This document shows positions 1-64,000 of a stretch of DNA of 64,000 nucleotides, one piece after another (positions within the stretch are counted from its first letter, which is position 1; each line of letters opens with the position of its first letter). A program made the translations under genes and the position numbers. Below the pieces are notes generated by a model. That model did no database searches. It worked only from the letters and a program-made list of their open reading frames with translations, and had not been told where the DNA came from. The stretch covers positions 3,166,000 to 3,229,999 of the forward strand of contig NW_027460346.1 of NCBI RefSeq assembly GCF_050947875.1. Reading direction: 5' to 3'. Source of the DNA: Dermacentor variabilis. Its lineage: Eukaryota; Arthropoda; Arachnida; Ixodida; Ixodidae.

Positions 1-471
1 TGTCGAACCCTTTCGGCATGTATACGACATCACTCTGCCAACCCTTGTTTGCTGAAGATCCGTTTTAACGCCATTCTTAACCTTCTGTTGCCCGCCACAG
101 CGATTTTCGACCAACCACCGCAAGCTAAGGAAGGGGAAGCGGACCAATGGCAGACGCCAGCACTACCCTCCTTATCAGGTTATCTACTTTCACTGTGCTA
201 GCTCGGCCCCACCGAAACCCTCTCACTTGAGCGTGCTCCACGCCTCTTGTGAACCAATTAGGTAAGAATAACCGACCAATGTAGGCAATGTTATTCATTT
301 TGAAAGCAAACAAAAGGGACCTCTTATAAACGATGAGAGCATTTGGTTGGGTCGTTCAGACAACGCGCTGCGAGTCACCGCCCGATGCTTGCGTCAGCAG
401 TTACGCCAATTTGTCGTCAGAAAGTTGGAATAAAAACAGATTGGAATAGTTTTTACATTAAAGGCACCCAG
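1..471 (-). mobile_element. TIR element (MITE-like), copy cut by window edge
   Basis: Read on the minus strand, this segment is clearly related to 54594-54860. Both contain an end motif like AAACTATTCCAAT, the stretch ACGCAAGCATCGGGCGGT, a block ending in AATAACATTGCCT, and a CACAAGAG block. The terminal inverted repeat here lies at about 440-471. The element continues beyond the left window edge, so its other end is not visible. I see no transposase reading frame, so it is probably non-autonomous. The superfamily cannot be assigned because no target-site duplication is resolved. Confidence 0.7.
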
Positions 472-1598
472 ATGCAGAACCATCTTTCTGTCTTTCTTGA
501 ATAGGTGATACTAGTGGTAGGGAGGTCGCGACGAGCGAGCAAAAAAAAAAATAATAATGATAAAAAATTATGGAGAGGGTGGAAAGTCTGACGAAGAGGG
601 GCTCACTGAATCTTCTGCCACTATTCAGGAACAATAATTATTTGTTCATCGGATCCACTGACGGTACACTGATACATACATGTATATCTGCACGTACACT
701 AATCGGGCCAGCTTCCAGGACCCGCCGTTCCAATTTATTCTTTGCTCTGCTCGTCATCTCGGCTTCTTCGAAAGTGCTGAGCAGGTGCATTCCCTACACT
801 TCGCAGCAAGGTATTACTCATGGCCGTCAAAGACGTCGAGTGTTCTCTTTAAGTTATTTCGGGTAGTCGATCCGGTCCCCCGGGTAGGATTGCTATAGAC
901 GCTCCAGATCCGAGTCAGAGAAAGCACATGCCACCCGAACGGCGCCCAACCTTCCGTAGCAATGAGAAGCAAGGAAGCTATAGGGTAGAGGGGAACTTCT
1001 TGTGGCGCCCGATTGAATGCCGACAGTATTATATAGCCAACCGGGCGCGAAAGACAGGCAAAACGTACTCGGCAACGAAAGCGACCACTACAGTGACCGT
1101 CGCTTCTAATATACTCTTACGCGAGCACAACACGTTTTCGGCCATATGATGGAGCTTGCTGCGAGTGCTTGCATCTCGGATCCAAGAAGAATTGAAGGTG
1201 CTGTTAACAAATGCAAATGCTGGCGCTTCGCCATCAATGACATGAGGCATACGAAGCACGACAACGCGATTGCGAAACCTCCTGAACGGCCTATAGCCGT
1301 CGCCGGCAAAAGCTCACTGACCGACGCGGCATATAGCGCTCGCGTGGCCAGAAACTGGATGGGTCTCGAAATTGCTCCGACGTCATCGGTGAACAGTTCT
1401 GGGCGCTGCGAGTCAGATTTCAGTAATCTGAGAGAACCAGCCGAATGTAGTCGGAGGGCTCTTTTTTGACCGCCTGACAACGTGACTGCCTCTCGAGTGC
1501 TCCGAAACGATCGCCCAAAGATACCATTAGTGCATCATTCAGAGAACGACATAAACTATCCCACAGTGTTTCAGTGTTTCAGAAAACATTTTCTTTTG

Positions 1599-1599
<1 letters not shown>
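472..1599. other. No gene seen
   Basis: Several overlapping short open frames of 60-124 codons lie on both strands, with no recognisable domain and no mutual support. I see no repeat shared with the rest of the window. Confidence 0.4.

Positions 1600-1631
<32 letters not shown>
1600..1631. repeat. (AT)n microsatellite
   Basis: About 16 uninterrupted AT dinucleotide units. Confidence 0.95.
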
Positions 1632-1632
<1 letters not shown>

Positions 1633-3085
1633 CTCGCTGTCAGCGCGTGCGTCTGAATGCTTGCGGTGGAAGGTTTGTTTTTCAGTAAACCTCAGTTGTA
1701 AGCGAGCGTCTTTCCTGTTCAAGAAGGAATGCAGTGCAAAAAGTGCAAAAAAAACAAAACAAAAAAAAACAGGGAGGGCCGAAAGACGGAGCTCTACAGC
1801 TACTTCTGTCCGTCGGCGCTCTATCCTTTTGCCCTCCCTTTTCGCTCACTTTTCGCGCAACTTCCAATTATGCCCCTGCGCACCGGCTAACCAAACAATG
1901 CATTTTGCTTTTCGGTTTATGTATACTCTTCTTCTCCGTACCACTTTAGCGCCTCCCCTTTGCACAAAATGTCGCACCAACTAGCCCACCAATTTGCTAT
2001 TGTGTGTAAACGCTTGTTTCACCGCTTTCGCCTCGATATTACAAACACTAACCATTTTGTTTTTTTTTTTACAATTCATCGTGCAATACCCACGTCGCGT
2101 GGGTGTGGAGTGGAGTGGCGCACAAGGACGTATAGTTCATGAGTTGCTGGAGTGCCCCCTGTATTCCCAGCAAAGACAACGGCTGCGCCGTGCAAACTTA
2201 GGGCTCTGGACAACCATCTATTGTCACTTGAGATGATCCTAAGACAATGTCTAGTTAGTGGACACGAAAGGACAGCTTTCATTGCAGTGAGGTACTGTTT
2301 TATCAAGAGCATGCGCTCAAAATACGATGGACTCGCGTTCGTTGATGTTGCGGTTTTCTATTTTTTTTTTGTATGTGGTACAGGCAAGTACTGTTGCCGA
2401 CCGATAACTAGAAATCAGCAGGAACCGCCTACCAGAACAAATAAACGTAAGCCCAAAATAACGGATTCGCTAGATGTGAGATGGCCTAATTGCTCTCCCC
2501 CAAGTGAAAATAAAACAAACAGAAAAAAAAAGAAAAGTTGAAAAACGGGTTGATTCTCGCACATTTGCTTGCATACGTCCTGGCCAGTCTGTACTTCGGC
2601 CATCGTAGGGCTGTCACTAGAGATAGATGAAGGTGCGGCTAATGCATGCACCAAACCTGCATCCTCTTTCAACCTGAACAGAGCTCGGTGGGGCTGTGAT
2701 CTCCAAAGAATAGCAGATTTTTTTTTTTTTTTGCAAGAGTAATGTTGCGGCATTTCATTCGCTTCACTGCCATCTTGGTTGGCGCAAATACCGATGACGA
2801 AAGTGGCGCTGTTTGGAGCTGCTTGATTCTAAGCAACCAAAATTCGTGACAGCAACCAAAGAAGCCTCGCCGGTGACACGTCTCTGTTCAACACGCAAAG
2901 GAAAACGCTGAATGCTCGTCATATGCCACGCGTCAACCAGGAATAACTTTCTTCACAGTGGACAGGTATTACAAAAAAAAAAAGAAACAAACAAATAAAG
3001 CATGAAAGAAAGAAGAGAAGAAGAAAATCCGATTCTGGTTGTCTCTGCAGAAAAAGAAAGATATATGTAGAGGTTGATTCTGGAT
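1632..3085. other. No gene seen; A/T homopolymer runs
   Basis: Non-coding by inspection. There are poly-A or poly-T runs near 1760, 2060, 2360, 2530, 2720 and 2970 and no recognisable domain. Confidence 0.4.
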
Positions 3086-3334
3086 TTCCGTTCGCATTTT
3101 TAATTATGGGGTTTTACGTGCCAAAACCACTTTCTGATTATGAGGCACGCCGTAGTGGAGGACTCCGGACATTTCGACCACCTGGGGTTCTTTTGCGTGC
3201 ACCTAAATCTAAGTGCACGGGTGCTTTCGCCCCCATCGAAATGCGGCCGCCGTGGCTGGGATTCGATCCCGCGACCTCGTGCTCAGCAGCCCAACACCTG
3301 AGCCACTGAGCAACCACGGCGGGTTCCGTTTGCA
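3086..3334 (-). mobile_element. tRNA-derived SINE (Ruka-like) with TSD
   Basis: This is the most complete SINE copy, on the minus strand at 3097-3323. Read on that strand it starts CCGCCGTGGTTGCTCAGTGG, giving an A-box-like TGCTCAGTGGC. A B-box-like GGGATCGAATCCC follows, and the copy ends in TTTTGGCACGTAAAACCCC plus an A/T-rich tail. It is flanked by an imperfect 11-bp target-site duplication at 3086-3096 and 3324-3334 (TTCCGTTCGCA against TTCCGTTTGCA). tRNA-like heads of this kind act as internal RNA polymerase III promoters, and mobilisation uses LINE enzymes in trans. Naming the family Ruka is from memory of tick SINEs and was not checked. Confidence 0.85.
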
Positions 3335-3648
3335 TAGCGAGGGGCTTGCAAACATTCTGGTTTCGATCAAAGCAAGTTTTATTTTCTCTCTTTTTTTTTT
3401 TTACGTTCTTCCAATACAAAACCAACCAACTGAAGGCCTGTTTTTCTGTTCAACGGCCGATTTCGCTTTAGCGATTTCCCTTTACCGAGATTCTACTGTA
3501 CTTACATTATCAGTAAACTAGAAATTCGTTCACCGACATAGCCTTGGTTCTTTTATCTTCCAATTATGGGATTTAAGGCCCAGAAATGTTACCGGGATCC
3601 AGTTATGGGATTTAACGCCCCCAGGATTTAACGCCCAAAAGAAAGAAC

Positions 3649-3820
3649 CAGAAAGCTCCCCTCCGTGCATAGCTTTCGTCGCCAGCGCCAGCGTTTCCCA
3701 GTAAACATTGCGGTTGCATTAGCTACAGTTGCCGAGAAGCGTGACAAGCTCGTCAGGGATCTTGGATTGCTATCGCGCTCCACTCTTAAAGGCGAAGCTC
3801 AAGCGTCCTCCAAATGTTTT
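3649..3820 (-). repeat. Dispersed repeat R1, copy 1
   Basis: Read on the minus strand, this matches 31639-31790 over about 150 bp. Shared blocks include GAGCTTCGCCTTTAAG, GGGAAACGCTGGCG and GCTATGCACG. The orientation is opposite to the second copy. No coding capacity is seen. Its class is unknown. Confidence 0.75.
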
Positions 3821-6800
3821 GTGTTGTCACAGACAAAAACTTTAACTTTAACTTTATTTTAACTGAAGGAATCGCGTTTGCTTTGAGAAAAGGTCTGGAT
3901 TTTGCTGTACGACTCACAATCAATCGTCTTACCGCTTTACGGAGTCACGTGAACATTCTCACTCAAGTGTGGCTATGCGGAATATTGGATAGAAGTTTCA
4001 ATACACCGATATCTTGTTCTCGTGACTTGCTTCGCAAATTCTTCATGCAAAAAAATAAATAAAATAAACAAAAACAAAAAGAGTTGCATTACAAGCCAGG
4101 CTCCATACCTGCGTTCTGTTGGTTATCTGTTCTTTCCAATCCCAACTGCCGACGAAATCCTGCACACGATGCGCGCTAGCAGGCCCGTATAATACTTTTT
4201 TTGCTGTAGTTTAAAATTGACGCAACGGTGGTTCACGGCGTGAAAAGCAAGCCGAAGCCAGACGACCGAGCCTGGCCTTCAGAAGAGATCATTAACAGAG
4301 TGAAACATAACTGAGTATTCAGAACGCGCTGTGTGAACTTCAACGGTGTCATTAGAACATTTCAATTAGAGAAACATGCGCGATGCAATCGCACAAAACT
4401 TGCGAAAGAAAGCCATCACCAGTCATCCTGCCTTCTGCGCGTACTCTCTGGAGGGATCGAGCTATTTATTTTACAACAATATGTTTAGGAGGGGGGGGGG
4501 GGCATGAGGTAAAAGAGAAAGAACTTGTTCTGACGCGTTTCGATATGAGACGCGATCTTCGCATTCAGCTACACTGCGCAATCTATGTCAAATATAACCG
4601 CAAAGAAAAAAAAAAGCTCATTCAACGAAACTACATTAGTTGCGCTCCTCATTAATGGTGACAGCGACGCGTCATCTTTCAGGCCGCTTGAGCCAAGACG
4701 ATGGCGCGTAACAAGCACGCGAATCCCGGCAAAGTTGTTTCATAACGGTGTCGCTGTTAAAGGAAGAAGAAGAAACTTATGGCGAAACTCTGTTTATGAT
4801 TTAGTTTTTTTCGTTTAAAGAGATATATGTACGTATTTCGAGACGTTCGAGTATAGCTCGTGCTACAAGGAAAGCGCGCGCAACGTGGAAGCGCAAACTA
4901 CGGCGCCACGTGGTATGCGTTGACAGCGTCTGCGCACGCGCGCTAATTTGGGCACGTCGGCGTAGCAGCTCGCACCCAAAAGCTCGCGGTTCGCAACCTC
5001 GCATCCTATTCTCGCAACCAGGCGCTCACGTTACGGATGGTTCGACTGTTGTTGCGTAAACAGGCAGGGGTAATTCATTTGTGTTCTTTCTTCAAGACCC
5101 CTCTATAGCAAACGTTGTTGCGTAATTTCTCCTTTAAGAAACAGCCATTGCTTGGTGCATGCTTCTCGTGACGCTGGAGACGCACACCTAATACGTTTCA
5201 CCCATCCTTCCCGAAACGCTGTCTCGTTCACACGAAGTTTTACCTGGGGACAGACTCCAATTTCCACTAATTCAAACAGCGCAGAAGTGCTTTTGAGACA
5301 GCTGCTGGACCGATTTGAATGAAAATTGATATATTTGGGAAAGAAAGTTAAATTATGGCAACTGTATGAAGCAGAGTTTGGATTTAAATCCGCACTTATT
5401 CGCAAAGAATTGCCGGAAATCGGTGCGCTTAAAAGAAAATTGAAGCACGGTGCTTACAAATCTGTAAGCCTTCATGAAAAACATATATTATCGCAGTTCT
5501 GTAAATTGCATATTATTTTTGGAGCATCTCAAGGGTACTTAATTTACCACTTATAGAAAACAAATACGATGTTTACGAAGATTTTGCCAATCAAAGCTGC
5601 ATATAATACATCAATCTTGTGCGATTTACATGTATTATTAGGTGCAGTTTCGAGAATTTTGATGTAGGGTTTTTTTTGCTACCGAGCTGTAAAACTCTGC
5701 AACATAAAAATAGGCAGACGATGATGTTGGTAAAACATGTACGTGGGTTTTTTTTTTACGTTTCAATAATCTTTTTGAAAAGGTTATGGCAAAAACTTAA
5801 AATATGCATTCACTGGGACCAGTGCCTAATTCGCGAACAATATTATTTTACGTTCCACGCACGACCAAAAACTGAGCAGCTTCTCTCATTTTTACAGAAA
5901 TCCATTAAATACTTCATAAGAGAAAAACTAAGCACACGCGGACATTCGGGAATGCTCAATTACGGAAGACACGCGCGAATCTCCTGAAGTACCTTTGTAC
6001 GTCAGTGGTCTCCTCCCCTCTACTTCCCCCCTAAAAAAAAACTGACATAAATGCAAGCCACCCTACAGGAAGCCTCACTGGCAACCTTACGCTGCATTAC
6101 AGTCTCATTTCAATCCACATCAGTGGGCCTCGGCGTAAATCATGATACATGCACGCTATGCAATATCAAACCATTACACTTACGCAAATTTAGAACGCGA
6201 CGCTTATCGTTTCGTTGGCTCGATCGCTCTCTCATAGCGCTGTGTGCCATGCTCACACACGAGCTACGCCATGAACGCCGAACCTTTCGCTTTGCTCAAG
6301 CATCTGAGCGCATGAGCAGCATGACAAATAAAAAAACATGCAACCCTAACACACATGCAGATTTCGTCTGATATGGAAGGGCCGAAAATTAACCATAAGC
6401 CAACTCCTCAGAACAACCCGGACGCTTACCCCGGAGGTCTCCGACATCCCAATCAGAAAGTAATAATAAATAAGGATAAGACTGGACTGCTTATTCCGGA
6501 AAGTTCTAAGATCGCAAGAGCAACTAATCCGTTCCTTTTGGCCTTCCAGCACTAAGCGCTAACATTGAGAAACGGTGGTGACATATGATGCCGACGAGCT
6601 TTTCCTTGTCGCCCTCGGCAGCGCAGTCGCTAAAAGACGCCCGCTTCGTTCGGGTCTCTAAACGATCATTGACCCGCGTTGTCCGTGTCGTTACACGGAG
6701 GCCTGCTTCTGGCGTTGGCCTCGGGACGACGAAAACGTTGACCCTTGGCTCCCGAGCCCACCCACGTATAGTATTCGTCCCCTGTTGCGTTTCTCCCTAA

Positions 6801-7219
6801 CTGACAAGGAATGCTAAGACTGCGCACGGACGCACAATACCTCCCACTGGTTTGAACTTCGAATCTTATACTGCCGAAGCATGACTGCTCGTCTTCCTGG
6901 GACGCAACCACCTTGCCATATATTACTACAATAGCAGATGAAAAAAGGATAAAAAAACACATTGTTATTCGCCTTTTCTTAATTTGTCTTTAAGGTCTTC
7001 TCTATTTCTGTATAAAATACAAAGAGGTGAAATAAACCGCCCCTTCGGCATCTAGATGCAAAGGAGTAGGCATAACTTTACTTCAGTGCTTCCTTGTAGC
7101 ATCAGAAGATTAAACGCTGGCAGGTCAATAAGTTCACGGACCTTGCAGTAGGCTTGCATGCCGAACGGTTCTCGTTTTCACTTTTGCAGTTTTTAGGGCT
7201 GCTTAGACTCCTCTTTAAA
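3821..7219. other. No supported gene
   Basis: A long stretch, AT-rich at 5.3-6.0 kb, with a G tract near 4491-4502. A 66-codon open frame at 6355-6555 has no recognisable domain. I see no paralogue of this region elsewhere in the window. Confidence 0.4.
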
Positions 7220-7240
7220 ACACACACACACACACACACA

Positions 7241-7304
<64 letters not shown>
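7220..7304. repeat. (CA)n microsatellite
   Basis: About 42 CA units with one GA interruption near 7241, running directly into a short TA tract at 7304-7320. Long open frames here are simple-repeat artefacts. Confidence 0.95.
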
Positions 7305-7318
<14 letters not shown>

Positions 7319-7321
<3 letters not shown>

Positions 7322-7392
7322 CATCAGCCTGGTTACACCCACTGCAGGGCAAAGGCCTCTCCCATACTTCTCCAACTACCCCGGTCATGTAC
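7319..7392 (-). mobile_element. RTE-type LINE, 3'-terminal fragment
   Basis: On the minus strand this is nearly identical to the last 74 bp of the LINE that ends at about 14749. It includes GTACATGACCGGGG, TTGGAGAAGTATGGGAGAGG, CTTTGCCCTGCAGTGGG and AACCAGGCTGATGAT. The (GAT)n tail of the full element is here replaced after two units by TA and then TG repeats. The insertion is severely 5'-truncated. Its truncated end is followed by an inverted copy of its own last 10 bases (see findings). Confidence 0.85.
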
Positions 7393-7403
7393 GGGGTAGT
7401 TAC

Positions 7404-7405
<2 letters not shown>

Positions 7406-7462
<57 letters not shown>
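7406..7462. repeat. (TA)n microsatellite
   Basis: About 28 TA units. The degenerate Ty3/gypsy element begins at its right edge. Confidence 0.95.
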
Positions 7463-7464
<2 letters not shown>

Positions 7465-7484
7465 TTTCGACTCTTGACGCCATT

Positions 7485-8135
7485 ATCAAAGAATGTCGCC
7501 GCTTCGAACAAGCTAAAGAGCCGTCGTATTACGCGCCACATCCTGTGGCTGCCCAATACCGCTGCTACGTCGACTTGTCAGGACCATCCCCGCCCGCCAG
7601 TCACATGTCACAACGTTACTCTCGTCTTTCGCCGCGAGCTCGTGGCCGCTTATTCGCCATCCTACTCCGCGACGTGAACTTATCCACCACCAGCCACGAC
7701 TGCTGTAATCCAAGCCGTTGTCCAACAAGAATATGAAAACATGGATCTCAACTCCGTGTGCGCATCGATCCCCGAACCCAGCGTACAGCGCTCCTTTCGC
7801 AGCGCTCCTCGACCTCGACAACCAATTTCCGCTACATCATGAAACCCGCCTGAATGGTGCACCTCGGACAACAAGCCCATCTGTTGCTATTGGTGCCGCA
7901 TTGGCCACATAGACTGATGGCCAACTCCATCTCCAACATACAACAGTGCTTATTTCCACAGCTCTGCACCTACTGCCCTTATGTTTCTTGCCATGATCTT
8001 ACTGCCGCTTACGCCCTTGCTCTGAATCTTCGCTACGGCCGATCACCGTCACCCCGACGTCGTCAGTCTCTTTCGCCTCAGCCCCGTCGCTTCTTGTCGC
8101 CGTCTATGCCCCTCCACACCCCTCCGGAAAACTAG
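7485..8135 (+). pseudogene. gag remnant of the 7.5-11.2 kb Ty3/gypsy element
   Basis: Fragments of the capsid C-terminus occur in changing frames from 7485. A nucleocapsid zinc-knuckle remnant with residues CYWCRIGH sits at about 7881-7910 and is followed immediately by a stop. It lacks the final cysteine of the CX2CX4HX4C motif. A Pro/Arg/Ser-rich linker follows to 8135. No intact gag frame remains. Confidence 0.6.
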
Positions 8136-8221
8136 GAACCGCAGCTTCCGGAGGTGAAGCTGTGATGTCGACCTTGACCTCAAATCATCTGCTTACTTTG
8201 CCCACGAACCAGAACCTTCGT

Positions 8222-8314
8222 GAAGTTGACGTTGAAGACGCTGCTGTCACTGCGCTGATCGACACAGGTGCACACTTCTCCATTATGAGCGCTGCCTTCC
8301 GATGGCGACTTAAA
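8222..8314 (+). pseudogene. Retroelement aspartic protease remnant
   Basis: The frame reads ALIDTGAHFSIMSAA, with the catalytic DTGA at 8261-8272. A stop follows at 8312-8314. The DTG triad is intact, but the domain is truncated downstream. Confidence 0.75.
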
Positions 8315-8969
8315 TAATTTCTCTTAGTCCTGCAACCACATGCGTCGTCCGCGTTGCAGATGGCGGTACGGTTCCCGTCATCGTTATGCGTACAGCACGC
8401 GTAAGCCTCGCCGCCGCCACACTGCTGTCCTTTTTACTGTGATTGCCCATTGCCCGCACGCCCTCATTCTGGGCCTCGATTTTCTCGCAGCGCAATCGGC
8501 TCTTATTGACTGCTCCGCCCACGACCTTCCGTCTCGAACTGCCTACTCTTTCGGATACTTGTGATATAAACCCCAGCCGCTTAACTTCCACCAGCTTCGC
8601 TCGACTGTCACGCGAATCATAATCATATATTGAACTGCCGTCTTCCCCGCCCGTTCCCGATGAAGAGTATCTCATCACTCCGCAGTCCGACATTCCACTG
8701 CAGTATAATGTCACCTCACACAGTTCTATCACGACCAGCCGGACTTCCGTTCCTGTCGTCGACTTCGTACAAACCAAGCAAATTGTGCCTCAAGAGCTTG
8801 CCTCGCCCAACTTGAGCCTGTAGATAACCATCACGTGGCAGCTTTCTCGCCCGACGCTTCGTCTGAGCCTACCAGGTTTCCAAAATCTGCTTCTTGTGCT
8901 GATCCGAAGATTAAGAAAATGATCGCGACAGAGCTTTTGCCCGCATAAGCCGAATGCCGCTACCATAAT

Positions 8970-9870
8970 TTGTTTTCCTACAGCGATGTTTTCTACTTTG
9001 ACAATCGCCCCTTGGGCCAGGCGTTTGCTGTCAAGCATTGCATTAATACTGGCGATGCTGCTCCTACTCTCCGTAGACCATATCGCGTATCTCTGTCGGA
9101 ACACCAGGTAACTCAAACGCAACTTAACGAGATGTTCGATATAAATATCATTGAGCCTCCTTAAGTACGTGGGCGGCACCGGTAGTGTTGGTTAAGAAGA
9201 ATAACGGGTCATGGCGCTTCTGTGTGGGTTACCGCCATCTGAACATGACTAAGAATACGTGTACTCGCTGCCACGAATCGACGACGCCCTTGACTGCCTC
9301 TACGGTTCCAGCTACTTCTCTTTTGACCTTCAATCTGGATACTGGCTGATCGCCGTCGAAGATATGGACAGAGAAAAGACCGAATTTATAACACTCGATG
9401 GTCTTACCAGTTTAATGTTATGAACTTTGGATTACGTAACGCGCCGGCCACTTTTGAGCGTATAATGGACTCCTTCCTTCAGTGTTTCTAATGGCCCACA
9501 TGCATGTGCTACCTTGATGAGGTTATTGTCGTTTGACCGAATTCTCACACGCTGAACCTATCTCTGCCATACTTGACGTCTTTCATAAGGACAGGGTGCA
9601 ACTCAACTCATCGAAATGCCGTTTCGGCCGCTTCCAAATTACGATTTTGGGTCATCTTGTCGACGCTTTTGGAGTATAACCTGGACCAGACAAAACTCGT
9701 GCCGTCCGAGACTTACCGGTTCTGAAGTCAGCCACAGACGCTCGCAGTTTTTTTTGGGCTGTGTTCTTACTTCCACCACTTTGTTCATGATTTTGCCGCC
9801 ATTGCTCGGCCTCTCACTGACCTTTTGAAGAAAGGAGTACCCGTCTCATGGGACTACCACAATCTGCAGA
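8970..9870 (+). pseudogene. Reverse transcriptase remnant (Ty3/gypsy)
   Basis: The start of the RT is readable at 8970-9164, ending INIIEPP and a stop. After frameshifts the motifs NNGSWRFCVGYRHLN, then FDLQSGYWLIAVEDMD, follow. The catalytic box reads YLDE at 9510-9521 instead of YLDD, so the second metal-binding aspartate is lost. At least three frame changes separate the blocks. Non-functional. Confidence 0.85.
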
Positions 9871-9944
9871 CTTCTCTCATCTCATCACGCATTTGACATG
9901 ACCACCGATCCTCGCCCACTTCGACCCTAATTCCCCAACATAAC

Positions 9945-10020
9945 TGCGTACGGATGTCAGGGGCCATGGTGTCGGCGCTGTCCTAGCGCAGCGTAGCGTG
10001 GCCAAGATCGTGTTATCGCT
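9945..10020 (+). pseudogene. RNase H start, truncated
   Basis: The sequence reads TDVRGHGVGAVLAQ, the degenerate first motif of Ty3/gypsy RNase H (normally TDASxxGxGAVLxQ). It breaks off within about 15 codons and joins integrase sequence directly, so most of RNase H and the integrase N-terminus were deleted. Confidence 0.65.
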
Positions 10021-11002
10021 GTGCGACGTTATATGCGACGCTACGTCGCAGCTTGTGAGCCATGTCAACGACGCAAGAAGCCATCCCTGTTTCCCGCTGG
10101 GTACCTGCGGCCACTTGAAATCTCGGCAGGGCCATTCCATCGTGTCGGCTTAGACCTACTGAGCCCTTTTCCGGCATCTGCGTCGGGAAACAAGTCGATT
10201 GTTGTCACTATTGAATACGCGACCAGATACACCATCCCGCGCGCTCTCCCAAGCAGCTGCGCTACGAATGTGGCAGATTTCCTGCTACATAACGTCATTT
10301 TGATGCATGGAGCTCCACCTCAAATACTCACACACCGAGGCGGTACGTTCTTGTTCAAGGTCATTTATGACATCATGCGCGCCTGCTCTATCCAGCATCA
10401 GTTTACGACCTCCTACCATCCACAAACCAACGTCCTGACCGAGCAATTGAACCGTACCCTTGCAGATATGCTGGCAAAATACGTTTCAGCCGATCACCGC
10501 AATTGGGACCTCGCTCTACCGTGCATCACCTTCGCCAATAATTATTTTCGCCTTGACACTGCCGGCTATTCCCCGTTCTACCTCTTGTATGGCCGTGAAC
10601 CAACGCTTCCAGTCGACACTTAGCCCACCATCGATAACGACCTCGACAAGTGATTATGCGCGTGATGCCATCGCTCGCGCTGACCACGCTCGACAACTTG
10701 CACGCGCTCGCTTATCAATGTCGCAAGAGAAACAGAATCGTCGCCACGACCTCTGTCACCGTCAAGTTCTCTTTTCGCCGGGTGCCCTAATGCTCCTTTG
10801 GACGCCTTCTCATCGAGTAGGCCTTTGCGAGAAATTCCTGCCTTTTTACAAAGGCCCATATCGCATGTTTCTCCAAATTACTGATATCGTCGACGAAATC
10901 GGTCCCGCCAACCTTGCAACGTCCTCCGCTCCGACCACCAGTGATATCGTCCACGTCTCCAGGTTCAAACCCTGCAACTCTCCGCTTGCCAAATATACCT
11001 AG
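10021..11002 (+). pseudogene. Integrase remnant (Ty3/gypsy)
   Basis: A frame at 10021-10623 begins within the zinc-binding region (CEPCQ) and continues through the catalytic core (VGLDLLSPF, then TSYHPQTNVLTEQLNRT). The second catalytic aspartate is replaced: the usual SDxG reads THRG. After a frameshift near 10620 the C-terminal domain continues to 11002, with GALMLLWTP and FKPCN resembling the GPxRV-to-FKPxY region. Inactive. Confidence 0.85.
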
Positions 11003-11037
11003 CGGCACCGAGACGGCGCTTTTGCCACCGGGGGTTG

Positions 11038-11197
11038 TGTTGCGATACAAGAAGCGCTTATGAGACATGCGCAAAGGAAGACGAAGACGAGCATCTGGGC
11101 TTGGCACGAGCTGGTTACCATCTTGTTCTCTGGCTGCGCTGCTCTTGTAAATACAGTGTAAATAGTCTCCTTTGTCTGTGTCTTTCCGCACGTAACA
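11038..11197 (+). mobile_element. Candidate 3' LTR of degenerate Ty3/gypsy
   Basis: A 160-bp segment begins TGTTGCG and ends CGTAACA (TG...CA). It follows a G-rich tract (CCACCGGGGGT) that could be the polypurine tract, 35 bp after the integrase stop. No second copy is present to prove the boundaries. Confidence 0.6.
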
Positions 11198-11551
11198 ATA
11201 TGAATGCTTTTACGAGTATGCTCGTGATGTGCATAGGCAGAGGATGTGATTCCCCCTTTGGATTGCAAAAATTACCGCCCTTTATTGCTTCAATGCGACA
11301 GTGGTTTAAAGCTCGTGAAACTACGTTTGCTGTGTCATGCCTTCCGTATGTACCATCGGTGCCTTTTGCATTATGAGCACGATCGTCAAGTAGTTGTCAG
11401 TATCGTACAGCCGTCACGTCCGTCCCCTCATCATTTTCAGCTTCACCGTTGCCACGAGAAAAATACCAAAGGGTCAACCAAGTGGTGACGCTAAAGAGCT
11501 CAAAGTACACGTACATGGTGGTCAAGATCATTCGACGGTTAAATGCTGACT
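11198..11551. other. No gene seen
   Basis: Sequence between the LTR and the LINE target-site duplication. Overlapping short frames only. Confidence 0.4.
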
Positions 11552-11562
11552 ATATGTCCCTA

Positions 11563-11640
11563 AGCTGCAGCGGTGGCGTAGAGGTAGAACACCCGCCTCG
11601 CGTGCAAGAGGTCCGTGGTTCGAATCCCGGTGCCGGCAAT
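11563..11640 (+). promoter_or_regulatory. tRNA-like head (pol III A/B boxes) at LINE 5' end
   Basis: TGGCGTAGAGG at 11574-11584 resembles an A box. GGTTCGAATCC at 11617-11627 is a perfect B box. The spacing is 32 bp, normal for a tRNA-type internal promoter. The sequence begins directly after the target-site duplication, so it belongs to the mobile unit. It is unlikely to be a working tRNA gene: the anticodon arm does not pair cleanly and the 3' acceptor strand is missing. It is probably a SINE-like or tRNA-derived promoter captured by the LINE. Confidence 0.75.
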
Positions 11641-11934
11641 TTTCCACCGGATTAAAAAAAAACAAAAGAAATATCCGCGTGTTGATAAAATTGCACAAAC
11701 AGGCCTGGAGTGTGGCCTGATCCCGGTGACCAGAACCGGTAACGCACTCCCTCACCAGAGGAGGATTGGCCACCCTGGTGCAGTACTTGGCCACAACCTC
11801 CTATAAACACAACAATCAAACCCCGGCCCTCAGTCCCCAGCAGCTGCGAAGCAACTGACCACGGCGGCGGTCAGACCTGCGACGCAGCAGAGGGTGCTAA
11901 GAATCACTGGCTCCGGACAGGCCGCCATTGTAAT

Positions 11935-14742
11935 ATGAACCTGGCAACGTTTAACGCTAGAACGTTATCTAGTGAGGCGAGTCTAGCAGTGCTATTGGAG
12001 GAATTAGAGGGCAGTAAATGGGATATAATAGGGCTCAGTGAAGTTAGGAGGCCGAAAGAAGCATATACAGTGCTAAATAGCGGGCACGTCCTGTGCTACC
12101 GGGGCTTAGCGGATAGAACTAGGAGTCGGATTCCTGATTAATAAGAATATAGCTGGTAACATACAGGAATTCTATAGCATTAACGAGAGGGTGGCAGGTC
12201 TTGTTGTGAAACTTAATAAGAGGTACAAAATGAAGATTGTACAGGTCTACGCCCCTACATCCAGTCATGATGACCAGGAAGTCGAAAGCTTCTATGAAGA
12301 CGTGGAATCGGCGGTGGGGAGAGTGAAAACTAAATACACTATACTAATGGGCGACTTTAATGCCAAGGTAGGCAAGAAGCAGGCTGGAGACAAGGCAGTG
12401 GGGGAATATGGCATAGGCACTAGGAATAGCAGGGGAGAGTTATTAGTAGAGTTTGCGGAACAAAATAATATGAGGATAATGAATACCTTCTTCCGCAAGC
12501 GGGATTACCCAAAGTGGACGTGGAGGAGCCCGAACGGCGAGACTAGAAATGAAATAGACTTCATACTCTGCGCTAACCCTGGCATCATACAAGATGTGGA
12601 CGTGCTCGGCAAGGTGCGCTGCAGTGACCACAGGATGGTAAGAACTCGAATTAGCCTAGACCTGAGGAGGGAACGGAAGAAACTGGTACATAAGAAGCCG
12701 ATCAATGAGTTAGCGGTAAGAGGGAAAATAGAGGAATTCCAGATCAAGCTACAGAACAGGCATTCAGCTTTAACTCAGGAAGATGACCTTAGTGTTGAAG
12801 CAATGAACGACAATCTTGTGGGCATCATTAAGGAGTGTGCAATGGAAGTCGGTGGTAACTCCGTTAGGCAGGATACCAGCAAACTATCGCAGGAGACGAA
12901 AGATCTGATCAAGAAACGCCAATGTATGAAAGCATCTAACCCTACAGCTAGAATAGAACTGGCAGAACTTTCGAAGTTAATCAACAAGCGTAAGACAGCT
13001 GACATAAGGAAGTATAATATGGATAGAATTGAACATGCTCTCAGGAGCGGAGGAAGCCTAAAAACAGTGAAGAAGAAACTAGGAATTGGCAAGAATCAGA
13101 TGTATGCGTTAAGAGACAAAGCCGGCAATATCATTACTAATATGGATGAGATAGTTCAAGTGGCTGAGGAGTTCTATAGAGATTTATACAGTACCAGTGG
13201 CACCCACGACGATAATGGAAGAGAAAATAGTCTAGAGAAATTCGAAATCCCGAAGGTAACGCCGGAAAAAGTAAAGAAAGCCTTAGGAGATATGCAAAGG
13301 GGGAAGGCAGCTGGGGAGGATCAGGTAGCAGCAGATTTGTTGAAGGATGGTCGACAGATTGTTCTAGAGAAACTGGCCACCCTGTATACGCAATGCCTCA
13401 TGACCTCGAGCGTACCGGAATCTTGGAAGAACGCTAACATAATCCTAATCCATAAGAAAGGGGACGCCAAAGACTTGAAAAATTATAGACCGATCAGCTT
13501 ACTGTCCGTTGCCTACTAAGTATTTACTAAGGTAATTGCAAATAGAATCAGGAACACCTTAGACTTCTGTCAACCAAAGGACCAGGCAGGATTCCGTAAA
13601 GGCTACTCAACAATAGACCATATTCACACTATCAATCAAGTGACAGAGAAATGTGCAGAATATAAGCAACCGTTGTATATAGCTTTCATTGATTACGAGA
13701 AAGCGTTTGATTCAGTCGAAACCTCAGCAGTCATGGAGGCATTACGGAATCAGGGTGTAGATGAGCCATATGTAAAAATACTGGAAGATATCTATAGCGG
13801 CTCCACAGCCACCATAGTCCTCCATAAAGCAAGCAACAAAATCCCAATAACGAAAGGCGTCAGGCAGGGAGATACGATATCTCCAATGCTATTCACAGCG
13901 TGTGTTTACAGGAGGTATTCAGAGACTTGGATTGGGAAGAATTGGGGATAAAAGTTAATGGAGAATACCTTAGTAACATGCGATTCGCTGATGATATTGC
14001 CTTGCTTAGTAACTCAGGGGACCAATTGCAATGCATGCTCACTGACCTGGAGAGGCAAAGCAGAAGAGTGGGTCTAAAAATTAATATGCAGAAAACTAAA
14101 GTAATGCTTAACAGTCTCGGGAGAGAACAGCAATTTACAATAGGCAGCGAGGCACTGGAAGTCGTAAGGGAATACATCTACTTAGGGCAGGTAATGACGG
14201 CGGATCCGGATCATGAGACGGAAATAATCAGAAGAATAAGAATGGGCTGGAGTGCGTTTGGCAGGCATTCCCAAATCATGAACAGTAGGTTGCCGTTATC
14301 CCTCAAGAGAAAAGTATATAGTAGCTGTGTCTTACCAGTACTCACCTACGGGGCAGAAACCTGGAGGCTTACGAAAAGGGTTCTACACAAATTGAGGACG
14401 AAACAACGAGCTATGGAAAGAAGAATGATAGGTGTAACGTTAAGGGATAAGAAAAGAGCAGATTGGGCGAGGGAAGAAACGCGAGTTAATGACATCTTAG
14501 TTGAAATCAAGAAAAAGAAATGGGGGGCATGGGCAGGACATGTAATGAGGAGGGAAGATAACCGATGGTCATTAAGGGTTACGGACTGGATCCCAAGGGA
14601 AGGGAAGCGTAGCAGGGGACGGCAGAAAGTCAGGTGGGCGGATGAGATTAAGAAGTTTGCAGGGACGGCATGGCCACAATTAGTACATGACCGGGGTTGT
14701 TGGAGAAGTATGGGAGAGGCCTTTGCCCTGCAGTGGGCGTAA
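11935..14742 (+). pseudogene. LINE endonuclease-reverse transcriptase, 3 lesions
   Basis: The enzyme would nick target DNA and prime reverse transcription from the nick. An ATG at 11935 opens the APE-type endonuclease (MNLATFNARTLSSEA). A frame change near 12118-12130 is best explained by one extra base. The next segment, 12191-13519, carries [18 protein letters not shown] and the RT N-terminus with [12 protein letters not shown] at 13517-13519 interrupts the frame. RT continues with FIDYEKAFDSV and GVRQGDTISPMLF. A 2-base insertion near 13901-13906 shifts the frame. The last segment, 13900-14742, carries the catalytic FADDIALL and the RTE-type C-terminus. Both catalytic centres look intact; only frame integrity is lost. 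Confidence 0.9.
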
Positions 14743-14748
14743 CCAGGC

Positions 14749-14786
<38 letters not shown>
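14749..14786 (+). repeat. (GAT)n LINE tail
   Basis: About 12 GAT/TGA units follow AACCAGGC directly. A trinucleotide tail is typical of RTE elements that end in simple repeats. Confidence 0.9.
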
Positions 14787-14788
<2 letters not shown>

Positions 14789-14797
14789 ATGTCCCTA

Positions 14798-17281
14798 TCC
14801 TGTCTCTTTCCGTCTATTTTTCGTCTTCATGATTCACTCAGTGGTATCTTATTGGTACCGTATTTCAGACTCAATTTAGTCGACCTTAATTTCTTTAGCG
14901 TAAGCACTTAGTTGACCCCCCCTTTCTTTTTTGACCAAGAGTCATGCGGTGTGTTAATGCCAGAGATAGTGGCATCTGCCGCAATGTGGTTGATTTTCGG
15001 CTACATTGGGGATAATTATGCCTGCACTGTTAATTTTATAAATTCTGCGACCAATTATCACTTCATGTCGGCACCGGCGAAGCCGCCTTGAGACACCATT
15101 GCCTCGCGCGTGCCCTGCTTGGCTCAAGCGAACTCGCTCCATTTCCCAAAAGTGGGCCGTACGGCGGCTTTGCCTCAACATGTGATCTACGGCGGTGCAT
15201 CTTTAGTGTAGTGCAATGTGCTTAATTTTCAAATATATTAGCGGTAATCACTCCTGTACCGTTAATTGTATTTTTCTGCGACTAAATTTTGCTTGGCTTG
15301 TTGAGGTTTACATTTTGACACCTCATGCTACTCCTTATAATTCTGTGGAGATATGAAAGGACCGTCTTTTTTTTTCTGGAAGTTGTTACAATATACTCCG
15401 GTCCTAGATACGCTAACACGTGTGAAGCCAGCTAAGAAGACCTTGGCCACCAATGCATTGCGCGTGCTTCAAACAATCCAAGACTCCACAGGTTGGCTTA
15501 ATGCAGTGTAGCACGGCATTTCGAACAACCAAATATACTGGCAGTGAGCGCATCTCCGTTCTGCGTAATCGAACAGTAAGTTACGACATAATAACTAAGT
15601 CTATATCTATAGTTTTTGCGTAAAGATCTCAAAAGGACACATTTCTGTTAATAGGAGAGCCTATGATAGTCAGCAGTTTCATTATTCAGATACATTATGT
15701 GCTACCTACGAACGCCGACAAAACATGCGGAGGGTACAGCTGCAATAAAACATTATCGCCGCAATTTGAGCGAAGCGTTTCATATTAAGAGAGCTACGGA
15801 CGATTACAAGTTGCCCTCCTTCGTAGCCATACTTTTTTTCTCCTCGACTCGTTCACCAAATGATAGGGGCTAAGCTCTGTTACTTTACTGCCTCTGCGTC
15901 ATGATATGACGTCATGTCGTCTACTTCCGGTGCTCGGCGCCAAGCGCATGAAGCCTCTCCAATGTCTCCGCTAGCCGCCTGGCCGTTGATGCTCAATGAC
16001 AGCTATCCAAGCAACGTGCGTTGCGATAGTTCTGTGGCAGCGCCGAGCTTGTCCGGTATTCCCGTGAACGCAGGCGAGCTGGGCATTTCAACGGATGTGC
16101 AGAGTCGTAAACGAAGGCCCCTCCATGCTACTACGGCAGTGATGAAGGAGCTCTAGCGTAAACGTAAGCAGACATGAGGGGCCTGTACGGTGCAACCACC
16201 TGGTGACGCAGAGCTTAACCAGCCAGCGCTAATATAAGCGTAACCAAGTGCAAAACAAATTAAACATTTTAAAGAAGACAACGTGTTCAAGATTACCCTG
16301 CTGCCAAAAGTTTACACCAGCAGCAAAGTAGAACAAACTACTTTACTGCTATATTTGCTGTGTGTTTGTCTGGTTGATCTCTGTGCCACTGGGTGCCCGC
16401 TGCCTGCAGGCCACTCATGTTTGCACCTCCGCTCATCTGGAAAAACGCCCAGTCCGCCTGCATAAACTCTAGTACTCGCTATGCGGTAGAAATTCTCCGG
16501 CGTGAGGTGACGGAGGCAAACTGGGGGATCCGGGTGCTGATCGAATACTGGCCGCTGCAGCCACTCCGCTCGTATGTTGCTTTGCAGAAGAAAACAACGT
16601 CGCCGCTGGACATGTCGTCGATTGCTTGATTTTCAGCCCACAACGTAACAAGCGCGATCCATGGCGCTCACAAAAAAAGAAAGATCGAGACCAACACTCC
16701 ATCTCGCAGCTCGCTTCAACACGGGGAACGTTGTAGCACAAGCAGACGACGCTTGCTGTGCGCCGGAAATGCTTGAGTGTACCGATAATTTCTCGTTGCG
16801 TATTCTCTTTAAGCTATTTTTTATAAAAACAAGTTAACCAACATTCCAACTATTACGAACAACATTTATTCACCATAAAGAAGGAAAAAATGTCGACGAT
16901 TCTACCCGGGTAGCCAATCGGATGGCTCTTTCAACTGACATCAATTGGGCCAACTACGTTAATTGGGAGGGGGCGGCTGAAAACTCGGGGGAGCAGCGCC
17001 GCTGCGATTGGTAGCGATGCACATTTTTAAAACTTTATGATAAATTACACACTTTAGAGGGAGCACTTAAATGCGTCTCGTAATAATAGAAGGACCTACC
17101 TTAACGACCCAGTAAGTTTGTGCAACATTGTAAAAAATCGTTTCAGGGTCCCTTTAAGCAACACTTTGCCCACCCAACTCGCCTCCCTACGGCAGTGTGC
17201 ACATAGGAGAAAGAAGCGCTAACCATTCTGCTATCGCGCTATACATTCGCGGTTGTTAATTCGCTCAAGACATTGCAAGAC
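14798..17281. other. No supported gene
   Basis: An 80-codon frame at 15914-16156 has no recognised domain. At 17143-17158 the sequence TTTCAGGGTCCCTTTAA resembles the right end of the TIR element at 51678-52604 (GAGGCCCTTTAA). It may mark the right end of a decayed DNA element, but I could not find a matching left end. Confidence 0.35.
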
Positions 17282-17418
17282 CCGCCGTGGTTGCATGCTT
17301 AGTGGCTATGGTGTTGCGATGCTAAGCACGAAGTCGCGGGATGGAATCCCGGCCACGGCGGCCGCATTTCGATGCCTCATAATCAGATCGTTGTTTTCGC
17401 ACGTAAAACCCCAGAATT
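17282..17418 (+). mobile_element. Ruka-like SINE, internally deleted
   Basis: The head CCGCCGTGGTTGCATGCTTA, a B-box-like GGGATGGAATCCC and the end CGCACGTAAAACCCCAGAAT are present. The central body seen in 3097-3323 is missing: CGCATTTCGATG joins directly to CCTCATAATCAGATCG. Confidence 0.85.
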
Positions 17419-18138
17419 CTTGTTTAAATTTTTGCACTGCATTCTGATTTCGAGAGTGGTGGCATCTGTGCAAGTAGTACATGAGTTTCAGAGGCCAGAA
17501 CAGGCAAAATTGAGCGGACGAGGACGACTTTGTGTGCATTGCAAAAAAGTTGTTCATTTGTCATCTGTGAGAACCTCCTGCTACCGCAATAATTAAATTC
17601 AGTGCCAAAAGAAGTACTGAAATCTGCTGTTTACTTTTTCCATACAACTTAATTGATATTTTTTTCCTTGTTCTTTCATTAATACTGATCAACACATCTT
17701 GGAATAAACAGTTGAGGAAGACGCGCTGCTCTAGGCTCAGCCGTTCTATGCGTATTCCCCTACGCCGCTCTAGAGGCCAACCAGGACAGCAAGATCTTCT
17801 GACTTGTCAAATGCAGATGTCTGTATCTGCACTTGAAACGTCGGCTCTGAATTCGTGGTTTTAATCGACTTTATGACATCACGTTTGAAGAAAGGCAGGT
17901 GGAAAACAGGCACCAGCCTGCTCTGCCCCCTTCATGCCGGCCCCACACAAACCTTGCTAAGTGTCTCATTCAAGGTGAGGTAAAAACCAGTTTTTTTCTT
18001 CATGCTAAATCATAGGAGCAAGCGCGTGCTTTAGTTGCGGAAAGTATAGAGATATAGTAAGCTGCCCCTTAACCTTCGTTGCTTAATTTGTGTTTATTTA
18101 GGGCAACAGTGCGAATAGTAGGAAGTTTTAAACATAAG
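17419..18138. other. No gene seen
   Basis: Short frames on both strands without recognisable domains. Confidence 0.35.
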
Positions 18139-18270
18139 TAACCCAAAGTTAGGGTGTGGAGTGCAGCGCAAAGCGAGACAAGGGTCACCGAAAAACGAGG
18201 ACAAGCACTTTGCCTCTTGTCCCGCTTCGCACTGCACCACACAGTCACATGGAAAACCAAATAACCCAAA
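18139..18270. mobile_element. Foldback element flanked by 9-bp direct repeats
   Basis: Imperfect inverted arms lie at 18154-18182 and 18216-18242 (GTGTGGAGTGCAGCGC against the reverse complement of the CGCACTGCACCACAC region), around a 33-bp loop. Direct repeats TAACCCAAA at 18139-18147 and 18262-18270 look like a target-site duplication. The core vocabulary (GACAAG, GCGC) is like that of the stronger foldback at 38545-38686. No coding capacity. Confidence 0.55.
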
Positions 18271-19557
18271 CCATCACCATCCGAAGTTAGGGGATGCTAT
18301 CGGCGAGGCGTACAAAATAATGAAAAGATAGTAAAAAAGGATGCAAAAGGTATACAATGAAGTTTGGGTATTTAGGTACGCAAGTTGGCTTGGGAACGCA
18401 ATTTCAATGAAATCTCATTATGAACCCTTATCGTGCACACGCCTAAACATCTCGGGGTGATAAATTTATAATTTAAGCTTGCAGATGCCTGAGTGGACGC
18501 AAGCCTCCTCTGACGAGGTTGAGTGGGATTAGAGAAATTGCGTTCCAAGTTCAGGTAAGGTCGCGAGGTCATCCCGCCATCTTACAGGGAGAGGCGTTCG
18601 GGATCGTCGAATGACATGCCCCTACTGTAGCTGCGGAGTGAATGTTTTACGCCGTGTATTCCAGACTTCGCGGACGCAGCGTTTATCGCACGACTGAGAT
18701 AGAGAGAGACGTTCTCTAAATGACGCTTGCCTGGCCATAGTCTGGCAGTCTGTATACCGTACTATACGTTCGGTATACAGACGTGATTTGTCAGCAGCGG
18801 AACACGTGTCAACGAGCGCAACTTCAGTTTGCCAAAGTGTGCGTTTCGAAAGACACATAGCGCCGCGTGCACTGCCGTGGCCTAGCCAAGTCTACATTTT
18901 AACGCGGCACATACATGAGCCGTGTGCAGCAGTGCTCGTGACCACGACCAGCATGTACAGTTATCCCTGTTTTTCTTGGCGCGCTAAAGAAACGCCGGCA
19001 AGGAGACTTCCTCTGACAAGGAACAGGCCTTATTTATAAAGGTTAAGAAACGAAAGAACGCAACACTGCCTAAAACCTCATCGTGCATTCATTTCGTCCA
19101 TCGTACGCACGCCGAAGTATTTCCGGATCAATCGTTGGAGGCTGCTCGAAAAAGGCAAGTCACATTGGTGTTTTCTCATCATCGTAAAAGAAGCGAGGAA
19201 AACTCATGCGCACACTGTTGAATGACGACGGCGCTGCCTGGCTCACGCGGTGGTGAGCGAAGCCCAGTGTGTGGTGTCACTTGCGCGACATTCTCAAACA
19301 GCTACTGAGCACCTGACACAACGTTTGAGTTGTTGGATGAACATGACTTAATGCTGCTGTTGGTGAGGTTCCACCTTACGTCCAAACAGCATTACCTGAG
19401 GCTATGCTACTGTTTAGACCAAAATTGTTGCAATGTCTTGGCACTCGGCCCTGTTTTCTTCTCTGCAATCCGAACAGGTTGGTCTTCACACCAACCTTGC
19501 CTTTACCTGTCTGCTGCTCTTGCGTGGCTCCAAAGTAAAAAGAAAAAGAACCGGCAG
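18271..19557. other. No gene seen
   Basis: Only short overlapping frames, with no shared repeat detected by eye. Confidence 0.35.
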
Positions 19558-20013
19558 AACCCATAGCACGATGCATGTCGACGTTAAAGCGATTAGCATT
19601 GAGGTAATGTAGCCAAACAGCCCGCTGCTGCCGCCAAAACGCGTCATGGATGAGGCGTGTGTGCAGCCGGGCTCCTCAGTTGAGTTTCCCTCCCGACACT
19701 CTGCGACATCTGGTGGTGCCGCCACGAAGTCAGTGGGTGGTACGCGTGCGAATATAGATTCAGACAAAGTTGTATGAATATATATGACGTGGGTTCCATT
19801 CCGCCCAGCACTGGAGAAATGTTAAATGACTTTTTTTTATGTCATTCGTGAGCGGCACATGCCGAACGTCGCAAATCCGGTGACCTCAGTTGACGTCAAA
19901 GTTCATTAAAGAGCGCCACATACCCAGTGGCACATAACCAGTGACCGAAGCTGGCGCGAAAGAAGCTCATTGAAGTGAGGCACATATACAGACTTTCACA
20001 TACCCAGTGATTC
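19558..20013 (-). mobile_element. Composite repeat (TGTGCC family), copy 1
   Basis: Read on the minus strand it holds TATGTGCCACTGGGTATGTG, GCGCTCTTTAATGAAC and GACGTCAACTGAGGTCACCG. Next comes CTTCGTGGCGGCACCACC, then GGCTGCACACACGCCTCAT, and finally the conserved end TAATCGCTTTAACGTCGACA. The same order appears at 55461-55840 and, less conserved, at 28921-29815. No tRNA-like head is visible in this copy. No protein is encoded. Confidence 0.75.
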
Positions 20014-20065
20014 AAGATATCGGAAAAACGGTTAGGGACATAGACAGATACCTAGATAAGTAGTC

Positions 20066-20410
20066 AGGCAGACACCGTAAAGTGTGCGAAGTATTCTGAG
20101 GGTTCTAATCGCATTGAAGGAGCACCCCGAGTTCCTGTCGTAGCTTCCAAAATTGACAACTCCTCTGTTTCGGCCTTCAAGGAGAAAGCAGCGCTCTGGT
20201 CTCCTTTCGATGAAAGTGATAACCTAGAGCCTGGATCTGCCTTTAATTGCACCGTCACCGAATGGCATGGCGGTGCCAGCGTGCCCGTCGTCCCTTTCAG
20301 TGCCCGCGGGACGCCCTTTGAGGCCATAACACAATTCCTGTTATGTATGCAAAGACAGCTGTTGGTTATCGCCGTGGGGTGCCTTCTGGACAGGACAGCG
20401 CCATAAGTGC
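20066..20410 (+). other. Unassigned open frame without start codon
   Basis: About 115 codons are open on the plus strand, ending with TAA near 20410. The composition looks protein-like (…ALWSPFDESDNLEPGSAFN…), but there is no initiating methionine before the upstream stop near 20032. Possible AG acceptors lie just upstream. A second frame, 20414-20617 (67 codons), follows in another phase. Together they could be an exon, a decayed retrocopy or chance. I do not recognise any domain. A 136-codon frame on the opposite strand (20064-20474) makes the coding strand uncertain. Confidence 0.2.
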
Positions 20411-20617
20411 CCGATGGCACTAACAACCAAGGGAGCACTCGATGACACTGCGGGCCACGTGACACCACCTTCAATGGAGGGCATGAGCCCGGACCACCCG
20501 GAGTTCTTTACAGCGTGCTGCCAGCCGGGCGCAAACGGCTTGGTCTGCCTTTTATCGCGCGTCTTTGTGGACTGCGGTGAGATGAAGTCGATTAAAGCCC
20601 GCGGCTTCATGACCTAA

Positions 20618-21488
20618 GTCTCAAGTTCTGACAGTGACGTATTATAAAGCTGGTGCGCGTTATGCCGGGTGGGTAGGAACAATAATCAAATCAAATGAAA
20701 ATTATACTGAATTGCGTCTCATTCTTCGCATCACAGTCCTTGAGATTTTGCGTGCTTTGGTGTTATGTTCAAGATTTCCATTTCGAGTTAACACTCTGGT
20801 TTACTGACTTTTCAAGCGCTTTCTTTATCATTAAAATTATTTCGGCATATGTAGGGATTAGTCATGCTTGCCGCAGATCATGCGCTGATGATGCGTTAAG
20901 CATGGTTTGTATACACTACCAACTTTGTGTCAAGTTCAGCATGGTTTAACTGTGTGCGTAGAGTGCTTCTTTCACTGCGAGTGATTGCGAAAGCTTTTGA
21001 TTAACTTATTTTTGTTATTGTTCGCCCGCTTAGTGTCTTATAGCTGCGATTTTTGGATAGCGCGCGCCTCACTTGCCAAACTACCCGTACTATCGCAGTT
21101 AGCAAACAACAACAACCCTGGATGAAGTAATTCTAAAGCCTCGCTGTGAGAAGTGTTCGCTGGGTGTTATCACCGGAACGTAGAACGTAAATTTTTTTTA
21201 ATGTCCCCATTGCCAGAAAAAAAATTCTACTACATCATTTGCCTGTTGAAACCAAGATGAGTTGGTGCTGCGAGAGTGTTTCTTGTGGCTTCACATCACT
21301 GTTCACTGTTGGAGCATTACAGTGTAAGCGCTGGCTACTACAATGTTCTACAAAAATATGTAAAGCTACAACTTTTAACTATATAAGTTACTACTTGAGC
21401 AGGAAACACTTGGCGCAGCAAGTTGTATTTCGTATTCCCACGTATAGATACAAAGCTTTGAGAAGTGTGCTGTCACACTTGTCGAAGA
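20618..21488. other. No gene seen
   Basis: AT-rich sequence with short frames only. Confidence 0.35.
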
Positions 21489-21565
21489 ATGAAGAAAGAG
21501 AGAGAGAGATAGCAAAGAGAGGAAAAGCAGGTAGGTCAACCAGACGAGCGTCCGGTTAAGTACCG
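21489..21565 (-). repeat. Shared retroelement 3' tail T, copy 1
   Basis: On the minus strand it reads CCGGACGCTCGTCTGGTTGA, CCTACCTGC, then a CT-rich run. The same layout (TCTGGTTAACCTxCCTGCCTTTC-like, then a CT tract) occurs at 30705-30801 and 33000-33070 on the plus strand. Probably the 3' end of a retroelement whose body is absent here. Confidence 0.55.
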
Positions 21566-21850
21566 TCTAGCTGAAATAGCTTGAGAAAGTTCGCGCTGGG
21601 TGAAGTACAACCGTGAGCAAAAGCACACGGAAAACAGGGTCTCCGAAAAAAAATTTCCTTGTATTTAACATGCATAAACTGAAATTGACGAGTACATTGG
21701 AAAGTTTGCAATGCCAAGTCTGGACAGTAGTCCTCAATTTCAAGTTGCATTCACAGGCAGAGCAAAAAATTGGCTTTGTCGCACAATCCCTGATCCGTAG
21801 ACTTTTGCTTACGGGTGTACGTCAAAGTAGCACAGTGAATAGTACTTTAT

Positions 21851-22067
21851 CCGCCGTGGTTGCTCAGTGGCTATGGTGTTGGGCTGCTGAGCACGAGGTC
21901 GCGAGATCGAATCCCGGCTACTGCGGCCGCGCATTTCGATAGGGGCGAAAACACACGGTACTTAGATTTAGGTGCACGTTAAAGAACCCCGGGCGCTCGA
22001 AATTTCCCGAGTCCTCCACTACGGCGTGCCTCATTATCAGAAAGTGCTTTTGGCACAAAAAAAAACA
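21851..22067 (+). mobile_element. Ruka-like SINE, full length
   Basis: Full-length relative of 3097-3323. It starts CCGCCGTGGTTGCTCAGTGG, carries a B-box-like GAGATCGAATCCC, and ends AGAAAGTGCTTTTGGCAC followed by an A run. The internal block GGTGCACGTTAAAGAACCCC is intact. No clear target-site duplication. Confidence 0.9.
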
Positions 22068-22821
22068 TGATATAAAGTCAATAGTGCCTTCTTTTTGGAT
22101 TTTTTTTGTATCCTCTGTTGAACGAATTTGCTCACGGGGGACCAAGAACCACTATTCTTTTTCTTTTTTTTGGAGGAAGAACGGGTGTCGTTGGTTCTCA
22201 GCATGACGCACAGGTGCCTCTTTTGCCGACGGGCTTCTTAGGGGGAAAACCAGAGGAATATACTAACACCCACACACGCACCCATTGAATGATTCTTCTT
22301 TCCGGGAACGTGACATCTCAGGGAGCTTGTAATCCCTCTAGGATAGTGACATTGTTCGCCCAATCAAGTCATTACGCCACAATAATTCTCCACAAGCCGC
22401 AAGGTGCAGCGAGGGAAGAAGTGTCAACGGTCGCACGCGCGAAAGCTATATCCGCTCAAGCTTCGATTGCGCGAACGTGCCCGCGTGTCAGAACACGGGA
22501 CTGAGCCTCCGGTCAGCCCCCTCGGCTGCGAAAATGGCGTAACTGGAGCACTTTCACTCTCTCTTTCTTTTTTATCTGCAGCGCGTCTTGACGGGATGCG
22601 CAAATGGTGCAAATAAGGCGGCGCCGACGCGGCATATTGGGCGAAGACCGAATCGTTGCGTACGGCTCGGGCATTTTGCGGGGATCATCGCCCTTTCTTT
22701 TACGGCCACTCGAGTTCTGGAGGGGAGAAAAGGGGCGCTGACTTTCCAAGTCCAACCATACGTGCGGGCCCACAAGGAGCAGCACGTAATAATTGTCGGG
22801 GTCAGCGTTCCAAATGTGCAA
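22068..22821. other. No supported gene
   Basis: Two opposing frames of about 60-137 codons (22404-22926) overlap each other and the next SINE. No domain recognised. Confidence 0.35.
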
Positions 22822-22933
22822 CCGCCGCGGTGGTGAGGTGGCTATGGCGTAGCGCTGCTTAAGCACGAGGTCACGAATGTGATCCCGGGCCGTGGCGGGC
22901 GCATTTAGTATGTAGGCGAAACGCAAAAAAAAC
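22822..22933 (+). mobile_element. Ruka-like SINE, truncated
   Basis: A diverged head (ACCGCCGCGGTGGTGAGGTG, CTATGGCGT) and a B-box region (GAATGTGATCCCGGG) are followed by an early A-rich end. It abuts the 3' tail of the opposite-strand LINE at about 22937. Confidence 0.75.
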
Positions 22934-23710
22934 GCGTAATTTATTATTTATATTATTTATTTCAACATACTGTCAACCCTTTGACAGGGTCATTACAGGA
23001 GTGGGGTGCAGAAAGAAGAAAAGTTTACACACACGCGGTTACAATAATAGTAATTATCTGGGGCAAATTTGCTAAACGAGTACAAAATAAGAAGAAAGAA
23101 ATATACGTATAACAGTATGTATGAATACGAATATTTACAAGCGTGCCAGTAGAAAAAGGAAATAATCATATGCAGAATACGAACAAATACTATAGCATCA
23201 AGATTATGAGTACGTATTCAGTTATGCAACGGTTCAAGGAAAGCATCAATTCTTCGTTGTTAGACTACCAAGTCGGTCAAGAACATTTTCTTCCCGAATG
23301 CATCTAGGAAACAAAAGAATAATAGAATGTATCGTTGTTGCACGAATATTCTTGGAGTGTGAGATCATGTGTAGGACGTAGGTGTCTTTTCTTCTTAATT
23401 TCGACATACCTTGAGGGCTCTATCTTAAAATAGTTGTGCAGTAGCATATATACGAACTTCAGGCAGGCGGTGAATTTTGGCTTGACATTGGAGTGAGGGC
23501 AAACCTGCACGGCGTAGCAATTCTGTCGGGGAATCAAGGCGTAGATAGCGGTTAAAGATATATACAATCGCTTGACGCTGCGCATTTTCAAGCATGCTGA
23601 TACCGCTACTTGTGAAAGGGAACCAGATTATATTGGCATATTCTAGAATTGGTGCGGTAAGTTTGGCGTATGCTAAAAGCTTAGTGTCACGGTCAGCGTG
23701 CCGCAGTGTC

Positions 23711-24140
23711 CGCTTTAGAGGAAGATTTAACTCGGGTGCTCCTATCTAAATACATGTAAAAGGAGAATTCCTTTTTCTCGGCAACCACTGCACCGAATTT
23801 GACGAGGTTTATTGCATTTAAAAGACAGACTTAACATCTAGTCACTGTTCGTTTCAAATTTCCGATTTCCGAAATTTCCGAAATTTCCGCTATTAATTTG
23901 TAAACTTCGTGCTTCTATCTTTTTTCAAACTTCCAAATTTTTGAAAATCCTTGTAACGAAATTCAGGCCCTAAATCGAAATTCCGCTTCCAACAGTCACT
24001 AGAATTTAACTTTCTCGCTCAAATTCAACAAATTTCATTAAAATTGGTCCAGGGGTTATCTCAGAAAAGCGTTTTTGCGTTTTACATGTATTTGAATAGG
24101 CCGCGTCGGAGTTGGGCCCGAGCTAAAGCTTCCTCTTAAG
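23711..24140. mobile_element. TIR element inserted in the LINE
   Basis: The left end reads CTTTAGAGGAAGATTTAACT then CGGG and, further in, AAATACATGTAAAA. The right end is its inverted counterpart, TTTTACATGTATTTGAATAG ... CCCGAGCTAAAGCTTCCTC then TTAAG. The paired terminal region is about 50-65 bp with indels. The interior is AT-rich and non-coding with repeated AATTTCCGA-like units. Probably a MITE. It lies where LINE coding homology is absent, so it inserted after the LINE. Confidence 0.7.
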
Positions 24141-24258
24141 GAAAAACAATTGTCTCGTGACTGTCGCGACTGTAGCTTCCGTTTGAACTGTCCAGCTGAG
24201 ATCAGAAGCTGTTATTACACTGAGATGTTACACTGATACATTTCGGAGCGAGACGTTA

Positions 24259-25960
24259 CTAAAACCATAAAGAAATGCTAAGCTTGTTTTCTTTTTTTGT
24301 TACTGACATCGCGACTGTTTTGTCTGAATTAATCACCATTTGCCAGTTAGAGCACCAACTTACTACTTCAAACAGGGCAACGTTCAGCTGAATTTGGTCA
24401 GTGTAGCTTTTAACCTCTTTATACAATACGCAGGCGTCCGCGAATAGCCTAATATTTGCGTTGCCTTTGATTTCCAGGTGATTCATAAACAACAAAAATG
24501 ACATTGGTGTCAAGACAGATCCCTGGGGCACACCGGAGGTGAAATTTAATGTGTCAGAAACGTGATCACTGCGTTGCACAATTTGTTGACAGCCGGACAA
24601 ATAGCTTGATATCCATCGAGTCACTGGCCCATCCCCAAGTTTGCGCACTAGCTGGAAAACTAGCTTTTCGTGGGAAGACTGGTTAAAGGCCTTTGAGAAA
24701 TCCATAAAACTTATGTCAGTTTCCGAGTGTTCGTTAATACCTATGGGCCAGTACATTCATTATCTCGACAAGTTGCGTTACGATCGATGGGCCTCTCCGA
24801 AATCTGTGCTGGTTTGGGTGCAGCAGATCATTGTCTTCGACAAACTTTGTAATGAATTTGCGGACAATATGCGAGTTTTTTACAGCTGGTACACGTCAAG
24901 GAAATGGGCCTGTAGTTTGATGGGATCGTCTTGTCACCGGATTTATGCACTGGGATTATTTCGAGATTTTCCATTCGGAAGGAATCTGTGAATCATGGAT
25001 AGATTTTGTGCATATTAAGCGTAGATATTTACTAACTGGTTGTGCATATCGTTAGAGGAAAGCGTTCGGTATCCCGTCTGGGCCACGGCTCTTTTTTTCA
25101 TCACGGTTTATTTAATAGCAGACACAGTTTACCGCTTTCGGTTATTTTTGGAGCTTCTAGTAATTTCTTTTTGCTAGATGGGATAATATGGGAATATTGC
25201 ACTAGCCCATTATCGATTGTAAAAATCGACTGGAAGCTACGATTGAATTGATCCGCCTTATCTTTAGTTTCTAATGAAGGAATAATGTAATGAATGAATA
25301 ATGTTTCTAATAATCTTTTGTTTACCACTTACGTAGCGCCAAAATTTTTCTGGTGACGTTTTGATAACTTCGCCAGAGTGGTACCATAGTAGTGCGTTTT
25401 GGAAACGCGTACCTTGCTTTTCAATGTTTCAGATAAAGCGGGGATCTGAGTGGTGAAATTACCGGCTATGCCGAACTTCCTAGCTTTCCTTAGGCTCCGG
25501 ATTTTACGTTTCACATGAATTCTTTCGCGTGTGATCCATGGATTATACTTTCTTGTAACTTTGCGCCCTTTCAGGAGAAAACTTTCAATGCGTTGCGTGA
25601 CGCATGCCTTGAATTGCAACCATATATGATCCATCGGTAAGTATTTATCCGAGCAAAAGATCAGAAAAATTGAGAAATTCGTGAGTGAGGTATGTTATCA
25701 TTGCTGCGTCGTCTGCTCTGTTGTATGCAACAACCTCGCTCAGGTCTCTCCTCAGCACCCACACGAAAAACACGTTTTACAGGGCCGTGGTGTCGTACAA
25801 GACCAGATAGAGGCAGCGTGCAGAGGACTAATTTATGATCGAATATGCCGTCTAACATTTCAGTGCACTTCTGGTCGTTCGGGAAATGGTCACTAACAAG
25901 AACAACGCCTAGACTGGAACTGGATTTGCCCTGGATACGTGTGGGGACGCGTACCAGTTG
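24259..25960 (-). pseudogene. LINE endonuclease/reverse transcriptase remnant
   Basis: From the right end: endonuclease sequence near 25870-25960 leads into DGIFDHKLV, where the catalytic SDHK box has become FDHK. The linker at 25329-25634 contains NPWITRERIHVKRKIRSLRK. RT runs at 24259-24756 with FMDFSKAFNQSSHEKLV and SGVPQGSVLTP. The catalytic box near 24418-24447 reads LFADACVLY, with FADD changed to FADA. Several frameshifts separate the blocks. Clearly inactive. Confidence 0.85.
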
Positions 25961-25984
25961 CCTGAAGTTAAAGTTGAACCAAGG

Positions 25985-26078
25985 TAAATATACCTGGCAG
26001 CGAAGCTTTTGCAGGAGCCCACACGTTCAAAACATGACGGTTCATCGGTGGTTCATGGGGCTTAGCGCCATCTATATG
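25985..26078 (+). repeat. Dispersed repeat R2, copy 1
   Basis: Shares about 95 bp with the reverse complement of 41021-41118. The sequence order is AATATACCTGGCAGCGAAGC, CGTTCAAAACATGACGGTTC, TTCATGGGGCTTAGCGCCAT. It abuts the 5'-truncated end of the minus-strand LINE. Confidence 0.75.
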
Positions 26079-27160
26079 AGGTAGGCAGGCCAGATGCAAC
26101 GACGGTCCCCACGCACGTGGACGAAGCCTAGCCGTCGGAGACGCTTGCACGTTTTTCGAAAAGCACGAAAATTGCCTTACCTGCGGTGCCTCGCGGGGCC
26201 GACGATCGGTGGGAATGGTGTGATCCAATAGCGTCTGCACGGACTGTGGACGATTGTCCCATCGTCCCAGAGGATAGCGAGTGTCTTTGTATAAGGTGAA
26301 CGCAAGACAGCGGCACAATGAGCGGTTGGTGTTGCCATCGCAGCTCCATTGCCCTCGCACGCGTCATAATCGCAACCAGAACTGACACACAAGCGGTAAC
26401 CTCGCGCCGGCGGAGTATGGGCGCAGATTATGCAGTGACGTGGCGGCTAAGCTGGCACGAAACGCAGCTTTGAGGCAGCAAAATAAAGAAGCGTGACGAC
26501 CGAACGAAGAACATCTCTCACGCCTGGGGCGCGCGGTCCCGCCCCATCCGTCCGCTGCCCCGGAGAAGTTCGTCTTGTAATGCGCTCAGTACAACTGAAT
26601 AAAACTCATAACCACACGAGACAAGGACGTCATTGTCTGGTGTGCCCTATTGTGGCTATTGGTTGTACTCTGCGCATTACAAGGCAGACGAACACCAACT
26701 ACCGATATTTCCTGTTTTGCCCCGGAGAAGCGCGCCAAGCAATTTAACAGTTAGGATGCAGCGCCTGGGGACGCGGCGGACACCCAGCTCGAACGCGTTT
26801 CTTTTGTGTGTGTGTTTTTTCTCCCTCGAAACAACAAGCCCTCCGATTAACCTGTCACAAAAGTAACTTTTTCTATTGGGTACAAAATGCGCTTAATTTT
26901 GTATTTTTACTTTAAAGACATCGCCAAGACATTGGCGGCTGAATATGAGGCAATTCGTAGATTTTCATTGTTAAGATATTGTCTGCGTTAGAAACTATTT
27001 GTGCATCACGTTCGATACCTTTTCGACGCATTTAACGCTTACAATTTCTTCAGAACTGTAATGTACTGGACTGCGTAGAGCTTGTGGATTTTTCTAAAGA
27101 AGTTGAAAAACGCCTCGAATTCACCGTCATCCTTTTCACCTCTAAGCATCCTGTAAAACA
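26079..27160. other. No supported gene
   Basis: GC-rich overlapping frames at 26128-26392 on the minus strand have no domain. AATAAA-like motifs and CCCCGGAGAAG repeats (near 26560 and 26720) suggest decayed LTR material, but no paired LTR is seen. Confidence 0.3.
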
Positions 27161-27205
27161 GACTAGGGACCCCTATATAAACGTGAATATAGGGGCCCCC
27201 TAGTC
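27161..27205. repeat. Short hairpin
   Basis: GACTAGGGACCCCTATAT at 27161-27178 faces ATATAGGGGCCCCCTAGTC at 27187-27205 across an 8-base loop. One mismatch and one indel. Confidence 0.7.
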
Positions 27206-27663
27206 TTTTTGAATTGTCGTTAAAAGGCTTGCCCTTATGAGTAAACCGTACCAACTAGCCCAAGAATAAGCCTTGTTCAATAGGTTAGCTTGAATCGGAA
27301 GACGAGGATTTCATTAAAAGCTTTTTTGTTACTGAACATTAAAAAAATTCGTCAGGCAGATCATTAAAAATTTTTTGCACATAGACACATCGCCGTGCAT
27401 CCCCATACTGAGCGAATAAACGAGGAACGTTCCAACGCTGGTTGTCCCTCAAAAGTCATGGAACTACATGTTTCAATAGGAATTGTTCCTTCCAAAAATT
27501 ACGAAGAACCACTGTTTGTTCGAATAACGACTGAAAAAAAAAATACAAAGCAGAAAGGAAATTGTCATCTGACCCTTCGGCGCAGCTATACGCAACACTT
27601 TTCAATATATTTCTTAAGAAACTGTCATTTCGCAGACAGCACTGAACAGTACAAGGAGGTTGC

Positions 27664-27811
<148 letters not shown>

Positions 27812-28078
27812 CCTCTTAGGAATATTATTATTAACGCTAATAATATTAAGTAGTAGACTGGATCTCCCGCTTGAGCTGCAGAACTAAGGTCTTTCTCTCC
27901 GATATTTTTTTCTGGGCATCTGCGATAGCACCATGGCGCCACTGCCTGGCGTTTTCAAAGAGCACTGATCCGCTCTCGGGCTGTTCCTCGCTGCCTCAGA
28001 TATGCCGTGGTGCCAGCCTTTCCCCGCCCTGGGGCTAGTGCAGATCATTGTTTCGCAACCAGTATATACCGCATTTTC

Positions 28079-28135
28079 TCGTGTATAAGACCCGTACTTT
28101 TCTTTAAATTTTGACTGGGTGCGGGTCTTACACGA
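28079..28135. repeat. Hairpin repeat
   Basis: TCGTGTATAAGACCCGTAC at 28079-28097 pairs with GTGCGGGTCTTACACGA at 28119-28135, with two differences. The loop is 21 bases and T-rich. This resembles the ends of short non-autonomous DNA elements common in arthropods. Confidence 0.6.
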
Positions 28136-28920
28136 TGCCTCAATGCCGTGCAGATAAATCTAACCACCGGCGGCCGCCTATGAACACATTTACAGTCGTC
28201 GACCAATTCTTAGGCCACGGACTAGTGGCATCTTGTAGCAACGCGCAGGAATTAACTCGCACAGGATTATGCGCGGGACGCTTAGCCAAACTTGTTTTTT
28301 TTTTCAAGTTTCGCACTCAAAGGTGGGGGTCAGAGGACACGAGGGCCGTGCCCTACACGAGTAGATACGGGCATCTCGCTTCGGCTCCGAGCAGCGCGTT
28401 TCTGACGTTATGAGCCTCAGTACAGGCCGCGTGTCGCGATTGTTTCGGAAACGCGAAACCAACGAATACGTCCTGCCCATTTTTTGGCCTGTAATTGTTT
28501 TTCGGCGTAAGATTAAACTGAGAACACCCAACCTTCATTGACGTCACGTCTTCACTGTATCGACCAAAGCTTCCCGCTACTTTAGGGGATCGCCATGTTT
28601 ACTTTGTATTATGATGATAATGATGGGTAATGCGGTAACGGCGCGTTTGCGGTTATCCTGCGATGGGTGGTTCCGAGAGCGCTGCTGCCGTCTTGTCGTC
28701 TGTGAATACCGGTGACTAAATCTACTTTAATGCGATCGCATTTGAGATCACAGAAGTATACCACGGAGATAATTTGGCTAGAGCACCCTGTGGCACATTC
28801 TGCTTCACTCCAGTTGCAACGTCGCGCACTTGGCCAGGTCTTTAATGCGCTTTCCATGCCCTTTGCGGGGACTATGCATCTATGTTCGTACCTAACCGTC
28901 TACCCGCCTAACTGGGTCAC

Positions 28921-29815
28921 TGGGTAGCCCATGGTCGAATGGGTAGCACATCGGGCTGCTGCGCTGAGAGAACTGGGTCCAAAATCAACCGTCGGACCAT
29001 CTAAGGTCACTAGGTATGTGGCAATGTGTACATACGTGCCGCTCTTCAACGAACCTCTACGACGACAACGTGGGTCACCGTAGATGCGAGACTGTGCAGG
29101 GACTGCCGCTCAAAGAAACACTTTGAGGCCGACTTGGAGCATTGTGTATGTGCCACTCGGTCTGCGCTGGTCTTTAATGAATCTCCTTGATGCCAACTTG
29201 GATTTGTGGGTACGAGCGAGTAGGTGTGTGCCGCTCTTCAATGATCGTCTTTGACGCCAACTTGGGTAACTAGGTAGGTGTCACTGGGAATGTGCCGCTC
29301 TACAATGATGAAAAAGGTCCCCTATATTTATCCGATGCCGAACGGAATCGAGCCCATGTCACAAGGGTTCCTCGGGGACAGCAACCCGACGCATTAGCAA
29401 GCTGCGCTACAAGTGCACTGGGTATGTGGCGCAGCCCAATCGATGCATTTGACGCTAAAGGCTTTAGTGCTAGTTGCGCCATGGCTGCACAGGGTATGTG
29501 CCGCTCTTCAATGAACCTCTCGCCAGTTTGAGTCACCGAGTATGTGCTCCTGAGCGTGCGGCAAGCGAGGGAACAATTCTCAGCGTTCGCGGGCATCGGC
29601 GTGCCATGCACTTCGGAGTCCACGCGCACGTTTCTCGGCGGCGGCGATAGAAGGCGCCGAGTGTTCTTAGGGAATCGCAAAAGAGGCCTTTCACCAGGCA
29701 GTGCACGCCTCATGCATAACTCGTTGCGACGGTGGCACTACGTTGTGTCGTTGTATTTATTGAATTCTAACGCATTACCGTCCACAGTCATCGTCAGTCG
29801 GCTTCTGTGGCGAGG
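28921..29815 (+). mobile_element. Composite repeat (TGTGCC family), copy with tRNA-like head
   Basis: The tRNA-like head at 28921-28990 has A-box-like TGGTCGAATGGG and a degenerate B box, GGGTCCAAAATC. From 29000 to about 29545 there are several diverged tandem monomers. Their core reads TATGTGCCGCTCTTCAATGA, then CCTCTTTGACGCCAACTTGG and GTCAC-GGG. A 3' module at about 29545-29815 follows, with CAATTCTCAGCGTTCG, GTGCACGCCTCAT and the terminal block CATTACCGTCCACAGTCATC. The module order is shared with the copies at 19558-20013 and 55461-55840. A SINE-like, non-coding element is the best guess. Confidence 0.7.
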
Positions 29816-30704
29816 AAACTTTACAATTTTTAGCCTCGTTCTATCAGTTCACAATATGCGTATTTAGCTCGTGAAAGCACGACAGACGTAAGTTACCATA
29901 TATATTGGGGGAGGATATGCGATATACTGCGACACCGAGTCGCAGTTCGGAGTTGCGCACATGGAGGTCGAAAACAGTCAAATATCGTACTTGTAGTGGT
30001 GGAGCAAGGCCTGGAACAATTGCTTTCACCGTTCGTAAGGGCCCGCGCAACACACAAACACTTTCCTTCTTTAACCACGTGCTGGTTTGAAAGGCTGCTT
30101 AAAAAATCTGATAGAGCTTGCTAGGCAGAAAGGACGTTCGCATGTACAGCGCGACCATTCCCGCGGTGTCGTCGCTGAAATCCTTCAGACCAATCAATAT
30201 AATGTGATCGGCAGCAAGGACTCTCTCGGCTACGAAGAAACGCCTCGATTCGCCGCCACAAACGAGAAATTTGAGCACCGCACCAAGGGATAGAGCTTTC
30301 GTGACCCTGGATATGTCGTAGCCATCTTCCTTTACAGCGTTACCAGTACAAGTGACGGATTCTGGGGTTGCCGCACATCGTATTGCAGGGAAGGCACAGT
30401 ACGGAGTGTAGTGAATGGAGCGGTCACAGTGGACTCAGAAGCGTCGGAAGCGTCGACGCTGTGGCTCAAGTGATGGTTGTCCTGCGCATACGCTGTGACT
30501 GTGTAGATACTGTGTAGTTACTGTGTAACTAACATACGCGCTCAGCCCATTATCTGAGTCATAAGATGTTGTTGAACGACTTTGACACTCCCGTGTTCCT
30601 TTGTGTGCGTTCGGGTTTTTTTTATTGTTTGTTTTTTTATCTCACTCTCTTTCTCTGTGTGTGCTTTTCTTCTTCGTTATCTTTCTGTCTCCCCTTGCTC
30701 CTTC
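29816..30704. other. No supported gene
   Basis: Opposing short frames at 29844-30293 only; no recognised domain. Confidence 0.35.
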
Positions 30705-30801
30705 CCCAATGCTGGGTATCAAACTGAATGTCTAACTTTCGGTTAACATTCCTGCCTTTCGCAACCCATTTTTATCTCTCTCGCTCTCTCTTTGGTGCCT
30801 A
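30705..30801 (+). repeat. Shared retroelement 3' tail T, copy 2
   Basis: CCCAATGCTGGGTATCAAAC, then TTTCGGTTAACATTCCTGCC and a TCTCTCTCGCTCTCTC tract. Compare 21489-21565 (opposite strand) and 33000-33070. Confidence 0.55.
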
Positions 30802-31638
30802 ATAAAAACAAAGAAAAGGGTGCAGGAGCTGCAGGGCCAAAAGGCCAGTCTGCGCCGGGAAGAACGCGACAGTACTAAAGGGAAGCCACCGTGCAAGCGC
30901 GATTGGCTTTGGCACGCGACTGAGTGACGCCTTGCGCCCCTCCTCGCGTAAGCCTTTCAGAAAGCAGGAAGTCCCGCTCAACGCGATCATCAATTATGCA
31001 TCGCACCTCGTTGCTTTTCTATAGGCACAAGAGATATAAATGCCCGTTATATAAGGTTCCTTTCTTTCTCGCACTTAAAAATTGCCGGGGGCAAATCGCT
31101 TTACCGGCATTCAACGGGTCCTTTGCTTCTGCCCTTTTCTGGCAGCTACGCGCCTTGGATGAGCCGCGTCAATATTTTTGCCGTCGCGCCGCGACTCTAT
31201 TCGTGCCGGCTCTGTAAGCATGACCTCCGAGATTTGCGTGCACTGGCAGCTCCAGCCGTCCCATTCGCACGGATAAAGAGCAAGGTCAGTGGTGGGCGTG
31301 ACCGGCCCCTTCTCCGCACTGGGCAACTCACACCCAAGGGCTTATGCGCCGAGGCGACTTTCGAACGCGGCGGTACTGTTGCTGCGGCTCGAGCTGGTTG
31401 TCTAAAGACAAAAGCATACCGGATCAAATATTCGCAACTAGATGAGGTACGCATTTCCTGCAGCAAAAATCCGGAGACCGCTTAGCACATCCTAATGGAA
31501 CGCGAGAGGGGTTCACCCAATGAGACCCGTAGGTAACGTTCAACTTCCAGAAGCGCTTAGATTTAAAGTGGAGGAAGCGTCAACCACTCGGCAGTCGAGA
31601 CAAGCAAGATACGTTTAGAGTATTGGTGCGTGAAAAAA
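30802..31638. other. No supported gene
   Basis: A 120-codon frame on the plus strand (31123-31485) overlaps frames of 89 and 71 codons on the minus strand. None has a recognised domain. Confidence 0.3.
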
Positions 31639-31790
31639 TTGGAGGGCGCTTAAGCTTCGCCTTTAAGACGGGAACGCGATAGGATTGAAAGATCCCCGAC
31701 TACTTCTCTCGCTTCCTGGCAACTGCAGCTTGTGTAACTGTAATGTTCACCGGGAAACGCTGGCGGCGAACGCTATGCACGAAGGCGAGC
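31639..31790 (+). repeat. Dispersed repeat R1, copy 2
   Basis: Plus-strand relative of 3649-3820. It contains AAGCTTCGCCTTTAAGACGG, CACCGGGAAACGCTGGCGG and CGCTATGCACGAAGGCGAG. The repeat may extend further right, but the other copy does not confirm it. Confidence 0.75.
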
Positions 31791-32999
31791 TTCCTGGTAG
31801 AAGCGTAGCCTGCTGTGGTGGGCCGATTCCGGAGGTTGCGCACAGCCACACGAAACCTCAAACGCAGCTGCAAAAAGGGATTTGTGTTGGAGTTCCCGCG
31901 TAACAGAATTATGTTGTCTCGAATATTCAAATTACAATCCGTCGCGATCATGTCTGTAGGTTGCGTGTAAGTCGTACTTCACGAATTTTCTGACGCATTT
32001 TACTTTGAGAAATTCAATTAGGTCCGTAACGCTGCGCGGACGGCTGAGTGGTTCGGGATGCGTGGTTCGGGATGATTTTTCACGCACGGACAGCGCCGCC
32101 AACGCTGACAGCAAATTTACTACAACACGGGGCCGTTAGCGCCATCGCGTTAAAAGCAGGGCAGATATTGATTCGACCGGATCCGTTACAAGCATGGTTA
32201 GCAGTACAATGTAGATAGGCAAGTTTTGAGGAAGACCAAAAAAAGTCTAAAGAGATGTATACAAAAGTGCTAGAAGGAAAAGCATGTATCGCATTGCCTG
32301 AGTAATTCAAGCAGCCTAGGTGACTATTTGTCAAGCGCCCCGTTTCAAATGGCATGCCAACAGCTAAGTCATCACCATCATATTATCATCATCATTATCG
32401 TGCGTCGAGGGGGCTTTCGCGCGCACCGACACTGTCTATGCGGCTTGGATAAGGCGAGAAAAACATGATTTTGCGTTGCTATACGATCCCTTACCGATCA
32501 GGAAATGACGGCTGAAGGTGTACGAAGGGCAACGCACGGCGCTGGCGGCTATTTTTTCTCAAAGGCGTTCAATTTTTTTTTTCTGCAGACATACTCGCAC
32601 TACATTCACGTGGGTATTTACCGGTGGAATATCTCCGCAAGAGTTCGTCTCCGGAAGGGTAGAAAGTATACGAACAGCCACCGACTAACCCCTTTCGTCG
32701 AACTTTTGAACTACACGTATGTAGCGTTGGCTTTGCTAGCGAACGAGCAAACATGACTCGCAGGATTAAGTCTGCCAGTCCGAAGGTCGTGCAGCATCAC
32801 TGAAAGTGCAAACACACTAAGAATGTTTCAGTTAAGGCGCAGCAAGCTTTAAAAAAATGTTTCCCTCTGGATTAGGGAAAATCCCTCTGTGCAGCTGCGT
32901 GCGTTTGCGCGTCATTGTCTGATGCGCGGCGTAGCTGTGAAGCTGCACGGAGCGAGAAATCGTGCGCGAAGAGTGAAATGACGAATGCGAGTAGCCAGC
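31791..32999. other. No gene seen
   Basis: Short frames only. ATC/CAT-rich stretch near 32370-32400. Confidence 0.35.
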
Positions 33000-33070
33000 C
33001 CGACACTTCATCTGGTTAGCCTGTCTGCCTTTCACCCCCTGTTCCTCTCTCTCTCTCTCTCTCTCTATAT
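33000..33070 (+). repeat. Shared retroelement 3' tail T, copy 3
   Basis: TTCATCTGGTTAGCCTGTCT, GCCTTTC, then (CT)n at 33044-33066. Same layout as 21489-21565 and 30705-30801. Confidence 0.5.
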
Positions 33071-33834
33071 GCAAATATTTACTCGTTTATTAGTATATGA
33101 TTGGGTCCGAATAAGTGGGCATTATCATAATTACGAACGGTATGATTCAAACAATAATTACGCAGAACACTAAAATACTAGTTGCTCTTCCGCGTGTCTG
33201 CTTATGGCATGCTTATTTTATTTTATTTAAGAAATTTATTTTATTGATCAGTACTTCCCAAGGCTTCAGAAACACAGTGAGTGAGGAGGAAAGTACAGCT
33301 ACACCAACGTAAAACACGCGTTGTTCAACAAGGCAAAAAAAGAAAAAAGAAAAGAAAACACATCAACTTCACAAAATCTTTATTCGCACAGCATAATAGT
33401 GTCCAACATCAATGCAATAAATGCAAAACGTGCAATTAAAGGGAAGGTGAAGAGCCTGTCGAATTCAATAAGACGCTCATATACGGATGCGGGAACCTTA
33501 TAAACCATGTAGGTAAAATTTGGGTTTTTTTTTTTCAATTAGGAGCGACGTAATCGTCGGTTAAAATTGCGCTGTAGCTCCGCCCCCCGTCGAATGCCGC
33601 GCGCTGCTGCTGACGCTGACGATGCGAGCGGAGACCGGAAACCGTGGTGTTATGACGTCAACTCTAGTGTTTTGTTCCTTCGCAGCCTGCGCGACCGTGC
33701 CTGACCGTGCTTGTTTCTGCGTGCGTGCCATAGTAATCTTCTTCGATCGACCCTGCATTCTTTTGTTGGTGCGTCTGCGTGTATGTAGAGTGGTAGTCAA
33801 CGTGCGCAGCATCAACTGAAGTGGTGGGCCGCTC
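33071..33834. other. Possible promoter/5' UTR region of the THAP ORF
   Basis: AT-rich to about 33540, then GC- and CpG-rich from 33560 to the THAP start codon. A palindromic TGACGTCA (CRE-type site) lies at 33653-33660. The change in composition would suit a 5' exon or promoter, but no TATA box or start site can be fixed. Confidence 0.3.
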
Positions 33835-34086
33835 ATGCCGGCTTTCTGTGCAGCCTACGGTTGCACGAGCACCAGCGGCCGCGACGATGCTGTCTTCCAT
33901 TGCTTCCCACAAGACAAGAAGCTTTTAACGAAGTGGGAGGCTGCTGTGAAGCGAAAGAATTTGAAGCCCTCAAGAACAACAGTGCTGTGCTCCAACCACT
34001 TCCGTGACGACGATTATCACGAGAATTTATCATTAAAACGTTCGTTGGGTTTGCCAGTCAAGTCGGCTCGTCTAAGGCTCGTCTAA
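33835..34086 (+). CDS. THAP-type zinc-finger domain protein, short
   Basis: An 83-codon frame beginning [14 protein letters not shown] domains are DNA-binding C2CH zinc fingers found in transcription factors and in P-element-type transposases. The ligands are visible: Cys5, Cys10, then Cys and His in VLCSNHF (CX2H), with the conserved Trp in TKWEAAV and a downstream aromatic Phe. The start codon fits because THAP domains normally sit at the extreme N-terminus. The frame stops just after the domain, before the usual AVPxxF box. The stop lies in the second copy of an exact 11-bp tandem duplication (34065-34075 and 34076-34086). It may be a first exon, a truncated gene, or a transposase remnant. 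No splice donor is convincing. Confidence 0.65.
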
Positions 34087-34320
34087 TAACTGGTGTTGGA
34101 AGGCCTTATGAATACACAAACTCGCCCAAACCTGGATTTTGATTTACTGCGAGCTCCTTCGTGTTAGCACGCTGAACGGAAGGTGCATGTTTATCTCCCG
34201 TCCTTGACGCAGGTTTCGTCGCAAAGCGCCGCGAATATTCTATTTGGACGTGTGTTGTAAAACAGCCTGCATGCAGCTACCATAACGCAGTGCAAATGTA
34301 GAGTGGTTCCCCCCCCCAGA
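34087..34320. other. No gene seen
   Basis: Non-coding between the THAP frame and the ATT microsatellite. Confidence 0.4.
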
Positions 34321-34330
34321 TTATTATTAC

Positions 34331-34391
<61 letters not shown>
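34321..34391. repeat. (ATT)n microsatellite
   Basis: About 23 ATT units with one ACT interruption, at the 5' edge of the LINE that follows. Confidence 0.95.
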
Positions 34392-34393
<2 letters not shown>

Positions 34394-35077
34394 CCAGGCC
34401 ACGGCATTCACGAATATTCTTCGCGATGGAATGAATAGCTTTATTCCACTAAAAGGTGCTAAATGCTCTAAATTTCCACGCTGGTTTTCTGTTGAACTGA
34501 AAACAACTTTGAAGCTAAACGACCGTGCTTACAGGAAGGCGCAGCGTACAAATCAGGAACACTGGCATATAGATCTTAGACTTTACAGGGCACTCTCTAA
34601 ACGTCTTTACAAGCGTGATCAGTCCATCTATATAGCACATTTGGAAGCTAGTACTTCTCAAATTCAATATCTTTCTGGAGACATGTTCGTGAACAATAAT
34701 CCAACAATACGAAACAACATATATCGCCCTACTTAGCGGCGACAGCCAACCTGTTCCAGGTGTCGCCGGCGCCTTCGCCCTACACTCCGGGTCTGTGTGC
34801 GTTGAAGGGTACAGTGACGGAGTTAGTGAACTTTCCAATCACCCTTCTCAGGACTCAAGTCTATCGGTCTCAGGGGAACTTGTTTTTTAATAAACATCAA
34901 ACGCTTAAAACCATCTCTTTCGTGTGGTCGTAATGACATTCCACCTGCTTTGATTAAGGCGTACTTGGCCTTGCTTGTTCGGTGCTTACTTGTATTTTTA
35001 ATTCTGCTTTAAAGACGAACACATTCCCAAAGTCTTGGAAAACAACGTGGATAGTTCCCATCTCTAAGTCAGGGGTA

Positions 35078-35784
35078 AAAATGACAACCATTCCAGTCTG
35101 TAAAGATGGAATGGCAGCGAAAGCTGACGACAGTCAAAGCTCTCAAACGAAAAGCAATGTGCTTTCGCTGCCATTCCATCTTTACAGAGTGGAATGGTTG
35201 TAATTTTTTTACATTGCGAGTCTGGCGTCGTTGCTCGTTCGGAGGTGCCCGGGCTCTCCGATTGTCGTTTACGTTCAGCGTCGCGGGAACGTTCTTCGTC
35301 GGTGGTCGTTTCGCGCCGGCGCCGTTTACATTCTCGTTGCTGTTCCCTCCGGCGCTCCTCGCACGCATGTTATTCTTCGAATATACGAACTATACGTGTC
35401 CGCCACACCGATAACGCAGCGGTTTTTAGCGCTGATACCTCTCCTGCTTATATACTGCGATAACCGTGACGCCACGCTATTATTCACGGCGAGCGTTCCA
35501 ATCTGTTCCGCATTTTGACATCTGCGTCGCCGCACTACACCCGTATGGGTTTATTAGCTAAGTCCGTTTCTGTTGCCGGACGCCGAAAAAACTACGTTCT
35601 TGCCCTTGTGCCTGGGACCTCTTTGGGTCACACATGTGACAAGGGTAGCTAAAGGGCGCGTTACAGGTCCCCGAGCCCACAGGGGTATGTTGGGCCTTTT
35701 CTGCACTACCAGCAGGATCAGCCCACATGATGATTTATTTCTGTTGACGGACGCCGAAAAAACTACGGAAGGTTAGTCATATAC
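35078..35784. mobile_element. Insertion splitting the LINE RT
   Basis: RT coding homology stops at about 35077 (PISKSGVK) and resumes at about 35785 (then SNYRPISL), so the 700 bp between is foreign. It holds a 41-bp-arm palindrome at 35084-35201 and, at 35567-35596 and 35738-35767, a 30-bp direct repeat differing at one base (TTTCTGTTGCCGGACGCCGA start). The right part ends ATACAGATTTCGCTGTA, similar to 39922-39948. It is possibly more than one insertion. Class unknown. Confidence 0.65.
35084..35201. repeat. Palindrome, 41-bp arms
   Basis: 35084-35124 pairs with 35161-35201 at 40 of 41 positions, around a 36-base loop. The arms begin ACAACCATTCCAG and end GCAGCGAAAGC at the loop. Such a near-perfect inverted repeat would form a strong hairpin in DNA or RNA. 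Confidence 0.95.
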
Positions 35785-37363
35785 AGATTTCGCTGTAAAA
35801 ACTGCTGCTAGTAACTACAGGCCTATTTCTCTCCTATGCGCAGCATCTGAATTATTCGAGTCAACTCTGCAGTCAATAATTTCATCCTCTATTGAAAATA
35901 TTAATCATCCTCAGCAGCATGGTTTTGTGTCGGGACGCTCCGCCACTACCAACCTCGTTAGCTACGAGATGCATGCCTCTCAAACAATGAATAAGAAAAA
36001 ACAGCTGTATGTCATTTATTCTGACTTCAGTAAGGCGTTTCATGTCGCATCCCACAAAATACTCCTTCAAAAGTTGACACAACTTGATCTACACCACTCT
36101 GTCACAGCGCTAAGAAGCTACCTACGCGCCCGGTACTGCTACGTTAGCGATAATGGTCAGTCGTCGGAACTTGATGCGGTTACAAGTGGAGTTCCTCGAG
36201 GGTCTGTACTGGGCCCTCTCGTTCTCTCGCTTTCTATTAACGTTTCGGCAGTGATTCAATACTCTTCGATTTTGTTACAGGGTCATGATACGAAACTTTT
36301 CAAAGCGGTAAAAAATGTTAATGATTGCGCTGCTCTTCAGAAGGCCATTGCAAAGTTTGCGTCATGATGCGCCGAAAACAAGCTGGTCATAAATGCGTCA
36401 AAAACGAAAGTTGTAAGCTTCAAGCGGAAGACTAACAGGACTTTATTTTCCTATAGTGTTAAAGACGTTCTCCTGCCAAGAGCTTCGGGAACGAATGATC
36501 TTAGAGTGTACTTCGATAGCTCTCCGAGTTTCTCGCCCCACGCTCAACAGACAACGCATCGTGCACTTCGAACCCTCAGCACAGTATGTCGGGTGACGAG
36601 AGACTTCAAAGAGCCTGGGCCACTTGCAACTTCATATAAGAGCTTACGCCTTCCAGTTCTTGAGTACGCCTCCGTCGTTTGGGGTGCCACTTGTAGGTCA
36701 AATTGTGAACTTCTCGAAAGTGGGCAAAGGAAGTTCACGTCTGTATTTAAACGTCGACTCGGTCAAAAGCCTTCCATCTCCATAGAGCTAACACAGACAC
36801 ACACGTTACCTACCCTCACCTGTAGACGCAATAACTTGGTCGTTCTTTTTTTCTTCACAAATTAATACATGGAAAACTCTGCTGCTCGCACTTGCTTTCT
36901 AATGTGCGCTTTTACAATGCGCAGAAAGGCACAAGGCAACAGCGCGCCTTTCAGCCTTCAGATTTCTGTGACCCTGTATCTGGAGTGCAGGCGACATATA
37001 ACGCCCATTATGAGTGCCTGGATACTTTCAGGCCTAATTTTAATAGTTTCCTGAAAGGATTTGCAGAGGAATTTCAATAACCCAACAAAAACTCTCATAA
37101 CTGTCATGTGTTCCGTCATTCTGCAATCCTTTCTTCCGTTTCTCCACTTTTGCTTTGTATTCTCTTCGTGCACACATTTTATGCTCTGTTAAAATCTGTA
37201 TTCGCGAAATTTTTATTCTTTTTTTATGTATGCGCACGTGTGCATGTGCATATGTGTGCGTGAGCTTGCATTGTTCTTCCTGTGTGCATTGTTTTGCCGA
37301 GTGCGCCAGCACCAAGACCCTCGAGGTTGTTCTTGGGCACTTTAATAAACACCGTTAATTGAG

Positions 37364-37473
<110 letters not shown>

Positions 37474-37474
37474 C

Positions 37475-38533
37475 TCTCGCTTCGAAGCGAGGCGGGGACA
37501 AATAGTTTCCTAGCCTGCTTAATTTAACCAGTGTTTACTACATCGAGCGCTGTCTAGCTTTCTTCCCCATCTCATCTCGACGTCAACTTTCGTGCTTAAA
37601 ATCTCCATCACTATGCCGTACCATTACCTGCACTTGCGATGAATCCGGTTCTGATCAATCCCTTCCCTACTTTTCATCCCCTACCATATACTATAATCAC
37701 CTCTTCGTTATCTCGACCAATGACCAGAGCCCTCGGCTAACAGCGCCATCCAGTGGTGGCTGGCCACGCGCGCGATCTCAGAAGCCACAGTATAAATATA
37801 GCTACCACAGTCGGTAGCCGCCTGGCGGCATTTAATGCATGCTCTTGGGTTCGCCAATTGCGCCTGACAGCCGAGGAGAGATTTTTGTTCTCGAAAATAC
37901 ACCGGTAATTGGATCCCGTCCGAGTTCTACTGAGCAGACACTGCGCCAGCTTATTCGTCTTTCAGGTAAGCTTGTTATGCCGAGTAACGCAGACAATCTT
38001 GTACACGGTCTTTTATTTCTTTTTTTTTCTTTCTTTTTTTTCCTACGACAGATTTCTTGCCTCTTCAGTCTTTCCGTTTGTTCCAAAGGTGGCGGAACGC
38101 AACAGCTTCCAGGCACTTAAATTTCATTGAGGGGGAAAAAAGCCAGAAATCAGGTAGTCATCAAAAATCGAGTGCCCTTCACTGCATGCAACATCTTCAA
38201 TTACAGGCCAGACTTTGGTGTGGCGACTCAGACACTAAATAGGAATGCGAAGTTCAGCTGTGTTCACAAATTACACTTCTGTTACGCACGGACAGAAATG
38301 GCAGTTTTGCAAGAAAAGACGCACAAATGACGGATAGTGAGGTCACCTTTGCGTTGCCGCACCAGGTTCCCGTGATGTCAGTGATTTTGACAGCAGCTTC
38401 TCTAGAGTGGCTTATTCTTATTTATTTTGTAACATTATATAATACTGTGGACCGTGGGCTCGAGCAGGAGATGGTATACAGTAAATACGGTTCAAGTAAA
38501 GCAGTAACAAATCATGCACTGTATATATATACC
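37475..38533. other. No supported gene
   Basis: Short frames on both strands (60-94 codons) with no recognised domain; poly-T runs at 38010-38045. Confidence 0.35.
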
Positions 38534-38697
38534 TGTATTTGTTAGAAGAGTACGCATTTGGGCTGGTTGGTTCATGAATACCAGCAGTAAACAGCGCTAA
38601 AAAACAGGACAAGGAGAGGGACACAGACAACAGCGCTGTTGTCTGTGTCCCTCTCCTTGTCCGGTTGTTTAGCGCTGCTTACTGCTTGTATTTGTTA
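38534..38697. mobile_element. Foldback element with 11-bp TSD
   Basis: Direct repeats TGTATTTGTTA at 38534-38544 and 38687-38697 enclose 142 bp. Inside, 38583-38634 and 38635-38686 are reverse complements at 49 of 52 positions with no loop; the centre reads CAGCGCTG. The arms include GACAAGGAGAGGGACACAGA. The left 38 bp (GGGCTGGTTGGTTCATGAAT) lies outside the palindrome. Non-coding. The direct repeats argue that the hairpin moved as a unit. Confidence 0.8.
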
Positions 38698-38776
38698 ATC
38701 CGTGAAGTTCGGGGTAATGAATTCTAATTCGTAATTTTTCGCCGGAAGAACGAATATCTTAATCGGTGTGTCGTAC

Positions 38777-38888
38777 GGACCCCGAACCCGAACCGAAAAC
38801 CCTACCCAAACCCGAATTCTATCCGGAACTGAACCCGAACCCGAACCGATATTCTTACAATGTGCCTGAACCCGAACCGAACATGAAC
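38777..38888. repeat. Degenerate (CCCGAA)n hexamer array
   Basis: Many variants of CCCGAA or CCGAAC in tandem (ACCCCGAACCCGAACCGAAA and similar), interrupted twice. Not the arthropod telomere TTAGG. Probably an interspersed minisatellite. Confidence 0.7.
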
Positions 38889-39167
38889 CAAAAAAAAAAA
38901 ACGGCTACCGGTTCGGCACGAAACGGTTGAAGCATTTAGAGTGAAAACGAGTGCTCTATAGAGAAGAGATTATTACTTTTTCAGTCGGCGCATCCGACTA
39001 GCAGATCGTTACGACTCACGAGTTGGGTTACGTGCGAGAATCGATATTTGTACTGATGTGTTTGTGTGTGTGTGTGTGTGTTGGCAACTGCATGGCCACA
39101 TAAGGCAGAGACGCTTACACTACTGAACTCGGCCATGCCAGTTGCGTTCCTCGGCCGAGTGAAAGAG

Positions 39168-39345
39168 AGAGAGAACTTTATTTTGGTGGGGCCTGGAGAG
39201 GGTCGGATCCCCGTTATGGGTGGAGCCTTCAGACCATGACCGCAGCCGCGACGGCAGCACTTACGGCTCTGGCGATCAGCTTTCGCTGATCCTCCAACGC
39301 CGAGCTGATCAGCACCGTCTCCCGCTGCCCGTGCTTTGCGTTTCG
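39168..39345 (-). repeat. Possible retroelement 3' end
   Basis: On the minus strand an open stretch ends near 39235 and is followed by CCACCAAAATAAAGTTCTCT and a CT run. The AATAAA signal plus CT tract resembles a non-LTR 3' tail. No RT sequence is attached and no second copy is seen here. Confidence 0.3.
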
Positions 39346-39419
39346 GTTGGGGGAGTTATTAGGAGTTCTTTTGGCAGGCCCACGTGGTGTGACCGAAACA
39401 TTCTTTACGTAATGTCATT

Positions 39420-39494
39420 GAGCGGAAATACTGGCTGGAAGAAACGGAGCGGACAGGACAGACGCTCCGTTTCTTGCCGCCCGTATTTCCGCTC
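39420..39494. repeat. Foldback hairpin, 32-bp arms
   Basis: 39420-39451 pairs with 39463-39494 at 29 of 32 positions around an 11-base loop. Arm ends read GAGCGGAAATAC and AGAAACGGAGCG. No flanking duplication found. Confidence 0.85.
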
Positions 39495-39784
39495 AGCGAC
39501 ACTACATGGTGCACCCAGTGGCCCAACAGTCTACGCCTCGAAACATTCTTTCAAGGGCACCGCAGAATCACCACTTCTGTTGAAGCTCCCAAATCGACCG
39601 TTAAACCAGTTCGCTACTATTACTACATAAACCGTAAAGCGCGGACGCCAGGGCACACTGAAAGCAAGAAAGACGGTGTGCTAGGGAAGGGAAAACAGGA
39701 AAACAAACTAGCTCATCAACAGGTCGTCTTGCAATAATAACACCGCGGTCGCTAATAAATGTCACCTACTGAATGCGCTGTAAA

Positions 39785-39950
39785 CGGCACCGGAATTTTT
39801 TTTTCACCTCCCCCCCCCCCCGACCTAGTGAGGGCTAGTGAGGGGGGGGGATCCAGTGGGCCGATCTCGGCCCACTGGATTCTCTATGGACGTAACGGAC
39901 GCGAAAAAAAATCCCGGAATTCTAGCCATAGACAGCTTCGCTGTACAATA
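39785..39950. repeat. Repeat with nested 14-bp-arm palindrome
   Basis: C and G homopolymers flank a perfect palindrome at 39851-39880 (ATCCAGTGGGCCGA, TC, then the complement). The right side, GGACGCGAAAAAAAATCCCG then AGCCATAGACAGCTTCGCTG, resembles the 35738-35784 sequence, so both may belong to one family. Confidence 0.55.
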
Positions 39951-41020
39951 TTGTCGCTGTGTTTAGCATAAACTGTCATTGTTCATTGTTCAGAAGCATA
40001 AATGTCCTCAGGTGCTTTTATTAACAAAAAAAGGGGGGGGGCGTAGAAAACTGAGCCATATGACACTTGCTGGTTTCTTTATTTGCTACAGACTAGACGC
40101 TTAGAGTTGTAATTTGTATGATACAATGCGATACTGCGCTGCATCATATACCACAGTTCGCTCAGCACCATTTCAGTAGTCGATCCAAATAGGTCGCGAA
40201 GCTTCGGGCGAAACGCGGTTCCGTACAAACTGTCACCGACATCAGGCAAGGGTGGTTATGGGAGCAGCGATTGAAGCGCGACTATGTTTCGAAGGAACAA
40301 ACATTGGGAAAGAAAAAAGCATTTTTTTAATTCAAGCGAGACACAGTTACATCCATTCAACGAAAATAAAATTCCTGGTCAACTTCATATATTCGTGACG
40401 AGTTAAGAAAATACAAGTTCATTTAATTTTATTATTATTAACAAATACATTTCTGTTCAGCGCCCATCGTTACAGGGGGCGTTGACGGCGCTATCACGCG
40501 CAATCCAATGCAGCTCTTCAAATGTGCAGAAAGGCGCGCTCGCAAAGGTCACCTGTTGAAATACGCCCCCCTCACACGTTGTGCTTTTTTGCTTGTCGAA
40601 GTTGCTCTGAATTTGGTGACGCGGGTAGCTTCATCGCTTCTTAACTTGTTCAGTCAAAAGTAGTGAGTTACGACCGTCAGATAACTGCGTAGTTGCTTTC
40701 GTGCGACTGCGCTGGGCGATGGGCTTGGCATCCGACGACAGCACCAGCACTCTGCACGTAAAGCTTTCGTCGGCCTCCGAAGAAGTTCTGTGCAGGGGTG
40801 CGATTTCGACAAGCGTACGGCTGGCCTTTTTCTGCATCGCTTTCCGCGCTGAAAGCTCGAAACGCCCATCAAGTCGAATGGCGGGGCATTTGAATATATA
40901 GCTCTAAAGGCAGGCCAACAAAACAAATTTCGCGCCTTCGAAAACAAAATGACGTCACTTCTTTTTTTAACGGATATGGCGTCACATTATTTTTTTCTTC
41001 CACCGGAAGTGTTCCTTCTA
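39951..41020. other. No supported gene
   Basis: Opposing frames at 40631-40947 (97 and 68 codons on the minus strand, 66 on the plus strand) have no domain. A TGACGTCA palindrome lies near 40950. Confidence 0.3.
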
Positions 41021-41118
41021 CATACAGATGGCGCTAAACCCCATGAACCGGCGATGAACCGCCATGTTTTGAACGTATGGGCTCCTATGGAAGCTTCGCT
41101 GCCATACCAGGTATATTT
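41021..41118 (-). repeat. Dispersed repeat R2, copy 2
   Basis: Reverse-orientation copy of 25985-26078. It includes the complement of GGTTCATGGGGTTTAGCGCC and of AATATACCTGGTATGGCAGC. Confidence 0.75.
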
Positions 41119-44100
41119 GGCTTGGTAATTACTCGAAGCAAAAGAGAAAAAAACCGACTGCGCTGCTGTCGTGGTGTGGAAGATAAGCCCATACATCCTA
41201 TGCAGATAGCCAGTATCATTACTCAGCTATGTGTTCGATAAGTACACGAACATTTCTCCGTGTCTGCGTCATTGAATCGTAAGCTGCATGTTCTAAAGAA
41301 AAAAAAACGACTTTACTCATTCTTATCAAGGTGCCTCGGCTGCTTTCCGATACCTCATTTTTGAAAAAGCCATGTCGCTGAAATCGCGCCAATGGCAGCA
41401 ACGCGAACAGTTTGTTCAAACGGCGCGTATCGTGCTTCGAATGAGAATACAAACAACACCCAGCAACGGAACGGCGCGCGGCCGCTAAGCGTGGTCGTTA
41501 TCTTAGCGCCTAGATCTACGCTCCGTCTTCAAGGCCGACGTCCGCCTCGTTTAGCGACACGGACAGAATTTGAGCGACAAATCGAAAAGGAAATTCTGAT
41601 TACTTAATACAACTTCAATAATTCAGTTTTCAACTAATAAATTTACTCACGCGTTAAAGCTTAGGAATTGTAGCCGTTGAGTTGACAAGGCGTATCCGCT
41701 TGGAACGAATTTTCAGAATGACACCAGCTTCGACATACTAAGTGCCGACGTTTGTGACGAACTACATTGGCGGCGCAGTTACTTTTGTGCTGCGGTGCGT
41801 AAAACGGCGTTCTGTTATAAAAAAAAGTGAGTAAAGTGACAGTGCAGTTTTACTGCAAGTTGTGACGGCGCATATCTTGAAAACGCGTGCGTCATGCTCC
41901 GAATTCAATTCAACTGGTTGTGCCTTACCGAAGAATCAGCTACAAATTGCAGCTTGCATTATGTGCATTAAATTAATTGGTTGGAGACCTAATTTGCCGT
42001 TTTTGGTAATTGGTCAATTGTACATTTCAATCTATTGTGCGAGTATACCCGCCTCTACGAGCAATCGATATCGACGTTTAGAATTGTGCTATTTGCCACA
42101 GGGATATTTATTTTTAATTCCGTGAAGTCTAAAAAAAAAACGCCTGCTGACCATCCGTATGTGTCGTCCAGTTAAGGCGTGAAGGTGATGTTAGTCCTAA
42201 ATGCTTGCATCTATACTTCTACTGGGCAGTCATTTTTATGTGATGTAAGAAACGGACACGATTACGCGTCAAAATGAACTTACGCGTCAAACCTGACAAT
42301 GTACGGCACCTCGGCGCACCTTTCGGTCCCATCAGCGAACCGCTCATCGCCTTTTCGCGCTGCGCTATAGGCTTACTGACAACTGCAATGCGAGCCGCGG
42401 TACAGGCCGGGACCAAAACATGGACGAGACACGTGAAAGCGCCCATCCTTCCATGTCCGCTCAGGATCAACGTCACACTTTATCGCGTCCTGCGGAGTGA
42501 GCTCAAAGGAAGTCGACAGGAAGCCGCAATATTTACCAGACTATCAGCAGTTTCCTGGCAAAGCCCCCCGACGCGGCAGCGTAGAAAAAGAAGGTAACTT
42601 CAAAAGGAATAAAAAAAAAGGCGGTTTCCACTTGTCCCCAGGTGTGTGCTGGGCGATCTATTCACTTCACGTTCCTCGTGTGTTTATTTCATGTAGTTTT
42701 ACTCCACGTTTATATTTCATGTTTGAATTATGTTTCATGTTACTGCTGTGAACAACGTATTATTACACTTCATGTTTGAGTTATATTTCGTGTTTCTAGT
42801 GCGAACAATTTACCAATAGTTGCATTTCGTGCGCTAGTGCTGTATTTTACATGCACATGTTTGTGTCACCTCCTCCCCCCCCCCCCCCCCGCCGCCCCGT
42901 GTAATAACCTCGCAGGAGGGGTCTTGGGGGTATTGTAAATAAATCAATAAATGCGCGTTGTAGTTCGAGTAGCAGTTAATTTTTTTTTCCATCAGACACG
43001 TTTACTTTAAGGCGACTCGTGAAAGCCACGCTGTTGGCCAATGCGCGTTCTCCGACGGCAGTCGCTCAGCCCACCAGCACTCCTCGGTTCTGCTTCGCGT
43101 GTCCGCCTCCTCCTCCTCCTCCGCTATGTACGAGTGCACTTTCGTCACGGAACGGTGATGCATAGAATCATTCCCTTTCTCATACTCTATTTGTGCTGCG
43201 CGCGCGAATGAAAAATTTGCCAGTTTCGCCCACAGGCGAAGTATGAAAGCGACAGAATTGGGCTTAGCGTTGCGCTCGAGCTGCTCACACGGTGTTCTAA
43301 CACATGGAGGCGACATGTTGGGGCGACCTAACACGCCAGCCAACGGCAGCAGACACGGGGCCCTGGCGGATAGAAATCACGGATTTACTCAGCCGACTGC
43401 TAGAAGGCTTCACCCGGCTGAACTCAGGATCGCCAGCTAATGCTATCAACTCATATCTATATACTATAACTTCACTCTAAGATCCGGGTAATGTGAGAGT
43501 AACTGGACAGTTAGCGCTAAAAAAAATGGCGTTTTCGTCCTACAAGAGACTAACTGCAGGAGTGTGCGTGCCGTGTGCAGATATAAAAAGGTAATTGTTT
43601 ACACTCTGGTTGGTAAGAGAGCAACGGAAGGATGAAGGGCAACGGTTACTCGCCATGCACTCCGCTGTTTTCACGCCTGTCATCGAGTGATTCGGCGGAA
43701 AGGGTATTCATAAATCCATAAAACGTAAATAATTTGAAGTTTCTGCACTGTCTATCAAACTACACGCAAGGCAACACTTCGCCTCTTCGTGAGACAATTG
43801 CTGAAAATTTAAAAGCTGGAATACGAGAAGCCATGCGCTTCATGTGCACACTATAACCGACCGGTACACATTAAATGCGGAAGTCACTGATGAACTGGCA
43901 GTCGTTCTTGGTCAGTGGTACAGAAGTTGCTTCCGTTCCAAGAAGATAACAAACCTAGTGAAGCAAATCGTAGCTCGAACTCGGTGACAGTCATCTTGCG
44001 TGCCCCGATTCCGCTACACGTACGTGACCCGTAATGCACGTGCTTCAGGTTCAATCATCCTAAGAATGTTCGGGCAGCTTTCTTTTTTTCGTCGCGTGGA

Positions 44101-44603
44101 GGTGCAAGTAAACGCAACACCACATTCTCCCTGCATGGCATGCACAAAGTGCCGAGTCTCTTTTGTATTGTGGCACCTGGATTGAGATGCCTAACATGCC
44201 CCCAGTATTCTGACGCTTCAACCGAGATGCCGTGCTGCTGTGATTAGTGTACTTGACTCGCGACCGTGAAGGCTTCCAGAGTACTATACTCGGGGAGACA
44301 TTTTCTCTTCAGGTCAATATTTTTTTCTTTGATCGTACAAATGGTCATTGTCGTTAACTGATTCTTTGAGAACCATCAGAAAGAATGATCGTCGTTCCCT
44401 CGAGCAGCATCGGAAAAGAGCAACTGTTAGTCCTGGAAGGAGTAAGCGCATGGGGAGTAACAGTTAATCCCTTCGCAGTTACACCCCAAAAGAACGAACG
44501 GTATGCGTCAGGTGAGCTACTCCCTTAAAGGACATACCTCGATACCCATTTCCTCCTTTCTTTCTTAGAGTGTACGTGCGAATGTCTTCACGAAGCGCGG
44601 TGG
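41119..44603. other. No supported gene
   Basis: A 107-codon plus frame (42274-42597) and an 85-codon minus frame overlap, with no domain. There is a C tract at about 42876-42890 and a TCC run near 43107-43122. I see no repeats shared with other parts of the window. Confidence 0.35.
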
Positions 44604-44607
44604 CCCG

Positions 44608-45309
44608 TGTTGGAATCGCACCGCTGGCACGAGTTGTTGGGAACTCGGCGCTGACGCCCGTTGTTGCACCTGGGTCGCAAGCCCCAAGGGTAGCGTTGGC
44701 CTGGCGGCCTGGGGTACAACTGGAAGCATCCGAAGGTCCCGGCAAAGCATGAGTCGACTGGTAACAACAAAACAACTTGTTTATTCTAACATCGCAAAGA
44801 GTTGGCGGTCAGGTCGACCGAAGTAGAGAGACGGGAGTGCACGTTAATCAACAGAAGAAATCGGAGCCTCTTCTTGGCGTCCGGGGGCAGCTGCTTTTAT
44901 ACTCTCGCAGTTGAGGGCAAGAAGGAACCCCTCTATAGACGAGCACGTGACTGTGCCGCTCGGGCACAATGGGATAAGGTGGCGCAGCCGTTGTGCTGGC
45001 GCCACTGGGGCACAATGGGAGGAGAAGGTGGCTCACACGTCGTGTCGGCGCCGGTCAGACCCCTCGCTTCACAGTTGGGGGGGAGTTCCTCTCCCCGGCT
45101 GCCGCGCTTCGACAAGCGTGGGCACCAACATGCACATACACACACACACGCACATGAAGACACGTGGCATTGGAACATGCCTGGACGCGCTTGGCAGGGA
45201 GGCGTAGCGGCGGCGCCGAACGGGCCAAAATGTCTCCCGCTTTGAACGAAGCCCCGGCGTCCGTTGCATCCGCGCCGGCTTTACCGCGCGTCGTAGGCGA
45301 AACGTAACA
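44608..45309 (-). repeat. 3' LTR (702 bp)
   Basis: Same length as the 5' LTR and nearly identical. On the minus strand it has TATAAAA at 44895-44901 and AATAAA at 44780-44785, so promoter, R and U5 regions can be placed. A CA/CG-rich block lies at about 45128-45155. The end nearest 44608 holds a sequence like the 3' end of tRNA-Leu (see findings). Confidence 0.93.
44780..44785 (-). terminator. Polyadenylation signal AATAAA in 3' LTR
   Basis: AATAAA on the minus strand, 110 bp downstream of the LTR TATA box. The equivalent hexamer in the 5' LTR is at 50757-50762. Confidence 0.6.
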
Positions 45310-45330
45310 GACCGCCCCGCCGGGGAAAGG
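45310..45330 (-). other. Polypurine tract candidate
   Basis: On the minus strand the run TTTCCCCGGCGGGGCGGTC immediately precedes the 3' LTR start TGTTACG. It is G-rich but not a pure purine tract, so plus-strand priming here is likely but not certain. Confidence 0.45.
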
Positions 45331-45790
45331 AGATCCCGATGGTCAGGGGACTGCATCCGCTGTCCGAAGGGATGTCGCTCGATGATGCTCATATCCGAAG
45401 TCGGGCGTCCCTCGACGTTTCTTGAGCGCAGCGCACAGAGAAGGCCTCGTTCTCTCGTTCAGGTTCGCACAGGACACTGCAAAGTGACTTCGGGAGAGTT
45501 CACATTTTTGTTCTCGTTCCCGGCAAGCGTTAGAACTACGCTGAAACTCAACCGCTCAGTCAGCAAGCACGGCACAACCCTCACTAAGCCCTGCCAGGCT
45601 CTTTCCCCTTTTATACCACTGCCTAGTTCCTTACAGTAGTCTAGCAGCATTCAGAACGCGTCCACAAATTGGAAAATTGCACTAGAAAGAACATCATCAC
45701 TTTGAAACACTACACAAAAGCAATATGTTAAAAATCCTGCCTCAGGAAAAAAAACATCAGTAACAAACAATTTTGAGGCTGATTCCTACG
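45331..45790. other. Retrotransposon 3' internal non-coding region
   Basis: About 460 bp between the gag-pol stop and the 3' LTR. No envelope-like frame or membrane segment is seen. A poly-A-like run lies near 45748. Confidence 0.6.
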
Positions 45791-48700
45791 TTAGGGGCTT
45801 CGACTTAAGCCATCGGCGTTACCGTTGAGACTCCCCTTTTTGTAACGCACCTCAAAGGAATATTGTTGCAAAGCGAGGCTCCAGCGCAGGAGGCGGCCAT
45901 TTTTGGGAGAGATGGTCTGCAGCCATTGGAGAGGGCAGTGATCCGTCTCAATGATAAACCTCGAGCCGGCTAGATAGCATGACAATTTCTGAACGGCCCA
46001 CACGAGACACGCACACTCTTTCTCGGTGGCGCTATACGCCTGCTCACGACTGGTCAGCTTACGACTAGCATACAGGACGGGGTGTTCTACTTCTCCATTT
46101 TCCCGTTGGCACAGTACAACGCCCATGCCTCGCTCACTAGCATCGCACTGAACAACGAACCCTTTTGTATAGTCTGGCGATCGTAGCACAGGCTGGCTTG
46201 TTAGGGCACTCTTTAGGGCGCTAAAAGCTCTTTCCTTTGTCTCGTCCCATACGACTGTTTGGGGCTCTGTTTTTCTTAGAGCATCCGTCAGGGGAGCCGC
46301 GATATCAGAGTACCTGGGGATGTACCTCTGATAGTAGCAGGCGACACCTAAGAACGACCGAATATCGGTCTTCGTGCGCGGTTGCGGGAAGTCTCGCACA
46401 GCGGCCACCTTTATTTCAGAGGGGCGGCGACGACCCCGACCAATCACGTGACCGAGGTAGACAACCTCGGCCTGTGCTAACTGGCACTTAGGAGCCTTGA
46501 CTGTCAAGCCCGCTTCGCGCAGGCGGGTTAGCACTGCCCGCAAGTGTGCCATATGCTCAGACCAGGAGGCGGAGAATATCGCTACGTCGTCTAAATACGG
46601 TAAAGCGAATTCTTGCTGTCCCCGCAACACTTTATCCATGAGGCTTGAAAAGCAGTATGGCGCGTTCTTCAAACCAAAACTCAACACTTTAGGACGGAAT
46701 GTTCCCATTGGTGAAATGAACGCCGCATACCTACTAGCCTCTTCTGTAAGTGGAACCTGCCAATAACCCCTGACAAGATCTAGGGTGGAAATAAACTGAG
46801 CGCTACTAACTTTCTCAAGGCGCTCCTCGATGTTAGGGATCGGATAAATTTGATCCTTAGTGATGGAATTAAGCCTGCGGTAGTCGACGCAAGGACGAGG
46901 TTCCTTGCCCGGTACCTCAACTAAAATCAAAGGGGAGGTATAATCACTCTCACCTGCCTCAATAACACCGAGCTGTAGCATTTTCTTTACCTCAGCCTCC
47001 ATAATATCGCTCTGGCGGGGTGACACCCGGTACGCCTTGGATCGTACTGGCTCTGGGGAGGTAAGTTCTATGTCATGAGTAAGGACAGAAGTCCTACCAG
47101 GCCTCTCAGAGAACAGACCTTGAAACTCTTGTAAGAGCTGGTGTAGTTCGGTTTTCTGCTCAGGCGACAGCGGTGCTTTACTGATAAGGTCACTAATGAC
47201 TTGACCGGTGTCTTCCCTGTTCGTCACTGAGCCTAGTCCCGGAAGCTCGACCGGAAGCTCTTCAGGAACGTTTACCATCATGCACACTACTGCTTCCCTT
47301 TGTTTATAGGGTTTGAGCAGATTACAGTGGTAAACTTGCTGTGCTTTCCGCTTTCCTGGCAGACTCACCACGTAGTTAACGTCCGACAGTTTCTGAACAA
47401 TTCGTGCTGGGCCCTCCCACTGCACGTCTAGTTTGTTGTTTAGCGATGTGCGCAATATCATGACCTCATCGCCCACCTCAAAACGACGGGCCCTGGCGGT
47501 CCGATCATAATAAACCTTGGCCCTCTGCTGGGCCTTTGCCATTGCTTCACCTGACAACTCCTGTGCCCTTCTTAAGCGTTCGAGGAGCTTAAGCACGTAC
47601 TCCACCACGACTGGGTCGTCGCCCCTGCCTTCCCACGATTCTCGAAGCATGCGAAACGGAGATCGCAGCGAGCGACCGTACACCAGCTCAGCTGGCGAAA
47701 ACCCCGTAGCCGCATGCGGCGCGGTCCGTAATGCAAACATCACCCCAGGCAGACACAGCTCCGAGTCAGTTTGATGTTCAAAACACAATGCTCTCAACAC
47801 GCGCTTCATGACGGAGTGGAGCTTCTCAACGGAATTCGACTGTGGGTGGTACACTGGGCTGTGTAACAGCTTTACCCCACACCTTTCGAGAAAAGTTGTC
47901 GTCAAAGCGCTAGTAAACACTGTGCCCTGATCTGATTGGATTTCCGCAGGAAAACCAACTCGCGCAAATATGGACAGTAGTGCATTGACTATCTCAACTG
48001 AGCTGAGTTCTTTAAGCGGCACCGCTTCAGGGAACGTTGTCGCTGGGCAGATCACAGTCAAAATGTGTCTGTACCCCGTGGCTGTTACCGGCAGAGGTCC
48101 CACTGTATCAATAACGAGCCGTCTAAAAGGCTCCGTAATGATAGGTACCAATCTCAACGGCGCCCTCGATTTGTCCCCTGGTTTGCCCACCCGCTGACAG
48201 GTGTCACATGTCCTCACGAAATGGTCTGCGTCCCGAAAACACCCTGGCCAATAGTACTCTTGCAAGAGACGGTCCTTAGTTTTCTTAACTCCTAGGTGTC
48301 CGGACCACGAACCCCCATGCGACAAGCGCAACAGATCCTGACGATAGCATTGAGGAACGATCAGCTGATCGAACTCCACTCCTCTGCGGTCTAGATACTT
48401 CCGGTACAGGACTCCACCTCTTTCCACAAAACGCGCATTTTTCCTGGCGATACCTTCCTTGACAATGCAGCGTATGTTTTCTAGGCTGCCATCCTTTTTT
48501 TGCTCGGCTATCAAAGCCGACCGGCTGACTTTTAGCAACCTATCAAGTCCGTCTGACGTAGGCGCGATGAGCAAATCTGCAGATAGCTCTTCTAACTTTC
48601 CCTTATCGGGCATTTCCTCTCCAGTATCTGGCGCCTTCAACGCTACAGGCTCAATTTTATTCAGTTCGGGCGTGCTCTGAATATCGGCTTGCTGCGCCTC

Positions 48701-50269
48701 TGACCCTTTTTCATTGTTTGATAACGTCGGCCCCGCAACTACCGCCTTTGCAGCGAGCTCCCGAACCTTCGATCTGGTTAAGGCCTGAACGCTAGCCTCA
48801 CCAAACAAAAGCCCCTTCTCGCGCAGGAGGTGATCGGACCTGTTCGAAAATAGGTACGGGTACTGGGGGGGCAGCATAGATGACACTGCGGCCTCCGTCT
48901 CAAGCGCTCCGAATGGTCCTTCAATAAGCACTTTTGCTACGGGCAGACACACGCTATGAGCTTCCACGGCTTGCTTGATCCATGCGCACTCGCCCGTGAA
49001 CATATGGGGTTCTACGTAAGAGGGGTGAACTACATCCATTGTAGCTGCGGAATCGCGAAGCACTCGGCACTCTTTCCCGTTCACGAGGAGGTCTCGCATG
49101 TAAGGCTCGACAAGCTTCATGTTCTCGTCAGTGCTGCATATTGACAAAAACACAACTTTTGGTGTTGTTTCCGGACACTGCGCCGAAAAGTGACCCGGCT
49201 TCTGGCACGTATAACAAACGCGCGCTTGCCTCGTCTCGAACCGCTTTCTGCGTTCGGCTTTGGCTGCCGCCGTCTCCTTAGGTTCGGTCGCACTGCTTTC
49301 ACTCGCATCCGCACTACGTGTGTTCCCCTTTGCTCTCATGGGTGTGAACTTTGGCCTCTCAAACTTGGAGCCAAATTCACCCTTTTGACCGTCCTTAGCT
49401 CCGCGAGCCCGACGCGTCACAAACTCCTCGGCTAGCTCGGCGGCTTTAGCCACTGTACTAACGTCTGGCCTATCCAAGACCCAGTACCGCACGTTCTCCG
49501 GTAACCGACTATAAAACTGTTCTAGCCCGAAACACTGCAGAACTTTCTCGTGGTCACCAAACGCTTTCTCTTCTTTGAGCCACTCCTGCATGTTTGACAT
49601 AAGCCTGTACGCAAACTCTGTATATGACTCACTTTTGCCTTTCTCATTTTCCCGAAACTTCCGACGGAACGCCTCCGCTGACAGCCTGTACTTCTTTAGC
49701 AGACTCGATTTCACTTTGTCGAAATCCTCTGCCTCCTCTCTATTCAAGCGAGCGACTACGTCGGCCGCCTCGCCGGGTAACAAAGTGAGCAAGCGCTGTG
49801 GCCACGTTTCCCGAGAGAACCCCTGCTTCTCGCACGTTCGCTCAAAGTTAACCAGGAACAAACCAATGTCCTCTCCAAGCTTAAACGGCCGCATCAGGTC
49901 AGTCATTTTGAACAATACGCGTTCTCCTGCACCGTGTGCCTGACTTCCATTACGAGCGCGTTCCATCTCTACCTCGAGACGCTTCATTTCCAAAGCGTGT
50001 TGACGGTCGCGCTCTTGTTGCTCTCGCTCTTTCTGTTCTTTACGTTCGCGCTCTTCTTTCTCTTTCTGTTCTTTTCGTTCACGCTCCTGTCTTTTTGCCG
50101 TCTCCCTCTCCTCAATGGTCTCAAGGCATTCCGACAGCTCGTCATCCTCAGCTTCTAACTCAAGAATAGCCCTTAGCAGTTCTGGTTTTCTGAGTTTGTC
50201 TGAGACATCCAGACCCAACTCTCTTGCAAGCTCCAGCAATTTCGGTTTGCGCAACGACTTCAAATCCAT
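45791..50269 (-). CDS. gag-pol polyprotein, PR-IN-RT-RH order
   Basis: 1492 residues in one frame. Residues 1-38: SAP/Rho-N-like helices (MDLKSLRKPKLLELARELGL). 40-110: Glu/Lys/Arg-rich coiled coil. About 115-300: retrotransposon gag. 352-365: zinc knuckle CYTCQKPGHFSAQC. 405-415: protease with DSA at 406-408 in place of DTG. About 645-695: integrase zinc finger with His651, His658, Cys688 and Cys691. Integrase core Asp721, Asp780, Glu815. About 890-960: integrase C-terminal region. About 1080-1260: RT with Asp1164 and YLDD at 1225-1228. 1371-1490: RNase H with Asp1376, Glu1416, Asp1443 and Asp1486. The protein packages, copies and integrates the element. No internal stop or frameshift; all three polymerase/nuclease centres keep their key acidic residues. 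Integrase clearly precedes RT. Confidence 0.95.
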   Translation of the reverse strand: MDLKSLRKPKLLELARELGLDVSDKLRKPELLRAILELEAEDDELSECLETIEERETAKRQERERKEQKEKEERERKEQKEREQQERDRQHALEMKRLEVEMERARNGSQAHGAGERVLFKMTDLMRPFKLGEDIGLFLVNFERTCEKQGFSRETWPQRLLTLLPGEAADVVARLNREEAEDFDKVKSSLLKKYRLSAEAFRRKFRENEKGKSESYTEFAYRLMSNMQEWLKEEKAFGDHEKVLQCFGLEQFYSRLPENVRYWVLDRPDVSTVAKAAELAEEFVTRRARGAKDGQKGEFGSKFERPKFTPMRAKGNTRSADASESSATEPKETAAAKAERRKRFETRQARVCYTCQKPGHFSAQCPETTPKVVFLSICSTDENMKLVEPYMRDLLVNGKECRVLRDSAATMDVVHPSYVEPHMFTGECAWIKQAVEAHSVCLPVAKVLIEGPFGALETEAAVSSMLPPQYPYLFSNRSDHLLREKGLLFGEASVQALTRSKVRELAAKAVVAGPTLSNNEKGSEAQQADIQSTPELNKIEPVALKAPDTGEEMPDKGKLEELSADLLIAPTSDGLDRLLKVSRSALIAEQKKDGSLENIRCIVKEGIARKNARFVERGGVLYRKYLDRRGVEFDQLIVPQCYRQDLLRLSHGGSWSGHLGVKKTKDRLLQEYYWPGCFRDADHFVRTCDTCQRVGKPGDKSRAPLRLVPIITEPFRRLVIDTVGPLPVTATGYRHILTVICPATTFPEAVPLKELSSVEIVNALLSIFARVGFPAEIQSDQGTVFTSALTTTFLERCGVKLLHSPVYHPQSNSVEKLHSVMKRVLRALCFEHQTDSELCLPGVMFALRTAPHAATGFSPAELVYGRSLRSPFRMLRESWEGRGDDPVVVEYVLKLLERLRRAQELSGEAMAKAQQRAKVYYDRTARARRFEVGDEVMILRTSLNNKLDVQWEGPARIVQKLSDVNYVVSLPGKRKAQQVYHCNLLKPYKQREAVVCMMVNVPEELPVELPGLGSVTNREDTGQVISDLISKAPLSPEQKTELHQLLQEFQGLFSERPGRTSVLTHDIELTSPEPVRSKAYRVSPRQSDIMEAEVKKMLQLGVIEAGESDYTSPLILVEVPGKEPRPCVDYRRLNSITKDQIYPIPNIEERLEKVSSAQFISTLDLVRGYWQVPLTEEASRYAAFISPMGTFRPKVLSFGLKNAPYCFSSLMDKVLRGQQEFALPYLDDVAIFSASWSEHMAHLRAVLTRLREAGLTVKAPKCQLAQAEVVYLGHVIGRGRRRPSEIKVAAVRDFPQPRTKTDIRSFLGVACYYQRYIPRYSDIAAPLTDALRKTEPQTVVWDETKERAFSALKSALTSQPVLRSPDYTKGFVVQCDASERGMGVVLCQRENGEVEHPVLYASRKLTSREQAYSATEKECACLVWAVQKLSCYLAGSRFIIETDHCPLQWLQTISPKNGRLLRWSLALQQYSFEVRYKKGSLNGNADGLSRSP

Positions 50270-50560
50270 GGCTGCTCTGAATGCTGCTTTCTCTACTGCC
50301 TATTATTGTCTTGCCGCAAACTAACCCGGCAGCAACGACAACCACAATTACCAGCTCTGTTTCTGACACTAACAAAAGCCTGGCAAAGCTCAGAAGAAGA
50401 AAGTCCCGCACTCACCAAACCTCGCAGCCAAGAATTCAGCGCAGTCGTTCCGCTGCAGGCAACCAGTCATCACACAGGGCTCGTTGCACTGCTCCCGGAT
50501 GGTCGTTGAGCTGCTCAGCATACAGTCAACTGCATATCTTCGCTGCTGGCCTCCGTTGTC
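50270..50560 (-). other. 5' leader of the LTR retrotransposon
   Basis: About 290 bp between the primer-binding region and the gag start codon. This would hold any packaging signal; none can be recognised. Confidence 0.6.
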
Positions 50561-50582
50561 GCGATCTCACCGCTGGCAGACA
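50561..50582 (-). promoter_or_regulatory. Candidate primer-binding site (tRNA-Leu-like)
   Basis: The plus strand reads GATCTCACCGCTGGCAGACA, close to the 3' end of eukaryotic tRNA-Leu as I remember it (AATCCCACCGCTGCCACCA), directly inside the 5' LTR. The eight-base core CACCGCTG matches exactly. The outer bases do not match CCA perfectly, so priming efficiency is doubtful. Confidence 0.5.
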
Positions 50583-50584
50583 GT

Positions 50585-51286
50585 TGTTGCCTTCGCACCG
50601 CTGGCACGAGTTGTTGGGAACTCGGCGCTGACGCCCGTTGTTGCACCTGGGTCGCAAGCCCCAAGGGTAGCGTTGGCCTGGCGGCCTGGGGTACAACTGG
50701 AAGCATCCGAAGGTCCCGGCAAAGTATGAGTCGACTGGTAACAACAAAACAACTTGTTTATTCTAACATCGCAAAGAGTTGGCGGTCAGGTCGACCGAAG
50801 TAGAGAGACGGGAGTGCACGTTAATCAACAGAAGAAATCGGAGCCTCTTCTTGGCGTCCGGGGGCAGCTGCTTTTATACTCTCGCAGTTGAGGGCAAGAA
50901 GGAACCCCTCTATAGACGAGCACGTGACTGTGCCACTCGGGCACAATGGGATAAGGTGGCGCAGCCGTCGTGCCGGCGCCGCTGGTGCACAATGGGAGGA
51001 TAAGGTGGCTCACACGTCGTGTCGGCGCCGGTCAGACCCCCTCGCTTCACAGTTGGGGGGAGCTCCTCTCCCCGGCTGCCGCGCTTCGACAAGCGTGGGC
51101 ACCAACATGCACATACACACACACACGCACATGAAGACACGTGGCATTGGAACATGCCTGGACGCGCTTGGCAGGGAGGCGTAGCGGCGGCGCCGAACGG
51201 GCCAAAATGTCTGCCGCTTTGAACGAAGCCCCGGCGTCCGTTGCATCCGCGCCGGCTTTACCGCGCGTCGTAGGCGAAACGTAACA
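50585..51286 (-). repeat. 5' LTR (702 bp)
   Basis: Pairs with 44608-45309. It begins TGTTACGTTTCGCCTACGAC on the minus strand. TATAAAA lies at 50872-50878 and would drive the genomic transcript toward lower coordinates. A cap site about 25-30 bp downstream would be expected. Confidence 0.93.
50872..50878 (-). promoter_or_regulatory. TATA box of the 5' LTR
   Basis: GAGTATAAAAGCAGCTGCC on the minus strand, conserved in both LTRs. Confidence 0.65.
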
Positions 51287-51290
51287 CCCG

Positions 51291-51677
51291 CTGCAGTCTG
51301 AATGTGTCGGTGGAGAGACGAGCAGGGAGTGGAAGTATGTCACATGCTGTTAAGTACTGAAAGCATATCTAGCTTTTCTGGACACTTACCAGCTAGCGGC
51401 ACAAGTGGCGCAATTCTAAGCGTTCGTACGACGCCATGCTTCTCGCCTCGGAGGCCACTTCTCGGCAGCGCCCCTACATGGCGCAGCGCGTCCAGGAAGA
51501 AGCCAAGGAGGTTATATAAAACTTATGGAGCGGCAGTTCCTGCAGCCGCCTACGGAAGGAAGTGAAGTCACGGCGGCCATATTGCGAGAGTCTAAAGAGA
51601 GTCTAAATAGGCGGCCGCGGAATACGGGCAGCATTCGGTTGCATTCGTAGTTCCGCGATAAAAACTTACGAAACGTC
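51291..51677. other. No gene; weak similarity to the composite repeat
   Basis: The section 51405-51470 (CGCAATTCTAAGCGTTCG, CCATGCTTCTCGCCTCGGAG) resembles 29565-29640 in the composite repeat copy, which suggests an old fragment. Confidence 0.4.
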
Positions 51678-52604
51678 TTTATATGGCCCCTCACCAGGTT
51701 TGGCCATCTTGAGCTGACAAGCGCAGAGCATACATTGCACGATAACGATCGTGTCTGCGAAGTATTATATCGCTACGCGCCGCGTAAAGACCTGAAATTT
51801 CAAACCGAACGCCGTTTTTCCGTCTCCTCGCGGCCGCCGCGCTCCAAGCCGGACGGTGACGCAGTCGTGCCCCTGCGCCAGTCGTGTCCGCGGTGTAACG
51901 TCGCTCAGGGTGACACGTGACTTCGAGAATTATTCAAGACGACATCTGTTATCTGTGCGATTTGTTGCTTGAATTGACGAATTCAAATTTAGAGAAATAA
52001 TAACGGAATGTCTGCATGCTTTTTTTGTTTTACTTCGCACCGAAGCAAGAGAGATGTACTTCCGCTTCGTCTGCTTGTTTCCACGTTCGTGCGGTCACGT
52101 GCGCAGTTACCGAAACTATGCCATTTTCTACCGTGTTCCAGCGCCGTGATCATGCTCTGCGATCCGCTTGTTCTGCCTCAGTATTCGTGTAGCACTGAAT
52201 TATACCGCTAGTCATGTGTCCTTGTGCACAGCGCGCAAAATTGTACACTGCGCGAACGAGACAACAGCTCGCGCGCGACGCCGTCGGCGGAAATGCGTAA
52301 CGCCGAAAAAAAGAAAAATGAGGCAAAAAAAGCGAAGCCGGGGCCTGTGACGTATACGTCACGCGGTCCTCGAGGTCCGCTATTGGTGAACGCGGGGAAG
52401 GAATTTCGCTTGCGTAGGCTATACGGAGAGAGCGTGGAGAGAGCGTCTTGCTTGGCAGTGGAGCCCACCTGCTGAAATCATGGGTTCGCGGCACTGAAAT
52501 ATTTCTATCTCGGCTTCTAATGAGCCGGTTTGAAAATTTTTTGCGGCAGAAAGCTCCTGACGTATAACAAAATTTTCTATGGGGCCTGGTGAGAGGCCCT
52601 TTAA
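51678..52604. mobile_element. TIR element (MITE-like), 927 bp
   Basis: Left end TTTATATGGCCCCTCACCAG; the right end is its inverted counterpart, ATGGGGCCTGGTGAGAGGCC then CTTTAA. The inverted ends match over about 20 bp with a few differences. The interior carries no transposase frame. Target duplication not resolved. Confidence 0.65.
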
Positions 52605-54244
52605 GGTGTATATCATTTCACAACTGTGTGTTGTCGAATAAAAAATTCTGCATCCTGCTCTTGCCGCAGGCTTCGAGAAAAGCAGCCGGCGGGGCGCTTC
52701 GCCAATCACACTTGCTCGTATAGTGTTAAATTACGGTCGGCCTCTCGTGCGATGTGACTGCGTAATACTCACCGCTGATTACTCGCTGGTTGGCGAGACA
52801 GACACCTTTTGTAATCGCGCAATACACTTTTAATACACTTTCCACACGCAATATCTGAGCGTACTACGCGACCACAGTCTTCGTTTATTGGCTCGTTGTA
52901 TCTCGCGAGTGGCATTACATGACTGTGGACATGTGGAGAAGCTGCACTTTGTATTTTTTATCTGCTCCTGGAAATTCCAAAAAAGGCCCCTCACGCCATT
53001 GGAGACCCTATTCGCAGTAATTTATTAAGAGAATTTTAATTTTTGTACAAAACTGCCACGCATCTGGTTTTCTCAAGGAAGGCCCTCCAAATCACCCACT
53101 TAGCATCCTGAAACACGTGATATCTGTATACTAAATGCAGAGATTGTGTCATTGAACTTCACTGTGGACGCTCTCTCATAATTTATATACACCTAAAGAA
53201 ATACATGTCATTCATCCATCACGTCGAGAACATTTGTTAATGTAATATACGCGTTGCACTGGCCCGCTTGGAAGTATCCAGACAACGTAAACATATCAGT
53301 CACCAGTGCTACGCAAATGTAGGAATAGCAGAAAACACTTTTCAGTGACACTTAAACTTTTCAAAATGTATTTTGGTATGTTGGCAATGTAAACTGAGCT
53401 TGTAGTGAAACTCAATTTGTAGCTAATTACGTTCTGTGTCAATTGGCTTTAAATAACAGAAGTCTCAAAAGTAGTGCTACCAGTCTTCACAATGCGTTCG
53501 ATTACATTTCTGAGCGATGTGGTGTATCCTAAACATTACACAGCACTCTGCAATCTCGTATTTGGATTCGAGCACAGCCACTCTTATGTTGAAGTCATAA
53601 TACATCATAATATTTTGCTGCGCGAGTTGGTACGTATTTGCGAATTAAAAAGGAAACCTTTGTAGTGGATTTCAATTTCAATGCACTTTATTTACCGGAC
53701 AGTTCTCGCTGGCTGAGCGCTAGACTTCCAAACTTTTTTTTTTTTTGGTCATATATCGATCGATCTTTCGCGTGCACGCGTCTCACAGGTTTCCGTACAA
53801 ACACACGTATGCTGCGAGACACGTGCAAACCAAATGCGCAAACAAATGCAAATGCAAACAAATGCACGTGGAAAATGCGCACCGCACGTCATAATACCAC
53901 ATGCAGTGACGTGCCAGCGACTATACTTGACGCGTAAATTTCACCCGTCTACATACGAGCTTACTTCCTAACCGTTCCCCATTGAAGCAAGCGTACGCAC
54001 AACATCCAATCGTGAGCAAACAATGCCGGTTTATGCTAGCTGTAGCAGCCATCGTCGCCTTCCTCGGCCCCCTTTTATACATGGCACGTTCCGGCGCATG
54101 TGTCGCATGCCTCGTGCATGACGTCGTGCTCGCCGTAGGATCCCGTCCAGGTTGCCACGTTTGAGCCACCGAGGTTGGGTCCACTACGACAATGAGCAAG
54201 ACATCGAGCGACAGGCCTGGAACAGATGGCAGGAGCAGAAGCTG

Positions 54245-54245
<1 letters not shown>
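52605..54245. other. No supported gene
   Basis: AT-rich; a short AAATGC/AAACAAATGC-like tandem at about 53835-53865; frames up to 99 codons with no domain. Confidence 0.35.

Positions 54246-54342
<97 letters not shown>
54246..54342. repeat. (TTA)n microsatellite
   Basis: About 32 TTA units. Long open frames of Leu, Ile, Tyr or Asn across it are artefacts. Confidence 0.95.
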
Positions 54343-54458
54343 GGTGTACAACTTATAAGGACGACGAATGCCCGCCACGCTGGGCTACGACGGCTACGAC
54401 GGCTCGGGCTTTTGCAAAAGGGCGAGCAGCAAAAACGCCCTTGTACAATATGTATTGG

Positions 54459-54567
54459 GCGCACGTTAAGGAATCCCAGGTGGTCAAAACTGATCCCGAC
54501 GGAGTCGCCCATTACGGCGTGCATCATGATCGTGTCGCTGTTTTGGCCCGTAAAACCCCAGAATTTA
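54459..54567 (+). mobile_element. SINE 3' fragment (Ruka-related)
   Basis: GCGCACGTTAAGGAATCCCA, ATTACGGCGTGCATCATGAT, TTTTGGCCCGTAAAACCCCA then GAATTTA. This is the 3' half of a SINE without its tRNA-like head. Confidence 0.8.
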
Positions 54568-54593
54568 ACTTCATTTCTCTGTGACGTGGGAAC

Positions 54594-55424
54594 CAGGGGC
54601 CGTATAACGTAAAACTATTCCAATATGTTTTTATTCCAATCTCCTGGGCGTCAAATTTGCGTAACCGCCGACGCAAGCATCGGGCGGTCACCCGCAGGGT
54701 TTTCTGAACAAACCAATCAAATGCTCCCCTCGTTCATAGGAGGTCATTTTTGTTTGCTTGAAAAACGAATAACATTGCCTGCACTGAGCAGCTTGTCTTA
54801 TCTAATTGGCTCACAAGAGACGAGGAGCATGCTCAAGTGGAGACGGATTGGATAGGAGTTGGCAGAAAGAGGTCGTAAACGTGCCGAAAGTTACCGAAAA
54901 CGTTACATGGCCACGGAAAAAGTTTTATTACACGCAACTAAACCCATGCTCTCCGGCAGGGGCGAGTAGCAAGTGCCTGAGCGATCGGCGGCAGCTATCT
55001 TTTATTCCTTTCAGAAAGGGGCAGCCTGCATGCGGCTATTCAAAAGAAAATTCAGTTTTGTTCAGCATATTAATGAATCTTTAACGCGTACGCGTCACTT
55101 TGACGCGGTAGGTTTCTGCGGTCTTGTGACGTCGCGTGAGAGGCAGGTGAAGTGGATGCAGCCCGAAAACTTTTGGCCAATAGCCGCGGGCTAATGCCAA
55201 AAGGCGTCCAATTAGAAATAACTATTTTTATTTTGTTCTGTCAAACTATGCCTAATCAGTGTGTACACGTCATATCAGATGGGGAGCTATCGCGGTTTTC
55301 GTGACGTCGCGTGACAGGCAGGTGAAGTGGGGGTGGTTCAAAAAAGTTTTTGAGCAATCGCGGTGGGCTGATTCCAGAATTGGAATAGAAAAGTTTGGAA
55401 TAGTTTCACGTTATAGCGCCCCAG
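54594..55424. mobile_element. TIR element (MITE-like), complete, 831 bp
   Basis: Left end CAGGGGCCGTATAACGTAAA then ACTATTCCAA; the right end, inverted, reads CTGGGGCGCTATAACGTGAA then ACTATTCCAA. Ends match at most of 30 positions. The segment 1-471 is a second copy. The interior repeats GTGACGTCGCGTGA twice (about 55126 and 55300). No transposase frame, so it is non-autonomous. Confidence 0.8.
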
Positions 55425-55460
55425 GCTCCAAACCGTCCACCAGAACACTTCTGGTCGCAT

Positions 55461-55840
55461 GGCTTATGCCGCTCATCGGTGGACCTCCATGATGCCAACT
55501 TGGGTCACCGGGCATGTGCCCCTGTGCATGCGCCGCTCATCAATGGCAAAAAAAAAAAAAAATTGATTCGGGTTTATGTGGTACTAAGGCGCAATCCAAC
55601 ACACGTCATATATATTCAGGCAAACTTTTCGTAATGTAATTTCACAGAAGCGCCACGCGTGGACTTCGTGGCGGCGCCGCTGACTGACTCAGCATGGCCG
55701 GAGCAACGCGCGAGAGAGGAGTCTGGCTGCAGTACACGCCTCATATATGCCGCGTCTCTGTGGTATCAATGCGCTGTGCCGCTTCTTTGCTACATTGCTA
55801 ATCGCATTAACGTCGACATTCATCGTGAGAAGGGTTCTGG
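55461..55840 (+). mobile_element. Composite repeat (TGTGCC family), copy 3
   Basis: TATGCCGCTCATCGGTGGAC, TGCCAACTTGGGTCACCGGG, an A run at 55549-55561, then CTTCGTGGCGGCGCCGCTGA, CTGCAGTACACGCCTCAT, and the end block TAATCGCATTAACGTCGACA then TTCATCGTG. Starts about 40 bp after the TIR element. Confidence 0.75.
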
Positions 55841-58800
55841 CGCAATTTTTCGGTAACACCAGCAATAGACACGTACTGTCAGCAAATGAACGGAGGAAAA
55901 GGGCCGAGTGAGTTGAAAAAAAAATAACTCAGTGAAAAGGATAGTATGGTATGTCAAGAAGGAAATCAGGTTAGATGGACGGCTTTTTCAAGCTCTGGCA
56001 GAGTTCGTATGCGGTGACGTAACCGCGCACCGAATAGTATATGCAAGCGTGGTCATAAGTACTTGGCCCCACATGGTCACCTACCGCCAGTGCGACATGG
56101 AGTTGCGCGATAACAGTTTATCTTGGGTGCTCGAGGATAACAACTACCAAAGGCATAATGGGGGCGTTTCTAGGGTACAATATCACATCCTGAAAAACAA
56201 AAGCTAGCAAGTAGAGACATCACAAGATTAAGGACTACGGCCTTGTACATATTGTTGAGGACGAAGTCAGTGTTTCATTTCCCTCTGGTTATCAGAAAAT
56301 GAGTTCAACCTTTGTTCATTTGAATCACGATGCAGAGCATGCTCAGGCAAAAAGTGAAAGTATTTCGGTTGAGGTTTCTCAAGTACGCTGTGTACATGAC
56401 ATACGTCAATGATAGTAAGAATACGACAGTATTAAACGACTAGAATGAGAAAAAAAGTTTCCCTAATAGTTCACAATAGTACAAAAAGCTCTACTTCAGA
56501 GTATTGGCGGCGAGGAGTTACGAAGTCGCCATCTGTCGGAAGCGCCTCGCTGGCGTAGTATGAGGGATCACGCGGCTCGCTCCTCATAGGTTTTGCTGTC
56601 AGCGCTCACTGAAAACACCACGCGCGAGCTCTTCCGGACATTTCTGTAAGTACTTTCGAAAGGAGAGAAGTTTTTACTGCCTAAATAATAATCTTGGGCA
56701 AACTGAAAACACAGAATCGTTTACAGACGTTATCTCTTTACCGAATACGTACAGTGAACGCCACTAGCTGCGCGCGGTCGCCGCGATGAAGTGTCCCGAA
56801 CCGGCTTCTTGCGTGAAAGGTTGGTAAACGCTGAGAGCAAACTATGTGAAGTATGTTCTTATAGTGTTAGTATAACTAAATGGAGCGTAATAGAATGAAG
56901 CCTCAATGCAGCGATCGCGCAGATTCGCAGCGACCGACTGCGCATCTGCATGCTTGTCCGCGCACTGTTTCGCTTTTGCCGCGTGCGCGTTTTCGCACCG
57001 TGCCATGAGCTTTAGGCCGCAGAATATGAGCATTTGACAGTATACAAGCAACCATTGTTGCGTGGGTGCTATCAGAGCTGTTCAAAAATAACTTCATTGT
57101 AGAGACTTAGACGCCTACGGGGACTGTGATGTGCCGTCTCGTCGATTCAATATTTTTTTTTCTTCTAAATTCTTGGACGTTTCAATATTATTTATCGAGT
57201 TGCGTCGCACTGTATATTTGTCGGTGTTCTCAGCATGCTATTTCCCGCTGCTTCTTTTTTGTAATCCAGTGCATTAATTCATAACACGAACATGACGATA
57301 TGCCTTGCTTTTTTTTAATGTGCTTCTTACCGCTCCCATTCCACTCCAGTGAACTTCCCAGTATCTATAGCATCGACAAGTTCATAGACCAAACCGATAT
57401 GACATTAGTAGGGCAGCGGACTCGGGCGAGCGTCTCAGTGCGCGTTTTCCGAGCATCGCAGACCCGGCGGCGTAGCAGAAATCGTCCTCGCGTCTGTGCT
57501 TGCTGCATACCCGAGTTGTAGCCGATGACTGTTTTGCCAGTTTTATGTTTCGCGAGCCAAGCTTCACGCAGCTTCTTGTCCTGCGGCTACGTGTGAATAA
57601 GGCTGACACCGGGCTCCGTTGCATACGTCCGGCACTGCGGCACCGAGCAGTAGCCTACCACGTTGCGCGCCTTCAAAGGCAGCCGCTACCTATTGTAGTG
57701 GTTTCAAGCGTTGTAAAGGAGACACACGAGGAGGGAAAATCTCGCCACTAAATGAGGACCGCAGCGTACGAGGGAGTTTAAACTCTCGTTTTCAGCTCGC
57801 TTCGGCGCTCCCGAAGCAGCCGGCGCGGCCGCTATGTCCACGTGATCCCTAATAGCACGTCACGCCGACGGTGGCGCCAGCTTTTCCAGTGGTGGAGCTC
57901 GAGGCCAATAATTGTGGAGGGCACATGAAATCAACAGGCTGAAAAAAAAAATTCTTGTAGGTCTCCAGTATAACTCGACACATAATCGGTGTGTAGGCAA
58001 CAGGGCAAAGTTAGTCCTGAAGGCACAAAGCCGCGTGGCCCTGGCGCCCACTTGAGTCTCTCAATGAGGATTTCTCCTCCTCCCTCTCCTGCTTTCCGCA
58101 ATGTTATCCCGCAAAGGACGCGATGATCCATGGCGAGACGGGACTGTTCGCCAATAAATAAAGACAATTTTTAGAGTGCAATTTATATGCTTAACAATAG
58201 CACTCATTAACGGAATAGTTTGATTCGAAGTGAAAAAAGTGGCTGTCGTGTCCACCGCAAAGCTTACCTTAAAGGCTTCCATTCCATTGCGGTTGCGCCA
58301 CTGCAGACTCGCGTTGGAGCGTAGTCATGAAAATGGGCCAGAATCGAGAGTGAATTCTGAAGGCTGATGAATTGCAAGAAGGCAGAAGCTCGCAGAAGGC
58401 CCCAGGAAAATAAAATGACTTTCTGAGCAACATGATCAGGGGGCGTGCTATGATTACTATGTCTTTCGAAAATACCCAGAAATACGGACAGACGTCGACA
58501 AAAAAGTGAACATCATGGGAAAAGATGCAAGCGCTGGAAATTTCAGGACAGCATGAACTATGTCGGGTCAAATAGAAAAACCAAATAAACGTCAACAGGG
58601 TGGCCAAATTTCACGACAAATAAATTGGTTGTAGAAGAAGTTCAACTAAGGCCCGATGGTGCGAAACAAGGTGAGGATGCGCGCAGGCGTCGAACAGAGA
58701 CCCCATCGGTCCTGTGGTCGACGTCAGCGCGCGGAACCTGCCGGGCGACCGCCCATACAAGTGAGACGCCTGGTCGTCGCTCATCCCACGGTGAGTCGGG

Positions 58801-60557
58801 GCTGAAATTTGGGACGCGGGCCCTTTCAGACGAGAGGGAGTGCACTTCATCGCGCCATTCTTCGATGGCTGAGTTGAAAACACCGATCTTCGCACGACGA
58901 CGATGTGGACGAATCATATCCTGTGCCGACTGTCGCCTTCCTCGAACTGCCAACATTCCTTAATGATGTCGTCGACAGTCGCACAACTCTTGAACACAAG
59001 TAAGTGTAAGGAGCTGCGCGCGATGCCTTTGAGTGTGTGAGCAGCTTTTCTGGTTTTGTAAATCTGCTAGGCTGCATTGCGGCTATAATATTGTGACACT
59101 TTTATGTGCGTTTTGGGTTTAAGCCTCAACAGGATGTGGGCCATTAATAAAGACTGGTGGACAAAAGGAAGACGACGTGCGGCTGGCTAGCTGAATCTCG
59201 ATAGGCACTCGGGTCATCAAGGCCGTCGCAACTAGCTCTACATGGCATATCAATAAACGTCTTTCGGGGGCGTAACAATACAAAGGCATAACGGTAGCGT
59301 GGCAGACAATGTGTAAAACCGCCAAATCCCGCATGTATTACTGCACAATGATCATAAAAACTGGTCTTCCTTTACGGCCATGGATAACAGCGACGTGAAA
59401 GTATTGCGACCACTTCAAGTAATGCATATAGCTCACCCAAAGGTTTACGTTGCCCAGTGGCCAGTATATGTGGCGTACTATTTTGAGCATATTCGGCCAT
59501 AAGGTGCTGACGGACGACGACACAGACAGTTTACGTTATTTTTGTGTCGCGCCTTATGCCTAAAGGTGAAAACTTTTTCATGTGTCCATCTCAATGCTTA
59601 AGCACATCTTTGCTCGATATGCAGCTGCTACGGTAGCCCATGGGTGCGTAGTAGAAAACTGCTTGGGAAAATAGCACTGGGGACAGTTTAGCGGAACTGA
59701 TAGGTCAAAATCCACAGCCATCGAAAAATGCGTCTCTCATAGCTGCTCTGCAACAGTTGGGACGCTAAATATTACCAACAAATAGAGAATACGCCTTCTG
59801 AATGAACAAAATGCTACGGAAATTCTGAGAATTGTCTACTAATTCGTAAGCATTCTTTGGCTCGGCTGCTACTTCGCTTTTTCTTACTTATTTAGCGAGC
59901 TTATGCATGCTTACCCATTGTTAATACTCATCTATTATTACACTATTACATAGATTACATATGTTAACTTGGCTAATTATGCATTTGTTTTGCAGATATA
60001 TCGTATTATCTGAGCCAAAACGACGTCACAGCCGGTAGTGTTGTTTTTGCCCCACCATACCTTTTTTTTGTATTTTTTGTTACGACCTTGACGCAGCGCT
60101 GGCAACGTCACTAATCTTTTCTTTCTTTTTTTAAGGCTGCCCATCATACACTATTACACTATTATCACATCTGCCAATCAGCTATTTTATCATTTTTGGT
60201 ATTCCGCAGTACCAAAGGAGGCTTCCTTGCACGCACACCAGTAATGCGAGAAAGTAAGATTTCAAGGGGGGCCGGACGAAAATGGTCATCTCTTCTATTT
60301 GTTTATTTCCATTTTCCATTCCTTGCTTATCGGTTCTAAAGCTACCAATCATCTACATTTACGCTATTATAACGAATAAATGTATTGACTTCGCTAATTA
60401 TGCATTTATTTTGTAGATAGAGGGCGTTACACGTTTCGCATTACGGGCAGATTTTGCTGGGGTCCACGCCAAATAATGCTTACTCATTAAGAAGCTGCTG
60501 CGGAGTGATGCCAAAGATTGCCAGAGCACGTTGTCTTCGAAGCATATATATATATAC
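55841..60557. other. No supported gene
   Basis: 4.7 kb with frames up to 112 codons, several opposed on both strands (58611-58963). No domain, RT motif or repeat shared with the rest of the window was recognised. AT-rich at 59.8-60.5 kb. Confidence 0.35.
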
Positions 60558-61320
60558 AGTGAAGTAGACGCGCGTATAAAGCGATTTATTGACGTTTCGG
60601 CCGGGGTCCTGCCTTCATCAGAATACAATGTATGCCCTAAGTACGATTTACATACATGTGCATATCAACCAGATGAAGATATGTTTACATAAAAAAACAG
60701 AACATGCGCGAACAGAATGCGTGTCAATCGTTCTAAATAAAAGCTGATACACGTCTAAACAGATGGCGCTCGTAAACATCATTTGAAGACACGCACGAAA
60801 AATGAAATTCGAAAGAATTGTCAGGTGACAACAAAAAACGTCACGGAATAGGTGTCATGTCACCAATCAAGAATAACAATGAAGAAATAAAAATAAAAAC
60901 AAAAATGAAAAATAGTGAGGTGCTAGTAAAAAGGCAAAATAATGCCGTACTGGTAAAAAAGAAGGGAAACGAGGGAAGAGGGGACGGGCTATGTGGACAG
61001 TTAACTCAATTTCCCTAGGCTTTTATTCAAACCAGACGCGACGGTATCAAACTTATAGATAAGAAAGGATTCACGGGCTTCTCTATCATAATTTGAACGA
61101 AATACCGATTCAAGCAACGTGACTTTCATCTTATCAACATATCTTCGCAGTGGACAAAGCGTCCTGCGGTCGTGTACGTCTGCGCGTTTTATTGCGTCGT
61201 CGATTAGTCGTGGTGGATAATTTTGTTCGACTAAAGCGTTCTTTGGTCGAACCGGTAAATATTCCTTTGCCGATCGTGAAACGAAGAGTGGATAATCGAG
61301 ACACACCTGCAAATTACTAC
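60558..61320 (-). mobile_element. Penelope-like element, 3' fragment with internal deletion
   Basis: On the minus strand the 103-codon frame 61001-61312 begins with RT thumb-like sequence (EQNYPPRLIDDAIKRADV). It then passes directly to the C-terminal part of a GIY-YIG endonuclease (VTLLESVFRSNYDREARESF, then LIYKFDT). The 3' UTR ends in ATGAAGGCAGGACCCCGGCC then GAAACGTCAATAAA at about 60589-60622, the usual 3' signature of Penelope-like elements as I recall it. The middle of the protein is missing. Inactive fragment. Confidence 0.75.
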
Positions 61321-61840
61321 ATATTTATATTTGCAAGCGCAGAAGCACGCGACGTGTCTTTCTTTTCCGAAAATAAGAGTTGGCTGAGAGCCTATCACTC
61401 CTTACAGGCATATAGCCTGTTGCGTTCTCCAGGGGAGCTATCCCGCCGCTGCCGAGTTTCTGTGACGTCTGATTCTCGAAGCTCGACCGACGTTACTTAT
61501 TCGGTAGCGTGGCGCTGTCGGCGGGCTGCAGGCATCCGGTAGACCATGGCGACCAGGCAAGGACGAGACGACTTCTAGTGCGAAACTTGCACGGTTTATT
61601 CAATGGTTGGTGAAAGATGAGAAGAAGAGAATGAAGTGCTAAAAGTACATTGTGGGGCCCTTCAAATAGGCCCACTAAAGTCGTAGGCAGTATCTTGCAC
61701 ACGTCAACGTCACGTGATATGCACTGAGTTCCACGGTGCTTGGCGACGGCACCCACTCATCCGGCGACCTTTCACGAGCCCGCCTCCGCAGGGGCAACCC
61801 ACGGAATTTTGATCGGGGATAGGCGGCGGATACCTTTTCT
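61321..61840. other. LTR-like sequence, unassigned
   Basis: Minus-strand AATAAACCGTGC near 61590-61600 and a GC-rich flank resemble an LTR, but no TG...CA pair or second copy was found. Confidence 0.25.
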
Positions 61841-61848
61841 TCCGCGCG

Positions 61849-62065
61849 TCGTTGGCTTGCGGAAAGGGTCTCTGGTTGTGCAAAGGCGACTGATCCATTG
61901 TCCCAGTTGGCGTCTTCACGAGCGTGCCTCTGCTGGCGGCAGTCCGCGGGTCGTGGGAGTCGTAGACAGCTGCTCACTTCTCTTTCACGCAATGCTGGTT
62001 CGCGGAAAGGGCGTCTGGTTGTGGATAGGCGGCTGATCCACTGTCCCAGCTGACGTTGTAAGTGC
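61849..62065. repeat. Tandem duplication, about 142-bp period
   Basis: 61849-61925 and 61991-62065 share TTGCGGAAAGGG/TTCGCGGAAAGGG, TCTGGTTGTG and CTGATCCAxTGTCCCAG. The unit repeats about twice; an echo (GAGGAAAGGGTCCCTC) follows near 62140. Confidence 0.6.
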
Positions 62066-63290
62066 TCGTCTTGGCTTGATTCTTTCTTCTAGGCGACGTT
62101 GGTTTGCAGAAGTTCTCCTGTAGAGCTTGACAGTTCGAGGAAAGGGTCCCTCTAATGTCGCACACACACAAAGGGGCCTGTAAGCACTGCGGGGTGCCAG
62201 CCAGACAGGCAACCAAAACAAATTGGGAATTCACCCTTCATTTCGATGAAGCATGGTGGTCGAGCATGCACGGGGTGCTACACACCAACCGTAACAAGCC
62301 CTGCACCGCCACAGTGCGAGATGCTGAACAAGAAAAAAAAAAGAAATAAAAAAGTCGCCGTGGTACTTAGTGGGAGAAGGTTCAATTCTTGTTTTCGCGA
62401 CGTTAACTTGTCCGATGGCGAAGTCTAATTTGTAGGAATACGAAATGCCGTTTAAGATGTATGAAGTCGACTTCCAGGAAATTAAACTTCATGAGAAAAT
62501 GAATACCGACTACTAGCCTATGTTATACAGCATACTTTTTTAGACACATGACAGCCTCATATGTCTAACATTCTTCTAAATATTGTTATTAAAAAATAAT
62601 AAATATGAAACACTCATAATTTTAATTTGCCTGTTCCCAACAAAACAAATTTTGGTAACAATATAGATGAGCCTTTGAACTGTGCAATTAATCAAAACTA
62701 ACCATGTCGATCAAATGAATCCTCGGAGAAGTGAATAAATAACTAAAGAATGTGCTCTTCCAATTGGCACACCTTGCTATAAAAGAGAGCCATATCAAAA
62801 CTTGTCGCGTGATTTCTTTGTTGTAGTTCGTTGCACACCCAACAACGTTAGAAATAGGTGCGCAAAGCTTCGCTAAAAAATTCTTTATTAGGAAAGACGC
62901 GTTCGCGCATGGAAAAATTGCAAGAAAATAAGTTTTGAGAAAATCAACAAAAGAACACTTCAAGAAATGCATCGAGAACAAAACCAGTCATGAGAGATAA
63001 ATTCCCCACATTTGTAGCCTGTCTTGTACTGAGTCTTGCTCTTGTCTACTTTGCTACTGTGGCCCCTCGTCGTGTGTTTCTTCTCTCTCTCTCTCTCTCT
63101 CTCTTCTAGCCAGTTTTGCAGCCTCCACACTGTGACGGGAGTCATTTTCAATGCGCTGCTGATCAGCTGTGAGGCAAGCTCTCATTGTGTACAGACCAGG
63201 TTCTGTACCAACTAGGTTCAGGATGTAAACTGTGCCTCTGTTGCCGTTGTTGAAATGACACACATTGTTGAAATGACACACATGACACAC
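62066..63290. other. No supported gene
   Basis: AT-rich at 62.4-62.9 kb; (CT)n at about 63079-63103; an 18-bp unit, TTGTTGAAATGACACACA, in two tandem copies near 63248-63283. Confidence 0.4.
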
Positions 63291-63381
63291 TGCGGATTAA
63301 TTTTGACCCCCAGGGGATCTTTAACGTGCCCCCAATGCACCGGACGCGGGCGGGTTCTTTTTTTTTTTTGCATTTCGCCCC
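63291..63381 (-). mobile_element. SINE fragment (Ruka-related)
   Basis: On the minus strand: GGGGGCGAAATGCAAAAAAA, AAAGAACCCGCCCGCGTCCG, GCACGTTAAAGATCCCCTGG then GGGTCAAAATTAATCCGCAG. This is the central part of the SINE without its tRNA-like head. Confidence 0.65.
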
Positions 63382-63869
63382 CAACAGCATCATCATACAG
63401 ATGCCCATATCCACAAGTAGAACTCACAACAGTGCATGCACAAGGTGCCCGTTGGCAAAGGCGCATCCTCCAGTTTCACAGATATGGCGAGGCGCTCAGG
63501 GAAAGTCATTGATGCAAGCACGGTTGACAAAATGCAAGAGTTCACGATTCCATCGCCTTGCGGTGAAGCACTGAGTCCAGGTTACTGCAGCCGTCCCCCA
63601 CATCGCCGAGTTTTAACCCACTCGCTGAACCACTCACCGCGACCGGCGCGCACTGTGATGTTTAGTGTGTTGATTGCCGGCAAACATTAGTTATTTTCGT
63701 CTTTTCGCTATGAACTTCCCCACAGTGTAGCCAGCTGTATAAAAGAGGACAGCGTGTAAACACCGCTAAACAAGACAATCTGCTGCTTCTATCCAAGCGC
63801 GCACAGAGGCCTCCAGAACGTAAACAGCGCGTTTGAAGTGTAGCGCGTCCCCCTTGTGCGAGTTAATAT
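63382..63869. other. No supported gene
   Basis: Overlapping frames at 63255-63690 have no domain. Confidence 0.35.
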
Positions 63870-64000
63870 TGTCACGTGGTAGTGACGGTGAAGAAAGCAG
63901 CGAAACTGTGAGTGACGAAGCTTGCGTTTTATTGGGCGAACCTGTGCCTTCAAAAATAGGCCACACTCAAGGAACAACGACAGCGGCGAACACAGTCCTC
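63870..64000 (-). mobile_element. Start of another LTR (partial, runs off window)
   Basis: Begins TGTCACGTGGTAGTGACGG and has minus-strand AATAAA (in CGCCCAATAAAACGCAAGC) near 63928-63936. I recall similar sequence from tick LTR retrotransposons. If correct, the element lies on the minus strand beyond the right edge and this is its 3' LTR. Confidence 0.4.

What the first reader, a model, noticed from the sequence alone, without database searches (positions are those of the whole stretch)
45791..50269. Intact Ty3/gypsy-type retrotransposon with integrase upstream of reverse transcriptase
In one uninterrupted 1492-codon minus-strand frame the integrase zinc finger and DDE core (residues about 645-820, nucleotides about 48340-47810) come before RT (YLDD at residues 1225-1228, nucleotides 46586-46597) and RNase H. 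Ty3/gypsy elements normally end with integrase; IN before RT is the Ty1/copia order. The RT and RNase H motifs are nevertheless gypsy-like. The Gmr1-type group, which I recall as described from deuterostomes, shows this arrangement. An apparently intact arthropod member would extend or re-root that group, or represent convergent rearrangement. The window also holds an ordinary PR-RT-RH-IN gypsy element (7463-11197) for contrast.
Basis: partly seen in the sequence, partly recalled or inferred. Interest (0 to 1): 0.9.

Follow-up and report, generated by a model that had tools for sequence, protein, structure and literature searches.

The report
Tick Gmr1-type retrotransposon, integrase before RT
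This is a structurally complete, probably recent copy of a jumping gene (LTR retrotransposon) in what is most likely a tick genome, belonging to an already known group whose enzymes stand in an unusual order, with relatives in several ticks and spiders.

Summary
A 1492-codon minus-strand ORF (45791-50269) encodes Gag (SCAN, zinc knuckle), protease, gypsy-type integrase, then RT and RNase H. It lies between two 702-bp LTRs (44608-45309, 50585-51286; 689 matches, 12 substitutions, 2 gaps) with a 4-bp target duplication. Of 120 listed relatives, 118 match in both IN and RT and 117 have IN first; named hosts are ticks, spiders, a beetle, frogs, a turtle, fishes, an urchin, a crinoid, an amphioxus. 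RT-RH and IN trees agree on one IN-first group with one arthropod-holding subgroup; one contaminant row (L001) is placed differently. This speaks against artefact, chimera and, within a limited sample, convergence. The group is the Gmr1 clade, reported outside deuterostomes since 2013 (crustaceans, PMC3587641) and 2021 (annelid, PMC8220671), so that claim is not new. I found no paper joining Gmr1 with ticks or spiders in the held library. A protease triad D-x-A instead of D-S/T-G, seen only on the tick and beetle sides, is a small oddity. New member of a known kind; modest interest.

The parts
44608..51286 (-). whole LTR retrotransposon (5' end at 51286, 3' end at 44608)
   Evidence: LTR pair, TG...CA ends, flanking 4-bp repeat
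50585..51286 (-). 5' LTR, 702 bp, TGTTAC...CAACA
   Evidence: Aligned to the 3' LTR: 689 matches, 6 transitions, 6 transversions, 2 gap columns, K2P 0.017
44608..45309 (-). 3' LTR, 702 bp
51287..51290 (.). target-site duplication, upstream copy (CGGG on the element strand)
   Evidence: read
44604..44607 (.). target-site duplication, downstream copy (CGGG on the element strand)
   Evidence: read
50560..50584 (-). place where the tRNA primer-binding site should lie; no TGG-type site next to the LTR
   Evidence: sequence; primer not identified
45310..45330 (-). place of the polypurine tract; only a G-rich stretch ending two bases before the LTR
   Evidence: sequence
45791..50269 (-). single Gag-PR-IN-RT-RH open reading frame, 1492 aa, stop included
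50144..50266 (-). Rho_N (SAP-like) match at the Gag N terminus, residues 2-42, below Pfam's cut-off
   Evidence: E 3.3e-4; also in Haemaphysalis P0003
49409..49675 (-). SCAN (capsid C-terminal-like) domain of Gag, residues 199-287
   Evidence: Pfam PF02023, E 4.1e-14
49169..49222 (-). CCHC zinc knuckle, residues 350-367
   Evidence: Pfam PF00098, E 1.1e-5
48752..49153 (-). retropepsin-like protease region, residues 373-506; active-site triad D406-S-A
   Evidence: profile match to retropepsins, relatives match Pfam proteases, AlphaFold model mean pLDDT 84.8 with retropepsin hits
48185..48358 (-). integrase H2C2 zinc-binding domain, residues 638-695
   Evidence: Pfam PF17921, E 1.4e-17
47825..48136 (-). 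integrase catalytic core, residues 712-815; D721, D780, E815
   Evidence: Pfam rve; motif positions; all three conserved in 82 of 82 aligned rows, window included
47303..47443 (-). integrase C-terminal SH3-like / p58_C domain, residues 943-989
   Evidence: Pfam PF22938 above cut-off, PF24626 below it
46442..46906 (-). reverse transcriptase, residues 1122-1276, YLDD at 46586-46597
   Evidence: Pfam RVT_1, E 6.8e-29; best PDB match of the RT-RH segment Ty3 RT 4ol8, E 6.6e-69
45860..46249 (-). RNase H, residues 1341-1470
   Evidence: Pfam RT_RNaseH E 1.2e-35 and RT_RNaseH_2 E 4.6e-34

Best explanation
It is a structurally complete, relatively recent insertion of an LTR retrotransposon of the Gmr1 clade of Ty3/gypsy elements, most likely in a tick. 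Inferred cycle: the 5' LTR drives one transcript; one polyprotein Gag-PR-IN-RT-RH is made without a frameshift; the retropepsin-like protease cuts it; SCAN-containing Gag forms the particle; RT-RH copies the RNA; the integrase, lying between protease and RT, inserts the DNA with a 4-bp target duplication. The IN-first order arose once, in an ancestor of this clade, from the ordinary gypsy order, and IN and RT have been inherited together since. Shown here: anatomy, LTRs, 4-bp flanking repeat, conserved catalytic residues, the same order in relatives, trees that agree on the main groups. Inferred: transcription, processing, mobility, the single relocation event.
For: Domain order and open frame; LTRs and flanking repeat. 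IN first in 117 of the 118 listed relatives that match in both IN and RT (120 listed of 1327 found). IN triad and RT Asp pair in 82 of 82 aligned rows. IN matches gypsy-type Pfam models and, in the PDB, foamy-virus and Ty3 integrases; RT-RH best hit is Ty3. IN-first rows on one side of a branch: RT-RH 58 rows (SH-aLRT 96) and 29 rows (bootstrap/SH-aLRT 100/99); IN 58 rows (98) and 29 rows (89/96). The 17-row arthropod-holding subclade: 100/100 in RT-RH, 100/99 in IN; nine of these rows are named as ticks, beetle or spiders, one is the window, seven have no host name. SCAN above Pfam's cut-off in the window, tick P0003, beetle P0052, frog P0086, amphioxus P0091 and MAG contig L001.
Against: No tRNA primer-binding site or strong polypurine tract was identified. 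The two LTRs differ by three adjacent bases close to their 3' end. The protease triad is DSA, and the window's own protease region has no Pfam protease match. SCAN: turtle P0096 is just below cut-off (24.3 against 27 bits), spider P0061 has no match, and 0 of the 17 listed rows named as spiders carry the accession. The IN support for one IN-first origin is only 89/96, and one long conventional row (P0234) sits next to the group there. L001 is sister to all other IN-first rows in the RT-RH tree (97/85) but sister to the arthropod-holding subclade in the IN tree (94/92), a disagreement. The deuterostome rows are not a supported clade (RT-RH: one clade in 17% of bootstrap trees; IN: 71/40). No transcript, no other DNA copy and no sequence labelled Gmr1 could be examined.
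Confidence: 0.95

Rival explanations
1. Chimera: a gypsy element whose integrase was replaced or moved by recombination with another lineage, so that IN and RT have different histories.
For: The order is that of Ty1/copia elements. In the reduced IN tree one conventional row (P0234) lies next to the group (85/71). One outlying row, L001, changes place between the RT-RH and IN trees.
Against: The integrase has gypsy-type H2C2 and p58_C domains and matches foamy-virus and Ty3 integrases. RT-RH and IN trees give the same IN-first group and the same 17-row subgroup holding the window.
Confidence: 0.02
2. Independent (convergent) rearrangement in arthropods, separate from the deuterostome Gmr1 elements.
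For: The arthropod-holding rows form a distinct, well separated subclade. The conventional references come from one pseudoscorpion plus Ty3, so an RT-first sister of the arthropod branch could have been missed.
Against: In all four trees the IN-first rows lie on one side of a single branch. A SCAN-type Gag is shared by tick, beetle, frog and amphioxus members.
Confidence: 0.03
3. Assembly artefact or accidental fusion of two neighbouring elements.
For: Fused gene models of neighbouring elements seem to exist: eight Cordylochernes proteins looked IN-before-RT to my script; I took those for fusions and dropped them without a further test.
Against: One frame of 1492 codons between matched LTRs with a flanking repeat. 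The same order in 117 listed relatives from many records.
Confidence: 0.005

Closest known systems
Gmr1 clade of Ty3/gypsy LTR retrotransposons (Gmr1 of Gadus morhua; Goodwin and Poulter 2002 recalled, not read; clade described in PMC8220671, PMC6238403 and PMC3587641, passages seen)
   Same: Integrase upstream of RT; SCAN-type Gag (PMC3424704 passage: the vertebrate SCAN domain derives from a Gmr1-like Gag); gypsy-type RT, RNase H and integrase; LTRs.
   Different: Host is probably a tick; belongs to a separate subclade; protease triad DSA rather than DSG/DTG. No sequence labelled Gmr1 was available for a direct comparison.
Gmr1-like elements of decapod crustaceans (GyRex4, Gychoro2, GyMaja1, GyLiva4; PMC3587641, passages seen)
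   Same: Arthropod elements related to the same clade by that paper's RT/RH tree.
   Different: In the passages seen GyRex4 is an RT/RH piece and GyRex5 an integrase piece, and the order is taken from a similar fish element; here the full element is in one frame. Their sequences were not compared with this one.
Unnamed tick and spider polyproteins, e.g. A. americanum V5799_014060 (P0001), H. longicornis LOC144174347 (P0003), I. scapularis LOC121048362 (P0012)
   Same: Same domain order; P0001 is 96% identical over 92% of the searched region and 93.6% over 1430 aligned positions.
   Different: P0001 stops 69 residues before the window protein's end; no listed row is named Gmr1.
Squirrel and Toxo, new chelicerate Ty3/gypsy clades of Ixodes scapularis (PMC4748124, passages seen)
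   Same: Tick gypsy lineages with TG...CA LTRs and 4-bp duplications.
   Different: Described with two ORFs and a GPY/F integrase; IN-first order is not mentioned in the passages seen. Whether either is this lineage could not be checked.

Membership tests
Gmr1 clade (Ty3/gypsy) | Integrase lies upstream of RT in pol | tested here: met
   Pfam positions in the window ORF; 117 of 118 listed relatives matching in both domains
Gmr1 clade (Ty3/gypsy) | RT-RNase H groups with deuterostome IN-first elements and not with ordinary gypsy elements | tested here: met
   Bootstrap/SH-aLRT 100/99 for 29 IN-first rows against 15 conventional rows; conventional rows from one pseudoscorpion plus Ty3
Gmr1 clade (Ty3/gypsy) | Integrase has the same history as RT | tested here: met
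   Same split in the IN tree, 89/96 with 44 rows and SH-aLRT 98 with 81 rows; row L001 is placed differently by the two domains
Gmr1 clade (Ty3/gypsy) | Groups with the Gmr1 element of cod itself | not tested
   No row carrying that name was seen in the listings; deuterostome rows stand in for it
Gmr1 clade (Ty3/gypsy) | SCAN-type domain in Gag | tested here: met
   Pfam SCAN 52.6 bits against cut-off 27
LTR retrotransposon, complete copy | Two LTRs with TG...CA ends and a short target duplication | tested here: met
   empty site not available
LTR retrotransposon, complete copy | tRNA primer-binding site next to the 5' LTR | tested here: inconclusive
   No TGG-type site next to the LTR; a likeness to tRNA-Leu is only recalled; no tRNA gene in the window and no tick tRNAs at hand
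LTR retrotransposon, complete copy | Aspartic protease of retropepsin type | tested here: met
   Profile of 15 sequences against the PDB, best E 0.003 over about 31 positions round the motif; model matches XMRV protease, Foldseek E 6.1e-7; but the triad is DSA and the window segment alone has no Pfam protease hit
Ty1/copia | Copia-type integrase and RT | tested here: not met
   Pol domains match gypsy-type Pfam models; PDB matches are Ty3 and retroviral or pararetroviral proteins

The most novel reading that the evidence does not exclude
The tick and beetle branch of the Gmr1 clade runs on a retropepsin whose near-universal D-S/T-G active-site triad has become D-S-A and still works, alongside D-S/T-G relatives in the same branch. 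This would be a natural series for asking what the glycine is for, in an arthropod lineage that has kept the IN-first order since it parted from the deuterostome members.
Probability: 0.4. Interest if true: 0.4.

Novelty: new member of a known kind. Interest (0 to 1): 0.3.

Why it matters
It makes it very unlikely that the odd gene order is an accident or a chimera: it is the mark of one lineage with members in five named tick species and several spiders. It gives a complete arthropod member with LTRs for a clade described, in the papers seen, from deuterostomes, crustacean fragments and an annelid. It places a SCAN-type Gag, the source of the vertebrate SCAN transcription-factor domain, in tick and beetle elements. 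The DSA protease variant is a small testable oddity. None of this overturns current classification.

Tried and rejected
Copia membership was rejected on Pfam and PDB matches. Chimera and convergence were judged unlikely on the trees. Rfam and tRNA scans of the window gave 0 matches. A tRNA-Leu primer was considered from memory and left open. Viral contigs gave no relatives in two scans; genome contigs gave one, in a record titled as a Heimdallarchaeota MAG (L001), which I take for a eukaryotic contaminant without further test. Whether the Ixodes 'Squirrel' or 'Toxo' clades are this lineage could not be found out. For P0046, which lacks the integrase, a spliced-out integrase was considered and judged unlikely: the window copy has an 8-bp direct repeat at both edges and no GT inside that repeat.

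Rows dropped before counts. The large trees used 57 IN-first representatives (window included) and 22 conventional ones after clustering, with L001 and Ty3 added (81 rows); P0080 was dropped by me as a suspected fused model without test. The reduced trees used 44 of those 81 rows, leaving out 29 IN-first rows and 8 conventional ones, five of the eight being long branches. The groups 'arthropod' and 'deuterostome', and the 'sides', were drawn after seeing the first trees: 7 of 17 and 3 of 11 rows carry no host name and were placed by tree position. The protease and active-site counts used 82 rows (the window and the listed polyproteins over 1330 residues, P0112 left out).
Full report
Observation. 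The minus-strand frame 45791-50269 is open for 1492 codons.

Boundaries. Direct repeats flank the frame. They are LTRs of 702 bp at 44608-45309 and 50585-51286, with TG...CA ends, 689 matches, 12 substitutions and 2 gap columns (K2P 0.017). The flanks carry the same four bases, CGGG on the element strand, at 51287-51290 and 44604-44607. No mutation rate was used, so 'recent' is a relative statement. A clear tRNA primer-binding site was not found, and the polypurine tract is only a G-rich stretch.

Protease. No Pfam protease model matches the window's region, but relatives' regions do (at E up to 1: Asp_protease_2 in 10 and gag-asp_proteas in 9 of the 15 members scanned). A profile of the 15 finds retropepsins in the PDB, best E 0.003 over a short stretch round the motif. 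A model made from the 15 (mean pLDDT 84.8) matches retropepsins, first XMRV protease, E 6.1e-7, TM-score 0.54 by the model's length. The triad is D-S-A in the window. By nearest representative, D-x-A occurs in 24 of 39 tick-side rows (23 DSA, 1 DCA; window included) and 4 of 5 beetle-side rows (3 DSA, 1 DTA), in 0 of 21 spider-side and 0 of 17 deuterostome-side rows; of the last, one has a gap there and one reads DSC. These sides rest on tree position, since many rows have no host name.

Relatives. The search with residues 600-1492 scored 7979 candidates and found 1327 proteins, 120 of them listed. Named hosts include the ticks Amblyomma americanum, Haemaphysalis longicornis, Ixodes scapularis, Ornithodoros turicata and Rhipicephalus microplus, several spiders, the beetle Onthophagus taurus, frogs, a sea turtle, fishes, a sea urchin, a crinoid and an amphioxus. 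Of the 120, 118 match in both IN and RT; 117 have IN first, and one, P0112 from the pseudoscorpion Cordylochernes, has the ordinary order. The other two, P0046 and P0101, lack a match in IN and in RT respectively. The list is ranked by likeness to this element, so it does not estimate how frequent the order is. By my count of that listing, 62 of 120 rows carry the SCAN accession: 13 of the 20 named as ticks (several of the other seven are short gene models) and 0 of the 17 named as spiders.

Trees. Conventional RT-RH-IN units were cut from the 120 rows listed by a second search, all from Cordylochernes: 22 representatives plus Ty3. With 81 rows, the 58 IN-first rows fall on one side of a branch in RT-RH (SH-aLRT 96) and in IN (98). 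With 44 rows and a careful search, support is 100/99 for RT-RH and 89/96 for IN. Seventeen rows that include the window and the nine rows named as ticks, beetle or spiders form one subclade in both (100/100 and 100/99); the other seven have no host name. Rooted on Ty3, both trees put the IN-first clade among conventional lineages (supports 96/91 and 98/88), so the ordinary order looks ancestral and the change derived once. Results that do not fit neatly: L001 is sister to all other IN-first rows in RT-RH (97/85) but to the 17-row subclade in IN (94/92); the deuterostome rows are not a supported clade in either tree; conventional row P0234 stands next to the IN-first clade in the reduced IN tree (85/71); the beetle joins the tick side in RT-RH (86/92) but is unresolved in IN. 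Limits: one host plus Ty3 for the conventional set, some long rows, and no row labelled Gmr1. The deuterostome rows stand for the Gmr1 clade because of their order and SCAN Gag.

Literature. PMC8220671 and PMC6238403 (passages) state that the Gmr1 clade has the integrase upstream of RT. PMC3587641 (passages) calls four decapod elements the first Gmr1-like elements in protostomes. PMC8220671 adds an annelid lineage; PMC8556966 (passages) did not find the clade in its own annelid survey but lists Gmr1 among five clades present in several phyla. PMC3424704 (passages) says that the vertebrate SCAN domain derives from a Gmr1-like Gag. PMC4131045 (passages) reports Gmr1-like copies and transcripts in frogs. 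I found no paper joining Gmr1 with ticks or spiders in the held library: Gmr1 with tick, 0 papers; Gmr1 with gypsy and spider, only the crustacean paper; Gmr1 with arthropod, clade and LTR retrotransposon, four papers, none of whose titles names ticks or spiders; a broad mixed search had no Gmr1 in the 25 papers shown of 1,688. Subscription papers are mostly not held; Goodwin and Poulter 2002 is recalled only, and Emerson and Thomas 2011 was not held (seen only as a cited reference).

Verdict. The claimed surprise, a Gmr1-type element outside deuterostomes, was already in print. What may be new is a complete tick member, the tick and spider subclade, SCAN Gag in tick and beetle elements, and the DSA protease variant.

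Noticed in passing
49040-49060 (-): Protease active-site triad is D-S-A; in the aligned set D-x-A occurs only on the tick and beetle sides (24 of 39 and 4 of 5), in 0 of 21 spider-side and 0 of 17 deuterostome-side rows.
   Followed up: partly
P0046 (Amblyomma americanum) against window residues 566 and 1003: A relative 98% identical in RT-RH lacks the whole integrase in frame. In the window copy an 8-bp direct repeat lies at both edges, 443 codons apart, which suggests a deletion between short repeats.
   Followed up: partly
50144-50266 (-): Rho_N (SAP-like) match at the start of Gag, also in the Haemaphysalis relative P0003 but not listed (E up to 0.01) for the beetle, spider, frog, amphioxus or turtle member scanned.
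   Followed up: no
50568-50604; 44613-44615 and 50590-50592: The LTR 3' end and the stretch just after the 5' LTR share CCAGCGGTG (element strand), and the two LTRs differ by three adjacent bases beside it; possibly a trace of an unusual primer or of imprecise priming.
   Followed up: no
7997-10620 (+): Broken conventional gypsy element: weak protease, RT and integrase pieces in the ordinary order, not in one frame.
   Followed up: partly
12110-14742 (+): Non-LTR retrotransposon pieces with endonuclease and RT domains in separate frames.
   Followed up: no
L001 (record titled Candidatus Heimdallarchaeota MAG) and P0083 (named Nitrososphaeraceae MAG): Gmr1-type polyproteins in archaeal MAG records, one on a 6.8-kb contig; most likely eukaryotic contamination of the bins.
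   Followed up: partly
P0052 and P0102 (Onthophagus taurus): The only named insect among the 120 listed relatives; P0052 joins the tick side in RT-RH (86/92) and is unresolved in IN, so patchy retention or horizontal transfer is possible.
   Followed up: no
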